Below the pieces are notes generated by a model that saw only the letters and a program-made list of their open reading frames with translations, did no database searches and was not told where the DNA came from. The translations under genes were made by a program, and so were the position numbers. Shown here piece by piece: positions 1 through 57,814 of a stretch of 57,814 nt of DNA. Within the stretch, counting starts at the first letter, position 1. Each line of letters begins with the position of its first letter. Location: NCBI RefSeq assembly GCF_000337095.1, contig NZ_AOIV01000024.1, positions 115,086-172,899 of the forward strand, read 5' to 3'. Source of the stretch: Halogeometricum pallidum JCM 14848. Lineage in GTDB: Archaea; Halobacteriota; Halobacteria; Halobacteriales; Haloferacaceae.

Positions 1-26
1 CGCTCAGAGATGTGTATAAGAGACAG
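1..26 (+). other. Tn5/Nextera adapter remnant at contig end
   Basis: Positions 8-26 read AGATGTGTATAAGAGACAG, identical over all 19 bases to the Tn5 mosaic end used in Nextera libraries. The seven bases before it (CGCTCAG) match five of seven bases of the Read 2 transposase adapter. This is library sequence, not organism DNA, so the genome in this window starts at about base 27 and the first bases should be ignored. Confidence 0.96.
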
Positions 27-247
27 CTGCTCGACCGGGTACCCCGGTTCAAACGGCCCCTCCATAATCGGGGCGCAAACACACAACGTGCGGTCGTGGT
101 TCCGTTACTCAGATTTTCGTTACAGAGACCAATAAATGATTGCCGCTACGAAGCAGACTGTCAACCGAGGAGGGTGTGTACTTCACCTGCCGGTCGAAGG
201 TGTGTCGGAGTCGGGCATTCTCCCCCTCATAGTTTCCGAGGCAGCCC

Positions 248-889
248 TTAATCCAACGCAATCGTGTTCGAGATAAGCGTGCTCGTCCCCCGCCGTATCC
301 GAGCGGACAAGGCCTGCTGACTGATATCGAGCCGTTCGCTGAGCTCGGCCAGCGTGACGTTCTCCCCATCGGTATAGTATCCCGCCTCGAACACGAGCAG
401 AAGTGCATCGCGTTGTTTCTCCGTCAGTCCGTACAACAGTCCGTCACGGTCGTCGCTGTTCGACAACCGCTTTACCGTGATCGGGAATCCGCCCCTGTGA
501 CAGTGGGTCTGAAACGTCTCGAACACGTCTCGACTCTCGGCGAGAAGAGTGAATCGCCACTCGCTACCTGTCGTCTTCGCCTGGAGAACCGCGAGGTCGT
601 GAGCCTGGAGGATGTCGAGCAGTCCGTCGAGACGCTCCGTCCACTCGATCCGATAGAGCGTCGGACCTCTCGCTCCGTCGAGTTTCTGGAACGCCGCGAC
701 GCACGGCGAGTCGAGTACCGTCGACTCGAACACCTCGTGGTCGTCTGTTGTTACCCAGATATACGGGATAAAGCCATCTCCGACGGGAACGAACGGCGTG
801 AACTCGATGCGATGCACGGCATCTACGTCCAATAACCTCCCCAAGACGAATTCGTCACTCGAGATCCCGAAGTCCAGAAGCGCCGTCAT
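248..889 (-). CDS. Bat-like HTH_10 transcriptional regulator
   Basis: A 213-residue protein of the bacterioopsin-activator (Bat) type found in large numbers in haloarchaea. Residues about 1-145 form the variable alpha/beta region usually annotated as the bacterioopsin-activator GAF/HTH-associated domain. Residues about 151-210 are the HTH_10 domain, with the typical start LTEKQRDAL, a glycine/tyrosine turn (AGYYTDGENV) and a recognition helix around LDISQQALSARIRRG. Such proteins are cytoplasmic DNA-binding regulators whose N-terminal region is thought to sense a signal; the target genes cannot be told from this sequence. The ATG at 889 is the first start in frame. The last residues diverge slightly from the usual leucine-rich ending, but the domain is complete. 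It stands alone, with more than 350 bp before the next gene. Confidence 0.85.
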   Translation of the reverse strand: MTALLDFGISSDEFVLGRLLDVDAVHRIEFTPFVPVGDGFIPYIWVTTDDHEVFESTVLDSPCVAAFQKLDGARGPTLYRIEWTERLDGLLDILQAHDLAVLQAKTTGSEWRFTLLAESRDVFETFQTHCHRGGFPITVKRLSNSDDRDGLLYGLTEKQRDALLLVFEAGYYTDGENVTLAELSERLDISQQALSARIRRGTSTLISNTIALD

Positions 890-1245
890 TTCCTAGCGTC
901 GGTCGGTCGAGACCGGACGGAGTAGAAATCCCCACCGTGGCGGGTCCGATTGTGAACATTCCGTTGCTCGTCACCTGTCGATAGCGATAGGACGACCGTA
1001 GTCTGCATTCGACTTCTTATCGACGTGTACTGCTGATCTCCGTTCGGCTTGACCGGTAATCGGCTAATCTCCCCCGCTGGACATGGCAAGCACAGTTAAA
1101 CCGAAACGTCGATTCCCGCTGGTGATTCTACGTTGACTGTTTCTCTCCCTCGCTGCCTTCTCTGGAACTAATTGCGTCTCGTGACAAACGCGCTTGACGC
1201 GTGGCCGGACGCGGGTATATCTCCGCACCGCTCGTAACCGACCCC
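890..1245. other. intergenic region, no convincing gene
   Basis: About 356 bp between the minus-strand Bat-like gene and the plus-strand zinc-ribbon gene. The open frames here have arginine-rich, non-acidic translations and no start signals, so I treat them as noise. It must hold both divergent promoters. For the zinc-ribbon gene a TATA-like TATATC lies at 1215-1220. For the Bat-like gene only a weak T-rich box near 921-930 is visible. Base composition is less GC-rich than in the genes to the right. Confidence 0.6.
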
Positions 1246-1461
1246 GTGGCCGAGATTCGACGGTGCCCCGACTGCGGTGTGAGCATGGAGGCGATGAAGG
1301 TGCAGACCGCCGAAGGCTTCGCTCTACAACTCGTGACGAACGAGCGGAAGAAAGGAATCCTCGGCGGGTTCGGGATAAAAGAGCGACTCGAACCGACCGC
1401 GTACGTCTGCCCCGAGTGCGGATTGATACGCTCGTACGCCGAACGCGACGAGTCGGAGTGA
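1246..1461 (+). CDS. small zinc-ribbon protein
   Basis: A 71-residue protein with two CPxC knuckles (Cys7/Cys10 and Cys55/Cys58) that can form one zinc ribbon, a common architecture for haloarchaeal micro-proteins of unknown role. I chose the GTG at 1246 because a TATA-like TATATC at 1215-1220 sits about 26-30 bp upstream, giving a leaderless transcript, and because the first knuckle follows at once. The alternative GTG at 1201 would add 15 residues upstream of the promoter box. No family function is recognised; DNA, RNA or protein binding are all possible. Confidence 0.75.
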   Translation: MAEIRRCPDCGVSMEAMKVQTAEGFALQLVTNERKKGILGGFGIKERLEPTAYVCPECGLIRSYAERDESE

Positions 1462-1464
1462 GTC

Positions 1465-1884
1465 CTACTCGCGGTCGTCCGGGTGGACGGGTTTGCCGTC
1501 CTCCGTCGGCGGCGCGATGTGGTCGACGAACTCGTCGACGCCCGGGTTCTCGACGGTGACGTGCACCTCGATGTCGCCCAGTTCGTCGGGGTTGCCGACG
1601 GAGAAGTTGACGACGCCCTTGAACGCCGCCTGTTTCTTCAGCGCGAAGGAGAAGCCCGAGTCGTCGCCGCGCTTCGTGAACTCCCGCCGCGCCGTGTCGA
1701 GGATGGTCTGTTCGTGAAGCTTCTCGGAGAACTGTTCGAGCGAATGCGTCTCGCCGACGATCTGTCCCGCCTCTCGCTCGAACTCCACGTTCGGGAAGAT
1801 GTTGCGCACGGCGTCTTCGACGCGGTCGGTCACCTCCGTGTCGCGCACCGGAACGACGATACGCGCGTGAGCGCTGTATATCAC
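1465..1884 (-). CDS. UPF0201 / exosome-associated RNA-binding domain protein
   Basis: A 139-residue protein matching the archaeal COG1325 / UPF0201 family, predicted to bind RNA and linked by genomic context to the exosome. The alternating alpha/beta pattern and the central FTKRGDDSGFSFALKKQAAF-type segment with basic residues fit the family. It begins with GTG at 1884. That start overlaps the stop of the upstream UPF0200 gene in a GTGA arrangement, which indicates translational coupling. In other archaea the same two domains occur as one UPF0200/UPF0201 polypeptide, so the two products probably act together. No biochemical role is firmly established. Confidence 0.88.
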   Translation of the reverse strand: MIYSAHARIVVPVRDTEVTDRVEDAVRNIFPNVEFEREAGQIVGETHSLEQFSEKLHEQTILDTARREFTKRGDDSGFSFALKKQAAFKGVVNFSVGNPDELGDIEVHVTVENPGVDEFVDHIAPPTEDGKPVHPDDRE

Positions 1885-2501
1885 GTCCGACCCTCCGCTT
1901 CGGTCTCGACCCCGGCCTCGTCACCGTCTGCTTCCCCGGTGTCCGACCCCTCCTCGTCCTCGTCTTCTTCGAGGAGCGTGCGAATCCGCCCGCGGAACCG
2001 TTCGAGCGAGTCGGTGTTGTCGACGACGACGTCCGCGCGGTCCATCACCTCGTCCATGCCGAAGCCGAGTTCGCGCTCCTCCCGTTTCCGCAGGGCCTCG
2101 CGGTCCACGTCGCTGTCGTCGCGGCCGCGGTCCGAGAGGCGTTCGGCGCGGAGGTCGAACGGCGCCTCGACGCTCACGAGGACGAACTCCTCGCCGAACC
2201 GCTCCCGGAATCTGTCGAGTTCGTGCTCCGACCGGAGGCCGTCGACGAGCACCACCTCGCTCGATTCGAGTTCCACCTCGATGAGCGGAAGCGAGCGCTC
2301 GGCGATTGCGGCCGGACCTTCCTCCTCGCGAAGCGCCGTCGCTATCTCGCCGTGGTGCTCGGCGGGTTCGAGCCCTCGCTCCCGGCACTCGGAGCGAATC
2401 ACGTCGCCCATGGTCACGACCGGGACCCCCGTTTCGCGGGCGACCGACGCGGCCTCCCCCTTTCCGCTTCCGGGGAGACCGACGGTTCCGATGACCTTCA
2501 T
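1881..2501 (-). CDS. UPF0200 family P-loop kinase (dephospho-CoA kinase-like)
   Basis: A 206-residue P-loop NTPase of the UPF0200 family, distantly related to adenylate and dephospho-CoA kinases. Walker A is GLPGSGKG at residues 8-15 directly after the first strand. VVLVDGLRS gives the Walker B-like strand, followed by an arginine-rich lid region. The C-terminal 30 residues are a low-complexity Glu/Asp tail typical of halophiles. The ATG at 2501 is chosen because the MKVIGTVG start is the family N-terminus, although the open frame continues upstream. Its stop overlaps the start of the UPF0201 gene by a few bases. The substrate is unknown; nucleotide or RNA phosphorylation are possibilities only. 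Confidence 0.86.
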   Translation of the reverse strand: MKVIGTVGLPGSGKGEAASVARETGVPVVTMGDVIRSECRERGLEPAEHHGEIATALREEEGPAAIAERSLPLIEVELESSEVVLVDGLRSEHELDRFRERFGEEFVLVSVEAPFDLRAERLSDRGRDDSDVDREALRKREERELGFGMDEVMDRADVVVDNTDSLERFRGRIRTLLEEDEDEEGSDTGEADGDEAGVETEAEGRT

Positions 2502-2706
2502 CGTCGTCGCTTCTCGTCTGTCGGACTTAGGGCTGCCGCTCCACCTTTTTCCGCCTCGGGTCACACTTCGTGCGACCGCTCGGCGCAAAAATCTGGACCG
2601 AAAAACGACGCTCGCTCCCTCCGGTCGCTCGCGGTTCGACTGTTCGACTCCCCTTCGTCGGTACTTTTGCGGCGACGCTTTGCCCTCTGAACGGCTCTCT
2701 TCCCGC

Positions 2707-3084
2707 ATGAACGAACGTTCCCTGTTGGTCCGCGCGCTGTGGTTCCTCCTCGTCGGCTGGTGGGCCATCCCCGTCATCGTCAACGCCGCGTGGGCGCTGA
2801 ACGGGACCGTGGTTCTCCTTCCCCTCGGCATCAAGGTCATCAACCTCGTCCCGACGGTGCTGACGCTGATGGAGCCCCGTTCGCTGTCGGCACCGGATTC
2901 CGCGCGCGGGCAGCGCTCGCTCCCCGTCCGCGCCATCTACTTCGTCCTCGTCGGCTGGTGGCTCAGTTTCTTCTGGGCCAACCTCGCCGCGTTCCTGGCG
3001 ATTACGGTCGTCGGCCTCCCCGTCGCCTACTGGATACTCAACCGCCTGCCGTTCGTCACGTCGCTGTACCGCTTCGACGGCTGA
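2707..3084 (+). CDS. YccF-like inner membrane protein
   Basis: A 125-residue membrane protein made of two homologous halves, each starting with R-A-(L/I)-(W/Y)-F-x-LVGWW and ending in a hydrophobic segment with a PLG or VGLP turn, as in the duplicated YccF domain. About four membrane segments are visible. The function of YccF proteins is unknown. The start ATG at 2707 follows a T-rich box (TACTTTTG, about 2668-2676) at a spacing compatible with a short leader. The gene ends just before an abrupt drop in GC content at about 3085. Confidence 0.82.
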   Translation: MNERSLLVRALWFLLVGWWAIPVIVNAAWALNGTVVLLPLGIKVINLVPTVLTLMEPRSLSAPDSARGQRSLPVRAIYFVLVGWWLSFFWANLAAFLAITVVGLPVAYWILNRLPFVTSLYRFDG

Positions 3085-3132
3085 TCTACACGAAAAGAAT
3101 AGTTCTCTCGCGGTGTATTCACTGCTACCAGA

Positions 3133-3561
3133 ATGCATCCAAAAGATAAGGGAGAAAAAGTGGAGGCTGCAGTCCTCTCATCGTTAGTCATGCGAGACAT
3201 CGCCGTACTAACTCCATTCGGAGAGAATCATCGATACGATTTCGTTATCGAAATCGATGGCTCGTTCTATCGTCTGCAATGCAAAACTGGTCGTGATGAA
3301 GGCGACAAAATCATATTTAGCACGAGAAGCACGGGACCAAGCCGTACTGATCTCTCAACCAGCGACTATGACGACGATATCGACTTTTTCGCTGTTCGCA
3401 CACTAACTAACGACCGTGTGTATCTCGTCTCTGTGGACGAAGCATCCAGTAACGAAATGACTCTTCGAACCGCACCACCCGGCAACAATCAGTCAAAGGG
3501 TATAAACTGGGCTGACGAATACACTCTGGAGAGGCGGTTACCGCAACTTTCGGGCGCGTAG
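3133..3561 (+). CDS. PD-(D/E)XK nuclease, tRNA-abutting, likely acquired
   Basis: A 142-residue protein resembling the group I intron-associated PD-(D/E)XK endonucleases (PDDEXK_5 type, the family of the cyanobacterial tRNA-intron enzyme I-Ssp6803I). Motif residues are Glu8 or Glu11 in the first helix, Asp36 in YDFVIEIDG, and the Q-x-K signature Gln49/Lys51 in LQCKTGR. The gene is plainly AT-richer than its neighbours, with many AAA, GAT and ATC codons, which suggests transfer. Its last four codons lie inside the tRNA-Arg gene: the TAG stop is bases 8-10 of the tRNA. It has no intron of its own and no visible partner methylase. A role as a homing nuclease or a free-standing restriction-like enzyme is inference; an intact catalytic set suggests it is active. 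Confidence 0.78.
   Translation: MHPKDKGEKVEAAVLSSLVMRDIAVLTPFGENHRYDFVIEIDGSFYRLQCKTGRDEGDKIIFSTRSTGPSRTDLSTSDYDDDIDFFAVRTLTNDRVYLVSVDEASSNEMTLRTAPPGNNQSKGINWADEYTLERRLPQLSGA
3501..3508 (+). promoter_or_regulatory. TATA box of tRNA-Arg inside the nuclease gene
   Basis: TATAAACT lies about 45-50 bp before the tRNA-Arg 5' end, so transcription would start near 3528-3532 and give a leader of roughly 20 nt for RNase P to remove. The box lies within codons of the PD-(D/E)XK gene, which therefore has to preserve the tRNA promoter. Confidence 0.5.
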
Positions 3562-3655
3562 CTCAGTCGGACAGAGCGTCGGACTTCTATCCCCACGCAG
3601 ACTTCTGCTGGGGGAAGACATCCGATGGTCGCGGGTTCGAATCCCGTCGCGCTCG
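3552..3655 (+). tRNA. tRNA-Arg (anticodon UCU), intron-containing
   Basis: A full cloverleaf can be drawn. The acceptor stem is 3552-3558 with 3648-3654, D stem 3561-3564 with 3574-3577, anticodon stem 3579-3583 with 3621-3625, a five-base variable loop, and T stem 3631-3635 with 3643-3647 around TTCGAAT. The discriminator is G3655 and no CCA is encoded. The anticodon TCT is 3586-3588, reading AGA/AGG arginine codons. A 30-nt intron (3590-3619) sits at the canonical 37/38 position. The first ten bases are shared with the end of the upstream nuclease gene. Confidence 0.95.
3590..3619 (+). other. archaeal tRNA intron with bulge-helix-bulge
   Basis: The exon-intron junctions fold into a textbook bulge-helix-bulge. 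A 4-bp central helix pairs CTTC (3584-3587) with GAAG (3614-3617). It is flanked by three-base bulges TAT (3588-3590) and ACA (3618-3620), with an outer anticodon stem and an inner intron stem CCCCA/TGGGG (3591-3595 with 3609-3613) extended by GCAG/CTGC. The tRNA splicing endonuclease would cut after A3589 and after C3619. Confidence 0.92.
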
Positions 3656-3675
3656 CTCGGCCTTCGGCCTCGCTC

Positions 3676-3721
3676 GCGCGACGACCCCCCGATCACTTCG
3701 TTCGCGGGGGTTCCGTCGCGC
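3676..3721 (+). repeat. long inverted repeat downstream of tRNA-Arg
   Basis: GCGCGACG (3676-3683) followed by a C run pairs with a G run (3706-3710) followed by CGTCGCGC (3714-3721), with one or two unpaired bases. It is probably a hairpin in the tRNA trailer, and the 3' arm repeats the last bases of the tRNA (CCGTCGCGCTC at 3644-3654 and 3713-3723). It may be a terminator or processing element. A GGCC-TTC-GGCC mini-hairpin (about 3659-3669) lies between it and the tRNA. Confidence 0.55.
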
Positions 3722-3866
3722 TCTTCTCTTCGCTTGTTGAGACTGCCGAGCGATAGCGAGACGTGTCGGAACTGTCCCTTGCGGAACTCGAATCGGAGAG
3801 TGAACGGAGTGAGCGAATGCCCCGTCCCACTTTCGATATTCGACTGCCGCGTCCGGCGAGAACGGC

Positions 3867-3974
3867 CTACCGAATCTCCAATTCCCGTCCGCACCCCGGA
3901 CACGTCTCGTCGACTATCGTCACCTGCGCGTCGCAGTCCGGACAGAACTCCCGGTAACAGGCGCGGTCACCCAT
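3867..3974 (-). CDS. 35-residue zinc-finger micro-protein
   Basis: A very short gene read directly from the DNA: ATG at 3972-3974 on the minus strand, TAG at 3867-3869. The 35-residue product has two CPxC knuckles (FCPDCDAQ and TCPGCGRE) 15 residues apart, with acidic and hydrophobic residues between them, the form of many haloarchaeal single-domain zinc micro-proteins. A TATA-like box (TAACATAC on the minus strand, about 4003-4010) lies 30 bp upstream, consistent with leaderless transcription. Function unknown. Confidence 0.75.
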   Translation of the reverse strand: MGDRACYREFCPDCDAQVTIVDETCPGCGRELEIR

Positions 3975-4153
3975 GGCCGGGTCTACGGACGCGGCGGTGT
4001 TGTATGTTACTCCGTCTCATCGGGTACGGCGAGGCGCGCCGCTCTCGGTTGGCGTCGAAAGAAATCGGATTCGGTTCGGCCCGCGTGCCGACGGTCCTGC
4101 GACGATTCGCGGTCGGGTCGGATGTGGGTGAGGTGTGCCTGTTCAGACCGACT

Positions 4154-5845
4154 TCACATGGCACCGCCCATGCCACCCATACCGCCCATGCCGCCCATGC
4201 CGCCGCCCATTCCGCCGCCGCCGGGCGGCATCTCGTCGTCGCCGTCGTCGTCGCCGACCTGACCGCCGGAGAGGTCGCCCGCGGCGATGACGTCGTCGAT
4301 GCGGAGGATCATCACGGCGGCCTCGGTGGCCGACTCGATGGCCTGCGTCTTCACTCGGAGGGGTTCGACGACGCCCTCCTCCTCCATGTCGATGACTTCG
4401 CCCGTGTAGGCGTCGAGGCCGGCGGCGAACTCGCCGCCGTCGTGACGCGCGCGCAGGTCGACCAGCGAGTCGATGGGGTCGAGACCGGCGTTCTCGGCGA
4501 GCGTGCGCGGGATGACGTCGAGCGCCTCTGCGAACGCCTCGACGGCGAGCTGCTCGCGGCCGCCGACGGAGTCGGCGAACTCGCGAAGCTGCAGGGAGAG
4601 CTCGGTCTCGGGGGCGCCGCCGCCGGGCAGGACCGTCCCGTCGTCGAGCGTCGTCTTGACGACGCCGAGGGCGTCCACGATGGCGCGCTCCAGTTCGTCG
4701 ACGACGTGGTCGGTGCCGCCGCGCAGGATGAGCGTGACGGACTTGGCGTCGTCGACGTCCTCGACGAAGATGCGCTCGTCGCCGCCGATGTCCTTCTGGG
4801 AGACCGACCCGGCGAAGCCGAGGTCGTCTTCCTCGATGTCGTCGAGCGAGCCGACGACGCTGGCGCCCGTCGAGCGGGCGAGGCGCTTGAGGTCGGAGGA
4901 CTTCGCGCGGCGCACGGCCAGGATGCCCTCTTGGGCGAGGTAGTGCTGTGCCATGTCGTCGATACCGTCACCGACGAAGACGACGTCGGTGCCGATGTCG
5001 ACGAGCTGGTCGACCATCTCTTTCAGCTGCTTTTCCTCTTGGTCGAGGAACTGCTGAAGCTGGTCGGGGTCGGTGACGTTGACTTCGGCGTCGATTTCGG
5101 TCTCGCGGACTTCGAGGGCGCCGTCGAACAGCGCGACGTTGGCGTCCTCGACCATGTAGGGCATGTTCTCGTCGACGCGCTCTTTGTCGACGATGACGCC
5201 CTCGACGAGCTCCGAGTTGTCGATGGAGCCGCCGACGACCTTCTCGATGGAGACGTTGTCCGTGTCGACGTTGTCTTCATCGGCGACGGCCAGCACGGCG
5301 TCGACGACGAGTTCGGCGAGGAGGTCCTTCGCGGACTCCGCGCCCTTGCCCGTCATCGCCGTCGAGGCGATTTTGACGAGCGTCTCGCGGTCGTCTTCGG
5401 ATACGTCGATTGCCTCGTCCTCCAGCACTTCCTTGGCCTTCTCGGCGGCCTGGCGGAAACCCTGTGCGATGGTGGTCGCGTGGACGTCCTGATCGATGAG
5501 TTCCTCGGCCTGGTCGAGCAGTTCGCCGGCGATGACGACAGCGGTCGTCGTACCGTCTCCGACCTCGTCCTCCTGCGTTTCGGAGACTTCGACGATCATG
5601 TTCGCCGCCGGGTGGTCGATGTCCATCTCCTTGAGAATCGTCACGCCGTCGTTCGTGACGACGACCTCGCCGGAGTTGTCGACCAGCATCTTGTCCATCC
5701 CCTTCGGACCCAGCGTGGTCCGGACGGACTCGGCCACGGCCTTGCCGGCCGAGATGTTCATCGATTGCGCGTCCTTCCCTTGTGTGCGCTGGGAGTCGTC
5801 GCCCAGAATGATCATGGGCTGTCCCTGCTGCATTCGCTGAGACAT
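4154..5845 (-). CDS. thsA: thermosome (group II chaperonin) subunit
   Basis: A 563-residue group II chaperonin subunit. These form double-ring ATP-driven folding machines in the archaeal cytosol. Equatorial, intermediate and apical domains are complete: the [12 protein letters not shown] and [12 protein letters not shown] motifs, the GDGTTTAVV nucleotide-binding motif near the N-terminus, and the PGGGAPE motif near the C-terminal equatorial domain. The C-terminus is a low-complexity Gly-Met repeat, usual for haloarchaeal thermosomes. The ATG at 5845 starts [12 protein letters not shown] strong TATA element about 30 bp upstream supports a leaderless start rather than the in-frame upstream codons. 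It is monocistronic. Confidence 0.97.
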
Positions 5846-5868
5846 ATTCAGCCGATTGGTTGTTTGCG

Positions 5869-5882
5869 ATTCTATAAAAAAC
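5869..5882 (-). promoter_or_regulatory. thermosome core promoter
   Basis: On the minus strand the sequence around TTTTTTATAGA lies 25-35 bp before the thermosome ATG, so the transcript would start within a few bases of the start codon. The box is more AT-rich than almost any other promoter in the window, as expected for a highly expressed heat-shock gene. Confidence 0.75.
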
Positions 5883-5926
5883 TTTCTCACGACGCTCGGC
5901 GAAACCGGCGCACGGGGGCGCTATTT

Positions 5927-5964
5927 GCATGTTAGGTAGTGGCACGAAAACATGCCTATATATA
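5927..5964. promoter_or_regulatory. inverted repeat and second TATA upstream of thermosome
   Basis: GCATGT (5927-5932) and ACATGC (5950-5955) form a 6-bp inverted repeat directly beside a symmetrical TATATATA (5957-5964). On the minus strand this could be a distal thermosome promoter with a leader of about 85 nt. On the plus strand it could start an RNA near 5988, where no protein gene is found. It may be a regulator site for heat-shock control. Confidence 0.35.
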
Positions 5965-6022
5965 CCTTTTACCCTTCCGCGAGGGGTCGACCGGAGGCGA
6001 CTGCAGGCGACTGGCCGTGGAC

Positions 6023-6051
6023 GCTGCGTCTCGGTCGGCGAACGACGCAGT
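6023..6051 (-). terminator. hairpin after the KH-domain gene
   Basis: CTGCGTC (6024-6030) and GACGCAG (6044-6050) form a perfect 7-bp stem around a 13-base loop, 50 bp beyond the stop codon of the minus-strand KH gene. It has no T tract, so a terminator role is uncertain; it could equally be a 3'-end stabilising or processing element. Confidence 0.25.
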
Positions 6052-6102
6052 CGCTCGAACGTTTGCGTCGAAACGGGATTCGTGAGGGACGCGCCGACGG
6101 GA

Positions 6103-6645
6103 TCAGTCCGAAGGCTGGACGTCGAAGTCGCGCGTCAGTTCGTTGTGCTTGCGTTCGAGGAACGAGTAGACGGCGCCGTGCGGCGCGCCGTCGAGGAGCA
6201 TCCCCGTGGCGCGGCGGACGGCCTCGACCTCTTCGGGTTGGCCGATGATACCGAGCGTCGTCCCGCGGATGACGACGTCGGCGCCGGACAGTTCCTCCAT
6301 CAGTTCGCGCGTCCGGCCGTTCTCACCGATGAGCCGACCCTTCTGTCGCTGGAGGTCGTTCTTGTTTCGCGTGTGCTGCTGTAGGTCGATGAGCTCGAAC
6401 GTCCGCATGTCGTCGTCGAGAAGCGAGAGCGCCGCTTCGGGCGTGAACCCGCGACCGATCGCGCGGACGATGTCGGGCGCGAGCATCCCCGCGACGGGGT
6501 CCCCGACTTCGTCGATGGCGACGGCGCCGCTCTCTGAGTCGATATCCAGACGAACCTCGGCCCGACGCTCTATCTCGCGCATCGTCTCGCCGCCCTCGCC
6601 GATGAGGACGCCGATACGGTCCTGCGGGACCTTCACGTGTTGCAT
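6103..6645 (-). CDS. KH-domain ribosome assembly protein (Pno1/Dim2 homolog)
   Basis: A 180-residue protein with two KH domains and the GxxG RNA-binding loops IGEGG (residues 15-19) and IGENG (106-110). It is the archaeal homolog of eukaryotic Pno1/Dim2, which binds the 3' end of pre-16S rRNA and works with the Nob1 nuclease and the RIO kinases in small-subunit maturation. It is the last gene of the minus-strand order eIF1A, RIO1, KH, a combination kept in many archaea and joining initiation and 30S assembly. The ATG at 6645 begins MQHVKVPQDRIG, the family start. Confidence 0.92.
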   Translation of the reverse strand: MQHVKVPQDRIGVLIGEGGETMREIERRAEVRLDIDSESGAVAIDEVGDPVAGMLAPDIVRAIGRGFTPEAALSLLDDDMRTFELIDLQQHTRNKNDLQRQKGRLIGENGRTRELMEELSGADVVIRGTTLGIIGQPEEVEAVRRATGMLLDGAPHGAVYSFLERKHNELTRDFDVQPSD

Positions 6646-6735
6646 ACCCCTCGCTATCCGGCGAAGCGGTTTAAGAGTTTTTCCGTCGGTTCGGACCGTG
6701 TGGGCGCGCCTCGTGGCGTCGTAGCCGATTTCGAC

Positions 6736-7644
6736 TCAGGTGTCGCCCCCCGCCTCGCGGCCGTGCACGTCGGGATCGCCCGTCGGGTCCGCCTCCGCCT
6801 CGGTGACGAACTCGTACAGTTCGTCGGCGGAGGTGTCGGTACCCTGCCGCGAGAAGAACTTCGCCACGTTGTGGCAGTCCCGGCGCAGGAACTCGTCGGC
6901 GTTCGGGTGGTGGACGGTGACGGCCTGTCCCAGGTCGATGACGACGAGTTCGCCGTCGTGGATGATCATGTTGTACTCCGAGAGGTCGCCGTGGACGAGG
7001 CCCGCCGAGTAGAGACGGCGCATGTACTCGCGGGCGACCTGATAGGCCGTCTCGGGGTTCTCGACGTTCACCTCCGCGAGTCGCCGCGCCCGGTCTTCGA
7101 CCAGTCCGACCAGTTCCATCACGAGGACGTTCCGTTCGACGGCGATGGGTTCCGGTACTCGGACACCCGCGCGGCGGGCCCGTTCGAGGTTGGCGAACTC
7201 CTTTTGGGTCCACGCGAGGACGACGCGCTTCTTGTCGTTACCGAGGCCCTCGAAGCGTGGGTCGCCTTCGAGGTAGTCGCGCATGTGGCGGAAGTTCGAG
7301 GCGTTTATGCGATAGATTTTGACCGCCACGTCGGTGTCGTCGGGACCGAGAGCCTCGTAGACGTTCGCCTCCTTGCCCGTCGAGATGGGACCGCCGAACG
7401 CGTCGATGTGGCCGTCCTGGACGAGTTTGTAGATGGCGGCGAACGTCGCGTCGTCGAACACCGACTGCTCGACTTTGAACTGGTCGGCGTCCTTCAACCG
7501 GGTTCGAAACTGGTCGAACTTGCGGTCGCGTTTCCGGGCGATGCGGTCGGCTTCCGTGTCGGAGACGTCTATCGACTCCCACTCGTCGCCGGGCGTATCC
7601 GCCTCGTCCGGCGCGATGAGGCCGAACTCTTCGCTCTCGGTCAT
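6736..7644 (-). CDS. rio1: RIO1-type serine protein kinase
   Basis: A 302-residue atypical protein kinase of the RIO1 family. Visible elements are the RIO-specific STGKEANVY loop (residues 88-96), the ATP-anchoring lysine Lys109 in VAVKIY, the catalytic loop HGDLSEYN (218-225, Asp220) and the metal-binding IDLGQ (Asp237). RIO1 acts in late 30S/40S maturation. It lies 100 bp after eIF1A and 90 bp before the KH gene on the same strand, so the three are probably cotranscribed. The acidic N-terminal 45 residues are not part of the kinase fold. Confidence 0.96.
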   Translation of the reverse strand: MTESEEFGLIAPDEADTPGDEWESIDVSDTEADRIARKRDRKFDQFRTRLKDADQFKVEQSVFDDATFAAIYKLVQDGHIDAFGGPISTGKEANVYEALGPDDTDVAVKIYRINASNFRHMRDYLEGDPRFEGLGNDKKRVVLAWTQKEFANLERARRAGVRVPEPIAVERNVLVMELVGLVEDRARRLAEVNVENPETAYQVAREYMRRLYSAGLVHGDLSEYNMIIHDGELVVIDLGQAVTVHHPNADEFLRRDCHNVAKFFSRQGTDTSADELYEFVTEAEADPTGDPDVHGREAGGDT

Positions 7645-7744
7645 CTATCTCGACGTACGGGACGGACCCTGAAAATCCCACAGGTCGTCGCGCCGGAGTC
7701 GACGGCGCGCACGCGGGAAGAAGAACGCGCGAAGAGGGGGAGAA

Positions 7745-8035
7745 TCAGGCGATGTGGCCCTCTTCGCGGAGTTGGTCGGCTTCGGCCTTCTCGTAGCGCC
7801 ACGCCACGTCGCCCTTCTCGTCCTGCCAGTCCCACGGGTCGACGAGGACCACGTCGTCCTCCCGAATCCAGATGCGCTTTTGCATTCGGCCGGGGATTCT
7901 GGCCGTCCGTTCGACGCCGTCGGCACAGCGCACTTTGATCCGGTTCGCCCCGAGCATGTCCTCCACGACAGCGAACACCTCGTCGCCCTCGGGCATCCGC
8001 AGGTCGCCGCGACCCGCGTTTTCGTTGTCGCTCAT
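7745..8035 (-). CDS. eif1A: translation initiation factor aIF1A
   Basis: A 96-residue OB-fold initiation factor that binds the ribosomal A site and helps place initiator tRNA and mRNA. The family core is complete, with [35 protein letters not shown] and [19 protein letters not shown]. The ATG at 8035 gives [17 protein letters not shown], the usual haloarchaeal N-terminus. It is the first gene of the eIF1A-RIO1-KH operon. Confidence 0.97.
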
Positions 8036-8128
8036 GGGGTCGCATTCGTTCTCGCTTCGGTTAAAACCGCCCGTTCGTTCGCGGTCGCGGAGCGGCACGT
8101 TTAGGTGACTGTCGGGGCGAGCGACGGT

Positions 8129-8308
8129 ATGCTCGACAAACTCGGCACGAAAGGTATCGCCGGTATCGTTCTCCTGGTCATCGGTATCGCGCTCGTCGCC
8201 TACAGTTCCCCCGTCGTCGCCGCCGGCCTCGCTCTGGTCATCGCCGGACTCGCCCTCGTCGCCTCCGGCCTCATCCAGTCGGCGATGGGCGCGTTCGGGA
8301 TGATGTAA
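8129..8308 (+). CDS. small two-helix membrane protein
   Basis: A 59-residue protein that is almost entirely hydrophobic after a short basic start (MLDKLGTKG). Two membrane segments are seen, residues about 10-28 and 31-52, ending in a Gly/Met tail. This kind of small integral membrane protein is widespread and uncharacterised in haloarchaea. The ATG at 8129 is preferred over a GTG at 8105 because the extra residues would be hydrophilic and lack a conserved look. It meets the esterase gene tail to tail with no gap. Confidence 0.7.
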
Positions 8309-9097
8309 CTACAGCGTCCGACCGAGCCACGAGAACACCGACTCCCGAATTTCCGGGTACCAGTACGAGGAGTGGAGGTAGACGTGGTCGGCCCCCGCGT
8401 CGGTCCGCAACTCCGTCGTCGCGCCCGCCTCCGACAGTTTCGCCGCCATCCCCTCGGAGGATTCGACGGGCACCGTCTCGTCCGCTTCCCCGTGCAGGAG
8501 GAACGCCGGCGGCGCGTCCGCCGACGCGTGCGTCACCGGCGACGCCGCCGCGTACCGCTCCGGAATCTCGTCCTCGCTCCCGCCGAGGAACCGCCGGACG
8601 ACGCCGTCCTCGTCCGAATCGGCCCGGAGGTCGTACGGACCGCTGATTCCGACGGCGGCGTGGACCGTCGGTTCGGGGTCGTCCTCGTCGCCGAACGACC
8701 CTATCGGCGCCACCGCGGCGAGGAGCGAGAGGTGCGCGCCCGCGGAGTGGCCGACGGCCGCGACTCGGTCGGCGTCGCCGCCGAACCGGTCGGCGTTCGC
8801 GCGGACCCACGAGAGGCACGTCCGCACGTCGCGTATCTGCGCGGGGAACGTCGCCTCGCCGCTCGGGCGGTACTCGATTTCGACGGCGAGAAAGCCCGCC
8901 TCCGCGGCGTCGAGCGCCCACCGCGAGAACTGCCCGCGCGCGCCGGACTCCCAGGCGCCGCCGTAGACGAGGACGACGACGGGGGCGTCTTCGACCCCCT
9001 CGCGCCGGTAGATGTCGACGGCGAGTTCGTCGGTCACCTCGCGGTCGCGTTCGACCACAACCGTCTCTTCCGCGTCCGTTCGGTCGGTTTCGTTCAC
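8309..9097 (-). CDS. alpha/beta-hydrolase (carboxylesterase-like)
   Basis: A 262-residue alpha/beta-hydrolase of the hormone-sensitive-lipase/arylformamidase type. The nucleophile is Ser118 in GHSAG, with Asp206 in HGEADETVP and His238 in ADHVYLH completing the triad. The oxyanion motif reads YGGAW (45-49) where esterases have HGGxW. There is no signal peptide, so it is cytosolic. It probably hydrolyses small esters or acylated amines; the exact substrate cannot be told. It ends directly against the small membrane protein gene. Confidence 0.85.
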   Translation of the reverse strand: MNETDRTDAEETVVVERDREVTDELAVDIYRREGVEDAPVVVLVYGGAWESGARGQFSRWALDAAEAGFLAVEIEYRPSGEATFPAQIRDVRTCLSWVRANADRFGGDADRVAAVGHSAGAHLSLLAAVAPIGSFGDEDDPEPTVHAAVGISGPYDLRADSDEDGVVRRFLGGSEDEIPERYAAASPVTHASADAPPAFLLHGEADETVPVESSEGMAAKLSEAGATTELRTDAGADHVYLHSSYWYPEIRESVFSWLGRTL

Positions 9098-9198
9098 GAC
9101 TCGAACTGCGGGTCGACGGCCCGAGAAAGTGTAGGATTAGCGTTCGGCTCGGATTCGGAGTTCCCGACGGAGCGCACGGTCCGCGCTCGGAACGGCGG

Positions 9199-10194
9199 TC
9201 AGGAGCGCTGTTCTCGGATCTTCTCGCGACCCGGGGCGACGAGTTCGTTCAGGTAGTCCGCCAGCGCGCCCTTCGCGTCGGCGGGGTGGAGTTCGCCCGA
9301 GTCGAGGTCCGCGGCCAGCGACTCGTAGTCGTCGTACGTCAGGTTCCCGCCGTACTGCTCGGGGCGTTCGACGACGACGTCGCAGAAGCGGGGGAAGATG
9401 TGGTACTCGAATATCTGCAGCACCGGGTTGTCCCGGTCGGCGCCGTCGTCGGCCGGTTCGGGGTCGCGGGAGGGCGGACAGAACGCCTTGTTCACCTTCT
9501 CGCGGAGTTCCTCCTCGGAGTCCTCCATCGAGATGGAGACGCCCGCGGAGGAGGACATCTTGCCGACGCCCGTCGACAGGTCGGCGATGAGCGGCGTGTG
9601 CAGACAGGTCGGCGCCTCCTCGTCGATGCTCGGCAGGGTGTCGCGAGCGAGCATGTGCACCTTCCGCTGTTCCATCCCGCCGATGGCGAGGTCCACGTCG
9701 AGGTAGACGATGTCGAGCGCCTGCATCAGGGGGTAGACGGCCTGCGCCACCGTCGCGGTGTCGCCGCTCTGTATCTCGGCCATCGCGCGTTCGGCGCGCG
9801 AGAGGTTCGTCTCCAGTTCGAGGGCGTGCAGGTCTAACGTGTACTCCTCGTCCAACTGGAACTCCGACCCGAGGACGAACTCGGTGTTCGACTCGTCGAG
9901 GCCGTAGGCGACGAACTGCTCGCGCATCCGGTCGGCCGTCTCGCGAATCTCCTCGAACGTCCCCTTCCCGTTGAGGTAGGCGTGCACGTCCGCGAGGAGG
10001 ACCACCACCTCGAAGCCGGCCTCCTGTAACTCGATGAGTTTGTTGGCCGTTAGCATGTGACCGATGTGGAGGACGCCGGAGGGTTCGTAGCCGACGTAGG
10101 CCCGTTTCCCGTCGGGGTCCTCGGCTAACGAACGTACCTCGTCCTCCGTGACCACCTCGGCGGCGTTCTGGGTGATCAGGTCGTACGCGTCCAT
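9199..10194 (-). CDS. tyrS: tyrosyl-tRNA synthetase
   Basis: A 331-residue class I synthetase of the archaeal/eukaryotic TyrRS type, charging tRNA-Tyr. HIGH is at residues 43-46 (YEPSGVLHIGHML) and KMSSS at 212-216. The tyrosine-binding segment (ALDIVYLDVDLAIGGMEQRK) and the C-terminal anticodon-binding region are complete, and there is no S4 domain, as expected for this class. The ATG at 10194 is supported by a TATA element (CATATCC on the minus strand, about 10216-10222) 25 bp upstream. The longer open frame to 10269 would run through the promoter. Confidence 0.96.
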   Translation of the reverse strand: MDAYDLITQNAAEVVTEDEVRSLAEDPDGKRAYVGYEPSGVLHIGHMLTANKLIELQEAGFEVVVLLADVHAYLNGKGTFEEIRETADRMREQFVAYGLDESNTEFVLGSEFQLDEEYTLDLHALELETNLSRAERAMAEIQSGDTATVAQAVYPLMQALDIVYLDVDLAIGGMEQRKVHMLARDTLPSIDEEAPTCLHTPLIADLSTGVGKMSSSAGVSISMEDSEEELREKVNKAFCPPSRDPEPADDGADRDNPVLQIFEYHIFPRFCDVVVERPEQYGGNLTYDDYESLAADLDSGELHPADAKGALADYLNELVAPGREKIREQRS

Positions 10195-10430
10195 ACCTGT
10201 TCGTGTCCGGGGGGGAGGATATGACTTCTGGAACGGTTCGACCCGACAGCGCTCCGACGGTGTGCACACGTCGAATTCGACGCATCGAGCGTCGCTTTCC
10301 TCCGCCGTCGAGCGGCTTTCCGCACCTGCGGTCGACGCCGACTGCGAACCGCTCTCGCCTCACCGTCCGACCCGCGCCGCTGAACGGTCGGCACGGTACG
10401 GTTATTAACAGAGGGACTGCTAGCGGTGCC

Positions 10431-10556
10431 GTGAGCCAATCGAGAGAACACGGTGGGAGCGACGGAATCGACGAACTCGTTCTGGGTGCCAGCATCGGAA
10501 CCGCCGTCGGCTTCGGAACCGGAACCGTCGCAGCGGTCGTGTTCTCCCGTCGGTAG
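10431..10556 (+). CDS. 41-residue glycine-zipper membrane micro-protein
   Basis: A short gene with a GTG start at 10431, exactly about 25 bp after the TATA-like GTTATTAAC at 10401-10409, so it would be leaderless. The product has a hydrophilic start (VSQSREHGGSDGID) and one hydrophobic segment rich in small residues (LVLGASIGTAVGFGTGTVAAVVF), a glycine-zipper pattern suited to helix packing in the membrane. No family is recognised. Support is promoter position plus composition, so it remains probable rather than sure. Confidence 0.5.
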   Translation: MSQSREHGGSDGIDELVLGASIGTAVGFGTGTVAAVVFSRR

Positions 10557-10638
10557 TTCGAATGACCTGACACCTCGCGCACGGCGCTCTCGAACGGGGT
10601 GGAAACGCTCATCACCGTGCCACCGCTAGTCTCGGAGG

Positions 10639-10938
10639 ATGGCTACGCGTTCACCGCTGTCTCTCCTCGCGCTTCTCGTCCTCGCGGCGTTCGTCCCCCT
10701 CGTGGTCATGTGGGTCGCCGTCTCCGGGTGGGACGGTATCGGCTACCTGATCGGGTTCGCACTCTACTTCGTCCTCTTCCACCTCCTCGTTCCGGCGCGG
10801 GTGTACGTCCACGCCCGCGCCAACGGCAGCAACGCCGTCCTCGCGTGGACGGGACTGGCGTTCGTCCTCCCGATTCTGGGTGCGCTCGTCTACTTCCTCG
10901 TCGGGATGGTGTTCGACCGGGCGGAGGCGAGCGGATAG
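10639..10938 (+). CDS. PLDc_N-like membrane protein
   Basis: A 99-residue integral membrane protein with three hydrophobic segments, at about residues 8-28, 34-54 and 66-90. The last half (LAWTGLAFVLPILGALVYFLVG) resembles the PLDc_N / phospholipase-D-nuclease N-terminal membrane module, which occurs alone in many haloarchaeal proteins. Function is unknown. The ATG at 10639 is the first in-frame start after the upstream micro-gene. Confidence 0.65.
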   Translation: MATRSPLSLLALLVLAAFVPLVVMWVAVSGWDGIGYLIGFALYFVLFHLLVPARVYVHARANGSNAVLAWTGLAFVLPILGALVYFLVGMVFDRAEASG

Positions 10939-11033
10939 CCCACTCCCGTCCCGCCTTCACGCGCGGATGTTCGATACAACTCCAACCTTGTCACTCAGTT
11001 CGTCAAACGTTCAAAGATACGTAAAGACGGTAC

Positions 11034-11041
11034 CTCTTATC
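11034..11041 (+). promoter_or_regulatory. TATA-like box before the candidate RNA
   Basis: CTCTTATC at about 11034-11041 lies 21-28 bp before the first hairpin of the structured segment starting near 11062. This is the same spacing that leaderless protein genes in this window show between box and start codon. Confidence 0.4.
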
Positions 11042-11061
11042 GCTGTGCATTGTGTCCTTGT

Positions 11062-11215
11062 TCCGGGGAATAGAGGCGAGTCGGTATTCCCCTCAGGAGG
11101 AGTCCTTGCGGTGGACCGGCCCTGCTCTTCCCTCGGATCGGGTCTCGACGTCCCGTCGGTGGTGGGACGACGGCGGGTGTCACGGGGACGGCCGAGAGTC
11201 CGGCTCTCGGCGCCG
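11062..11215 (+). ncRNA. candidate structured non-coding RNA
   Basis: Between two convergent genes lies a stretch with three consecutive perfect hairpins: GGGGAATA/TATTCCCC (11065-11072 with 11085-11092), CGTCCC/GGGACG (11149-11154 with 11164-11169) and GCCGAGAG/CTCTCGGC (11191-11198 with 11204-11211, five-base loop). Shorter stems such as GTCC/GGAC lie between them. A TATA-like box sits about 25 bp before the first hairpin. No frame here looks coding on either strand. I do not recognise the sequence as SRP RNA, 5S, RNase P or a C/D guide RNA. The last hairpin could alternatively be the 3' hairpin of the minus-strand DUF460 gene, whose stop is 12 bp away. Confidence 0.4.
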
Positions 11216-11223
11216 ATTCGACG

Positions 11224-13203
11224 TCAGCGACCTTCGCTTCGCGATTCGGCCCGGTGTTCGGAGATGATGCGGTCGACCATCTCCGATTGCTCCTCCTTCC
11301 GCCTGTCCTCGGCGCGCCGCTCCCAGTCCTCGATGACCGTCCCGACGTCCGCCTCGCGGGCGACGGCGAGTTCGTCCACCTCCTGCATCGTCACGTCCGC
11401 CGCCGGCCCGACGGGTATCTCGTGCTCGAAGAGCACCTCGTCGGCCACGTCCGAGAGGCCGCCCGTCCGCAGGACCGCCCGCGGGTTCGTCTCCGCGAGT
11501 CGCTCGGCGGTCGACCGGCCCGCGCCGGAGGCGTCTCGGAGGTACACCACGTCGCCCGGCGAGAGGCCGTACGCCTCGTCCGCGCGGCCGATGGCGTCCT
11601 TCGTGAACTGCTCGACGACCTTCACGGGGACGAGATTCCGGTTCGTGTTCACGTCCGCGAAGTTCGAGTGGTCGAGCTTCCAGAGGCGCTTGAGACGTTC
11701 GAGTTTGCTCGATAGCTCCTCGTTCTCCTCCTCCAGCGACGCCAGTTTCCGTTCGAGGCGGCCGTTGTCGCGTTCGAGGCGCTGGACTTCGCGGCGCTCC
11801 CGGGCCTCGCGTCGCTCCTCGCGCTTGGCCTCCGAGAGCTCCTCTTTGTAGTTCTCGATGGTCTCCTCTTTCTTCTCGACGGTGGCTTCGAGGTTCTCGG
11901 CGTGTTCTTCGAGGCGCTCGACGCGGCGCTCCAACCGCCGTATCTTCTTTTCTTCCTCCGTGAGTTCCCGCTCCTCGTGCGTCGACTCCTCCGTCTCCTC
12001 CTCGCCGTCGTCGCCGGTCATCTCCCGGAGGACCGCCTCGACGGACTCCTCGCCGGCGACGACGCGGGAGATGACCTCTCCGCTCTCGATGTTCGGCGGC
12101 ACCTTCCGCGAGATGCGCTGGAACTGGTCCTCGTGGGCGTCGAAGGCGAACAGGGCCGCAGCGAGGGCGTCGCGCTCGTGGTCGTTCTCGTAGCCCGCCT
12201 CGCGCGTGCGGTGCAGTTTCTCGTCGACGGGGAGGTCCTTCTCGGGCTCCCACCCGGCGGCGTCGAAGCTCCGACGGAACTTCTTGACGGTTTCGGGCAT
12301 CGGCTCCACGTCGGCGGCGACGATGACCGGCCGCCCGCGTTCGATGAGCCACTCGATGACGTCGGCGGTGTCGGCCGTCCGCGTCGAATGGACGTCGAGT
12401 TTGTTGCCGTCCAGGTCGATGACTGCCGCCGCCGTCGTCGTCCCGGGGTCGATGCCGACGATGACGTGGTCGCGGCGCTTCACGAGCGGTTCGAACTCGA
12501 TGCCGTCGCGCCGCTCTCTGTCTATCTCGACCCGCGTGTCGCCCGCGCGTCCGCTGGACACGGGAATGTCCGAGGGCCGCCCTTCGATGGTAAACACCGC
12601 GTTCGAGTAGCCCCCGTACTTCTCCGTCACGTCGACTTCGTACTCCAACCCGGCCTGCTTCAGTCGGTCTTCCACCTCGCGGCTCCGGCGCTTGACGGAG
12701 CCGTGGATGCGGCGGGTGTAGCGGTCCTGACTCCATCCGCCCTTCCCCGTCGAGCGCCCCCGAGAGACCTTCAGCTTCGTGGTGTTGGTGAAGGCGGACA
12801 CCTCGTAGCCGACGTTGACCGCGGCGAGTCGGGCGGCGGCTTCGGCCTCTTTCATCGGCTTCTTCCCGTACGGGACGCCGTGGCGGGAGGCCACCCTAGA
12901 GAGCGGTTCCGGGCGCTCGGCGCCCGTCACCTGCACGAGTTTCGTCTCGGCCGGGAGCGAACGCAGGAAGTGGACGAGTTCGTCCTTGTCGGCGGCCAAC
13001 TCGTACATGTTGTCGGTGGCGAGGATGGCCGGCCGCTCTCGCTCGATGAGTCGCCGCAGCTTCCGGTGTGAGACCACGTCTCGGTCGATGTTCTCGCCGT
13101 CGAAGGCCACGACGGCGTACGAAGGGGCGTCGCCGCGCACGTCGCCGCTCTGGATGTCCACGCCGAAGACGAGAGAGTCGAGTGCGCTCGTCCGGTCGTT
13201 CAC
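11224..13203 (-). CDS. DUF460 RuvC/RNase H-fold predicted nuclease
   Basis: A 659-residue archaeal COG2433/DUF460 protein, predicted to carry a RuvC/YqgF-type RNase H fold. The N-terminal domain starts LVFGVDIQSGD. A second RNase H-like strand with a metal-binding-type signature, VIVGIDPGTTTAAAVID, is near residue 250, followed by an acidic AADVEPMP segment and the NDHERDALAAALFAF helix expected of RuvC-like nucleases. Residues about 415-530 are a long charged coiled coil. A C-terminal globular region follows. GTG at 13203 is chosen because a TATA-like element (about 13225-13232, minus strand) lies 25 bp upstream; the open frame beyond is not coding-like. The biological role, possibly in DNA repair or RNA processing, is unproven. 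Confidence 0.88.
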   Translation of the reverse strand: MNDRTSALDSLVFGVDIQSGDVRGDAPSYAVVAFDGENIDRDVVSHRKLRRLIERERPAILATDNMYELAADKDELVHFLRSLPAETKLVQVTGAERPEPLSRVASRHGVPYGKKPMKEAEAAARLAAVNVGYEVSAFTNTTKLKVSRGRSTGKGGWSQDRYTRRIHGSVKRRSREVEDRLKQAGLEYEVDVTEKYGGYSNAVFTIEGRPSDIPVSSGRAGDTRVEIDRERRDGIEFEPLVKRRDHVIVGIDPGTTTAAAVIDLDGNKLDVHSTRTADTADVIEWLIERGRPVIVAADVEPMPETVKKFRRSFDAAGWEPEKDLPVDEKLHRTREAGYENDHERDALAAALFAFDAHEDQFQRISRKVPPNIESGEVISRVVAGEESVEAVLREMTGDDGEEETEESTHEERELTEEEKKIRRLERRVERLEEHAENLEATVEKKEETIENYKEELSEAKREERREARERREVQRLERDNGRLERKLASLEEENEELSSKLERLKRLWKLDHSNFADVNTNRNLVPVKVVEQFTKDAIGRADEAYGLSPGDVVYLRDASGAGRSTAERLAETNPRAVLRTGGLSDVADEVLFEHEIPVGPAADVTMQEVDELAVAREADVGTVIEDWERRAEDRRKEEQSEMVDRIISEHRAESRSEGR

Positions 13204-13323
13204 GGAACACGGTTGGTCGTGTGTGGATATGAATCCCACGCCGGGGGGTGTCTTCGACGACACCCGACTGTCAGCCCGCATTTGATTCGTAACTAACATA
13301 TTCTCGGAGGCCGACGTTCGCTC

Positions 13324-14313
13324 GTGAATCCAGACGTTTCGCCGCCCTCCACGTCGCCGCAGTCGCTGGCGCGGATGGCTCTCGTCGGCGGTATCGCGCT
13401 CCTCCTCATCGCGGCCCCGATAGCCGGCCTCCTCGCGTGGGAACCGGTCGAGGAGGGGAACGTCAAAGTCGTCAAGAGGTGGGGTGCGACGACGGGCGAG
13501 GTGTTCGGCCCCGGCGCGCACTTCGTCAACCCCGTCTCGCAGTCCACGGTTCCGCTGTCGGTCCGCCCGCAGTCGTACACGATGTCATCGCAGCAGGGTG
13601 AAGGAACGCAGGCGGGCCGCGACGACGCCATCACCGTCCTCACCGAGGACGGCCTCCGCACCGACATCGACGTGACCATCCGCTACCGCGTCGACGCCGG
13701 GAACGCCGTCACGTTCTACCAGCAGTACCGGACGCTCGGCGCAGCCGAAGAGCGCCTGATTCGTCCCTCCATTCGATCGGTGCTCCGGACCGAGGCCGGT
13801 AGACTCCCGGTCACGGACATCTACACCGGCGAGGGGCAGACGCGACTGAAGCAGGCCGCCGAGAAGGAACTCGGTGCGGAGTTCGCCGAGGCGGGCCTCA
13901 TCCTCGAAGCCGTCCAGGTCCGCAACGTCGAACTACCGGCGCAGTACGCTCAAGCGGTCGAGCAGAAGGAGATAACCGAGCAACGCCGCCAGCAGAAGCA
14001 GGACGAACTCGAAGTCGAGAAGCTCGAAGCCGACCGGAAGCGCATCGCCGCGCAGGGGGAGGCCGACGCCAACCGCATTCTCTCCCAGTCGCTCGACCAG
14101 CGCATCCTGACGCAGAAGTACATCGACAAACTCGACCAGACCGACACGGTGTACATCCCCGTCGGCGGCGACGGCTACCCGCAGTTCGTCCGGTCGATAG
14201 AACCCGGTTCGAACGCGGGCGACGCCGCGAACGTCACGGCCGATACGTCCGGTTCGAGCGGTTCGGGCGGTTCGAGCGGTTCGACCACTCCGACGACCCC
14301 CGCGAGCGCCTGA
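13324..14313 (+). CDS. SPFH/Band 7 (stomatin/prohibitin-like) membrane protein
   Basis: A 329-residue SPFH-domain protein with an N-terminal membrane anchor (residues about 18-39) and the SPFH core beginning EEGNVKVVKRWGATTGEVFGPG. A Glu/Lys/Arg-rich coiled coil follows (about 210-250) and the C-terminus is a Ser/Gly/Thr-rich tail. SPFH proteins form large membrane-bound cages or rings that organise membrane microdomains or proteases. The start is GTG at 13324, about 25 bp after a TATA-like TAACATATTC (13293-13302). A NfeD partner is absent; the next gene, two bases on, is a small membrane zinc protein. Confidence 0.88.
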   Translation: MNPDVSPPSTSPQSLARMALVGGIALLLIAAPIAGLLAWEPVEEGNVKVVKRWGATTGEVFGPGAHFVNPVSQSTVPLSVRPQSYTMSSQQGEGTQAGRDDAITVLTEDGLRTDIDVTIRYRVDAGNAVTFYQQYRTLGAAEERLIRPSIRSVLRTEAGRLPVTDIYTGEGQTRLKQAAEKELGAEFAEAGLILEAVQVRNVELPAQYAQAVEQKEITEQRRQQKQDELEVEKLEADRKRIAAQGEADANRILSQSLDQRILTQKYIDKLDQTDTVYIPVGGDGYPQFVRSIEPGSNAGDAANVTADTSGSSGSGGSSGSTTPTTPASA

Positions 14314-14314
14314 G

Positions 14315-14671
14315 ATGCGCTCCCGGCGCGGACTCGCCCTCGCAGTCGCCCTGTTCGCTCTCTTCGCCGCCATCGGCGCACTCGCGCGGACGCCCGCCGG
14401 ACGGGTCGTGTTGCCGTTCGTGAGCCTCGCCGTCCTCGCCGCGTTCGCGTTCCTCCTGACGCGCGAGGCAGCCTACGCGCGGACGGCGGCGGGCGTTCGG
14501 ACCCGACTGCTCGACTCGCCGGCCTCGGCCGGCGGCGACGACGACTGTGCGGCGTGCGGCGCGCCCGCGACGACGACGCGGCGGTACGTCCGCGAGTTCG
14601 TCGTCCTCGGCGTCCCCCTCGTCCTCCTGGACGACGGGACGAACCGCTACTGCGCGGACTGCTTAGACTAA
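14315..14671 (+). CDS. two-helix membrane protein with C-terminal zinc ribbon
   Basis: A 118-residue protein with two membrane segments (about 7-26 and 31-49) and a cytoplasmic C-terminal domain carrying four cysteines in two pairs, CAAC near residue 70 and CADC at the very end, suited to a zinc ribbon. The start codon follows the SPFH stop by one base, which implies translational coupling and a possible functional link to the SPFH complex. The 3' end overlaps the convergent PhzF-like gene by nine bases. No family function is known to me. Confidence 0.75.
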   Translation: MRSRRGLALAVALFALFAAIGALARTPAGRVVLPFVSLAVLAAFAFLLTREAAYARTAAGVRTRLLDSPASAGGDDDCAACGAPATTTRRYVREFVVLGVPLVLLDDGTNRYCADCLD

Positions 14672-15535
14672 TTCCCCCTCGGCGACGAACTCGACGCGCC
14701 CGCCGACGCGGACGCTGACCTCGTCGCCGTCCTCGGCTTCGAGGTGGAGGACGGACGGTCGCCCCATCTCGTAGCCCTGTTCGACGGAGGCGGCCACTTC
14801 GTCGTCGCCGAAGTAGCGATTTCGGGCGAGATAGCCGGCGAGGTTGCCGTTCGAGCTCCCGGTCGCGGGGTCCTCGTCGACGCCGTGGCCGGGCGAGAAC
14901 ATCCGCGCCGCGAGGTGGTGGTCGGCCTCCCGCGGGTCCGCGCAGAACGGAAAGACGTTCTCGACGCCGACGTCGTCGTAGAGAGCGTCGTACGCTGTCC
15001 GGTCGATGTCGACCCGTTCGAGGGCGTCGCGGTCCGTCAGCGGAACTAAGATCGAGGGGAGACCGGTCGAGACGACCTGCACGGGCCACTCGCGGTCCAC
15101 GTCCGCGTCGTCGAGTCCGAGGACGCGGGCGAGGCGCGCGTGGTCGAGTTCCGCGCCGAACTCGGGGGCGTTCTGGGTCATCCAGTACGCCTCGCCGTCG
15201 CCGTCGGGGCGCACCTCGACGGGGATGTCGCCGACGCCGAGTCCGAGGGTCACGTCGTCGCCGGCGTCGAAGCGTTCTCGCAGGACCGCCGCGGTGCCCA
15301 GCGTCGGGTGGCCGGCGAACGGAATCTCCTCTTTCTGCGTGAAGATGCGGACGGGCCACGCGCCGTCGACGGGGCCGCCCTCGACAAACGTCGTCTCCGA
15401 GTAGTTCATCTCCCGCGTTATCGAGAGCATCTCCTCGTCAGAGAGCGATTTCCGACTCTCCACGACGGCGAGTTGGTTGCCGGCGTAGCGCCGTTCGGCG
15501 AACACGTCCACGAGGTGGAACGGAGTCTCGGTCAT
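14663..15535 (-). CDS. PhzF family isomerase-like protein
   Basis: A 290-residue member of the PhzF/diaminopimelate-epimerase fold. The catalytic glutamate segment NYSETTFVEGG, the GHPTLGTAAVL loop and the second-domain ATGSSNGNL loop are all present, so the enzyme should be active. PhzF proper isomerises a phenazine precursor, but nothing else for phenazine synthesis is here, and most archaeal members have unknown substrates. Start at ATG 15535. It is transcribed towards the SPFH pair and overlaps it by nine bases. Confidence 0.88.
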   Translation of the reverse strand: MTETPFHLVDVFAERRYAGNQLAVVESRKSLSDEEMLSITREMNYSETTFVEGGPVDGAWPVRIFTQKEEIPFAGHPTLGTAAVLRERFDAGDDVTLGLGVGDIPVEVRPDGDGEAYWMTQNAPEFGAELDHARLARVLGLDDADVDREWPVQVVSTGLPSILVPLTDRDALERVDIDRTAYDALYDDVGVENVFPFCADPREADHHLAARMFSPGHGVDEDPATGSSNGNLAGYLARNRYFGDDEVAASVEQGYEMGRPSVLHLEAEDGDEVSVRVGGRVEFVAEGELV

Positions 15536-15595
15536 ACGGCGCTCTGCGTCGGCATCGGAGAAAAGGCTGCGGTGGGCGTGCCAGTCGGTGTCCCG

Positions 15596-16534
15596 CTACT
15601 CGCCGTCCGCGTCGGGGTACGGCACCTCGAACTTCTGACCGTCGTCGGGGACGAACGCCTCGCCGTCGAACGCCGCCTGCGCCTCGCGTTCGATGGGCGA
15701 GGCGTCGCCGGCGTACCGCGAGGAGATGTGCGTGAGGGCGAGGCGGCGCGCCCCGGCGCGGGAGGCGATTTCGGCGGCCTCGCGGCCCGTCGAGTGGCCG
15801 GTACCGCGCGCCCGGTCGGCCCTGTCGTCCGCGAACGTCGCGTCGTGGACGAGGAGGTCCGGTTCTGCGGCGACCTCGACGGTGGCGTCCACGGGCCGCG
15901 TGTCGCCCGTGTAGACGAGTCTCCGACCGGGCCGGGACTCGCCGACGACCTGTTCGGGTCGGACGACGGTGCCGTCCTCCAGTTCGACCGACTCACCTTC
16001 GTGCAGGCGACCGAACGCCGGACCGACGGGGACGCCCAACGCCTCGGCCTTCTCGCGGTCGAACCGCCCCCGCCGGTCGTCCTCGACGAGGGCGTACCCC
16101 ATCGACCGGACGTTCCGGTGATTCGTCTCGAACGTGCGGACCTCGTAGTCCCCGCCCGAGAGCGCGACGTTTCCGGGTTTGACCTCGTGGATGTTGATCG
16201 GAAAGCCCGGCCGGTAGCCGCCGGATTCGACGAGGTTCCGGAGGTGGCGCTTCGACCCCGGCGGCGCGTGGACGACGAGGGGTTCCTCGCGGTCGTTGAA
16301 GTCCCACGTCTGTACCAGCCCGGGAATGCCGAGGACGTGGTCGCCGTGGAGATGCGTGACGAACAGGTGCGAGACGGTGAAGCCCGTCCCGAAGCGCATC
16401 ATCTGCCGCTGGGTGCCCTCGCCGCAGTCGAACAGCAACCGCTCGCCCTCCCGGTTGACGAGGAGGGCGCTCGGGCCTCGTTCGGTCGTCGGCACCGCGC
16501 CACCGGTCCCGAGGAACGTCACGCGCATCGACAT
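15596..16534 (-). CDS. rnz: ribonuclease Z (tRNA 3' endonuclease)
   Basis: A 312-residue metallo-beta-lactamase-fold nuclease that removes 3' trailers from pre-tRNAs. The zinc motif HLHGDH lies in FVTHLHGDHVLGIPGLVQ. The N-terminal strand TFLGTGGAVPTTERGPSA, the PPGSKRHL exosite-like segment, GDTRP and the HDATF metal ligand are intact, and LALTHISSRY supplies the last histidine. Length is normal for archaeal RNase Z. Two ATGs at 16534 and 16528 are possible; I use the first. It is the enzyme expected to mature the tRNA-Arg at 3.6 kb, which lacks an encoded CCA. Confidence 0.95.
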   Translation of the reverse strand: MSMRVTFLGTGGAVPTTERGPSALLVNREGERLLFDCGEGTQRQMMRFGTGFTVSHLFVTHLHGDHVLGIPGLVQTWDFNDREEPLVVHAPPGSKRHLRNLVESGGYRPGFPINIHEVKPGNVALSGGDYEVRTFETNHRNVRSMGYALVEDDRRGRFDREKAEALGVPVGPAFGRLHEGESVELEDGTVVRPEQVVGESRPGRRLVYTGDTRPVDATVEVAAEPDLLVHDATFADDRADRARGTGHSTGREAAEIASRAGARRLALTHISSRYAGDASPIEREAQAAFDGEAFVPDDGQKFEVPYPDADGE

Positions 16535-16623
16535 ACTCCGACCCAGTGGGGGACGCGGTAAACGGGTGTCGAATCGACCGGGCGGAACACAGCCTTTTGC
16601 GCTCGGAAGGCGATTAGCGGGGT

Positions 16624-17163
16624 ATGAGCGAGCGACGCCGAGACGCCGACGGAGACGACTTCGGGGGAGACGACTCCGACGGCGGAGGACCGTGGACCGG
16701 GTGGTGGGACGAAGAGGAGGACGAGGAGGACGGCGACTGGGCGGGCATCGCCTCCCTCCTCGTCCTCGGTCTCGGGTTGGCCTCGCTGTTCGGACTGCTC
16801 CCAATCGGCCCGTTCTGGGCCATCTTCGCTATCGGGTTCGCCGTCGTCGTCCCCATCGTGGCCGTGCTCGAATCGCGATATAGGGGCACTCCGGAGCCGA
16901 CGCCGCCGGAATCGGGAGTCCGGCGCCGGGCCGAACGCGCCGCCGACGAGGACGAGTCGGTCGCCGACGCCCTCGACAGCCTCCGCGACCGGTACGCCCG
17001 CGGCGACCTCTCCGACGAGCAGTTCGAGCACAAACTCGAAGTCCTGTTGGAGACGGACACCCCCGAGAACGCTCGCGAGAGAACCGCCAGACGGCGTAGT
17101 GGACGGGAGCGAGAACGGAGCCGAGAGGAACGGGAGCGCGAATCCTCCGAGCGGGAGACGTAG
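16624..17163 (+). CDS. SHOCT-domain membrane protein
   Basis: A 179-residue protein with a Trp-, Asp- and Glu-rich N-terminus (1-38), two membrane segments (about 40-60 and 64-82), and a C-terminal SHOCT motif around DALDSLRDRYARGDLSDEQF (about 116-135), ending in a charged Arg/Glu tail. SHOCT is a short oligomerisation motif found at the ends of many haloarchaeal membrane proteins; the role is not known. ATG at 16624. Confidence 0.8.
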   Translation: MSERRRDADGDDFGGDDSDGGGPWTGWWDEEEDEEDGDWAGIASLLVLGLGLASLFGLLPIGPFWAIFAIGFAVVVPIVAVLESRYRGTPEPTPPESGVRRRAERAADEDESVADALDSLRDRYARGDLSDEQFEHKLEVLLETDTPENARERTARRRSGRERERSREERERESSERET

Positions 17164-17196
17164 GGTTTCTTACGCTCCGGCGGCTAGGCGAGTCCG

Positions 17197-18240
17197 ATGG
17201 ACGCGCCCCTGTGGACCGACACGCACGCCCCGTCGCTGTCGGACCTGCCCCAATCGGAGGTCCGCGACCGACTGGGCCGCACGGTGGACGAACCGATGAA
17301 CCTCGTGCTGCAGGGGCCGCCGGGCGTCGGCAAGACGGCCGCCGTCCGGGCACTCGCCCGCGAGGCGCACGACGACCCGGACAACGACCTCGTGGAGATC
17401 AACGTCGCGGACTTCTTCTCGCGCACGAAAAAGCAGATTCGGACCGACCCGCGCTTCGAGCAGTTCCTGACCGGCCGGAGTCGGATGGCGAAGCGCGACA
17501 TGATAAGCCGCGTGCTGAAGGAGTCTGCGGGCTACGCCCCCGTCTCGGGGGACTACAAGACCATCCTGCTGGACAACGCCGAGCACATCCGCGAGGACTT
17601 CCAGCAGGCGCTCCGCCGCGTGATGGAACAGCACCACCGCACGACGCAGTTCGTCATCACGACGCGGCAACCGACGAAGCTCATCCCGCCGATTCGCTCG
17701 CGCTGTTTCCCCGTCCCCGTCCGCGCTCCCTCGACGGAGGAGACGAAGGCCGTCCTCCGCGGCGTCGTCGACGCCGAGGCCGTCGAGTACGACGAGATGG
17801 CGCTGGACATGGTGGCCTCGAAGGCGAACGGCGACCTCCGCGAGGCGATTCTGTCGGCGCAGAGCGCCGCCGTCGAGGGCGACGGCGAGATAACGACGGA
17901 GGCCGCACAGACCGCGCTCTCGGAGGTCGGTCACGACGACGAGTTGAAGGACGTCCTGGAGACGGCGCGGGACGGCGACCTGAAGGACGCCCGGAAGTCG
18001 CTCACGGCGCTTCTGGACGACGAGGGCTTCGAGGGACAGGAACTGCTCCGGGACCTCCTGCGCATCGCCGACAAGTATCCCGAGGAGTTCGGCGAGGCCG
18101 ACGTGGTGCGCCTGCACCGCCTCGCCGGGTCGGTCGACTTGGACCTCGCGGAGGGTCTCGACGACCGCCTCCACCTCACGCACCTGCTGTCCGCGTGGGC
18201 GACGGGACAGCACGAACTCGACGAGGAACGGGTCGTCTGA
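17197..18240 (+). CDS. rfcC: replication factor C small-subunit paralog (RfcC)
   Basis: A 347-residue AAA+ clamp-loader subunit, most like the diverged second small subunit RfcC of haloarchaea. Walker A is GPPGVGKT (about 41-48). Walker B reads ILLDNAEHI, with Asn in place of the usual Glu, so this subunit may bind but not hydrolyse ATP well. Sensor I (FVITTRQPTKLI) and the SRC arginine-finger motif (IRSRCF) are present, followed by the C-terminal collar helices. It would help RFC load PCNA, encoded at 34.9 kb in this window. The TGA stop shares one base with the ATG of the next gene. A TATA-like TTTCTTACG (about 17165-17174) precedes the start. Confidence 0.9.
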   Translation: MDAPLWTDTHAPSLSDLPQSEVRDRLGRTVDEPMNLVLQGPPGVGKTAAVRALAREAHDDPDNDLVEINVADFFSRTKKQIRTDPRFEQFLTGRSRMAKRDMISRVLKESAGYAPVSGDYKTILLDNAEHIREDFQQALRRVMEQHHRTTQFVITTRQPTKLIPPIRSRCFPVPVRAPSTEETKAVLRGVVDAEAVEYDEMALDMVASKANGDLREAILSAQSAAVEGDGEITTEAAQTALSEVGHDDELKDVLETARDGDLKDARKSLTALLDDEGFEGQELLRDLLRIADKYPEEFGEADVVRLHRLAGSVDLDLAEGLDDRLHLTHLLSAWATGQHELDEERVV

Positions 18241-18845
18241 TGCGCTACGCGCCCGGCGTCCGCAGGTTCGCGCTCCCGGCGTTCCTCGCGGCCGTCCCCC
18301 TCGCGTTCGTCGCGCCGCCGCTCTCCGCCCTCTCGCTTCTCGTCGGCGGGTTCGTCCTCTGGTTCTTCCGCGACCCCGACCGGAAACCGTCCGCGCCGGG
18401 CGTCGTCTCCCCCGCCGACGGCCGCGTCTCCGTCGTCCGCGAGGAGGGCGAACAGCTTCGGATTGGGGTGTTCATGAACGTGACCGACGTGCACGTCAAC
18501 CGCGCGCCGTTCGACGGCCGAGTGGACAGAGTCACCCACCGCCCCGGCGCGCACCGCCCGGCGTTCTCGAAGGAGTCCGAGCGGAACGAGAGAGTGGACA
18601 TCGACGTGTCGACGCCCGAGGGCCCGGCCGAACTGTCGCTCATCGCGGGCGCGTTCGCCCGTCGCATCCATCCGTACGTCGGCGAGGGCGAGACGCTCTC
18701 TCGGGGCCGTCGAATCGGCCACATCGACTTCGGCAGTCGCGCGGACGTGCTCTTGCCCCCCTGTTACGACGCCGAGGACGTGACGGTCGAGGTGGGCGAC
18801 CGACTGCGGGCCGGCGAGTCGGTGGTCGCCCGGCGCGAGGGGTAG
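18240..18845 (+). CDS. asd: archaetidylserine decarboxylase (Psd-like)
   Basis: A 201-residue short-form phosphatidylserine decarboxylase-type protein, which in archaea converts archaetidylserine to archaetidylethanolamine. One or two N-terminal membrane segments (about 9-40) are followed by FFRDPDRKPSAPGVVSPADGRV, the FMNVTDVHVNRAP motif and the self-cleaving HIDFGSRADV motif, where the serine becomes the pyruvoyl cofactor and splits the protein into two chains. The ATG overlaps the rfcC stop by one base (TGATG), so translation is coupled although the functions are unrelated. Confidence 0.92.
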   Translation: MRYAPGVRRFALPAFLAAVPLAFVAPPLSALSLLVGGFVLWFFRDPDRKPSAPGVVSPADGRVSVVREEGEQLRIGVFMNVTDVHVNRAPFDGRVDRVTHRPGAHRPAFSKESERNERVDIDVSTPEGPAELSLIAGAFARRIHPYVGEGETLSRGRRIGHIDFGSRADVLLPPCYDAEDVTVEVGDRLRAGESVVARREG

Positions 18846-19003
18846 CGGGTCGGGCGGTCGCCCGCACGGACGGCCGACACCAACGCGTATCGGCTCCCGG
18901 CCTTTCCCGGCGTCGCGGAGACGGCGCTGGTCCGCCCGAGACGCGTCGCGGTCAGTTGACTCAGCCGCAGGCTTTCTTTCGCCCGGTTCCCTCGTTGTCG
19001 GTG

Positions 19004-19704
19004 ATGGGAGTCATCGCCCATCGCGGATTCGGACATCGATATCCGGAGAACACCGCGTTCGCCGCCAAGAACGCGAGTCGGGAGGCCGACGCCATCGAGG
19101 TGGACGTCCGACGGTGCGGGTCGGGGAGTTGGTCGCCAGCCATTTCAGCCACCTGCGCTGGGTGTCCGATATGTCGGGTCGAATCGCCGACTGCTCCGTC
19201 GAGACGCTGGCGTCGGTTCGCGTCGCCGGGTCCGAGTACGGCATCCCGACGTTCGAGGAGGCGTTGGCGGCCATCCCCTCGCACATCACCGTGGAGGTCG
19301 ACCTGAAGGAACCCGGCCTCGTCAACGACGTCCTCGACGCGACGGACGCGGTCGAGAACGACGCCGTGCTCACCTCCTTCTACTCGGATACGCTCTGGGA
19401 GGCCCGGTCGGCGTCCGACGAGGTGGAACTGGCGTACAACTTCGACGTCCGACTCGACAGGAACCTACACACCGCCGAACTGATCGACTGCGCTCGGGTG
19501 AACGTCCACTGGGCGCTCTGTCTGGGAACCGACATCGTCGAACGCGCCGCGGAGCAGGGGATAGACGTGTACGCGCGGCCGGTCAAATCGCGGGCGGTCG
19601 CCGCGGCCGTCGGCGCCGCGGGCGTCGACGGCGTCCTCGCGACTCGGCCGGGAACGGAGACGTGGGCCGTCCGCGGGCGCAAACTGCGGGACGCGTTCGT
19701 CTGA
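19004..19704 (+). pseudogene. glycerophosphodiester phosphodiesterase pseudogene (frameshift)
   Basis: The start MGVIAHRGFGHRYPENT and the E-V-D-V strand in one frame, and the rest of a GDPD TIM barrel (GIPTFEEAL, DLKEPG, GVDGVLATRPG) in the next, together make about 233 codons of one enzyme. The frame changes near 19116-19122, where GGGG appears where five G are needed to keep the reading frame (CGSG-ELV). The downstream segment reads SHFSHLRWVSD, where active enzymes have SHDxxLxRxTD, so the catalytic Asp after His is lost as well. A base-calling error could explain the shift but not the changed catalytic loop. Product, if made, would be inactive. Confidence 0.8.
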
Positions 19705-19717
19705 CCCGGTCGCCGAC

Positions 19718-20707
19718 TCACGCCCGCGAGAGCACGTGAACGTGCCGGTCCAGCGAGCCGTGGACGCGGCGCTCGAACCGGGCGTCGACGCGCCACCCGG
19801 CGTTCTCGGCCGTCTCCTCCCACGAGCGGTCCGCGACGAGGAGGGCCGACGGCGCGATGCGCGCCGCCTCCGAGAGCGCCCCCCCGACGAGGTCCGAGAG
19901 TTCGTGCCGGGCTATCTTCGACTGCCGGCCGTACGGCGCGTCGAACACGACGGCGTCGGCGCAGTCGTCGCGGAGGGGCAGGGAGGTGGCGTCGCCGCGG
20001 ACCGCCTCCCAGTCGGCGTCGGGGAGGTACGCGTCGAGGTTCGTCTGCGTCCCGCGGGCCATCTTCCACTGGGCGTCGCTACCGACGACGCGCGCCCCGG
20101 CGAGTCCCGCCTCGACGAGGAGGCCGCCGGTGCCGCACATGGGGTCGACCACCGTCGCGTCCGGTAGGGCGGGGCCGGCGGCGAGGTTGACGTACGCGCG
20201 GGCGTCGAGCGGGTTCATGCTCCCCGGTTGGAAGAACGGCCGGTCGGTGGGCACGCGGGTGCCGAAGTCGCGGACGCTCTCGGCGGCCCGCCAGCCGAGC
20301 AGGCAGCTATCGGCCGAGAAGAGGGCGCACAGGACGTTGTCGGGGTCGTCCAAATCGACCTCGAACCCCCTGTCGACGAGGACGCCGCCGAGGGCCCGTT
20401 CGGCCGCCGAGGCGCTCACTCCCGAGGAGGAGCGAACGTCGCGGGCGCGGACGGCGACGCTCCCTTCTTTCTCGAAGGAGGCGGCCGACAGGAGGGCGAC
20501 GGCGCCCTCCACGTCGGCGTCGGCCCGCCCGAGGAGTTCCGAGACCCGGTGGGTGTACGCGAGCGTCGGCACCCGGTCCACTCGGACGCCGCGGGCCGTC
20601 GCCAGTCCGGGGGCGACCCGTTCGACGGCCGAGGCGGCGGCGCGTTCGGCTTCGAGGAGGGCGAGCGGTTCGTCGCCGGCCTGGCCGGCGAGTTCGAGGC
20701 AGTACAC
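19718..20707 (-). CDS. trmG10: tRNA guanine-N2 methyltransferase (Trm-G10 type)
   Basis: A 329-residue THUMP plus SAM-methyltransferase protein that makes m2G/m2,2G at tRNA position 10 in archaea. Residues 1-150 form the NFLD/THUMP RNA-binding part. The methyltransferase domain has the SAM motif VVDPMCGTGGLLVEAGL (about 187-203) and the catalytic motif DAPYG (256-260), a variant of the usual DPPYG. GTG at 20707 gives VYCLELAGQ, the family N-terminus. The frame extends far upstream without coding character. It is divergent from the small membrane gene at 20831. Confidence 0.88.
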   Translation of the reverse strand: MYCLELAGQAGDEPLALLEAERAAASAVERVAPGLATARGVRVDRVPTLAYTHRVSELLGRADADVEGAVALLSAASFEKEGSVAVRARDVRSSSGVSASAAERALGGVLVDRGFEVDLDDPDNVLCALFSADSCLLGWRAAESVRDFGTRVPTDRPFFQPGSMNPLDARAYVNLAAGPALPDATVVDPMCGTGGLLVEAGLAGARVVGSDAQWKMARGTQTNLDAYLPDADWEAVRGDATSLPLRDDCADAVVFDAPYGRQSKIARHELSDLVGGALSEAARIAPSALLVADRSWEETAENAGWRVDARFERRVHGSLDRHVHVLSRA

Positions 20708-20830
20708 GCTCGGAACTTCCCGGCCGCGAGTATCAGCGTGTCGACTCGGCGTCGGTTCGACCGTTCGGCGGGGCGGCCGCGGTCCGTCGGAGGGTATCGT
20801 ATAAGTCGCCGGGCGCAGTCGTCTCCGACG

Positions 20831-21190
20831 ATGCTCCCGGTCACCGTCCCGTCCCTCCCGGTTCCGGCGCTGGACGCGGCCCTCTGGTTCTCGGCCGTCG
20901 CCCTCTACGGCGTCGGCGACTACGTCACCACCGTCGCCGCCGTGACGCGACCCGGCGCGCGCGAACGCAACCCGCTCGTCCGCCGCCTGTTCGACGTCGC
21001 TCCCCTCCCGCCGTCCGTCTCGTTCGCGGTCCTCAAACTCGCCGCGTTCGCCTGTTTCGCCGCGGGATATCTCTTCGTCGACGCGTCGCCGCTTCGCCCC
21101 CTCGTCCCGGCGTTCGTCGCGGCCGTCGGCGCCCTCGTGACCGCACAGAACGTCCGCGTCCTGAACGGCCGCCGTTCGCCTCCCCGGTGA
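20831..21190 (+). CDS. DUF5658-like membrane protein
   Basis: A 119-residue protein with about four hydrophobic segments and the pattern GVGDYVTTVAAVTRPGARERNPLVR, which resembles the DUF5658-type motif in which an acidic residue in the first helix is followed by E-x-NP-L. Function unknown. The ATG at 20831 lies about 25 bp after GTATAAGTC (20803-20811), a good leaderless promoter. Confidence 0.72.
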   Translation: MLPVTVPSLPVPALDAALWFSAVALYGVGDYVTTVAAVTRPGARERNPLVRRLFDVAPLPPSVSFAVLKLAAFACFAAGYLFVDASPLRPLVPAFVAAVGALVTAQNVRVLNGRRSPPR

Positions 21191-21210
21191 CTGCACTAAC
21201 CTTTTTCAAC

Positions 21211-21219
21211 CTTTATTAC
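21211..21219 (+). promoter_or_regulatory. tbp core promoter
   Basis: CTTTATTAC at 21211-21219 is 20-26 bp before the tbp ATG, so the transcript is expected to begin at or next to the start codon. A second AT-rich patch (CATTTAAG, 21222-21229) lies closer to the gene. Confidence 0.65.
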
Positions 21220-21236
21220 GTCATTTAAGTCGTCGC

Positions 21237-21800
21237 ATGACCGACCCCAAGGATACTATCAACATCGAGAACGTCGTCGCCTCGACCGGTATCGGTCAGG
21301 AACTCGATCTCCAGAGCGTGGCGATGGACCTCGAGGGTGCGGACTACGACCCCGAGCAGTTTCCCGGACTCGTCTACCGGACGCAAGAACCGAAATCTGC
21401 GGCCCTCATCTTTCGCTCAGGCAAGATCGTCTGCACCGGCGCGAAGTCGACCGACGACGTGCACGAGAGCCTCGAACTCGTGTTCGAGAAGCTTCGCGCC
21501 CTGCAGATCCCCGTCGAGGACGACCCCGAGATCACGGTGCAGAACATCGTCACGTCGGCCGACCTGGGCCGGGACCTGAACCTCAACGCCATCGCCATCG
21601 GTCTCGGATTAGAGAACATCGAGTACGAACCCGAGCAGTTCCCGGGGTTGGTCTACCGTCTGGACTCGCCGGACGTGGTCGCGCTTCTCTTCGGGTCGGG
21701 CAAACTCGTCATCACGGGGGGCAAACAGCCCTCGGACGCCGAGAAGGCGGTCGACGAAATCGTCTCTCGGCTCAGCGACCTCGGTCTGTACGACGGCTGA
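21237..21800 (+). CDS. tbp: TATA-binding protein (TBP)
   Basis: A 187-residue general transcription factor made of two imperfect repeats (about 8-95 and 98-186). Each has the E-Q-F-P-G-L-V-Y-R motif and a GSGK/RSGK-(I/L)V-(C/I)TG strand, forming the saddle that bends the TATA box. Haloarchaea often encode several TBPs; this full-length, highly regular copy looks like the main chromosomal type. Start ATG 21237 is supported by the TATA element 25 bp upstream. Confidence 0.98.
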   Translation: MTDPKDTINIENVVASTGIGQELDLQSVAMDLEGADYDPEQFPGLVYRTQEPKSAALIFRSGKIVCTGAKSTDDVHESLELVFEKLRALQIPVEDDPEITVQNIVTSADLGRDLNLNAIAIGLGLENIEYEPEQFPGLVYRLDSPDVVALLFGSGKLVITGGKQPSDAEKAVDEIVSRLSDLGLYDG

Positions 21801-21936
21801 GACGCTCTTCGCTTTCGGACCGGACGGATGCGCCCCTCACCCGCACCCGTCCCGTGCTCTCGCCCGACCGCGCGACCGTAGCGAACGGGGGCCGTTCGGA
21901 CGCCACTATAAGTCGCCGGCGTCCGTGACTTCCGGT

Positions 21937-22323
21937 ATGTCGATACGCGTGACTCCGTTGCAGTCCGGCACCGCCGGCGGCAGCGCCGTCGCCGTCGCGG
22001 GTACGTTCGTCTCGTTGGCCCTGTTTCTCTCCTTGACCGCACACATCGCGGCGAGAAACGTCCTCGGGGACGTGCCGGTGAAGTACGCCCTCGTCGTCGG
22101 TCCCGTCCCGGCCGCCGTCGCCGTCGTCGTCACCACGTTCGGGCTGAACCCCCTCCTCGGCATCCTCCTCGCCGTCGTTCTCGACGGCGTCGCCGTGCAG
22201 TACCTCTACGGGCAGTCGAGGGGACTGACGGCGTACATCACCTTCATCCACGTCGTCGTCTCGATCCTCCTCGGGACGGTGCTGTACGGCGTGCTGGCGC
22301 TGTGGGCGTCGGCGCCCGGCTAA
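21937..22323 (+). CDS. four-helix membrane protein, unknown
   Basis: A 128-residue, very hydrophobic protein with about four membrane segments, near residues 17-38, 50-66, 69-88 and 100-122. I recognise no family. ATG 21937 is chosen because ACTATAAGT (21905-21913) lies about 27 bp before it. A GTG four codons earlier is possible. Confidence 0.7.
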   Translation: MSIRVTPLQSGTAGGSAVAVAGTFVSLALFLSLTAHIAARNVLGDVPVKYALVVGPVPAAVAVVVTTFGLNPLLGILLAVVLDGVAVQYLYGQSRGLTAYITFIHVVVSILLGTVLYGVLALWASAPG

Positions 22324-22371
22324 CCGACCTCGACGGACCACTTTCTTGCTTCGCCGATTCGAACGCCCGGC

Positions 22372-23331
22372 GTGAACTTTCCGCCCGCCGTTCGCACCGT
22401 CGTCGGCGTCGTCTGGAACTGGAGCGAGCGCCGCCCGCGCGCTTTCGTCCGGTTGTTCGTCGCCGTCGCCGCGCTACCCGTCACGATACTCCTCATCGGC
22501 CTCGCCTTCAGCGTCTTTCCCGGGCTGTTCGGCCCGGTCGGCGGCTTCGTCACCACTTTCATCTCCATTCTCCTCCCCGGTTTCGTCGCTCTCGCCCTCG
22601 CCGTCGTGGTCGACAGGCGGACCGTCGCGGACCTCGGACTCGGCGTCGACCGCGACTGGTGGGTGGACCTCGGGTTCGGCCTCCTCCTCGGCGCGGCGCT
22701 CATGACCGGCGTGTTCGTCCTCGCGGTCGCGCTCGGGTGGTTCCGAATCGAGGGGACGTTCACCGGCGGCCCTCGCGGCTTCCTCGCCGGATTCGTCCTC
22801 CTGACGCTCCAGTTCCTCGCGGTCGGCGTGAGCGAGGAGGTGCTCTCGCGGGGTTACCTCCTCACGAACGTCGCGGAGGGGCTGGCGGGTTACACCTCCA
22901 GAACCGTCGCCGCCGGCGTCGCCGTCCTCGTCTCCTCGGCCGTGTTCGGCGCGGCCCACTTCACGAACCCGAACGCGACGCTCGTGAGCACCCTCGGAAT
23001 CTCGCTCGCCGGTATCTTCCTCGCCGCGGGCTACGTCCTGACCGACGAACTCGCCATCCCCGTCGGCCTCCACGTCACGTGGAACCTGTTTCAGGGCGGC
23101 GTGTACGGCTTCCCGGTCAGCGGACTCGGCGTCGATGCGAACGTCGTCAACACGACCGAGACCGGACCGGACCTGTTCACCGGCGGCGCGTTCGGCCCCG
23201 AGGCCGGGTTGCTCGGGATGGGCGCCGTCATCGTCGGAACGGTCGCCGTCGTCGCCTACGTCCGGTGGCGCTACGGCGAGGCGCGACTCGCTCCCGGCGT
23301 GTTCGTCCCCGACCTGCGCTGGCGGAACTGA
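22372..23331 (+). CDS. CPBP-family intramembrane glutamic endopeptidase
   Basis: A 319-residue multi-span protein of the CPBP/Abi family (Rce1 type). The active-site signatures are intact: EEVLSR (residues 155-160), the FGAAH histidine (His196) and LHVTWN (His234, Asn238). About eight membrane segments are visible. Related proteins cleave prenylated CAAX proteins in eukaryotes and bacteriocin-linked or regulatory proteins in bacteria; archaeal substrates are unknown. Starts with GTG at 22372. Confidence 0.88.
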   Translation: MNFPPAVRTVVGVVWNWSERRPRAFVRLFVAVAALPVTILLIGLAFSVFPGLFGPVGGFVTTFISILLPGFVALALAVVVDRRTVADLGLGVDRDWWVDLGFGLLLGAALMTGVFVLAVALGWFRIEGTFTGGPRGFLAGFVLLTLQFLAVGVSEEVLSRGYLLTNVAEGLAGYTSRTVAAGVAVLVSSAVFGAAHFTNPNATLVSTLGISLAGIFLAAGYVLTDELAIPVGLHVTWNLFQGGVYGFPVSGLGVDANVVNTTETGPDLFTGGAFGPEAGLLGMGAVIVGTVAVVAYVRWRYGEARLAPGVFVPDLRWRN

Positions 23332-23336
23332 GCCCG

Positions 23337-24182
23337 TTACTCCACCAGACGCTCTATTTCGGTGACGAGGATGCCGGAGGCGCCGACCGCCTTCAGGTCG
23401 TTCACCGCCTCGAAGACGTGACGCTCGTCGACGACGGCGTGGACCGCGACGCCGTCGTCGCCGGCCACGTCCATCACCGTCGGACCGCCGAGACCGGGGA
23501 GCACCTCGCGGATGTCGTCGAGTCGGTCCCGGGGGGCGTTCATCATCACGTAGCGTTTGTCCTCGGCGGCGAGGACGGACCGGAAGGCCGTCACCAACTG
23601 CTCGACCTTCGGGTCGTCGACGGCGTCGGGGTGGGCGAACAGGCGCACCGAGGAGGAGAGTACCTCGTCGACGACGGCTAAGCGGTTCATACGCAGGGTC
23701 GTCCCCGTGGAGGTGATGTCGATGATGGCGTCGGCCATCTCGACGTGCGGGGTGAGTTCGGTCGCGCCGGTGACCTCGACCACGTCGGCGTCGACGCCTT
23801 TCTCGGCGAAGTACTCGCGGGCGATGGTGGGGAACTCCGTCGCCACCGTCTTCCCCGCCACGTCCTCGACCGAGGTGATGTCGCCGTCCTCGGGCGCGGC
23901 GAGGACCAACCGACAGGACCCGAACTCCAGGTCGACGAGTTCATCGAGGTCGTGGCCCGACTCGCGCATCTGGTCGAGGCCGGTGACGCCGACTTCGGCG
24001 GCCCCGTCGCGGACGTACTCGGGGATGTCGGCCGCGCGGGCGAACAGCACCGTCACCTCGGGGTCGACGGTGTCGGCGTACAGTTTCCGGTCCGCTCCGT
24101 TCTTCACGTGGAGGCCGGCGCGCTCTAAGAGTTCGACGGTCGGGTCGTGGAGACGCCCCTTGTTGGGCACGGCGATACGCAT
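23337..24182 (-). CDS. hisG: ATP phosphoribosyltransferase (HisG, long form)
   Basis: A 281-residue enzyme for the first step of histidine synthesis, joining ATP and PRPP. The first catalytic lobe starts [11 protein letters not shown]. The PRPP-binding loop reads [16 protein letters not shown]. The C-terminal 75 residues ([16 protein letters not shown] and onward) are the regulatory domain for histidine feedback, making this the long hexameric form that needs no HisZ. No other his gene is in the window. It is convergent with the CPBP gene with a five-base gap. Confidence 0.96.
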
Positions 24183-24283
24183 ACGTCCCCGTCTCGGCGG
24201 TAGAACCTACGCCTTTCGCTCCCGTCGGCCGGGCGAGGGGAGGGCCGAAAAGGGGTCGCGTCAGTCGGGGTGTGCTTTCGGTC

Positions 24284-24817
24284 TCAGTCGGCGTCGACGG
24301 GCGCCTCGCCCGTCCCGGCGGCGTCGGCGTTACGTTCCATCGCCGCCACCGCGTCGGCGTCGAGACGCGAGAGTAGCGCCGCCGTCGCCGCCGGCCGGTC
24401 GAGCACCAGCGTCACGCGGTTCCGGATGTCGCGTCTCTTCTCCACGACGCCCTCGGCTTCGAGGTGGCCGACGTGCCACTCCAACGTGCTCCGGGCGACG
24501 TCGAGGTCCTCGGCGAGGGCCGCCGGGCGCGCCTCCTCGTCCTCGAGGAGAGCTTCGAGCACCTCGCGCGCGGTCCCGCGGTGATAGAGCGCGACGGTCG
24601 CGCGTTCCCACTCGGTGAGGCCGGGCGAGTAGTAGTGCGTTCGGCCGTAGAACTCCTCGCGGACGACCGCCTCCGCTTCGACCAAGCGGCGGACGTGGTG
24701 TTGGACCTGACCGGGTGCGAGGTCCAGCGAACGGACGAGTCCGTTGAAGTGGACGCCCGGGTGCGAGTCGACGTACGTGCGGATTTGGGTTCGTGTCTCG
24801 GTCATCTGTCGCTCCAT
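24284..24817 (-). CDS. double winged-helix transcriptional regulator
   Basis: A 177-residue protein with two tandem winged-helix modules. The first (about 5-65) contains HPGVHFNGLVRSLDLAPGQVQHHVRRL. The second (about 80-140) contains ARPAALAEDLDVARSTLEWHVGHL. This two-winged-helix design is common among haloarchaeal regulators. No sensor domain is visible. The ATG at 24817 or the one four codons inside may be used. Genes controlled cannot be deduced; hisG and mtaD flank it on either side. Confidence 0.82.
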   Translation of the reverse strand: MERQMTETRTQIRTYVDSHPGVHFNGLVRSLDLAPGQVQHHVRRLVEAEAVVREEFYGRTHYYSPGLTEWERATVALYHRGTAREVLEALLEDEEARPAALAEDLDVARSTLEWHVGHLEAEGVVEKRRDIRNRVTLVLDRPAATAALLSRLDADAVAAMERNADAAGTGEAPVDAD

Positions 24818-25042
24818 CGGCGCGTCGGGGGACGCGCCGACGTGTTAGTCGTACACTCGGCCCGCGCCGAGGGTAAGATGGGTTCACGATTCTCGGAGTT
24901 CGGGAATCGGGCCGCTCAGCGCTCTACGGCCGCTTTCTCGTCGGAATCGACTCGCGCGACCTCGCCGCACGCATCACTCGGCTCACGGGTCGGGAGGACG
25001 GAACCCGATGGAGTGATACGCCCGCCGTCGGTACGCCCGTCC

Positions 25043-26341
25043 ATGAACGCGCTCTGTATCGCGGGCGGGCGGGTGCTCCGACCCGACTGCTCCGTCGAGG
25101 ACGCCGACGTGGTCGTCGACCGGGACGCCGGCCGCGTCCAGGACGTGGGCGAGGGAATCGCCGCCGAGTACGACGGCCAGACGCTGGACGCCGAGGGCGG
25201 CGTGGTGATGCCGGGCCTCGTCAACGCCCACACGCACGCGGCGATGACGCTCCTCCGGGGGTACGCCGACGACAAACCGCTCGGGTCGTGGCTCCGAGAG
25301 GACATCTGGCCCGCGGAGGCCGCCCTCGAAGCCGAGGACGTGCGCGCCGGCACCGAACTCGGCATCGTGGAGATGATTCGCTCGGGGACGACGGCCTTCG
25401 CGGACATGTACTTTGAGGTGCCCGAAGTCGCCGCCGCTGTCGAGGAGTCGGGGATGCGGGCCCGCCTCGGCCACGGCGTCGTCACCGTCGCGAAGGACGA
25501 CGAGGACGCCGCCGCCGACATCGAGGAGAGCCTCCGCGTCGCCCGAGAGTTCGACGGCGCCGCAGGCGGGAGAATCGAGACGGCGTTCATGCCCCACTCG
25601 CTGACGACGGTGGGCGAGGAGTTCCTCCGCGAGTCGGTGGCGACGGCCCGCGAGGAGGGGATTCCGCTACATTTCCACGCGAACGAGACGGCCGACGAGG
25701 TATCCCCCATCGTCGACGAGCACGGGACGCGTCCCCTGTCGTACGCCGACGACCTCGGGATGCTCACTGAGGAGGACTTCCTCGCGCACGGCGTCCACGT
25801 CGACGCCAAGGAGATAGAACTGCTCGCCGCGCGGGGCACGAGCGTGATTCACTGCCCCGCCTCGAACACGAAACTCGCCTCCGGCATCGCGCCCGTCCAA
25901 GAGATGCTGGACGCGGGCGTGAACGTCGGCATCGGCACCGACGGCGCCGCCTCGAACAACGACCTCGACGTGTTCGACGAACTGCGCGACGCGGCGATGA
26001 TAGGGAAACTCGGGGCGGACGACGCCGCGGCCGTCCCCGCCGCCGCCGCCGTCACCGCCGCGACGGCCGGCAGCGCCGACGCCGTCGGTCTGCCCGGCGG
26101 CCGAATCGAGAAGGGCGAAGCGGCGGACCTGATAGTGGTCGACTTCGACGCCCCGCACCTCGCGCCCGCCCACGACGCGGTGAGCCACCTCGCCTACGCC
26201 GTCCGCGGGTCCGACGTGCGCCACACCGTCTGCGACGGGCAGGTGCTGATGGAGGACAGAGAGGTGCAGACGCTGGACGAGGAGCGAGTCGTGGAGACGG
26301 CGCGGGAGCGAGCGGCGTCGCTGGTCAAGCGAGCGGAGTGA
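25043..26341 (+). CDS. mtaD: 5'-deoxyadenosine/MTA/SAH deaminase
   Basis: A 432-residue amidohydrolase of the MtaD family, deaminating methylthioadenosine, S-adenosylhomocysteine or 5'-deoxyadenosine. Metal ligands are His63 and His65 (NAHTHAAM), His212 (HFHANE) and Asp300 (GIGTDGAASNN), with His185 in MPHS and His270 in IHCPASN nearby. It starts at ATG 25043, about 25 bp after GTGATACG (25013-25020); the open frame upstream is not coding. With the SAH hydrolase 580 bp downstream it gives two ways to dispose of SAM by-products. Confidence 0.93.
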   Translation: MNALCIAGGRVLRPDCSVEDADVVVDRDAGRVQDVGEGIAAEYDGQTLDAEGGVVMPGLVNAHTHAAMTLLRGYADDKPLGSWLREDIWPAEAALEAEDVRAGTELGIVEMIRSGTTAFADMYFEVPEVAAAVEESGMRARLGHGVVTVAKDDEDAAADIEESLRVAREFDGAAGGRIETAFMPHSLTTVGEEFLRESVATAREEGIPLHFHANETADEVSPIVDEHGTRPLSYADDLGMLTEEDFLAHGVHVDAKEIELLAARGTSVIHCPASNTKLASGIAPVQEMLDAGVNVGIGTDGAASNNDLDVFDELRDAAMIGKLGADDAAAVPAAAAVTAATAGSADAVGLPGGRIEKGEAADLIVVDFDAPHLAPAHDAVSHLAYAVRGSDVRHTVCDGQVLMEDREVQTLDEERVVETARERAASLVKRAE

Positions 26342-26347
26342 CCTGAT

Positions 26348-26761
26348 TCAGTTCTTGTAGTCCTTCTGCGGCACGTCGACGACGTCTCTGCCCGCCTCCT
26401 GCCACGCGGTGAAGCCGCCGCCGAGGTGGGCGACGTCGCTATAGCCCATCTCTCCGAGTCGCTTGGCGGCCAGGGCCGACCGACCGCCCTCGTTGCAGTA
26501 GCAGATGTATCGCTTATCGGGGTCGAAGTAGTCCTTGTAGTACTCCGTCTCCGGGTCCGCCCAGAATTCGAGCATCCCGCGGGGCGCGTGCTTCACGCCG
26601 GGGATGGAGCCTTCGAGCCAAACCTCTCGGATGTCGCGGATGTCGAGGACGACGACGTCCTCTCGACCGAGTTCCGCCGCCAACCGCTCGACGTCGACGG
26701 TCTCTATCTCGTCCTCGGCCGCCTCGGCCATGCCCCAGGCCGTCCGCGTCAGTTCGGTCAT
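26348..26761 (-). CDS. rhodanese-domain sulfurtransferase
   Basis: A 137-residue single-domain rhodanese. The active-site loop CNEGGRSA supplies the persulfide cysteine (Cys89), preceded by the strand RYICYC, and the N-terminal VVVLDIRDIREVWLEGSIPG motif is intact. Such proteins carry sulfane sulfur for thiolation or cyanide detoxification; the partner is unknown. The ATG at 26761 gives MTELTRTAWGM. The frame reaches ten codons further but without a typical start region. It lies, opposite in strand, between mtaD and ahcY. Confidence 0.88.
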   Translation of the reverse strand: MTELTRTAWGMAEAAEDEIETVDVERLAAELGREDVVVLDIRDIREVWLEGSIPGVKHAPRGMLEFWADPETEYYKDYFDPDKRYICYCNEGGRSALAAKRLGEMGYSDVAHLGGGFTAWQEAGRDVVDVPQKDYKN

Positions 26762-26923
26762 GTTCGTCTTCCGTTCCGGCCGCGGTGACAAATACCGTTC
26801 GCCGGCTATCGATGACGGTCGGTCTCGTCGCCCGTCTTCGACTCACGTTCGGCGGCCGTCGACCGCCGACGCGCCCAACCCGCCTTCGGTAGGGTTTTGC
26901 CGCACCTGCTCAAACCCTCGCCC

Positions 26924-28207
26924 ATGAGTGACTATGCCCCCGTAAGCGAGCATCTCGACGACGTGGAGAGCGCCCGCGAAGAGGGACGACGCAAGATGGA
27001 CTGGGCGCTCCAGCACATGCCCATCCTGACGGAACTCCGCGAGCAGTTCGAGGCCGACCAACCCCTCGACGGCGAGGTCATCGGCATGGCGATGCACGTC
27101 GAGGCGAAGACGGCGAACCTCGTCGAACTCCTCGCTCTCGGCGGCGCCGAGGTGGCCATCACCGGCTGTAATCCGCTGTCGACGCACGACGACGTGAGCG
27201 CCGCCCTCGACGCCAACGACGCCATCACCTCCTACGCCGTCCGCGGCGTCGGCGACGAGGACTACTACGCGGCCATCGAGTCGGTCATCGACCACGAACC
27301 TACCATCACCGTCGACGACGGGATGGACATGGTGTTCGCCATCCACGAGGAGCACCCCGAACTCATCGACACCATCGTCGGCGGGTGCGAGGAGACGACG
27401 ACGGGCGTCCACCGCCTCCGCGCGATGGACGAGGACGGCGCGTTGGACTACCCCGTCTTCGCCGTCAACGACACGCCGATGAAGCGCCTGTTCGACAACG
27501 TCCACGGCACCGGCGAGTCCTCTCTCGCGAACATCGCCATGACGACGAACGTCTCCTTCGCCTCGAAGAACGTCGTCGTCGCCGGCTACGGCTACTGCGG
27601 GAAGGGCGTCGCCAAGAAGGCCTCGGGGCAGAACGCCAACGTGGTCGTCACCGAAGTCGAACCCCGCCGCGCCCTCGAAGCGCACATGGAGGGCTACGAG
27701 GTGCTCCCGATGAAGGAGGCCGCGAAGAAGGGCGACATCTTCGTGACGACGACCGGAAACCGCGACATCGTGACGGAGGAGGACTTCGAGGTGATGAAGG
27801 ACGGCGCCATCCTCTCGAACGCGGGCCACTTCGACATCGAAATCGACCTCGACGCCCTCTCTGACCTCGCCGTCGAGGAGTACGACGCCCGTGACGGCGT
27901 CCGCGCCTACGAGATGGACGACGGCCGCCGCATCAACGTCCTCGCGGAGGGCCGCCTCGTCAACCTCGCCTCGCCCATCGCGCTGGGTCACCCCATCGAA
28001 GTGATGGACCAGTCGTTCGGCGTGCAGGCCGTCTGCGTCCGCGAACTCGTGGAGAACGGCGACGACTACGACGCGGGCGTCCACGACGTGCCGGATGGAC
28101 TGGACAAGGAAGTCGCGGAGATAAAACTCGCCGCCGAGGGCGTCGAGATAGACGCGCTCTCGGACGAACAGCGCGAGTACATGGGGAGTTGGAGCCACGG
28201 GACGTGA
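26924..28207 (+). CDS. ahcY: S-adenosylhomocysteine hydrolase
   Basis: A 427-residue enzyme that splits SAH to homocysteine and adenosine, relieving inhibition of methyltransferases. The substrate domain has GMAMHVEAKTANLVE and GCNPLSTHDDV, which replaces the bacterial NPLSTQDD form. The NAD-binding segment is VVVAGYGYCGKGVAKKA, and the histidine of NAGHFDIEI is present. The C-terminus carries the conserved QREYMGSWSHGT ending. ATG 26924 is the family start. The many methyltransferases in the window (RlmE, Trm-G10) are among the sources of its substrate. Confidence 0.97.
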   Translation: MSDYAPVSEHLDDVESAREEGRRKMDWALQHMPILTELREQFEADQPLDGEVIGMAMHVEAKTANLVELLALGGAEVAITGCNPLSTHDDVSAALDANDAITSYAVRGVGDEDYYAAIESVIDHEPTITVDDGMDMVFAIHEEHPELIDTIVGGCEETTTGVHRLRAMDEDGALDYPVFAVNDTPMKRLFDNVHGTGESSLANIAMTTNVSFASKNVVVAGYGYCGKGVAKKASGQNANVVVTEVEPRRALEAHMEGYEVLPMKEAAKKGDIFVTTTGNRDIVTEEDFEVMKDGAILSNAGHFDIEIDLDALSDLAVEEYDARDGVRAYEMDDGRRINVLAEGRLVNLASPIALGHPIEVMDQSFGVQAVCVRELVENGDDYDAGVHDVPDGLDKEVAEIKLAAEGVEIDALSDEQREYMGSWSHGT

Positions 28208-28260
28208 GGGTGAGGTAACCGACGCGGCGTCGGTTCGCCCTCTCCCTTTCCCCGCGCCGC

Positions 28261-28422
28261 TCACTCGATTTCGTCGAACGAGTCGAACGCGCCCCAGCAC
28301 TCGCAGTCCAAATCGTCCAGCGACGTGACTTCGTCCGGTAGACTGGATACCGGCATCCCTCCTCCGACCGCGTCGCAGTCGCTCGTGTGCATCGTGAAGT
28401 CGTCGCTCGACATCGTGTACAT
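28261..28422 (-). CDS. 53-residue cysteine-containing micro-protein
   Basis: A short gene read from the DNA, with ATG at 28420-28422 and TGA at 28261-28263 on the minus strand. A TATA-like box (TTTTTATAG, about 28445-28453) lies 25-30 bp upstream, exactly as in leaderless genes. An inner ATG at 28413 is possible. The product is acidic, with one Cys near residue 17 and a closing D-C-E-C-W motif, and the segment LPDEVTSLDDLDCECW. No family is recognised. The three cysteines could bind a metal or make a thiol switch. Confidence 0.55.
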   Translation of the reverse strand: MYTMSSDDFTMHTSDCDAVGGGMPVSSLPDEVTSLDDLDCECWGAFDSFDEIE

Positions 28423-28491
28423 CGACTATTGGTCAAATTCCCAACTATAAAAACCTCACTCGAAATCGCAACTACGGCGACCGATGGCCGG

Positions 28492-28689
28492 CTATCGGGA
28501 CCGCCCGTCGATTTCGTCCGCCTGTCGCTCGATGTCGTCAAGCGCCTTCTCCTGTTCGCCGCGCGCGATACCGCCGGATTCGACGTGGAGGCCGTCGTAC
28601 TGCCACCGCGGGATGACGTTCCAGACGGAGTCTCGCTCCCGGTCCGAGGAGACGAACGCGCGGAGTCGTTCAAGCAGTCGGAGGGGCAT
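28492..28689 (-). CDS. 65-residue conserved-looking haloarchaeal protein
   Basis: A 65-residue protein without membrane segments. Its central PRWQYDGLHVESGG and the helical tail RGEQEKALDDIERQADEI look like a defined small fold followed by an amphipathic helix. I believe similar proteins exist in other haloarchaea but know no function. ATG 28689 gives MPLRLLERL; five extra upstream codons are open. It follows the FNT gene on the same strand by 51 bp and may be cotranscribed with it. Confidence 0.65.
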   Translation of the reverse strand: MPLRLLERLRAFVSSDRERDSVWNVIPRWQYDGLHVESGGIARGEQEKALDDIERQADEIDGRSR

Positions 28690-28740
28690 GAGCGAAAGTA
28701 CCACGCCACGGGAAATAACGCTACGGGTGATGCCGCGTCC

Positions 28741-29565
28741 TCACCGCGCGGTCGTCGACCCGCCGCGGACGACGTGTCCGTACTTCAGGAGGGCGACGAA
28801 GACGGTTCCGCCGATGGCGTTCCCCACCGTGGAAACGACCATGAACTCCACGAACGTGGCGAGTCCGATCTCCGAGGAGAACAGCATGGCCGGGAGCACC
28901 TCGACGATGCCGGCGATACAGTGCGGCAGGTGGGCGATGCCGATGGTGGTGGCGACGAGCCAGACGAAGAGCGTCCGGCTGATGGTCTCCTGCGCGGCGG
29001 AGACGAGCCACGAGAGGAGGCCCATCAGCCACCCGGCGAGGATGGCGGCGGTGAACTTCGCCTCCACCGGATGGTCGACTAGTTGCTTGCCGAGTTCGAC
29101 GAACGCGCTCGGTTCGACGATGCCGAACGAGGGGGCGACGGTGACGGCGATGACGGAGAACACGCCGGCGCCGACGACGTTACCGGCGTAGACGACACCC
29201 CATAGACGGCCGAGTTGACTCGTGGAGGCGTCGCCGTTGAGCACCGGAATCACCGCCAGCGTGGTGTGTTCGGTGAACAGTTCCGACCGACCGAGGACGA
29301 CGAAGACGAACCCGATGGCGTAGAGGTTCGCGAGGACGAGGCTCTGCGTGACGTCCGCCCAGATACCCGCCGCCGTCGTCGCCACCGTCGCCATCAGCAG
29401 GGGGCCGAAGCCGATATCCAACCCCGCGGACAGCGCTGAGAGGAACAGACCGCCCGTCGGGCGTTGCAACTCGTTCAGGCCGTGCTCTATCTCGGATTCG
29501 AGGATCGCCCGCTGTGGCGTCTGTTCGTCCGACGATGCGGGCCCACTTCCTTCCGTCTGACTCAT
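28741..29565 (-). CDS. formate/nitrite transporter (FNT) family channel
   Basis: A 274-residue FNT-family protein with six membrane segments. A cytoplasmic N-terminal helix with acidic residues is followed by the duplicated helix-break pattern. The central histidine of the pore lies in [13 protein letters not shown]. Family members conduct formate, nitrite, hydrosulfide or lactate, usually with protons; the ion here cannot be assigned because no formate or nitrite enzyme is adjacent. Start at ATG 29565. Confidence 0.87.
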
Positions 29566-29661
29566 GTGGTAATCTTCTCAAATCGAGAGTTGATAGGTGC
29601 TTTTGCCGACCGGTTCGGTTCCTTCGTCTCATTTAAGAACGGCCGCGGCCGAGAGTCGTCC

Positions 29662-30108
29662 ATGTCCTCGAATCGAAAGGGCGACCGCAGGGAACGCGAA
29701 CTCGTCAACCGCCTCGACGAGGCCGGGTTCGCGGTCATGCGCGCGCCGGCGTCGGGGAGCGCGACCGAACGCGAACTCCCGGACGTCCTCGCGGGCAACG
29801 GCGAGACGTTCTACGCCATCGAAGCGAAGGCGAGTTCGGGTCGGCCCATCTACCTCCAGGGCGAAGAGGTGGAGGCGCTCATCTACTTCTCGCAGAACTT
29901 CGGCGCGAAGGCCCGCGTCGCCGTTCGGTTTGACCGCGAGGACTGGTACTTCTTCCACCCCGGCGACCTCTACACGACCGACGGCGGCAACTACCGGGTG
30001 AAAAAGGAGACGGCGCTGGCGGAGGGGGAACCGTTCGAGTCGTTCGTCGGCGGCCCCGCTCAGAGCAAACTGACGGACGTGAGCGAGGAGTCGGCGGACG
30101 GCGACTGA
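29662..30108 (+). CDS. hjc: Holliday junction resolvase Hjc
   Basis: A 148-residue archaeal resolvase that cuts four-way DNA junctions in recombination and fork repair. The N-terminal [12 protein letters not shown] helix and the nuclease set Glu11, Asp41 ([10 protein letters not shown]), Glu54 and Lys56 (AIEAKAS) are all present. The C-terminus is longer than in Pyrococcus, with an acidic tail. ATG 29662 is the family start; the frame upstream is open but not coding. The FNT gene diverges from it across 96 bp. Confidence 0.95.
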
Positions 30109-30190
30109 ACGCCGCCGCCCGGACTCCCGAACCCGCCCGCTCGAACCCCTTCGTTTCCACTGTACGATGACGCGCGTCTGACGGCGCCGA

Positions 30191-30928
30191 CTAGACCAGC
30201 GACGCCTGTCTCGTCTTCGGCCGGTCCTGCGCCGTCGCGTGTCGGACCGCGTCGGCGTCGGCGAAGCCCGATTTGACCGGACGGAGGCGCGAGGCGGGGA
30301 AGCGATAGCGCGTCCGCCCCGCCAGGTCGGCTACGCCGCCCGAGAGGGGCAGCGAGTCGACGTAGACGGCCTCGAAGACGGGTTCGTGCCGTCCGTAGTT
30401 TGCGTTGCTCTCGTAGTCGGCGACGAGCGTCCCGTTCTCGGTGGTCGACTCGTCGGCGCGTTCGCCCGTCGCGCGGACGACGACGAGGAGGCTCTTCGTC
30501 TCCCTGTCGCGCACCAGGTCGCCGGGGACGTGGTCGTGCCGTTCGCAGAGGGCGGGCGCGGGGTCGAACATCGGGACGAACGTCCGGCGGCCGCAGACGG
30601 CGCAGACGCTCGTTCGCTCGCCGGGCGTCGGGACCAGCCCCTCGTTTATCTCGATGGCGACGCGGCGCAGGTGCTTACAGCGGGCGTGTCTGATGGCGCT
30701 GTCCGGGCAGGTGCAGTTTCCGGTCTCCACGTCGACGACGTACGTTCCGCCGGCCGTCTCGACGACGTACCGCCCGTCTCTGAGCGGTCGGATGGCCATC
30801 GCCTCGGCGCGGGCGCGGCGGGTGCGGCCGGCGAACCCCTCCGCGGGGAGGGTCGTCATCCGCCTCACGGGGTGGACGGCGGGCGCGGAACGGGCTGTCG
30901 ACGCGGGTGTGTTTCGGGTGTGCGTCAT
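30191..30928 (-). CDS. SWIM zinc-finger protein
   Basis: A 245-residue haloarchaeal protein with a SWIM-type zinc finger, Cys72-x-Cys74 and Cys84-x-His86 in NCTCPDSAIRHARCKHLRRV. A second cysteine cluster (CAVCGRR and a later Cys) follows near residue 130. The rest is a beta-rich region of unknown fold. SWIM fingers bind DNA or proteins, and in archaea some occur beside recombination genes; hjc is the convergent neighbour here. ATG 30928 is preferred, as a TATATT-like box near 30970-30978 (minus strand) would be inside a longer product. Confidence 0.8.
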   Translation of the reverse strand: MTHTRNTPASTARSAPAVHPVRRMTTLPAEGFAGRTRRARAEAMAIRPLRDGRYVVETAGGTYVVDVETGNCTCPDSAIRHARCKHLRRVAIEINEGLVPTPGERTSVCAVCGRRTFVPMFDPAPALCERHDHVPGDLVRDRETKSLLVVVRATGERADESTTENGTLVADYESNANYGRHEPVFEAVYVDSLPLSGGVADLAGRTRYRFPASRLRPVKSGFADADAVRHATAQDRPKTRQASLV

Positions 30929-31071
30929 GGTTGATTCGTGCCGAGAGAGCGTCTCTCTTGCCGCTCTCTCGTTATATTCTTCTACGCTCCGAACGAAGAT
31001 AAACCCTCGTTTCATATGGAGTCCGGACGCTCTTCGAAGCGCTTTTAGAACGGCCAGCGGAAGGCAGGGGC

Positions 31072-31269
31072 ATGGCTCTCGAAGCGGAGATGCGTCGGAA
31101 GATCGCCGTCTCCGTCGTCGCAGTCGGCTTCTTTATCGCGCTCGTTGTGGGCGTCGGTGCGACCTACAACGACGGCGGACTCGTCGGGGACGGCGGCCTC
31201 GTGCTCGTCGGCATCCTCGCCCTGTTCGTACTGGTTATGGGTATCATCGGTTTCGTCCTCGACCGCTGA
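31072..31269 (+). CDS. small two-helix membrane protein
   Basis: A 65-residue membrane protein with a short charged start (MALEAEMRRK) and two hydrophobic segments (about 11-30 and 43-62) joined by a Gly/Asp loop. It belongs to a group of small uncharacterised haloarchaeal membrane proteins. ATG 31072 lies about 25 bp after GCTTTTAGAA (31041-31050), a likely leaderless promoter. Confidence 0.7.
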   Translation: MALEAEMRRKIAVSVVAVGFFIALVVGVGATYNDGGLVGDGGLVLVGILALFVLVMGIIGFVLDR

Positions 31270-31368
31270 GCGCGGCGCTCTCGGTCGTTCGGTCTTCTCC
31301 TCCCTCCGGAGCGACGCTCGGGTTCAGCCGCCGTCGGGTGCAGTCGCGTCCGCACGTCTTCGCTCGCT

Positions 31369-31392
31369 CGACCGCACGATATCGTGCGGTCG
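31369..31392. repeat. perfect 24-bp palindrome between convergent genes
   Basis: CGACCGCACGAT at 31369-31380 is followed without spacer by its exact complement ATCGTGCGGTCG (31381-31392). It lies 100 bp after the small membrane gene and 23 bp after the end of priL, which run towards each other. A bidirectional transcription terminator, or a protein-binding site, are both possible; there is no T tract. Confidence 0.8.
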
Positions 31393-31414
31393 GACCGGTA
31401 CTCAGTTGCGGACG

Positions 31415-32551
31415 CTACGATAGCGCCTCGCGCCAATCGCGCACCTCGCCGGCGTCCCGCAGGGCGCCCGCGTAGTACGACAGCGGGTGCGAGATGGTCT
31501 CGCAGCGCTCGTCTCTGTTCACGCAGTCGCCGTACGACTGCATGCTCGCGCAGGACGGGGGAGCGAACTGCGCCCCCTCCGCGTCGGCGAGATACTCCAC
31601 GCGCGTCTCCATGCGCGACGCCGCCTCCCCGTCGGCCCCGAGGAGCGTCGTCACTTCCGTCGCGTCCATCCCGAGGGCGACGAGGAAGGAGACCAAGGAG
31701 AACTCGCTGTGTGCCGGGAGCGACTCGTCGCTGCGGGCCCGTTGGACCAACTCCTTCATGCAGGGCGGGAACAGGCCCGGGACGACGGCGTCCACCTCCG
31801 CGCGCCCCGCGGCGTCGTGGTCGTTCAGGAGGTTCCGCAGCGCGGTCACCTCGTCGTCGAGGGCGTCGGCTATCTCCTCGCCCGCCGCGCTTCCGCGCAC
31901 CGAGAACGGGAGGCCCTCTGCGACGCGGCGGCGCACCGCCTCCTCCAGCAGTCGACGGAGTTCCTCGTCGGTCACGCGCACGTCGCCGGCGGCGAGTTCG
32001 CGGTTGACGAGGCGCCAGCGCTCGCCCCACTCGGCCGTCGAGAGCGTCAGGTACGCGCCCACGTCCACCCAGTAGTGCGAGGGGCGCCGTTCGCCGCTCC
32101 GCCGGGCGCTCGACCCCCCCGACCCGTCCGGGCCGTCTCGTTCGGGCCGCACGTCGCCCGAGAGGTCGAACTCGCGGAGCACGTCGTTGAGGGAGACGGG
32201 TCGCGTCCCCGTGCTCTGCAGGCCGTCGTCGTCCGACTCGAAGTCCGCGCGGAGACGGTCGTGCGCCGTCGCGGCCTCCGCGGCGGCGTACTTGTCGACG
32301 GCGGCGGGCGTGTCCACGAGGGAGACGAGGATGCGCGCGATGGGGTAGGAGAGCAGTTCCTCGCGGTCGGTCCAGCGTCGCTCGTCTTCGGGCGCGACGG
32401 TGCCCTCCATCAGAGCGCGCTCGACCCGCTCTAAGCCCCGCTCGACGGCGGGAGCGTCCTCCGCGATGAGTTCCGCCGGCGAGATGTCCGCGTCGCCGAC
32501 GGCGGCGCGCGCGCCGTCGAAGAACGGATAGCGGGCGAAGTGCGGGTCCAT
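31415..32551 (-). CDS. priL: DNA primase large subunit
   Basis: A 378-residue large subunit of the archaeal/eukaryotic primase, which pairs with PriS to make RNA primers. The C-terminal iron-sulfur domain has its four cysteines at 264 (FPPCMKEL), 334, 343 and 350 (PPSCASMQSYGDC and ERC), which bind [4Fe-4S]. The start MDPHFARYPFF is the family N-terminus; the frame continues upstream without coding character. Residues about 130-157 are a charged haloarchaeal insert. priS is not in the window. Confidence 0.95.
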   Translation of the reverse strand: MDPHFARYPFFDGARAAVGDADISPAELIAEDAPAVERGLERVERALMEGTVAPEDERRWTDREELLSYPIARILVSLVDTPAAVDKYAAAEAATAHDRLRADFESDDDGLQSTGTRPVSLNDVLREFDLSGDVRPERDGPDGSGGSSARRSGERRPSHYWVDVGAYLTLSTAEWGERWRLVNRELAAGDVRVTDEELRRLLEEAVRRRVAEGLPFSVRGSAAGEEIADALDDEVTALRNLLNDHDAAGRAEVDAVVPGLFPPCMKELVQRARSDESLPAHSEFSLVSFLVALGMDATEVTTLLGADGEAASRMETRVEYLADAEGAQFAPPSCASMQSYGDCVNRDERCETISHPLSYYAGALRDAGEVRDWREALS

Positions 32552-32698
32552 CGGTTCGGCTCGTCGTTGCCGGTCTGACTGAATAAACACGACGATTGTC
32601 GCGGGTCCGTTCCGGTTCCGTTCCCCCCGGTCCCGCTCTCGGACGGCTCGAAACCCACACCGCACGACCTAAGACGGCGCGACGCCTTCTCCCACGAC

Positions 32699-33286
32699 GT
32701 GCCGCAGTTCGACTACCCGTGCCCCGACTGCCGGGCCACCAACAGCCTCCACGACGTGGACTGCCGCTTCGAGGGGACGCCGTGGCCCGCCGTCGAGAAA
32801 GCCTACGTCGACGTGGTCGCGCGACTCACGGCCGGTCCCGTCTCCGCGGACGACCTCGAATCGAACGTCCACGGCGACTGGGACAACCTCCACCGCGCCG
32901 CCCTCCAGCGTCTGGAGCGCGACGGTCGGGTGTCGGAGGCCAACGGCGTCCTCCGACTGCTGACCGCCGAGGAGTTCCGCGAGGAGGTGTCCGAACCCAC
33001 CGCGGAACCGATGAAGACCATCTACCGCCGCGGGAGCGTTCCCGGCTGTCACGACAACGCCGTCTTCGCCATGATCGCGTGGTACGAGATGGTCGGCCTC
33101 TCGTGGTCGGAGACGCGCGAGAAGGTGGTGTCGTGGCTCGAAGAGAGCGGGACGTGGTCCCGCGGCGGGTTCGAGGAGGCCACGCCCGCCCAACTGGTCG
33201 ACAGCAAGCGCCACGTCTACGAGGCCGGATACGGCTGGAAGGAGAAGGCCCAGTCGGCAAAGCGCGTCATCGACCGTCACCACTGA
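32699..33286 (+). CDS. conserved haloarchaeal protein, zinc-knuckle N-terminus
   Basis: A 195-residue protein starting with GTG at 32699. The N-terminus has a CPDC knuckle and a third Cys (YPCPDCRATNSLHDVDC). A winged-helix-like segment follows (about 45-100, GPVSADDLESNVHGDW to LRLLTAEEF). The C-terminal half is helical, Trp-rich and basic (KTIYRRG, HDNAVFAMIAWYEMVGLSWSE). It looks like a nucleic-acid-binding protein, but I do not know a function. It is divergent from priL with 147 bp between. Confidence 0.7.
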   Translation: MPQFDYPCPDCRATNSLHDVDCRFEGTPWPAVEKAYVDVVARLTAGPVSADDLESNVHGDWDNLHRAALQRLERDGRVSEANGVLRLLTAEEFREEVSEPTAEPMKTIYRRGSVPGCHDNAVFAMIAWYEMVGLSWSETREKVVSWLEESGTWSRGGFEEATPAQLVDSKRHVYEAGYGWKEKAQSAKRVIDRHH

Positions 33287-33403
33287 CCCCGCGGTCGACT
33301 CCCGCTCCCGTTCACCTTCGTTCCCCGGCGTACTCGGACCGTCCGAGCGCACCGCTCGCACGGCCCGCGCCCCATTTACGTTCTCACCGCCCGTCTCTCC
33401 TCC

Positions 33404-34786
33404 GTGAGCGAACCAGAGGCGACGGGCGGCGACGACGGGGCGCCGACGCCCGCGTCGGAGGTCGTCGACTCTCCCCGTCGAGCCCTTGCCATCGTCGTCG
33501 GCATCGTGTTCATCGACCTGCTCGGGTTCGGCGTCGTCATCCCCGTCCTCCCGTTCTACGTCCGCAGCTTCGCGGTGAGCGACGTGCTCATCGGCCTGCT
33601 CGCCGCGTCGTACTCGCTGATGCAGTTCCTCTTCGCGCCGTTACTCGGCCGCCTCTCGGACGCGCACGGTCGCCGGCCCGTGCTGATGCTGTCGCTGTTC
33701 GGCAACGTCCTCGCGTGGACCGTCTTCGGCCTCGCCGCCGAAGTCGGCGTCCTCCTCGGCACGACGGCGGCGCTCGCGACGCTGTTCGCCTCGCGGATGC
33801 TCGCGGGAGCGATGGGCGGCAACATCGCGACGGCGCAGGCGTACATCGCCGACGTGACGACGGCCGAACGCCGCGCCGCCGCCCTCGGACTCGTCGGCGC
33901 GGCGTTCGGCCTCGGATTCGTCTTCGGCCCGGCCATCGGCGGCGCCGCCGCCAGCGACGGCGTCGTCGCCGCCGCGGAGTCGGTCCTCCCGTCGTTCGTC
34001 CCGGCGACGCGCTTCTCCCTGCCGAGTTTCGTCGCGGCCGGCCTCAGCCTCCTCGCACTCGCCGCCACCGCGGCCTTTCTCCCCGAACCAGACAGACAGC
34101 GCGGGACGGCGGAGCGCGCGACGCTCGTCGGCCAGTTCCTCTCGGCCCTGCGCGCCCCCCCGCTCCGCGGCCTCGTCGTCGCCTTCTTCCTCCTCTCGCT
34201 GGCGTTCTCGGGGGTACAGGTCATGTTCATCCCCTATGCGGCCGACCTGTTCGGCTACGACGAGACGCAGACGGCGCTGCTTCTCACCTACATCGGCGTC
34301 CTCGGCGTGCTGAACCAGGGCGTCCTCGTCGGCCGCCTCTCCCGCCGCTACCCCGAGCGCCACATCGCGCTGGCGGGCGCGGTCATCCTCGTCTTCGCCC
34401 TCGCTACGATACCGTTCTCGCATCTCGTCGGCGCGGCCGTTCCGCTCGGCAGCGTCGGCCCCGCGTGGTTCACGGGGCCCGTGGCGGTGCTCCTGGCGGT
34501 CCTCGCGTGTCTCTCGGTCGGAAACAGCCTGCTGAACGTCGCCCTGTCGACGCTCGTCTCGCGCGCCGTGCCGGCCGACCGGCAGGGGAACGCCTTCGGC
34601 GTCACGCAGGGGGCGGGGAGTCTCGGTCGGACCGTCGGCCCGCCGCTGATGGCGGCGCTGTACGTTCTCGCCTACTGGTCGCCGTTCGTCGCGGGCGCGC
34701 TACTGGCCCTCCCAATCGTCGCCATCCTCGCCGGCCGCACCCTCGGCGCCGTCGCGCCGGCCGCGCCGCCGAACGAGTCGAAGTAG
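33404..34786 (+). CDS. MFS drug/metabolite exporter (TetA-like)
   Basis: A 460-residue major facilitator with 12 predicted membrane segments. The loop 2-3 signature GRLSDAHGRRPVL is near residue 85, and the motif-C-like Gly/Pro-rich segment in helix 5 (GAAFGLGFVFGPAIGG) points to an antiporter of the tetracycline or multidrug type. The substrate is unknown. GTG 33404 lies about 27 bp after CATTTACG (33373-33380), a likely leaderless promoter. Confidence 0.88.
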   Translation: MSEPEATGGDDGAPTPASEVVDSPRRALAIVVGIVFIDLLGFGVVIPVLPFYVRSFAVSDVLIGLLAASYSLMQFLFAPLLGRLSDAHGRRPVLMLSLFGNVLAWTVFGLAAEVGVLLGTTAALATLFASRMLAGAMGGNIATAQAYIADVTTAERRAAALGLVGAAFGLGFVFGPAIGGAAASDGVVAAAESVLPSFVPATRFSLPSFVAAGLSLLALAATAAFLPEPDRQRGTAERATLVGQFLSALRAPPLRGLVVAFFLLSLAFSGVQVMFIPYAADLFGYDETQTALLLTYIGVLGVLNQGVLVGRLSRRYPERHIALAGAVILVFALATIPFSHLVGAAVPLGSVGPAWFTGPVAVLLAVLACLSVGNSLLNVALSTLVSRAVPADRQGNAFGVTQGAGSLGRTVGPPLMAALYVLAYWSPFVAGALLALPIVAILAGRTLGAVAPAAPPNESK

Positions 34787-34928
34787 CGATATCCGCCGTC
34801 GCTGCAACGGGCGACCGAACGGGAACAGGGAGACGAGAAGGGAGAGAACGAGTAGAACCGAGAGACGCGTCGAACGCCGTCGGCGGAGGGACATCGAACG
34901 GTCCGAGCGCCCTCGGACGGCCGTCCGC

Positions 34929-35672
34929 TCAGTCGCTCTGGATGCGCGGGGCGAGCATGTAGGTGACGTTGCCCTGTCCCTCGGCGATGCGGTAGTGGAG
35001 TTTCACGGGGAACTCCTCGCCGAGTTCCATGGTGACCTCGGCGTCCTTCGGGATGGCCTTGTTCATGTCCTTTAGGTAGTCCAAGGAGAACAGCGAGTCG
35101 GCCGTCCCCGAGGTGAGGTCGATGAGGTCCTCGGCGTCGAGTTGGAAGTCCACGTCGTCGGTGTCGCCCTGCGCCTGGATGTGGAACGCCTCCTCCTCGG
35201 CGTCGACGCGGAGGCGGACGTGGTCGGAGACCATGTCGGCGGCCTTGATGCCGCGGTCCAGTTGCGCGCCTTCGAGGACGATTTCGGCGGCGAGGTCCAG
35301 GTCCGGGATGTCGGGTTCCTGCCGGATGGAGTCGGGGTCGATGAGGGCGAGCGTCGAGGTGAGGCCGTCGATGCGAATCTGGAGCTTCCGCGTCTCTTCG
35401 TCGAGTTCGAGTTCGACCAACTGGTCGGAGTTCGCCATGCCGACGAAGTCTTCGAGTTTCGAGAGGTTGACGCCGATGACGCCGCCGTCGGCCTCGTAGG
35501 ACTCGAACGAGGCGGCGTCGAGCGTCAAGTCGACCATACCGACGTTCGCGGGGTCGACCGCTCGAATCGAGAGGTCGTCCTCGTTCAGTCGGATCTTACA
35601 CTCGTCGACGAGCACGCTCACCGAATCCAGCGCGTCCCGGAGCGTGGAGGCGCTCACGATGGCCTTGAACAT
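34929..35672 (-). CDS. pcn: PCNA sliding clamp
   Basis: A 247-residue trimeric sliding clamp that tethers polymerase and ligase to DNA. It starts [25 protein letters not shown], has the interdomain connecting region [17 protein letters not shown], and ends with [12 protein letters not shown], the haloarchaeal C-terminus. The surface is strongly acidic, a known adaptation of haloarchaeal PCNA. The rfcC product at 17.2 kb belongs to its loader. It is monocistronic with its own strong promoter. Confidence 0.98.
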
Positions 35673-35696
35673 GTGGACTCAGCTACGACAGCGGGC

Positions 35697-35705
35697 TTAA
35701 AAATA
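35697..35705 (-). promoter_or_regulatory. pcn core promoter
   Basis: On the minus strand TATTTTTAAG occupies about 35696-35705, 25-33 bp before the pcn ATG, giving a leaderless or near-leaderless transcript. Confidence 0.7.
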
Positions 35706-35878
35706 CCCTTGATTCGCCCGCTCACAAAGTGTGTTCTCGCACGCCCACGCGGGACGGCGCGCGACCCTTTCTCGCATCATGTCGCGCCACCCCACAGAAC
35801 AGCTATGTGCGTTCCTCCTCACGGGTTTCTCATGGAACGAGACGCGAGATTCGGTTACGAGACGGCGCGAGGGACGCG

Positions 35879-36349
35879 ATGAGCGACGCCGACCGCGCCG
35901 CCCCCGAGGTCGACCCCGTCGACGCGGTCCGGGTCGCGTTCGTCTGCGTCCAGAACGCGGGCCGGAGTCAGATGGCGACCGCCTTCGCCGAACGAGAGCG
36001 AGACCGGCGGGGACTGGAGGACCGCGTGAAGATACTGACCGGCGGGACGCACCCCGCCGACCACGTCCACGACGTAGTCGTCCGCGTCATGGACGAGGAG
36101 GGGTTCGACCTCTCTGACCGCACACCGCGGGAGATTTCGACCGAGGAACTGGAGACGTGCGACTTCGTGGCGACAATGGGCTGTTCGACGCTCGAACTCG
36201 ACACCTCCGGCGGCCTCGACGTGCGCGACTGGGCGCTCGACGACCCGGACGGCGAGGGCGAGGACGGCGCGAGAGCGATTCGCGACGAGATAGAAGAGCG
36301 GGTCGTCGCCCTGTTCGACGAGGTGGAGGCGGAGATAGACGGGACCTGA
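35879..36349 (+). CDS. LMW-phosphatase / ArsC-type protein
   Basis: A 156-residue protein of the low-molecular-weight tyrosine phosphatase/arsenate reductase fold. The P-loop CVQNAGRS supplies Cys23 and Arg29, and the acidic D-P pair lies in DWALDDPDG. The C-terminal region has no extra cysteine pair of the thioredoxin-linked ArsC kind, except Cys residues in ETCDFVATMGCS that might serve. It may reduce arsenate or dephosphorylate proteins. ATG 35879 starts MSDADRAAPE; the frame to 35729 is open but overlaps the pcn promoter region. Confidence 0.83.
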   Translation: MSDADRAAPEVDPVDAVRVAFVCVQNAGRSQMATAFAERERDRRGLEDRVKILTGGTHPADHVHDVVVRVMDEEGFDLSDRTPREISTEELETCDFVATMGCSTLELDTSGGLDVRDWALDDPDGEGEDGARAIRDEIEERVVALFDEVEAEIDGT

Positions 36350-36420
36350 GCCGCGAGTCGGCACGCCGGCGCGAGGCGATGGCGGTAAATCGTTCGAGAC
36401 GGTATCGAGGGTACGAGACG

Positions 36421-37194
36421 ATGGCGCGCAAGGACCACTACTACAACAAGGCGAAACAGGAGGGCTACCGCACCCGGTCGGCGTACAAGCTGAAACAGTT
36501 GGACGAGGAGACGGGGCTGTTCGGCCCCGGCAACACCGTCGTTGACCTCGGGGCCGCCCCCGGCGGGTGGCTACAGGTCGCCGCGGAGGCCGTCGGCGAC
36601 CAGGGAGCGGTCGTCGGCGTCGACTTCCAGCGCATCCGCGACCTCGATTCGGGGAACGTCGAGACCATCAAGGGCGATATGACCGAGGAGGCGACGAAGG
36701 AACGGCTCCGCGAGCGAATCGGCGAGGAGGGCGCCGACGTCGTCATCTCGGACATGGCGCCGAACATGACCGGCGAGTACTCGCTGGATCACGCCCGCTC
36801 TATCCACCTCGCCCGGCAGGCGTTCGAGGTGGCCCTGGAACTCCTCCCCGCCGGCGGCGACTTCGCCGTGAAGGTGTTCGACGGGCAGGACCTCGCGGAC
36901 TTCCGCGCGGACGTGGAAAAAGAGTTCCAGTACGTCCGCTCGGTCCGCCCGGACGCCTCCCGCGACGAGTCCTCGGAGCAGTATCTCGTCGGCAAACACC
37001 GCATCACGGCGCCCGTCACCGAGGGCGAGGAACTGGACGTGGTCGTCGACGACGTGGGAAGCGAGGGCGACGGCATCGCCAAGGTCGACGGCTACACGCT
37101 GTTCGTCCCCGGGACAGAGGCCGGCGAGGAGGTTCGGGTGCGCGTCACCGACCTCAAGCCGAACTTTGGGTTCGCCGAAGTCGTCGACGGGTGA
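36421..37194 (+). CDS. rlmE: 23S rRNA 2'-O-uridine methyltransferase RlmE with TRAM
   Basis: A 257-residue FtsJ/RlmE methyltransferase that modifies U in the 23S rRNA A loop. The SAM motif is VDLGAAPGGWLQVA (about 41-54), and the catalytic K-D-K set is Lys23, Asp111 (ISDMAPNMTG) and Lys151 (VKVFDG). Residues about 200-257 form a TRAM RNA-binding domain, an addition usual in haloarchaeal RlmE. ATG 36421 begins MARKDHYYNKAKQEGYRTRSA. It follows the ArsC-like gene by 71 bp. Confidence 0.95.
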   Translation: MARKDHYYNKAKQEGYRTRSAYKLKQLDEETGLFGPGNTVVDLGAAPGGWLQVAAEAVGDQGAVVGVDFQRIRDLDSGNVETIKGDMTEEATKERLRERIGEEGADVVISDMAPNMTGEYSLDHARSIHLARQAFEVALELLPAGGDFAVKVFDGQDLADFRADVEKEFQYVRSVRPDASRDESSEQYLVGKHRITAPVTEGEELDVVVDDVGSEGDGIAKVDGYTLFVPGTEAGEEVRVRVTDLKPNFGFAEVVDG

Positions 37195-37287
37195 GCGGCG
37201 AACGGTAAGCGCCTCGCGCCGTCGCTTCCCGCTTTTCCCCCGCTCTTCGCCGCTCTTCACCGGTCCATCCTTTTCCCTTCGCCGCCG

Positions 37288-37479
37288 TCACTCCGGCCGA
37301 TTCTCCACGACCACGTCGACGCGGAGTCGGGCCTCGCAACTGCCCCGTCCTCCCCCTCGTCGGCACTGCCCGGTGGTGATGATGTCGGAGAACGTCGTGT
37401 ACGTCCCGCACTCCGGGCATCGAAGCCCGCTCTCCATCGTGTCTCCCTCTGTCAGGCGAACGCGTCGCTCTACGTTCAT
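37288..37479 (-). CDS. small zinc-ribbon protein
   Basis: A 63-residue protein with a CPEC knuckle (LRCPECGTYTTFSD) and a second Cys pair spaced by a Gly/Arg-rich loop (GQCRRGGGRGSCEARL), followed by the strand RVDVVVENRPE. The arrangement is a single zinc ribbon with a basic loop, fit for RNA or DNA contact. Start at ATG 37479. Function unknown. It is convergent with rlmE. Confidence 0.72.
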   Translation of the reverse strand: MNVERRVRLTEGDTMESGLRCPECGTYTTFSDIITTGQCRRGGGRGSCEARLRVDVVVENRPE

Positions 37480-37544
37480 GCATGCCGTACGATACCGTCC
37501 CGCATAAGATGGTTAGTCCCGTCGCTGACTGGTCAGAAGCCCGG

Positions 37545-38264
37545 TCACTCCAGCGCCCACGGGTCCCGTTCGTCGGGACGGCCGCCGCCGAGGGCGGCGA
37601 CGACGCCGTAGACGAACGGCGTGTCGACGACGGCGATGAGAAGTTTCAGGAGGTACTGCCCGACCATGAGCGAGAGGAGGGCGCTCCAGGGGAGGGCGTC
37701 GCCGATACCGAGCACCCGCGGCGCAACGGAGAACGCGACGAGGACGAAGATGACCGTGTCGATGGCCTGACTGGTCGCCGTCGAGGCGACGTTGCGGAGC
37801 CACAGGTGGCGGCGTCCGGTCGCCTCGCGGATGCGGTGGAAGACGAACACGTCCCAGTTCTGACTCACGAGATAGGCGAGGAGGCTCCCCGCGACGACGT
37901 TCGTTCCGGAGGCGAGGACGGCGCGAAACTGCCCGGCGAACTCCGGGTCGGCGGCGGGCATGAGGATGGTGACCCACACCAACGCGAGGAGGACGAAGTT
38001 CATCGCGAAGCCGACGTTGACCATCACCTGCGTCGGTCGGCGGCCGTACAGTTCCGAGTAGCAGTCGGAGGCGAAGAAAGTGAGCGCGTACGCCACCGCC
38101 GCGCCGGGCATCAGCACCGTCGCGCCGACGACTGGGAGCGTCCCGATAGCCTCCGGGACGGGCACGGCAAGCAGTTTCGAGGCCGTGAGTTGCGCCGTCG
38201 TCAACGCGGTGACGAACAGGCCGAGGAGGACGACCTGCCCGGTTTCGAGTCGCCCCTCACTCAT
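37545..38264 (-). CDS. VUT/YhhQ-family transporter (queuosine/archaeosine precursor)
   Basis: A 239-residue membrane protein of the vitamin-uptake/YhhQ family with about six membrane segments. It has the family motifs TASKLLAVPVP, a DCYSELYGRRPTQV loop, the NFVLLALVW segment and SQNWDVFVFHRIRE. YhhQ takes up 7-deazaguanine precursors in bacteria. In an archaeon the likely use is supply of a precursor for archaeosine, an inference from the family. Its ATG lies within the 3' end of the ribbon-helix-helix gene (8-base overlap), so the two are coupled. Confidence 0.85.
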   Translation of the reverse strand: MSEGRLETGQVVLLGLFVTALTTAQLTASKLLAVPVPEAIGTLPVVGATVLMPGAAVAYALTFFASDCYSELYGRRPTQVMVNVGFAMNFVLLALVWVTILMPAADPEFAGQFRAVLASGTNVVAGSLLAYLVSQNWDVFVFHRIREATGRRHLWLRNVASTATSQAIDTVIFVLVAFSVAPRVLGIGDALPWSALLSLMVGQYLLKLLIAVVDTPFVYGVVAALGGGRPDERDPWALE

Positions 38265-38430
38265 TGTCGATTCTGTCGTGGCGGGCGTCTATCTCGTCGA
38301 GTAGGTCGAGGGTCTTGCGGACGGACGCGCGGATGGCGTCGCTGCGGTTGACGAATTTCCTGTCGTCTCCGACGTGTTCGTCTAGGTCGGCGAGGAGTTC
38401 GTCGGGTATCTCGACGCTTATCTTGGACAT
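38257..38430 (-). CDS. 57-residue ribbon-helix-helix protein
   Basis: A short gene read from the DNA: ATG at 38428-38430, TGA at 38257-38259 on the minus strand. The product begins MSKISVEIPDELLADLDEHV and continues with NRSDAIRASVRKTLDLLDEI, the strand-helix-helix pattern of CopG/MetJ-type DNA-binding dimers. A TATA-like box (GTAAATATG, minus strand, about 38448-38456) precedes it. Its stop overlaps the start of the VUT transporter gene by eight bases, so it may control that gene. It could also be an antitoxin-type fold, but no toxin is adjacent. Confidence 0.85.
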   Translation of the reverse strand: MSKISVEIPDELLADLDEHVGDDRKFVNRSDAIRASVRKTLDLLDEIDARHDRIDNE

Positions 38431-38542
38431 ACTCGTGGATTCTCGGGCGCATATTTACGGCTTTTCAATAGCCTGTCGGCAGAGCGACATCCGCAGTCCG
38501 ATAGGGCCCGGAGAGCCCTCTCGCCTTCTCCGCCCGGTCGAC

Positions 38543-40723
38543 TCAGTTCGACCGGGCGGGTGCGAGGTTGCGCCGGCCGCCGAAGGTGACGACGAGCAGG
38601 ACGCCGAGTCCGACGCCGTAGGCGACCATCAGCGGAATCGTGACGAGGAACATCGTGAGGATGCCGGCGGGCGTGAACACCGCGGCGAACGCGAGGACGA
38701 CGACGGTCACCTCGCGCCAGCGGTTGCGGAGCGTCTGGTAGGGGATTCCCGACCCGTTGAGCAGCAGCATGAGGATGGGGATGTCGGCGAGGAGGCCGAT
38801 GCCGCCCGTCGTGAAGAAGATGAGCCAGAAGAAATCGGTGATGCGGTAGGTGATTATCATGTTCGCCTGCACCGCGTCGTTGACGAGCCACGAGATGACC
38901 GCGGGAGCGACGTAGAAGTAGCCGAAGATGAACCCGGCGAGCAGGCCGCCGACGAGCGACCCCGTCCAGAGAAACACCGTGCGGCGGCGACGGCGGACGA
39001 TCTGACGCTCGCGCAGGGCCGGCCACGCGAAGTACGCGACGACGGGGAGGGTGACGAGCACGGCGACGAGCGTCGAGAACTTCACCTCGAACAGCAGCGC
39101 CTCCATCGGGTGGAGGGCGACGACGTTCAGCACCTCGTCGGGCGTCACGGAGGCGGGCAGGCGGTCGAGGAAGCTCTCGTACACCTCTCGGAAGCCGACT
39201 GTGTACAGCCACATGAACGTCCCCGTCAGGGAGAGCATGAACACGCCGACGATCCAGAACGCCCGCGTCGTGACCGATTCGAGGATGAACGTGATATCCT
39301 TGTAGTAGCCGCCGATGTCGTCCTCGTCCGTCTCGCCGTCGGTGAGTTCGCTGAAGAACGTGCCGCCGGCGCGCGTCGTCCGGTCTTCGAGTTCGCTGGG
39401 TTCCTCCCCCTCGCTCGTCCGGGTTCCGTCTCCTGCCTCGCGTCCTTCCTCGGCCTCGTCGAACCGGTCGAGGATGGCCTGCGCGCGTTCGTTGTCCCCC
39501 TCGTCGAGGGCGTCGCCCGCTATCGCCATCACCTCCTCCTCGCTCAGGTCGGCGAACGCCTCGGGCGGCGCGGCGCGGACGCCCGCCGTGTCGAGTTCGC
39601 GGACGTCGATGTTCGAGGGGTCGCCCACGCCGCGGTCGAGCGGTCCGACCGACTCCTCGAGGTCCTTGTAGATGGCGTAGCCGACGCCGAGGAGGAGGAA
39701 GGCGAGGCCGCCGAGCACCGACAGGAGAACGAGAGCGCTCCCAGCGGGGAGTCCGAACATCCCGTCGGGCGTGGGGAACTGATAGTCGCTCCCGATGAGA
39801 CGGAGTGCCCGGTCGACGGCCGCTGGGCCGCCGTAGGTGTAGAACAGGTAGACGGCCGCGCCGCCGAGGACGCCGGCGCCGGCGACGACGTTCCAGCGCT
39901 TGCCGACGGCGCCGCGGGCGTCGAGGCGTTCGCTGCCGCGACGCGCCGTGACGAGAATCTTCGAGAGATAGAGGCTGACGCCGTACAGCGTCAACACCGG
40001 GATGGCCCAGAGTATCTGCGTGAACGGGTCCGGCGGCGTGAACAGCGCCCCGGCGAGGAAGACGCCGATGACGGCGTAGCGCCACTGGTCCCGGAACGTC
40101 TCGTACGGGACGATCTCGGTGTACGACAGCAGCGTCATCACCAGCGGAAGCTGACTCGCTAACCCGAACGAGACGGTGAGCAGGAACATGAACTGCGCCC
40201 ACTTGACGATGGAGTAGGTGGGCGCGAAGCCGATGTTGTAGGTGTTCTTCGCGAGAAAGGAGAACGTGATGGGGAAGAAAAAGAGGTAGCCGTAGGCGAC
40301 GCCGAGGGCGAACAGGCCGACCATCCCGCTGAGGATGAGCCCGAGTTGCCACTTCGGTACCGGCGCGGACGGCCAGTAGCCGCGCTCTCTGAGGGCGTCG
40401 CGCGAGAAGTAGATGAACACGGGCGCGGCGAGGATGAGCCCCGTCACCATCCCGATTTTCGCCTGCAGGAGGACCACGTCGAACGGCGTCTGGGCGATAA
40501 TCTTGACCTGCTCGTTGATTATCTCCGACATGTTCTGCCGCATCACCGCCTTCAGGAAGTCCCAGACGTACAGACGAAGCGCGTAGAACGTGCCGAGAAA
40601 GCCGATGAGAAAGACGATGAAGACCTTCTGCAGGTCCTTTTGCGCCGCGCGGAGCATCGCCCCCGCGGTCTCCCGACCCTCGTCGAGTGCGCGGCGAGTA
40701 TCACCGTCTAGCGCGCTAGACAT
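38543..40723 (-). CDS. tatCt: twin-arginine translocase TatCt (double TatC)
   Basis: A 726-residue protein containing two TatC domains in one chain, the haloarchaeal TatCt architecture with about 14 membrane segments. The first TatC domain covers about 10-255 and the second about 465-720, each with the six-helix pattern. A charged segment of about 120 residues in the middle (about 310-440) lies on the cytoplasmic side. TatC recognises twin-arginine signals, and haloarchaea export most secreted proteins by this route. The ATG at 40723 starts MSSALDGDTRRALDEGRE, and a TATA-like box lies 25 bp upstream. Confidence 0.93.
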   Translation of the reverse strand: MSSALDGDTRRALDEGRETAGAMLRAAQKDLQKVFIVFLIGFLGTFYALRLYVWDFLKAVMRQNMSEIINEQVKIIAQTPFDVVLLQAKIGMVTGLILAAPVFIYFSRDALRERGYWPSAPVPKWQLGLILSGMVGLFALGVAYGYLFFFPITFSFLAKNTYNIGFAPTYSIVKWAQFMFLLTVSFGLASQLPLVMTLLSYTEIVPYETFRDQWRYAVIGVFLAGALFTPPDPFTQILWAIPVLTLYGVSLYLSKILVTARRGSERLDARGAVGKRWNVVAGAGVLGGAAVYLFYTYGGPAAVDRALRLIGSDYQFPTPDGMFGLPAGSALVLLSVLGGLAFLLLGVGYAIYKDLEESVGPLDRGVGDPSNIDVRELDTAGVRAAPPEAFADLSEEEVMAIAGDALDEGDNERAQAILDRFDEAEEGREAGDGTRTSEGEEPSELEDRTTRAGGTFFSELTDGETDEDDIGGYYKDITFILESVTTRAFWIVGVFMLSLTGTFMWLYTVGFREVYESFLDRLPASVTPDEVLNVVALHPMEALLFEVKFSTLVAVLVTLPVVAYFAWPALRERQIVRRRRRTVFLWTGSLVGGLLAGFIFGYFYVAPAVISWLVNDAVQANMIITYRITDFFWLIFFTTGGIGLLADIPILMLLLNGSGIPYQTLRNRWREVTVVVLAFAAVFTPAGILTMFLVTIPLMVAYGVGLGVLLVVTFGGRRNLAPARSN

Positions 40724-40744
40724 ACCCGACGAAAGCCGTCTCGC

Positions 40745-40824
40745 GGTTATCAATCTTTTTCATACGGTCGGCCGCGGCCGACCGCGCCGTCTCGCTGGCG
40801 CGGCCATCCGGAAAGGCCTATAAG
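40745..40824. promoter_or_regulatory. divergent tat promoter region with central palindrome
   Basis: The tatCt box (TTGATAAC on the minus strand, about 40745-40753) and the tatCo box (CCTATAAG, 40817-40824) each lie 22-32 bp before their start codons. Between them CGGTCGGCCG (40765-40774) is followed directly by its complement CGGCCGACCG (40775-40784), a perfect 20-bp palindrome. The site is placed to influence both genes. Confidence 0.65.
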
Positions 40825-40848
40825 AACCGGGCAGTGAATCTCTGGTGA

Positions 40849-42264
40849 ATGGCCGACGATTCGGAGTCGGAGCGTCCGCCGACGGACCCCGACGAGTCCG
40901 ACGATTCGACCCCGGACGCCGACGCGCCCGAGTCGTCCCAGACGCCGACCGACGGAGCGTCCGCGTCGTCGGACGACGCCGAGAGCGACGGCTCCGTCCC
41001 CGACGACACCGACGAAAGCGACGGCGGCGAGGACAAAGACGCCGACGACGGCCGACCCGGTGCGGACGACGACTCGGATGGCTCGGACGAGGTGGACGAC
41101 GTGAACCTCGAACGCGAGGACCTCATCCCGCCGCCGGAGGAAGACCGGGAGGCGGACGCCCCCTCGCCCCCCGACGACGGGATGAGCGCGGCGGATACTG
41201 ACGACTCGCACGTCGACGCCGCCGCCGACACCGACGACGTCGATGCTACCGACGCCGCCGCCGACACCGATACTGCCGACGCCGACGACGCTTCCGACGT
41301 CGAGAGGGAGGGCGACGAACCGCTCTGGCCCGAGGGTCACGAGTACCCCGATACGGAGGCGACCGAACGGAGAGAGGTGTCCGACGACGGATCGCACGCA
41401 GTCGCCGACACCGACGGCGGCGCGCCCGCCGTCGCCGGGCAGTCCCGGAACGACTTCGCGGACGACGACGTCGACGAGGGGATGTTCGGCGACGGGCCGG
41501 AGTCCGACCAGGAGATGCCGCTGGCCGAGCACATCGAGGAGATGATCAACCGTCTCGCGGTGGTGTTCCTCATCGGCGGCCTCATCACCCTCCTGCTGTA
41601 CCCCGGCGCCGACCTAGCCAACTCGGCGCTGAATCTGAACTTCGTCAGCTCGACGGAGGTCATCAACTTCCTGTGGAACAAGCACATCCCCGGCGCGCCG
41701 GAGATAGCCGACCGCCGCCCGCGAGTGTACGGCCCCCTCGAACTCGTCCTGACCGAACTGAAAGTCGCCGCCTTGGGCGGCCTCATCGTCGGACTGCCGG
41801 TGTTCGTCTACGAGACGTATCTGTTCATGCGCCCCGGTCTGTTCCCCCGAGAGCGCCGGTACTACCTCGCCGCCGTGCCGACGAGTCTCATCCTCGCCTT
41901 CATCGGCGTCGCCTTCGCGCACTTCATCGTCCTCCCGTCCATCTTCGCGTACTTCACCTCCTACACCACCGGGACGGCCGTCGTCGCCTTCGGTCTGAAG
42001 GAGACGTTCAACCTCATCCTCATCCTGATGGGCTACAACGCCATCATCTTCCAGATTCCGCTGTTCATCATGCTCGCCATCATGATGAACCTCGTCACGC
42101 GGGAGTGGTTGGTCCAGCGCCGCCTCATCTTCTGGGCCTCCTTCCTCGGACTGGCGTTCTTCGTCAGCCCCGACCCGACGGGGATGGCGCCCATCATCAT
42201 CGCGGTGACCATGATAACGCTGTTCGAGGGGACGCTGTTCCTCCTGCGCTGGACCGGGAACTGA
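40849..42264 (+). CDS. tatCo: twin-arginine translocase TatCo with acidic extension
   Basis: A 471-residue protein. Residues about 221-471 are a TatC domain starting EMPLAEHIEEMINRLAVVF, with six membrane segments and the conserved loop RVYGPLELVLTELKVA. Residues 1-220 are a hydrophilic, extremely Asp/Glu/Ser-rich extension with no predicted structure, much longer than the N-terminus of bacterial TatC and presumably cytoplasmic. With TatCt it forms the two-receptor Tat system of haloarchaea. TatA genes are not in this window. Confidence 0.93.
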   Translation: MADDSESERPPTDPDESDDSTPDADAPESSQTPTDGASASSDDAESDGSVPDDTDESDGGEDKDADDGRPGADDDSDGSDEVDDVNLEREDLIPPPEEDREADAPSPPDDGMSAADTDDSHVDAAADTDDVDATDAAADTDTADADDASDVEREGDEPLWPEGHEYPDTEATERREVSDDGSHAVADTDGGAPAVAGQSRNDFADDDVDEGMFGDGPESDQEMPLAEHIEEMINRLAVVFLIGGLITLLLYPGADLANSALNLNFVSSTEVINFLWNKHIPGAPEIADRRPRVYGPLELVLTELKVAALGGLIVGLPVFVYETYLFMRPGLFPRERRYYLAAVPTSLILAFIGVAFAHFIVLPSIFAYFTSYTTGTAVVAFGLKETFNLILILMGYNAIIFQIPLFIMLAIMMNLVTREWLVQRRLIFWASFLGLAFFVSPDPTGMAPIIIAVTMITLFEGTLFLLRWTGN

Positions 42265-42270
42265 GGCCGC

Positions 42271-43173
42271 TCAGTGCTCCGCCGGCACCGTCGCGGCGAG
42301 ACTCTTCACGAGGTAGTCGTTGGCGACGAGGAGAACCACGACGACGGGGAGTAATCCGAGGATAGCGGCGGCCGCGCCCAGCGTCGCCTCCGAGTACCGA
42401 AGCCCGTAGACGAACGGCGCGAGCGGTGCCCAGTGGTCCGGGTCGCCGTCGGTCATGAGATACGAGAAGAAGAACTCGTTGTACACCTGGACGAACGTGA
42501 AGACGCCCGCGGTGGCCACGCCGGGTCGGGCGAGGGGGAGGACGACGCGTCTGAGCGCGCCGATTCGGGTCGCCCCCTCGACGCGCGCCGCCGCCTCCAA
42601 CTCGTCGGGTATCTGCGCGTAGAACACCGTCAGCACGTAGATAGCCAGCGGCATCGTCAGCATCGACGTGGGCAGGACGACGGCCGCCGGCGTGTTGTAC
42701 AGCGTGGGCGTCGTCAGCGTCACCGGTCCGAGTGACGCGGACACCCCGGTGAACAACCGGAACAGGGGGACCAGAAACGCCGCGGGCGGGACGTAGGCGA
42801 GGGCGAGAAACAGCAGTAGGAGGGGCCGACGACCGGGAAACGAGAGGCGGCCGAACGCGTAGCCCGCGAGCGACCCGACGACGAGGACGAGCGCGGTGCT
42901 GAGTGCGGCGACGAGCAGCCCGTTGCACAGATGTCTGAGAAACGGCGTGAACGCGGCGACGGCGACGAAGTTCGACGCCGTCACCGCCTCCGGTGCGAGG
43001 CCGAGGCCGTTGACGGCCGCCGGCGGGGTCACCGCCAGTACGAGCAGCCAGTAGAGGGGGAAGCCGAACAGCAGGAGGACGAACGCGACGAGGACGCCGA
43101 ACAGCAGGCGATACACGATGCCGGGCTGTTCGATGGCGTTTCGGACGCCGCGCTGGAGGACGTTCTCGCTCAC
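42271..43173 (-). CDS. orphan ABC transporter permease (sugar type)
   Basis: A 300-residue permease of the MalG/carbohydrate type with six membrane segments and the EAA loop DELEAAARVEGATRIGALRRVVLPLARPG that docks the ATPase. The first periplasmic loop resembles MalG-like proteins. No partner permease, ATPase or binding protein is found within this window, so it is either served from elsewhere or is a remnant of a larger locus. Start at ATG 43173. It converges on tatCo with a six-base gap. Confidence 0.82.
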   Translation of the reverse strand: MSENVLQRGVRNAIEQPGIVYRLLFGVLVAFVLLLFGFPLYWLLVLAVTPPAAVNGLGLAPEAVTASNFVAVAAFTPFLRHLCNGLLVAALSTALVLVVGSLAGYAFGRLSFPGRRPLLLLFLALAYVPPAAFLVPLFRLFTGVSASLGPVTLTTPTLYNTPAAVVLPTSMLTMPLAIYVLTVFYAQIPDELEAAARVEGATRIGALRRVVLPLARPGVATAGVFTFVQVYNEFFFSYLMTDGDPDHWAPLAPFVYGLRYSEATLGAAAAILGLLPVVVVLLVANDYLVKSLAATVPAEH

Positions 43174-43252
43174 GGCCGATTCGCTCCTCGAGTGGGACGC
43201 ACGTCTCGTCGTGTCAACTCTAGCGGATAAAAAGGGCGGGGACTCGCGCGTC

Positions 43253-43726
43253 TCACTCGGCCGTCGACGGACGGGGCGTCCGACTGCTCCCGACGCTCTC
43301 CTCAGCGCGGCGCTTCAGCGCCTCGTTCATCGCCTCGAACCCGGCCCGCGTGTCGTCGCCGGACACGCGGAGGAGCGGACCGGCGAGCACGCCGGAGAAC
43401 GTCTCGCCGTGGACGAAGCGCGTCCGCGCCCCATCGTCGAGCGGTTCGAGGACGAAGCGGTGTTCGCCGTCGAACAGTCCCGAGAGGTAGAGGTGGCCGA
43501 CCCACCGGAACTCGCGGTTCGGTTCGGCGACGGTCACCTCGGGCCGGAACGCCATCCCGCGACCGCTCGGCGGCGTCAGGCGCACCTGCGGGCGGCTTCC
43601 GACGTTCGGTTTTCCGACGATTCGGAGGAACGGGTTCCACTCGTCGTACGCCTCGAAATCGGTGAGAACGGTCCACACGCGCGTCGGCGGCGCGTCTATC
43701 TCCACGTCCGTCAGAATCTCTTTCAC
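43253..43726 (-). CDS. SRPBCC (START-like) family protein
   Basis: A 157-residue helix-grip protein with the typical start ILTDVEIDAPPTRVWTVLTDFEAYDEWNPF, a central antiparallel sheet and a C-terminal long helix (DDTRAGFEAMNEALKRRAEE). These proteins bind hydrophobic ligands in a cavity. The ligand cannot be predicted. ATG at 43726. Confidence 0.85.
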   Translation of the reverse strand: MKEILTDVEIDAPPTRVWTVLTDFEAYDEWNPFLRIVGKPNVGSRPQVRLTPPSGRGMAFRPEVTVAEPNREFRWVGHLYLSGLFDGEHRFVLEPLDDGARTRFVHGETFSGVLAGPLLRVSGDDTRAGFEAMNEALKRRAEESVGSSRTPRPSTAE

Positions 43727-43790
43727 TCCCTCTACGACGTCGTTCGAGGGGATAACCGTCGCGTGCGACGCCGTCGCGCCCGCCGCGGCG

Positions 43791-44705
43791 TCACTTCGTG
43801 GGGTAGTCGGAGGCGAACACGTCCTCGACGAGGGGTTCGTCGCTCGCGGCGTCGGCGGCGTCGGCCTCCGCGGCCGGACTGACGCTCCCCGTCTGGTAGC
43901 CGTGCAGGTCGAGGGTGACGTGGTCGAACCCGAGGTCGGAGAGGCGTTCGCGGACGGCGACGACGAAGTCGGGGTCGAGCGCCGTCTCCAACTCCTCGCG
44001 GGCGATTTCGATGCGGGCGAGGCCGTCGTGGTCGCGGACGCGGAACTGCGAGAACCCCCACTGGCGGACGGCGCGTTCGGCCTTCTCGACGCGGCTCAGT
44101 CGCTCTTCGGTGACTTCCAGACCCGTAGGGATACGCGAGGACAGACACGCCATCGACGGCTTCTCGGCCACCGAGAGGCCGTACTCGTCGGCGATTTCGC
44201 GCACCTCCTCCTTCGAGATGTCGTGTGCGAGAAGGGGAGAGAGCACCTCCAACTCCTCGACGGCGCGGAGGCCCGGCCGGTGCCCCTCGCCGGGGTCAGA
44301 GGCGTTCGTGCCGTCGCACACCGTCTCGATGCCGCGTTCGCGCGCGGCGTCGTACATCCGACCGAGGCGCATCGTGCGGCAGTGGTAGCACCGGTCGCCG
44401 TCGTTCTCGACGAAGTCGGGGTTGTCCAGTTCGGAGAACTCGACGACTTCGTGTCGGATGCCTATCTCCTCGGCCACGCGGCGGGCGTCTTCTAACTCCT
44501 CGGCGGGGAGCGTCTCGGATTTGGCCGTGCAGGCGACGGCGTCGTCGCCGAGGGCGTCGTGGGCGAGTGCGGCGACGACGGCGGAGTCGACGCCGCCGGA
44601 GAACGCGACGAGCGCGCCGTCTCGCTCTCGGAGCGACGCGCGCGCCGCCGCGGTCTTCTCCGCGAACGGGGGGGCTGAGTCGTCGGACGTGTCCGCGTCG
44701 GGCAT
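43791..44705 (-). CDS. larE: sacrificial sulfur transferase LarE
   Basis: A 304-residue PP-loop protein that adds sulfur to the nickel-pincer nucleotide precursor for lactate-racemase-type enzymes. The PP-loop is FSGGVDS (about 35-41). The sulfur-donor cysteine position is Cys187 in KPSMACLSSRIPTG, and a DRCYHCR pair (Cys106, Cys109) is present, as in cluster-type LarE. Start at ATG 44705; the longer frame is not coding. LarB is encoded 9 kb away at 53.7 kb. LarC and a LarA-like enzyme are not seen. Confidence 0.92.
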   Translation of the reverse strand: MPDADTSDDSAPPFAEKTAAARASLRERDGALVAFSGGVDSAVVAALAHDALGDDAVACTAKSETLPAEELEDARRVAEEIGIRHEVVEFSELDNPDFVENDGDRCYHCRTMRLGRMYDAARERGIETVCDGTNASDPGEGHRPGLRAVEELEVLSPLLAHDISKEEVREIADEYGLSVAEKPSMACLSSRIPTGLEVTEERLSRVEKAERAVRQWGFSQFRVRDHDGLARIEIAREELETALDPDFVVAVRERLSDLGFDHVTLDLHGYQTGSVSPAAEADAADAASDEPLVEDVFASDYPTK

Positions 44706-44808
44706 GTGGGAGTGTTTCCCCCGGAGCGGCAAAAGTACGTTGTCCTCGGCCGGGGCCGCCGGCTCTCCGCCGTCAGGGTAACAACGCTCGCCGACGAACC
44801 GGCGGGTA

Positions 44809-45891
44809 ATGCCGGTTGACCCTGCCATCGAATCGCGCGCGGCCGAGGCGGAGATAGAGGACCACGACGCCACCGTCACCGACGTCACCGCGATGGACCG
44901 AGACCGGGAGGCAGAGATCGATGCGGCGGTCGACACCAGTCGCGAGGCGATACGCCGACGGCTCGACATTCAAGAGGCGCTCGGTCCCCTGGGCGAGAGC
45001 GGGGACGCCTGGGACCGGGTGACCGCGGAACTGTCGGCGCAGGGCGAAGAGGAACTCAACGGGAAGATAGAGGCGCTGAAAAAGCGGCTCGAACGGCCGT
45101 ACCCCTCGCTCGTCCGCATCCGCTTCGAGGTGGGCGGGGCGGCGGACGACCCCGACGACACCTCCTTCGACTACGTCCCCGGCCAGTACGCCCGAATCAG
45201 CTACGACGACGAGGAACCGCGCGTCTACTCCATCGCCAGTTCGCCCAACCGCGACTACGTCGAACTCTGCATCCGGCGGGTGCCGGGCGGCGAACTCACC
45301 CCGCACCTGTGCACGGAGACGAAGGTGGGTGACTCCCTGTTCGTCCGCGGGCCGTACGGCGACGAACTCATGCTGCAGGAACCGTCCGAACGCGACCTGG
45401 TGTTCATCGCCACCGGGACGGGCGTCGCGCCGTTCAAGAGCATGATAAACTACGTCTTCGAAGAGGGGATGGACCAGTACGACGGCGAGGACCGGGACGT
45501 GTGGCTGTTTCTCGGGTCGTCGTGGGAGGACCACCTCCCGTACCACGAGGAGTTCCGCCAGTTGGACGAGGAACGGGGGAACTTCCACTACGTGCCGACC
45601 CTCTCCCGCGAGAACTACCTCACCGACTGGGCGGGCGAGACCGACTACGTCCAGTACTGTCTCCTCCGATATCTCGACCGCGAGGCGACGGACCTCGATG
45701 CCCTGCCCGAGGAGTTCGCCGACTACGCCGACAAGGAACCGACGGTGGACGTGGACGGCGACGCCCGCGTCGACCCCTCGAAGATGGAGGTGTACGTCTG
45801 CGGCATCGGCGCGATGTGCGACCCAATCGAGGACGTCGTCGCCTCCCTCGGCGTCGGCGAGGAGTTCCTCGACGTGGAGAGCTACGGGTAA
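44809..45891 (+). CDS. FAD/NAD(P)-binding oxidoreductase (ferredoxin reductase-type)
   Basis: A 360-residue flavoprotein of the ferredoxin-NADP reductase superfamily. Residues 1-95 are a charged helical extension not part of the usual domain. The FAD domain then starts near YPSLVRIRFEV, with the flavin motif RVYSIASSP and GGELTPHL. The NAD(P) domain has FIATGTGVAPFKSM and ends VYVCGIGAMCDPIEDVV. It would shuttle electrons between NAD(P)H and a carrier such as ferredoxin. No partner is adjacent. ATG 44809 is the first start after the larE promoter side. Confidence 0.88.
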   Translation: MPVDPAIESRAAEAEIEDHDATVTDVTAMDRDREAEIDAAVDTSREAIRRRLDIQEALGPLGESGDAWDRVTAELSAQGEEELNGKIEALKKRLERPYPSLVRIRFEVGGAADDPDDTSFDYVPGQYARISYDDEEPRVYSIASSPNRDYVELCIRRVPGGELTPHLCTETKVGDSLFVRGPYGDELMLQEPSERDLVFIATGTGVAPFKSMINYVFEEGMDQYDGEDRDVWLFLGSSWEDHLPYHEEFRQLDEERGNFHYVPTLSRENYLTDWAGETDYVQYCLLRYLDREATDLDALPEEFADYADKEPTVDVDGDARVDPSKMEVYVCGIGAMCDPIEDVVASLGVGEEFLDVESYG

Positions 45892-46228
45892 TCGAGACCG
45901 TCGAGTGACCTCCCTCTGAAACTACTTCTGGATGCATACGCAACGTATGCATATGTGGTGTACGAGCACGGGTCGGCGCTTAATCGACCCCGTCCACTCC
46001 GGACGTTGGCGCCGTCTGTCAGGTCGAAGCTTTGGCCGCAATCACCGGAATACGGCATCGAACCGAACTCTCTCCCTCGTGCGACGGGCGCGTTATGCAT
46101 CCAGCACGATTTCTGAACCTATCGCAGTCTGTGGGTCTCGGCAGAGCCGGTACCCGTTCGCAACTGCCGGACCCGGTCCCGGAGACGACCCGTAACGTTT
46201 TCTCCGAGGGGGCGATACTCCACCCCGA
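45892..46228. other. intergenic region with 21-bp inverted repeat
   Basis: About 337 bp between two plus-strand genes. I see no convincing coding frame. It contains the perfect inverted repeat at 45932-45952 and, further on, a second ATGCAT (46095-46100). A possible promoter for the MutS-family gene (GTAACGTTTTC, about 46190-46200) lies at its right end. Confidence 0.6.
45932..45952. repeat. 9-3-9 perfect inverted repeat
   Basis: ATGCATACG (45932-45940), spacer CAA, then the exact complement CGTATGCAT (45944-45952). It sits 40 bp after the stop of the flavoprotein gene. Its AT-rich arms stand out from the surroundings and look like an operator for a dimeric regulator. As RNA it would form a 9-bp stem with a tight loop. 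Confidence 0.75.
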
Positions 46229-48214
46229 ATGGAGTTCGAGGCCATCCCGGGCGTCGGGGAGAAGACGGCGAAGTCGCTGTCGGAACTCGACGACGCCGAG
46301 CGAGCCCTCGCGGCCGGGGACGTGGCCGCCCTCGCTCGTGCCCCGGGACTCACCGAGGGTCGCGCGGCGGCCATCGCCCGCGGCGCCATCCGCCGCCGCC
46401 ACGACGACGACGGCGACTTCCTCGCCACCGACCGCGCCCGCGAAGTCTATCGCGACGCGCTCTCTTTGCTCCGCGAGCGGACCGTCACCTCCTACGCCGC
46501 CAAACGACTGGAGACGTTCTACCCCACCGCCTCCGAGTCCAGAATCGAGGAGGTGCGCGCGTTCGCCGACGAGGCGGTGGCGCGCGACCCGGACCCGGCG
46601 GTCCTCGACGCCCTCGACGGCGTCGGGTCGCTCGAACCCGCCTCGGGCATCCGCGTCAGAGAGCGCTGTCTGGCCACCGCCGACGCCGAGCGCTACGCCG
46701 CCGCGAAGGACGCCTTCCCCGAACTCTCCGTCGAAGTCGTCGAGGACGCCCGCGGCCTCGCCGAACTCGCCCGGTCGTACGCCACCGTCGTCGCCCTCGA
46801 CGAGGGCTTTGCAGGCGTCGACGTCGAGGGCGACGTGCGCGTCCGCCCGGACGCCGAGGAGCATCCGGACGAAATCGTCCCCGAACGGGTGCTGGCGTTC
46901 TTCGCGCAGAACCGCGGACGCATTCGCGCCGCCGCCGACGTGCACGAGACGGCGGGGATGGACGCCCCCTGTGACCTCGACTCGCTCCGCGACGCGCTCA
47001 CCCGGTTGGACGACGACGGCACCGTCGTCGGCGACGAGGAACTCGACCGCCTGACGAACGCCGTCGACGACGTGGACGCCGCCGTCTCCACGGCCGAGTC
47101 CGTCGCCAACGACCACCTCCGCGACGCCATCCGCGAACGAGACGTGACCATCGAGGGGACGGACTTTCTCTCCTTGGTCGAACAGGGCGCCCGCGTCGAC
47201 TCGCTGCTCTCGCGGGAACTCGAAGACCAGTACGCCGGGGCCGTCGCCACCGCCCGCGAGCACCTCGTCGAGTCGCTCTCGTTGCGACCCGAGGAGGCCG
47301 ACATCGCCACCCGCATCTTCTCCGACGACCCCTCCTTTCCCGTCGGCTACGACGAGGAACGGCTCTCGCGCCTCCGCACGGAGTTGAAGGCGGGTCGGGA
47401 CCGCCGCGCCGTCCGCCTGAAGCGCGAACTCGCCGCGGACCTCTCGGCGCTCCGCGACCCCGCGAACGAGATGGTGACCGACGCGCTCGAACTCGACGTG
47501 GAACTCGCCGTCTCGCGGTTCGCCCGCGACTTCGACTGCGCGATGCCGGAGTTCGTCGATGAGGGGGCCGGACCGACCGGATTCGCCATCGAGGGCGGCC
47601 GTTCGCCCCTGCTCGACGTGCCGTTCGCGGAGGCCGACCCCGTCGACTACGGCGTCTCGGGCGTCACGCTCCTCTCGGGGGTCAACTCCGGCGGGAAGAC
47701 GTCCACGCTCGATTTGGTGGCGCTCGTCGTCGTCCTCGCGCACATGGGTCTGCCCGTCCCGGCTGACCGCGTCGAACTCGAACGCTTCTCCGAACTCCAC
47801 TACTACGCGAAGTCGCAGGGAACGCTCGACGCCGGCGCGTTCGAGAGCACCCTCCGCGACTTCCGCGAACTCGTCGACGGCGAGACCAACCGATTGGTCC
47901 TCGTCGACGAACTGGAGAGCATCACCGAACCCGGCGCCTCCGCGAAGATAATCGCCGGTATCCTCGAAGCGTTGGACGACCAGTCCTCGACGGCGGTGTT
48001 CGTCTCCCACCTCGCCGACGAGATACGCGAGGCCGCGGGCTTCGCCGTCGCCGTCGACGGCATCGAGGCGGTCGGACTGGAAGACGGCGAACTCGTCGTC
48101 AACCGCTCGCCCGTCAAAGATCACCTCGCGCGGTCGACGCCGGAACTCATCGTGGAGAAACTCGCCGGCGAGGACACCTCGGGGTTCTACGACCGACTGT
48201 TGGAGAAGTTCTGA
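46229..48214 (+). CDS. MutS-family ATPase (MutS2/MutS5-like)
   Basis: A 661-residue MutS-type ABC ATPase of the haloarchaeal MutS5/MutS2-like group. The N-terminus (residues 4-50) has helix-hairpin-helix motifs, IPGVGEKTAKSL and APGLTEGRAAAI, for DNA binding. A helical core and clamp follow. The ATPase domain has Walker A GVNSGGKTS (484-492), a Q-loop-like segment and Walker B LVLVDELESIT, ending in a signature and H-loop (FVSHLADEI). There is no mismatch-recognition domain I and no C-terminal Smr nuclease domain, so a role in recombination control rather than mismatch repair is more likely. Confidence 0.88.
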   Translation: MEFEAIPGVGEKTAKSLSELDDAERALAAGDVAALARAPGLTEGRAAAIARGAIRRRHDDDGDFLATDRAREVYRDALSLLRERTVTSYAAKRLETFYPTASESRIEEVRAFADEAVARDPDPAVLDALDGVGSLEPASGIRVRERCLATADAERYAAAKDAFPELSVEVVEDARGLAELARSYATVVALDEGFAGVDVEGDVRVRPDAEEHPDEIVPERVLAFFAQNRGRIRAAADVHETAGMDAPCDLDSLRDALTRLDDDGTVVGDEELDRLTNAVDDVDAAVSTAESVANDHLRDAIRERDVTIEGTDFLSLVEQGARVDSLLSRELEDQYAGAVATAREHLVESLSLRPEEADIATRIFSDDPSFPVGYDEERLSRLRTELKAGRDRRAVRLKRELAADLSALRDPANEMVTDALELDVELAVSRFARDFDCAMPEFVDEGAGPTGFAIEGGRSPLLDVPFAEADPVDYGVSGVTLLSGVNSGGKTSTLDLVALVVVLAHMGLPVPADRVELERFSELHYYAKSQGTLDAGAFESTLRDFRELVDGETNRLVLVDELESITEPGASAKIIAGILEALDDQSSTAVFVSHLADEIREAAGFAVAVDGIEAVGLEDGELVVNRSPVKDHLARSTPELIVEKLAGEDTSGFYDRLLEKF

Positions 48215-48259
48215 GATTCCCGACAGGGATTTATCACGTTTCGAGGGCGATGGTTCGGT

Positions 48260-48583
48260 ATGGTCTCCGAGAGAGACGCCTCCACCGCGACGGACGACGG
48301 CGTGACCGACGGTGTGGCGGTTGACGGCGGTTCGACGGCGACGGATTCCAGGGACGACGCGACGTATGACGTAGTGTACCGCGCCACCAGAGACGCGATG
48401 TGGGACGTGGTGGGGACGGCGGTGCTCGTCCTGTTCTACGTCGCCCTCGGATTCGTCGGTCTCTCCGTCGCATGGACCGGTCTGGGGTTCGGCGTCAATC
48501 CGTTCGCCCTAGGAATCGGACTCATCGGGTTGCTCGTCGGTCTGGTCGCCGCCTCCCGCGTCTACGTCCTCGCCACCGAGTGA
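48260..48583 (+). CDS. two-helix membrane protein, unknown
   Basis: A 107-residue protein with an acidic, Ser/Thr/Asp-rich N-terminal half (1-50) and two membrane segments (about 52-73 and 80-100). No family is recognised. Start at ATG 48260, 45 bp after the MutS-family gene; it could be in the same transcript. Confidence 0.68.
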   Translation: MVSERDASTATDDGVTDGVAVDGGSTATDSRDDATYDVVYRATRDAMWDVVGTAVLVLFYVALGFVGLSVAWTGLGFGVNPFALGIGLIGLLVGLVAASRVYVLATE

Positions 48584-48732
48584 GCGGCCGTCGTCCAAAC
48601 ATCCGCCCGCCCCGGAAACACTCGTCTTCATGACCGTGCACGTTCGCGGTCTACAGCCGATTTCCGTTACGGTTTCACTTCCACTCCGGGGCTGGGGAAC
48701 GGTTAAGTAGACTGCTCTGCGTGATTCAAGCG

Positions 48733-49857
48733 ATGAGGGACGACCCCGAGGAGGGGATGCTGTCGTGGGACGAGACGGTGTTCCGCGACGAGCACGTCTT
48801 CGAGATAGACTACGTTCCGGAGACGTTCAACCACCGCGAGACGCAGTTGCAGAGTCTCAAGTACGCGCTGCGTCCGGCCGTTCGGGGGTCCCGCCCGCTC
48901 AACACCACCGTCCGCGGTCCGCCGGGGACGGGCAAGACCACCGCCGTCCAGAAACTGTACGGCGAACTCGGCGCGCAGTCGGGCGTCCGGACCGTCCGCG
49001 TCAACTGCCAGGTCGACTCCACCCGGTACGCCGTCTTCTCGCGCATCTTCGAGCACATCTTCGAGTACGAACCGCCCTCCTCGGGCATCTCGTTCAAGAA
49101 GCTGTTCGGGCAGATAACCGATAGATTAGTCGAGGAGGACGAGGTGCTCGCCGTCGCCCTCGACGACGTGAACTACCTGTTCTACGAGAACGAGGCGTCC
49201 GACACCCTCTACTCGCTGCTCCGCGCCCACGAGACGCACTCGGGGGCGCGCATCGGCGTCATCATCGTCTCCTCGGACCTCTCGCTCGACGTCATCGACG
49301 AACTCGACGGGCGCGTCCAGAGCGTCTTCCGGCCAGAGGAGGTGTACTTCCCGGTGTACGGCGTCGACGAAATCGTCGACATCCTCCGCGGGCGGGCGAA
49401 GCGCGGGTTCCACGACGGCGTCGTCGGCGACCCCGAACTCGACCGGGTGGCCGAACTCACCGCCGAGAGCGGCGACCTCAGGGTGGGAATCGACCTGCTT
49501 CGACGCGCCGGCCTCCACGCCGAGATGCGCGCCAGTCGGACCGTGACGCTCGAAGACGTGGAGGCGGCCTACGACAAATCGAAGTACGTCCACCTCTCGC
49601 GCTGCCTCCGCGGCCTCTCGGACTCCGAACGCGCCCTCGTACGCGTCATCGCCGAGTACGACGGCGAACAGGCCGGCGCCGTCTACGAGGGGTTCCACGA
49701 CGAGACCGGACTCGGCTACACGCGCTACTCCGAAATCGTCACCAAACTCGAGCAACTCGGAATCATCGACACCGAGTACGCCGAGATAGACGGACGCGGC
49801 CGCTCCCGGTCGCTCTCGTTGGCGTACGACACCGACGCCGTCCTCGACAGACTCTAA
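48733..49857 (+). CDS. Orc1/Cdc6 family replication protein paralog
   Basis: A 374-residue AAA+ protein of the archaeal Orc1/Cdc6 family. Walker A is GPPGTGKT (62-69). Walker B reads VLAVALDDVNYL, with Asp-Asp where Asp-Glu is usual (144-145). Sensor 1 (IGVIIVSSDLSLD) and a C-terminal winged helix (DETGLGYTRYSEIVTKLEQLG) are present. ATG 48733 is chosen because the TATA-like GGTTAAGTAG (48701-48710) lies 25 bp upstream; a GTG at 48721 is the alternative. Haloarchaea carry many such paralogs and not all define origins. I see no set of ORB repeats beside it. Confidence 0.88.
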   Translation: MRDDPEEGMLSWDETVFRDEHVFEIDYVPETFNHRETQLQSLKYALRPAVRGSRPLNTTVRGPPGTGKTTAVQKLYGELGAQSGVRTVRVNCQVDSTRYAVFSRIFEHIFEYEPPSSGISFKKLFGQITDRLVEEDEVLAVALDDVNYLFYENEASDTLYSLLRAHETHSGARIGVIIVSSDLSLDVIDELDGRVQSVFRPEEVYFPVYGVDEIVDILRGRAKRGFHDGVVGDPELDRVAELTAESGDLRVGIDLLRRAGLHAEMRASRTVTLEDVEAAYDKSKYVHLSRCLRGLSDSERALVRVIAEYDGEQAGAVYEGFHDETGLGYTRYSEIVTKLEQLGIIDTEYAEIDGRGRSRSLSLAYDTDAVLDRL

Positions 49858-49900
49858 TTCCGTCCCGAAGCTACATTTTCCGCGCCGTCGAGTCCCGCCT

Positions 49901-50605
49901 ATGGACGACCAGCGAGTCGCTATCGTAACGGCGGCCGGCCGCGGCATCGGCGAGGCGTGCGCGCGACGACTGACCGAGGACGGCTACGCGCCCGTGCTCC
50001 TCTCGAAGTCGGGCGCGGCCATCGACGTGGCCGAGGACCTCGGCGGAGTCGGATTCGAGGGCTCCGTCACCGACCCCGACGACCTGTCGGCCCTCGTGGA
50101 AGCCGCTACCGAGCGATACGGGCGCATCGACGCGGTGGTGAACAACACCGGCCACCCGGCGACGGGGGATCTCCTCGACATCGACGACGAGGCGTGGCAC
50201 GAGGGGCTGGATCTCGTGCTGTTGAACGCCGTTCGCACGGCGCGACTCGTCACGCCGGTCATGCGCGAGAACGACGGCGGCGCATTCGTGAACGTCTCGA
50301 CGTTCTCCGCGTACGAACCGAGCGCGGAGTTCCCCGTCTCGTCGGTCCTCCGGGCGGGACTCGGCGCGTTCACGAAACTGTACGCCGACCGCCACGCCGC
50401 CGACGGCATCCGGATGAACGCGGTCCTGCCGGGATTCGTCGACAGTTACGAGGTCGACGAGGCGACCCGCGAGCGCATTCCGATGGGCCGCCCCGCGCGG
50501 ACCGAGGAGATAGCCGACACCGTCGCGTACCTGCTCTCGCCCGCCGCGAGTTACGTCACCGGACAGAACGTCCGCGTCGACGGCGGCATAACCGACAGCG
50601 TCTGA
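49901..50605 (+). CDS. SDR-family protein lacking the catalytic Tyr/Lys
   Basis: A 234-residue classical SDR fold similar to the 3-oxoacyl-ACP-reductase-like group. The nucleotide loop reads TAAGRGIG (10-17), and NNTG and NVST strands are present. At the place of the catalytic YxxxK it has Ser147 and Arg151 (VSSVLRAGLGAFTK), as in the BKR-like subgroup noted for missing the standard tetrad. The C-terminus is conserved (LPGFVDSYE, VTGQNVRVDGGITDS). It may bind NAD(P) without the usual chemistry or use another mechanism. ATG at 49901. Confidence 0.85.
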   Translation: MDDQRVAIVTAAGRGIGEACARRLTEDGYAPVLLSKSGAAIDVAEDLGGVGFEGSVTDPDDLSALVEAATERYGRIDAVVNNTGHPATGDLLDIDDEAWHEGLDLVLLNAVRTARLVTPVMRENDGGAFVNVSTFSAYEPSAEFPVSSVLRAGLGAFTKLYADRHAADGIRMNAVLPGFVDSYEVDEATRERIPMGRPARTEEIADTVAYLLSPAASYVTGQNVRVDGGITDSV

Positions 50606-50881
50606 GTTCGGTTCGGTACTCGCGTTCGACATACGATGCCGACGTGGCTCGTACTCGTGGCGCGGTGTCTCTTCTCGGTCGACCGTCGAGCGACCGCTCT
50701 CGAACGCTTCGATAGTCCCTAGCGGAGTCGAGAGAGACGCCCGACTCTCACGCACTCGCATCCGGCCGACTCGATCTCTCTCGGAATCACGGGACTTCGA
50801 GACGCGGATGGACCGACGAACCCCGGTAGTAGCGGTTCCGCTTCGCCTCGCGTCAAAAATCGATGGGATACCGCGTACGCC

Positions 50882-51292
50882 TCAGTCGCCAGCCTGTTGT
50901 TCCTGTAGGAAGGCACCGATCTGTCCGAACTCGTCCATGAACGTATCGTAGTCGTAGTGCTGGGCGTGAATCATCGAACTCCAGCGGGCAGTGAGGCCCG
51001 CGAGGACGGCGACTTCGGCGAGTTCTGCGTCCGTTGCCCCGTGGAGTTCGGCGGCACCTTTGTGGAACGCCTGACAATACTGGCACTTCAGCGTGGCCGC
51101 GACGGCCAACTCCATGAGTTCACGCTGCTTTGGCGAGAAGACGCTCTCTCCGAGCGTGTACTGCTTGAACACCGGCCACTCGTGAACGAGCGCATCCTCG
51201 GGTATCGCCGCCATGAACCCGGGGACGATTCCGAGCGTCTCTTCGATGTCTGCTACCGTTCCCTCGTAACTAACTGCGGTTGTTGCTGCCAT
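50882..51292 (-). CDS. AhpD-like carboxymuconolactone decarboxylase family protein
   Basis: A 136-residue protein of the CMD/AhpD fold with the thiol motif Cys70-x-x-Cys73-x-x-x-His77 (LKCQYCQAFHKGA), as in alkylhydroperoxidase-type proteins. It probably takes part in peroxide or thiol redox chemistry. ATG 51292 is supported by a strong Shine-Dalgarno GAGGAGG seven bases before it. Thus the mRNA has a leader of about 100 nt from the AT-rich promoter near 51412-51420, unlike the leaderless pattern of most genes here. Confidence 0.86.
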   Translation of the reverse strand: MAATTAVSYEGTVADIEETLGIVPGFMAAIPEDALVHEWPVFKQYTLGESVFSPKQRELMELAVAATLKCQYCQAFHKGAAELHGATDAELAEVAVLAGLTARWSSMIHAQHYDYDTFMDEFGQIGAFLQEQQAGD

Positions 51293-51299
51293 GGGTAGT

Positions 51300-51306
51300 C
51301 CTCCTC
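51300..51306 (-). promoter_or_regulatory. strong Shine-Dalgarno of the AhpD-like gene
   Basis: GAGGAGG on the minus strand, seven bases before ATG 51292. It decides the start against the in-frame ATG at 51403, whose translation would be basic and unlike the family. Confidence 0.75.
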
Positions 51307-51401
51307 GGTGAGTCTCTGAGAACGGCGCGTTGGATGAGTCGGTCAGATCCCGAGATAGGCGTCTCCTCGGAGAGTCGACTGAACAGACGACGTCTACCCA
51401 C

Positions 51402-51443
51402 ATAACTATAACTATTTATAATTATATATTTTATATTTCACTA
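51402..51443. promoter_or_regulatory. extreme AT-rich tract with TATA boxes on both strands
   Basis: Over about 42 bp nearly all bases are A or T, with only a few C or G, in a genome otherwise near two-thirds GC. Several overlapping TATA-like elements can be read on each strand. On the minus strand TATAAATAG (about 51412-51420) would drive the AhpD-like gene. On the plus strand transcripts would run into the 3' end of the minus-strand SDR gene; only a 22-codon frame starts there (ATG 51443). Confidence 0.6.
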
Positions 51444-51585
51444 TGGTCGTTGTTTCATCTCTCACAACCCTCGCGACTACCGGCACCGACGATACGGGAC
51501 GAGACCCATAGAGTGCCCTCTCGCCGCGCCGAAACGTGACGCGACCGGATTTCGACGCGACTCACTGTGATCGGATGCGGCGCGC

Positions 51586-52314
51586 CTACAGGAACTCGAT
51601 ATCTCCCGGCCCGTTCGTGATGTGCGTCTCGAACGTCATCGTGCTCGCGTCCTGTTCGACGAGGCGCCAGTACGTCTCGGCGATGTCGTCGGGGTCGAGA
51701 TACGCCGCCTCGTCCTCTACCTCCCGGTTCGGCGGCCGGATGCCGCCGTCGAGAACGACGTGCGCGACGTGGACGCCCTCCGATCCGAGTTCCTTCGCCA
51801 TCGACTCGGCCATCCCCCGCGCGCCGAACTTCGCCGCGGAGAAGCCGAGCGCCCCGTCCCGCCCTCGGACGGCCGAGGTCGCCCCCGTGAAGAGCACCGT
51901 CCCCGTCTTCTCGTCGCCCTCCGTCTCGCCTCGCTCCAGCATGTCGTCGACGGCCTCCTGCGCGCAGACGAACGCGCCGCGGACGCCGACGGCCGTCGCG
52001 TGGTCGAGTTCCTCGACGGAGAGTTCGCGCAGGCCCTTCCACGATCCGCTGCTGGCGTGGTTGACGAGCACGTCGACCGGTCCGAACGCTCCGCGCACCT
52101 CCTCGAACGCCGACCGAATCTCGTCGGGGTCCGCGAGGTCCGTCGGCACCGCGAGGGCCTCGCCCGGTCCCTCCGCTACCTCCGCGGCGAGTTCGTTGAG
52201 GTACGATTCCGACCGCGCGAGCAGCGCGACCGAACAGCCCTCCGCGGCGAACCTTCGGACGATGGACGCTCCGAGTCCCGGACCGACGCCGGCGACGACG
52301 GCGACACGTGTCAT
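51586..52314 (-). CDS. SDR-family protein with Phe in place of catalytic Tyr
   Basis: A 242-residue SDR protein. The nucleotide loop is GVGPGLG (9-15), and the active-site Ser147 (TGATSAV) and Lys162 are present, but the tyrosine position is Phe158 (FSAAKFGARGMA). This matches the SDR_c10-like subgroup, which is known to carry Phe with the nearby Lys retained. The C-terminal HVVLDGGIRPPNRE is family-like. Substrate unknown. ATG 52314 is chosen; it is divergent from rpiA with 99 bp between. Confidence 0.86.
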   Translation of the reverse strand: MTRVAVVAGVGPGLGASIVRRFAAEGCSVALLARSESYLNELAAEVAEGPGEALAVPTDLADPDEIRSAFEEVRGAFGPVDVLVNHASSGSWKGLRELSVEELDHATAVGVRGAFVCAQEAVDDMLERGETEGDEKTGTVLFTGATSAVRGRDGALGFSAAKFGARGMAESMAKELGSEGVHVAHVVLDGGIRPPNREVEDEAAYLDPDDIAETYWRLVEQDASTMTFETHITNGPGDIEFL

Positions 52315-52413
52315 GCTTTTCGACAGGGACGCCAGCACCAAAACGGTGGGCGCGGCGTGCGCGGGCGGCGCGAGAGCGCAACGCTTGTGCGGGCCTGTTG
52401 CGACGCACCGGGT

Positions 52414-53109
52414 ATGAAGACGACCGGCGGAACGGACGACCAGAAGCGCCGCGCGGCCGAACGCGCGGCCGACCTCGTCTCCTCGGGCGAGACGGTCGGA
52501 CTCGGCACCGGAAGCACCGCGGCGTTCGCCGTCCGCGCCCTCGGACGGGCGGTCGAGGCGGGCGAACTCGAAGACGTATTCGGCGTCGCCACCTCCTTCG
52601 CCTCGCGCGAACTCGCACGCGAGGCGGGCGTCCCCCTCTGCTCGCTGGACGAAGTCGAATGCATCGACGTGGCCATCGACGGCTCGGACCAGGTCGACGC
52701 CGACGGCAATCTGATAAAGGGCGGCGGCGCGGCCCACGCCCGCGAGAAGGTGGTCGACGCGGCGGCCCACCGGTTCGTCGTCGTCGCCGACCCCTCCAAA
52801 CTCGCGGAGACGCTCGACCGACCGGTACCGCTCGAAGTGCTCCCCGCCGCCCGGACCCTCGTCTCGGCGCGCGTCGACGAACTCGGCGGCGACCCAGTTC
52901 TCCGGACCGCCGACAGGAAAGACGGTCCGGTCGTCACCGACAACGGGAACTTCGTGCTGGACTGCGACTTCGGGGCCATCGACGACCCGGCGTCGCTCTC
53001 GGCGGATCTCTCGGCGACGCCCGGCGTCGTCGAACACGGCCTGTTCGTCGGACTCGCGGACGAGGCGTACGTCGGCACCGACGACGGCGTGGACGCGCGA
53101 ACCTACTGA
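52414..53109 (+). CDS. rpiA: ribose-5-phosphate isomerase A
   Basis: A 231-residue RpiA that interconverts ribose-5-phosphate and ribulose-5-phosphate, giving PRPP for nucleotides and for HisG. Conserved blocks are VGLGTGSTAAFAVRALG, DVAIDGSDQVDADGNLIKGGGAAHAREK with the catalytic acid and lysine, VVVADPSKL and the terminal GVVEHGLFVGLA. Start at ATG 52414; no leader-type SD is seen. Confidence 0.96.
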   Translation: MKTTGGTDDQKRRAAERAADLVSSGETVGLGTGSTAAFAVRALGRAVEAGELEDVFGVATSFASRELAREAGVPLCSLDEVECIDVAIDGSDQVDADGNLIKGGGAAHAREKVVDAAAHRFVVVADPSKLAETLDRPVPLEVLPAARTLVSARVDELGGDPVLRTADRKDGPVVTDNGNFVLDCDFGAIDDPASLSADLSATPGVVEHGLFVGLADEAYVGTDDGVDARTY

Positions 53110-53269
53110 CGCCGAAAGTCGCAAAGCGCCGGAACTTCGGAGGCCGGGACGCGGCCGACGCTACGCGGAGGCGATTCCTGCACCTGTCGGCGAAGTAACT
53201 GTTCAATCGGACGGCGACGCGGCTACGCGGGTGGCGTCGAAAGAAAAATACGGGGTTAGGGGACCCGGA

Positions 53270-53437
53270 TTACAGGTCGCGGGGCTGGACCGTCTTCCGG
53301 TCGTTTTCTTCCGCACGGCGGGCGGCGTCTTCGAGCAGTTCCTTCACTTCCTCGTCGAGCGCGTCATAGAAGTCAGAAGCGACGTTCTTGTCGTTGAGCG
53401 CTTCCTTGACGGCTGCCTTGACAATAAGGTCTGCCAT
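53270..53437 (-). CDS. DUF1931 histone-fold-like protein
   Basis: A 55-residue protein read from the DNA, with ATG 53435-53437 and TAA 53270-53272 on the minus strand. MADLIVKAAVKEALNDKNVA, DFYDALDEEVKELLEDAARRAE and NDRKTVQPRDL form the helix-strand-helix pattern of the DUF1931 family, archaeal single-domain relatives of histone/NF-Y folds. A strong TATA box (CTTATTAAG on the minus strand, 53461-53470) lies about 25 bp upstream. It may bind DNA, but the role is not established. Confidence 0.92.
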   Translation of the reverse strand: MADLIVKAAVKEALNDKNVASDFYDALDEEVKELLEDAARRAEENDRKTVQPRDL

Positions 53438-53460
53438 ACACGCCTTCTTTCTGGGGCCTA

Positions 53461-53470
53461 CTTAATAAGA
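53461..53470 (-). promoter_or_regulatory. DUF1931 gene promoter
   Basis: On the minus strand TCTTATTAAG lies 24-33 bp before the ATG, giving a leaderless transcript. It is one of the clearest boxes in the window. Confidence 0.65.
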
Positions 53471-53532
53471 TTTCCCAAATCGGCCGCCTCTCCGCTCATA
53501 TCCACGAGATATGGCCTTTGGGAGGGGACGGA

Positions 53533-53606
53533 TTTATATATAGGGAGGTCGCATAAGGGGGTTCCGCCGTTCACGGGCGTCACGGGGTCCGAGACGCCCG
53601 GGAACC
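53533..53606 (+). promoter_or_regulatory. larB promoter and structured 5' leader
   Basis: TTTATATATA (53533-53542) should start transcription near 53558-53563. The RNA would then fold at once: GGTTCC (53560-53565) pairs with GGAACC (53601-53606), and inside it CGGGCGTC (53574-53581) pairs perfectly with GACGCCCG (53593-53600), leaving an eight-base bulge and an 11-base loop. The larB ATG follows 65 bases later. A regulatory leader or a separate small RNA are both possible. Confidence 0.45.
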
Positions 53607-53671
53607 TCGTTTCGGGGGGTCGGTCGGCCGGAAGCGATAGGTAGGTGGGCCTCGGCCGCGAACGCACGTCC

Positions 53672-54505
53672 ATGCGAGACATCTTAGAGGCCGTCGCGGC
53701 GGGGGACCTCGACCCGGCCGTCGCGGAAGCGCGCCTCTCGGGTTATGCGACGACGGGCGCCGGGCGGTTTGACGCCGCCCGAGAGACGCGACGCGGCGTC
53801 CCCGAGGCCATCCTCGCCGAGGGGAAGACGCCCGACGAGGCGGCGACGCTGGCGGCGGCGGCCGTCCAGTCGACCGGACGGGCCGTACTCACCCGCGCGA
53901 CCGACGCTCACGCGGACGCCGTCGCGGACGCGTTGGACGAGACGACGACGCTCGACCGGGACCGCCGGGCGCGGACGCTCGTCGCGCGCGCGCCCGACTT
54001 CGAGCGACCGACGCTGGACGCGACGGTCGGTCTGGTCACGGGCGGCACCTCGGACGCCGAGGCGGCGGGCGAGGCGGCCGTCATCCTCGAAGCGATGGGG
54101 GCGACGGTGACGCGCGCCGAGGACGTGGGCGTCGCCCACCTCGGCCGCGTCCTCGACCACTTAGACGCCCTCCGCGCGGCGGACGTCCTCGTCGTCGCCG
54201 CCGGCCGCGAGGGCGCCCTCCCGACCGTCGTCGCCGGACTCGTCGACACGCCGGTCATCGGCCTGCCCGTCTCGACGGGCTACGGCCACGGCGGCGCGGG
54301 CGAGGCGGCCCTCGCGGGGATGCTCCAGTCCTGCACCGTCATCTCGACGGTCAACGTCGACGCCGGATTCGTCGCCGGCGCGCAGGCCGGACTCATCGCC
54401 CGTGCGGTGAGCGGCGCGCGCGCGGCGACCGAGGGAGGAGGCGACGCGACCGACGAACGCGCCGAGGACGGCGAGAGCGACCGGAACGACGCCGGCGAGC
54501 GCTGA
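53672..54505 (+). CDS. larB: nickel-pincer cofactor carboxylase LarB
   Basis: A 277-residue LarB, which carboxylates and hydrolyses nicotinic acid adenine dinucleotide in nickel-pincer cofactor synthesis. The N-terminal region (1-115) has the family RDILEAVAAGDLDPAVAEARL and ARETRRGVPEAILAEGKT. The PurE-like domain follows, with GLVTGGTSDAEAAGEAA, VVAAGREGALPTVVAGLV, PVIGLPVSTGYG and NVDAGFVAGAQAG. The C-terminal 35 residues are an acidic tail. ATG 53672 is the family start. It works in sequence with LarC and LarE; only LarE (43.8 kb) is also in this window. Confidence 0.92.
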   Translation: MRDILEAVAAGDLDPAVAEARLSGYATTGAGRFDAARETRRGVPEAILAEGKTPDEAATLAAAAVQSTGRAVLTRATDAHADAVADALDETTTLDRDRRARTLVARAPDFERPTLDATVGLVTGGTSDAEAAGEAAVILEAMGATVTRAEDVGVAHLGRVLDHLDALRAADVLVVAAGREGALPTVVAGLVDTPVIGLPVSTGYGHGGAGEAALAGMLQSCTVISTVNVDAGFVAGAQAGLIARAVSGARAATEGGGDATDERAEDGESDRNDAGER

Positions 54506-54699
54506 GACGCCGTTCGACCTCTCGTCCGCCGAGAGCCGACGACGGTTCGCGCAGGCGTGCCACTCGGTACCAGACGAACGTCCGATTCCGGCTCCCATCA
54601 CTGGACGTTTCGCAATTGTGCGCGCACGCGCGTGAAGGCCTTTACGTGCGGGAACCGTAGCCGAGGTACCGGCACACGTGGTGGCTGCCGGACTCAACA

Positions 54700-54849
54700 A
54701 TGCCAACTTGCGACCACTGCGGGTCGCACGTGTCAGAGCGCTTCGCGCGCGTGTTCACCGACGGTAACGGGCGTCTGCTCGCCTGTCCAAACTGCTCGGC
54801 GAACGCGGGCATCGCTGAAGTCGCGCGACACCGAACCCGCACTGCCTGA
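54700..54849 (+). CDS. DUF7563-type zinc micro-protein
   Basis: A 49-residue protein read from the DNA, with ATG at 54700 and TGA at 54847-54849. It has the zinc pairs CDHC (Cys4, Cys7) and CPNC (Cys29, Cys32) and the conserved body SHVSERFARVFTDGNGRLLACP, typical of a common haloarchaeal DUF7563-like family. A TTTACG box (about 54637-54644) would give a leader of some 30 nt. Function unknown. Confidence 0.82.
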   Translation: MPTCDHCGSHVSERFARVFTDGNGRLLACPNCSANAGIAEVARHRTRTA

Positions 54850-55023
54850 GCCGCTGAAGCGGAGGAAAGACCACCACGCGAAGCCGTCACCTCTTGTACG
54901 CGGCCGGCCTGAACCACCGGCCCGTCCTCAACCCGCCAGCGACGCCTCGGGACGGACGACCTTTGACGCGCGGCCGTGCGGACCAGAAGCGCTACTTGAC
55001 TCCCCGACCACCCTCCCGTCATC

Positions 55024-55869
55024 ATGAGCGACGGACGTTCCATCCTCCTAACGAACGACGACGGCATCGACGCGCCGGGCATCGCCACCCTCCGCGAGGA
55101 ACTCACCGCCCTCGGCGACGTGACCGTCGTCGCCCCCGACGACAATCAGAGCGGCGTCGGCCGCACGCGCAACCACACGGCGGTGGTCCGCGAGCACCCC
55201 TGGGGGTACGCCCTCGGCGGCACACCCGCCGACTGCGTCGCCTACGGCCTCCGCGGACTGGATACCGACTTCGACGTCGTCGTCTCCGGCGTCAACGACG
55301 GCCCGAACGCCGGCAACTACGTCGTCGGTCGCTCCGGTACCGTCGGTGCGGGCATCGAGGCGGCCTTCCTCGGCACGCCCGCCCTCGCCGTCTCGGCGTA
55401 CCACTCGACGGACTTCTTCCTCTCGCCGCCCGAGGAGTACGACTTCGCCCGCCCCGCCCGCGTCGCCGTCGCCCTCGTCGAACGCGCCCTCGCGGCGGGC
55501 GTCTACGAGGACGTGGACCTGTTGAACGTCAACGCGCCCGTCGACTCCCCGGAACCGCCGGTGATGCTGACCGAACCGCACCACGACTACGGGCAGAAGG
55601 TCGTCCGCGTCGACGACGACGCGGACGAGGAGGGGGAACTCGCCCCCGACGAACACCGCGTCGAACTGCACGACCGGACGTGGCCCGACGCCGTCGGATG
55701 GGAGAATCCGTTCCCCCTCGCGGAGACGCACCGCGACCGCTACCCGGTCGGGTCGGACCGCCGCGCGATGGTCGACGCCGCCGTCAGCGTTTCGCCCCTG
55801 ACGGTCACCCACTCCGTTCCCGACAGCGCGCGCCTCGCCGACGTCGTGGAGACGCTCGAAGTCGAGTGA
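55024..55869 (+). CDS. surE: 5'/3'-nucleotidase SurE
   Basis: A 281-residue metal-dependent phosphatase acting on nucleoside monophosphates. The metal motif LTNDDGIDAPG (Asp12, Asp13), the Ser of DNQSG and the Asn of SGVNDGPNAG are present. The C-terminal region has an acidic loop of about 15 residues (DDDADEEGELAPDE) before the last strands. ATG 55024. It is followed after five bases by the GIY-YIG gene, so they are probably cotranscribed. Confidence 0.94.
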   Translation: MSDGRSILLTNDDGIDAPGIATLREELTALGDVTVVAPDDNQSGVGRTRNHTAVVREHPWGYALGGTPADCVAYGLRGLDTDFDVVVSGVNDGPNAGNYVVGRSGTVGAGIEAAFLGTPALAVSAYHSTDFFLSPPEEYDFARPARVAVALVERALAAGVYEDVDLLNVNAPVDSPEPPVMLTEPHHDYGQKVVRVDDDADEEGELAPDEHRVELHDRTWPDAVGWENPFPLAETHRDRYPVGSDRRAMVDAAVSVSPLTVTHSVPDSARLADVVETLEVE

Positions 55870-55874
55870 CGCCG

Positions 55875-56117
55875 ATGAGCGAGCACTACGTCTACGTTCT
55901 CCGCTGTTCGGACGACTCGCTGTACACGGGGTACACGACGGACGTGGCGCGGCGCGTCGAAGAACACGACGCCGGCGAGGGGGCGAAGTACACCCGCGGG
56001 CGAACGCCCGTCGAACTCGTCCACACCGAGTCCTACGAGTCGAAATCGACGGCGATGTCGCGGGAGTACGAGATAAAACAGCTATCGCGGTCGCAGAAGG
56101 AGCGGCTGGTGGAGTGA
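55875..56117 (+). CDS. GIY-YIG nuclease domain protein
   Basis: An 80-residue single-domain GIY-YIG protein of the UPF0213/YhbQ type. The signature appears as YVY (5-7) and YTG (17-19), followed by the arginine helix DVARRVEEHD and the metal-binding glutamate near EYEIKQL. All key residues are present, so nuclease activity is possible. The start follows the surE stop by five bases. Confidence 0.9.
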   Translation: MSEHYVYVLRCSDDSLYTGYTTDVARRVEEHDAGEGAKYTRGRTPVELVHTESYESKSTAMSREYEIKQLSRSQKERLVE

Positions 56118-56138
56118 AGGCGTCGCCGTCCGTCTCCC

Positions 56139-56699
56139 TCAGTCGTCCGCGCTGGGTGCCTGCTTCTGCCCGCCCTGCAGGCGTTCGGCCTCCTCGACGA
56201 CCGATTCGGCCAGCGAGACGAGGCGGCGGCGCACGTCCTCGTCGGTGAGTTTCTCGCCGTCGTAGACGTTGTAGGCGCCGCGGACGCCGACCTGTTCGGG
56301 GACGACGCGGCCGTGGACGCCGCGGACGGTGCTCCGCATGTGCTCCAACGTCGCGCCGTAAGAGCCCCCGCCCGCGGTGGCGAGGAGGCCGACGGCGGTG
56401 CCCTCGAACTCGTCTTTCGAGCAGTAGTCGTGGAAGTTCCGCCACGTCGAGGAGTACGACCCGTGGTAGACGGGCGACCCGATGAGCAGGCCGTCCGCCT
56501 CGCGGACGAGTCGGGTGAGGCGTTCGGAGTCGCCCTGTTCGTCGATATCCGGGTGGTAGAGCGGGAGGTCCACGTCGCCCAAATCGAGCATCTCCGTCTC
56601 GGCACCGGCCTCTTCGGCGGCGGCGAGAGCGATGCGGAGCGACTTCAGCGTGTGACTCCCCTCGCGTCTGCTCCCGCAGACGGCGACGATACGTACCAT
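56139..56699 (-). CDS. NADPH-dependent FMN reductase
   Basis: A 186-residue flavodoxin-fold reductase. The phosphate-binding loop is GSRREGSHT (about 9-17), the flavin loop GSPVYHGSYSSTWRNFHDY, and the third loop TAGGGSYGATLEHM. Such enzymes reduce FMN, quinones or azo compounds with NAD(P)H. ATG 56699 gives MVRIVAVCG; the longer frame beyond is not coding. It is convergent with the GIY-YIG gene. Confidence 0.9.
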   Translation of the reverse strand: MVRIVAVCGSRREGSHTLKSLRIALAAAEEAGAETEMLDLGDVDLPLYHPDIDEQGDSERLTRLVREADGLLIGSPVYHGSYSSTWRNFHDYCSKDEFEGTAVGLLATAGGGSYGATLEHMRSTVRGVHGRVVPEQVGVRGAYNVYDGEKLTDEDVRRRLVSLAESVVEEAERLQGGQKQAPSADD

Positions 56700-56852
56700 T
56701 ACCGTCGGTGAGTCACCGACGGCCAAAAGGCGTTGGCTTCCGGTCGGCGCGGCCGGTTTCGGGTCCCCCCGACCGCCGCGCGGTCCGCATCGCGTTCGCC
56801 GCTGACGCGGCCGCGCCGTACCTTTTTCACCGGCCGCGGCGTCCGTTTCCGC

Positions 56853-57814
56853 ATGGACGCTATCTCTTTCGGAACCGACGGCTGGCGCGCGACGCTGGAC
56901 ACGTTCACGGACGACCGGGTTCGCATCGTGGGGCAGGCCGTCGCCGACTATCTCTCCGACGAGGGGTTCGACGCGCCCGTCCTCGTCGGCTACGACGCGC
57001 GGGAGACGTCGCTCGGATTCGCCGAATCGCTCGCGGAGGTGCTCGCCGGCAACGGCTTCGACGTGCTCCTCCCCGACCGGGACCGGCCGACGCCCCTCGT
57101 CGCCCACGCCATCGTGGACCGCGGCCTCTCGGGCGCGCTGATGGTCACGGCGTCGCACAACCCCGCGGAGTACAACGGCGTCAAGTTCATCCCCTCCGAC
57201 GGCGCGCCGGCGCTCCCGGGGGTGACCGAGTCCATCGAGGAACGCCTCGCCGAACCCGACCTGCTCCCCGAGGACGAACGCGGGACGATAGAGGAAGTCG
57301 ACATCGTGACGCCGCACTTCGAGCACGCCCGCGAACTCATCGACGCGGACCTCTCGGGTCTGACGGTCGCCTACGACGCGATGCACGGCAGCGGTCGCGG
57401 CGTCACCGACGCCCTGCTCGAATCGGCGGGCGCCGACGTCGTGTCCATCCGCGACGAACGCGACCCGGACTTCGGCGGCACGCCGCCGGAACCGAGCGCA
57501 GAGAACCTCGAGCGGTTGGTCGAGACGGTCCGCGAGGAGGACGCCGACCTCGGCGTCGCCAACGACGGCGACTCCGACCGCGTCGCGTTCGTCACCCCCG
57601 AACGCGGTCACCTCGACGAGAACCTCTTTTTCGCGGCCGCCTACGACTACCTGCTCGAATCGGACTCCGGTCCGGCCATCCGCACCGTCTCCACGACGTT
57701 CCTCATCGACCGCATCGCCGAGGAGCACGGCGAAGAGGTGTTCGAGACGGCTGTCGGCTTCAAGTGGGTCGCCGACGCGATGAAGGAACACGACGCGCTG
57801 ATGGGCGGCGAGGA
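56853..57814 (+). CDS. phosphoglucomutase/phosphomannomutase (partial, runs off the end)
   Basis: The first 320 residues of an alpha-D-phosphohexomutase, cut by the window edge. It starts MDAISFGTDGWRAT with the sugar-binding loop GTDGWR. The catalytic phosphoserine is Ser101 in TASHNPAEYNG, and the metal loop is NDGDSDRVAF. The domain with the ATTFL-like VSTTFLIDRI segment is present and the last visible residues are MGGEE. ATG 56853 lies about 27 bp after CTTTTTCAC (56821-56829). It interconverts hexose 1- and 6-phosphates; sugar specificity cannot be told. Confidence 0.93.
   Translation, partial: MDAISFGTDGWRATLDTFTDDRVRIVGQAVADYLSDEGFDAPVLVGYDARETSLGFAESLAEVLAGNGFDVLLPDRDRPTPLVAHAIVDRGLSGALMVTASHNPAEYNGVKFIPSDGAPALPGVTESIEERLAEPDLLPEDERGTIEEVDIVTPHFEHARELIDADLSGLTVAYDAMHGSGRGVTDALLESAGADVVSIRDERDPDFGGTPPEPSAENLERLVETVREEDADLGVANDGDSDRVAFVTPERGHLDENLFFAAAYDYLLESDSGPAIRTVSTTFLIDRIAEEHGEEVFETAVGFKWVADAMKEHDALMGGE

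Follow-up and report, generated by a model that had tools for sequence, protein, structure and literature searches.

Free-standing PDDEXK_5 nuclease genes of haloarchaea lie beside tRNA genes and covary with introns or recoded anticodon arms in the adjacent tRNA

In the window (the whole stretch of 57,814 nucleotides that was analysed, from Halogeometricum pallidum JCM 14848), a nuclease gene lies between a YccF gene and a tRNA-Arg(UCU) gene, all three on the + strand. The YccF gene (2707..3084), the upstream landmark common to the empty sites of related genomes, was assigned on a Pfam match just at its cut-off (E 6e-6). The nuclease ORF (3133..3561) encodes 142 aa and has a GC content of 0.49 versus about 0.67 in the flanks. 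It scored 118 bits against the Pfam PDDEXK_5 profile (PF11645, E 3e-34) versus the curated cut-off of 26.1, and dN/dS values of 0.04-0.25 indicate constraint on the protein. Alignment of 14 relatives revealed the invariant residues G7, E11, Y35, D36, Q49 and K51, among which D36 and Q49-x-K51 (codons at 3277..3285) make up a PD-(D/E)XK-type motif. The sole PDB match of the family profile was I-Ssp6803I (2OST, E 1.7e-13). The ORF ends with the codons TCG-GGC-GCG-TAG, 10 nt being shared with the tRNA gene, and the TAG (3559..3561) coincides with tRNA positions 8-10. ORF calls together with the Pfam and Rfam searches confirmed what the preliminary description had read here: a low-GC PD-(D/E)XK gene akin to the I-Ssp6803I family, placed between YccF and tRNA-Arg(UCU) and taking its last codons and its stop from the tRNA.

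The tRNA-Arg(UCU) gene (3552-3655, + strand) was recognised by Rfam (RF00005, 59.9 bits) and by ARAGORN with introns allowed; the default ARAGORN run missed it because of an intron. Exon 1 (3552..3589) and exon 2 (3620..3655) are separated by 30 nt inserted at 37/38 (3590..3619; ARAGORN i(39,30)), which lengthen the anticodon helix when folded. This intron, central to the interpretation given below, was absent from the preliminary description. By its shortness, its position at 37/38 and its predicted fold, it fits a putative archaeal pre-tRNA intron of the BHB type. No group I intron was detected in 2600-4200, where Rfam finds the tRNA only, and the nuclease ORF lies outside the tRNA intron. 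A TATAAA motif within the ORF (3501..3506, + strand), 51 nt before tRNA +1, is the probable promoter of tRNA-Arg. The Arg-linked nucleases of the window and of the loci L003, L230 and L246 all abut or overlap the tRNA, hence the tRNA promoter must be in the ORF. These four proteins have 47 residues in common, only seven of them specified by an identical codon in all four; five of the seven codons are consecutive (CAG TCA AAG GGT ATA), contain the TATA and lie 51-52 nt from the tRNA.

The nuclease is the only gene of the inserted stretch (3085-3551), in which no integrase was found, and a search of 3040-3700 revealed neither a direct repeat flanking the insert nor an att duplication. An integrase-type tRNA-targeting element was rejected on these grounds. 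The synteny of YccF and tRNA-Arg was also observed in genomes G039, G040, G164, G025 and G166. The comparison with relatives lacking the insert, which the preliminary description had recommended, could be made in two congeners, G039 (introned tRNA) and G040 (intronless tRNA), where a spacer of ~50 nt replaces the nuclease; the insert is therefore subject to presence/absence polymorphism. In G040 (locus L087), the tRNA-Arg 3' end is repeated shortly downstream of the tRNA in a copy resembling an att remnant, and a shorter piece of it recurs near window position 3715.

The proposed tie of the element to tRNA genes holds across an order and in phages. Homologs were found in 66 of 170 genomes of Haloferacaceae, and 75 of 80 loci, in a count that takes in related and not always independent genomes, have a tRNA gene at a distance of no more than 400 bp (chance expectation about 2%), nearly always in the same orientation. 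Four of the five unlinked loci represent a distant outgroup. A profile search of the order detected homologs in 197 of 392 genomes, and in its other families a tRNA gene was present no farther than 400 bp away at 43 of 47 loci, again partly from related genomes. Among 18 relatives on viral contigs, 14-15 flank a tRNA gene or are enclosed by two of them, most often within a phage tRNA array. Examples from named viruses come from HSTV-4 (next to tRNA-Asn), Pectobacterium phage My1 (where the gene overlaps tRNA-Ile) and Salmonella phage SM5.

The survey of distance and phase of the homologs hence supported tRNA adjacency, but not a shared stop phase. A stop at tRNA positions 8-10 was found in only four of about 145 loci (the window, L230, L039 and the phage contig L268), the frame of L003 runs further into the tRNA before it stops, that of L246 stops a single base ahead of the tRNA, and most relatives have a stop codon of their own. 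The borrowed stop, previously presented as a general design, is thus incidental. Targeting of tRNA 5' ends could not be upheld either: the genes may precede or follow the tRNA, and it is the anticodon arm of the neighbour that covaries with the nuclease, which makes the anticodon region, and not the 5' end, the likely target.

In a tree of 67 nucleases, the Asn, Lys, Arg, Pro and Asp groups formed according to the tRNA isoacceptor and not the host. The isoacceptor label changed five times on this tree, the minimum for six labels, compared with a mean of 36 after shuffling. Every isoacceptor group spans at least two host genera, and the Asn, Lys and Arg nucleases constitute one supported branch. 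Both an Arg and a Lys nuclease are present in the genome G164 alongside remnants of the Asn type, and its intact nucleases each fall into their own clade. The Pro-linked nucleases are often tandem two-domain fusions in frames of 271-388 aa (L041, L047-L049, L221, L255), and L255 shows four domain matches in 416 aa.

Pattern searches over the 170 genomes recorded introned and intronless anticodon arms. With the reservation that divergent tRNAs can escape such patterns (no clear Arg arm was obtained for G038 and G041, nor a clear Asn arm for G133 and G138), tRNA-Lys was introned at 9/9 nuclease loci versus 14/161 without the nuclease (p 3e-9), tRNA-Asn at 23/26 loci with an intact nuclease versus 19/144 without (p 5e-14), and tRNA-Arg at 2/2 versus 30/168. 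When genus and isoacceptor were combined into cells, all nine nuclease-bearing cells were introned versus 24 of 84 overall (p 4e-6). Nuclease loci of the other families gave introned Lys in 6/6 cases and introned Arg in 2/2; among their Asn-linked loci, five were introned, two more had an introned neighbouring CAU tRNA and one (L234) had neither. The rule is not strict, as in G108, G119 and G150 an apparently intact nuclease accompanies an intronless tRNA-Asn, and dN/dS gave no sign of relaxed selection in these three nucleases. Many introned tRNAs occur without a nuclease, which is expected after decay, yet weakens the case for causation. Tandem introned tRNA-Asn copies were noted in G027 (C28), G030 (C1) and G164 (C4), and decayed nuclease fragments between two Asn genes of opposite orientation in G164 and G044.

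The genus designated g21 offered a closer view of the Asn-linked nucleases. Here the nuclease is located between tRNA-Asn and a tRNA with the CAU anticodon (Ile or elongator Met), and Asn loci without the nuclease also exist, i.e., presence and absence at a homologous site. In many g21 genomes the core CTCG-CTNNTAA-CGAG is common to tRNA-Asn and the CAU tRNA. In all 20 genomes with both the nuclease and the Asn intron, the neighbouring CAU tRNA lacks this core and its CTCG stem, which is replaced by at least four stem forms, and a genome-wide search for the putative target core CTCGCTNNTAACGAG found no tRNA copy in any of them. In 50 genomes placed on a marker tree (RIO1+KH codon alignment), the nuclease changed 12 times, the intron 15 times and the CTCG stem 17 times. 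An intact nuclease was associated with the intron (Fisher p 9e-8), and in the phylogenetically controlled test, which amounts to 6-7 pairs, independent pairs stood at about 6:0 (median p 0.03). Once quantified, the variation of the CAU-tRNA stem also tracked the intact nuclease (p 7e-6 against the CTCG stem, independent pairs about 0:6); co-conversion of the neighbouring tRNA as well as selection could produce this pattern. Where the nuclease is disrupted (G110, G111, G116, G142), tRNA-Asn was introned in 0/4 cases versus 20/23 with an intact gene. Distances between g21 introns and between g21 nucleases were not significantly correlated (Mantel p 0.18).

The Pro-linked and part of the Asp-linked nucleases are accompanied by altered anticodon stems. 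Of 44 sampled genomes that lack a Pro nuclease, 34 have the tRNA-Pro(UGG) arm CGGGC-CTTGGGT-GCCCG. With arm classes and exceptions defined after inspection of the data, the Pro arm was non-standard in 18/18 genomes carrying the nuclease or its remnant versus 10/44 without (p 7e-9). The recodings take several different forms, mostly preserving pairing. In genus g6 the arm was recoded in 7/7 genomes with the nuclease versus 0/4 without, and the Pro loci of other families, a partly independent check, were non-standard in 10/10 cases. One Asp nuclease clade spanning five families goes with a CAACC..GGTTG arm in 17/18 cases, the exception being a long branch, and this arm is present in 2 of about 24 genomes without the nuclease. 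Two other Asp-linked clades keep the standard arm; comparison of their arms and acceptor stems did not reveal what might protect them. An acceptor-stem variant was considered as their immunity (10/10 versus 8/22), but this association is likely confounded by ancestry. Recoded Pro arms were also seen without an intact nuclease in G101, which keeps a nuclease remnant, and in the g21 genomes G111, G132, G142, G149 and G155; these are possibly scars of past invasion.

These observations raised the hypothesis, which we consider likely, of free-standing, isoacceptor-specific homing nucleases, each moving together with a tRNA allele that is immune to it; introns of archaeal tRNA genes would be one form of this immunity. 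The nuclease of the window would recognise the anticodon arm of an intronless tRNA-Arg(UCU) gene, the arm being the region reported as recognised by I-Ssp6803I. The 30-nt intron at 37/38 would split the target site and so confer immunity, and after its splicing the tRNA would stay functional. We infer that the nuclease would break the DNA of an intronless allele encountered by the cassette and that repair from the cassette would copy both the nuclease and the immune tRNA by co-conversion, the nuclease being the cause of the change in the tRNA and not its consequence. Other clades would act alike at Lys, Asn/CAU, Pro and Asp tRNA genes, with compensatory recoding of the anticodon stem in place of the intron in the Pro and some Asp clades. 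After fixation the nuclease could decay, and the intron or recoded stem may persist. Resistance of the host allele to its own nuclease is suggested by correlation, with G108, G119, G150 and the two standard-arm Asp clades as exceptions. The wider proposition, that the family drives tRNA intron gain and anticodon-stem rewriting in haloarchaea and that related phage and virus copies, each accompanied by an immune tRNA gene, displace host or rival tRNA genes, seems to us slightly more probable than its negation.

tRNA-cleaving toxins exist, and anticodon arms would covary with the gene also if the protein were an anticodon nuclease acting on tRNA, the variant arms protecting the tRNA itself. We find this exceedingly improbable: a spliced intron cannot protect the mature tRNA, yet it marks the presumed immunity in the Arg, Lys and Asn clades, and the solved member of the family (2OST) is a DNA homing endonuclease (PMC1995217). 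Since the intron would be spliced from RNA and would shield only the gene (or pre-tRNA), it argues for a DNA target. Linkage alone might be invoked instead, with tRNA loci as insertion hot spots and the introns and arm variants as independent neutral variation. tRNA genes are indeed common integration sites, related genomes have both traits in common by descent, and many introns occur without a nuclease; against this stand the match between nuclease clades and isoacceptors across genera, the several Pro recodings found with the nuclease but in none of the nuclease-free g6 genomes, and the persistence of the association in the genus-cell and independent-pair tests. Disrupted nucleases without the intron, and the lack of an integrase or flanking repeat at the window insert, likewise make mere linkage very unlikely.

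The nuclease might also serve defence and not homing, cutting in a restriction-like manner incoming viral or plasmid DNA in which a tRNA gene, or an att site derived from one, is unprotected, while the host's own tRNA gene would be immune through its intron or recoded arm. The immune self allele, the purifying selection, the integration of haloarchaeal proviruses mostly in tRNA genes (PMC8651126) and the tRNAs and related nucleases carried by viruses would all agree with such a role. Defence, however, would work without the gene being placed at most 400 bp from the immune tRNA and without isoacceptor-specific clades fixed at the cognate gene, and the patchy distribution and frequent decay resemble those of a selfish element; a defensive function is in our judgement rather improbable. 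PADLOC gave a weak match of the nuclease, to a model named homing endonuclease.

Among the closest known systems is I-Ssp6803I of the Synechocystis tRNA-fMet group I intron, of the same Pfam family and the sole structural relative by sequence. Its gene, however, resides inside a self-splicing group I intron, whereas in haloarchaea the gene stands on its own next to the tRNA and the intron here is a 30-nt one of archaeal pre-tRNA type. SegB of phages T4/T6 is likewise a free-standing nuclease of tRNA arrays, and T4-type SegB cuts within phage tRNA genes and copies the region (PMC13096335). SegB-type enzymes are GIY-YIG, phage-encoded and described as neighbours of tRNAs of many isotypes; the family described here is PD-(D/E)XK, archaeal-chromosomal, with one clade per isoacceptor and a paired, putatively immune tRNA allele. 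An archaeal LAGLIDADG endonuclease of 16S rRNA genes co-converts a neighbouring hairpin intron (e.g., Pog.S1213; PMC4496867), but there the target is rRNA and the gene lies within the intron, in contrast to a tRNA target and a gene outside the intron.

tRNA introns were proposed by Randau and Soll to block integrating elements (PMC3293823), and earlier proposals likewise had the intron protecting from a mobile element and arriving with it (PMC3293823, PMC4090602). Those proposals invoke integrases and att sites, while the agent proposed here is a nuclease encoded next to the tRNA gene and directed at the anticodon arm. One paper found nothing that directly connects disrupted tRNA genes with mobile elements (PMC3293823), and a review described the mechanism of intron transposition as unknown (PMC4090602). 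Searches of an open-access literature library revealed no description of the present system, an absence that does not prove novelty. If the hypothesis is true, it provides a concrete, testable agent for the gain and spread of archaeal tRNA introns, explains why sister species can differ in whether a given tRNA is introned, and unites tRNA introns with unusual anticodon stems as alternative responses to a single selective pressure. It would also extend the reported tRNA specificity of I-Ssp6803I to a large free-standing family, whose natural variants for several anticodons would be useful for studies on the evolution of target specificity.

Finally, several viral loci deserve mention. In HSTV-4, a haloarchaeal tailed virus (L303, MZ334501), the nuclease gene (1890-2426) directly follows tRNA-Asn, whose arm ACGAG-CTGTTAC-CTCGT differs from the host arm CCTCG-CTGTTAA-CGAGG. 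The HSTV-4 nuclease might cut the host tRNA-Asn gene while the virus supplies an immune tRNA. PDDEXK_5 genes occur inside tRNA arrays of bacterial phages (L265-L280, L305, L306), and in G142 a divergent homolog (L059, contig C3, 2289-3765) follows about nine predicted tRNA genes in a provirus-like setting.
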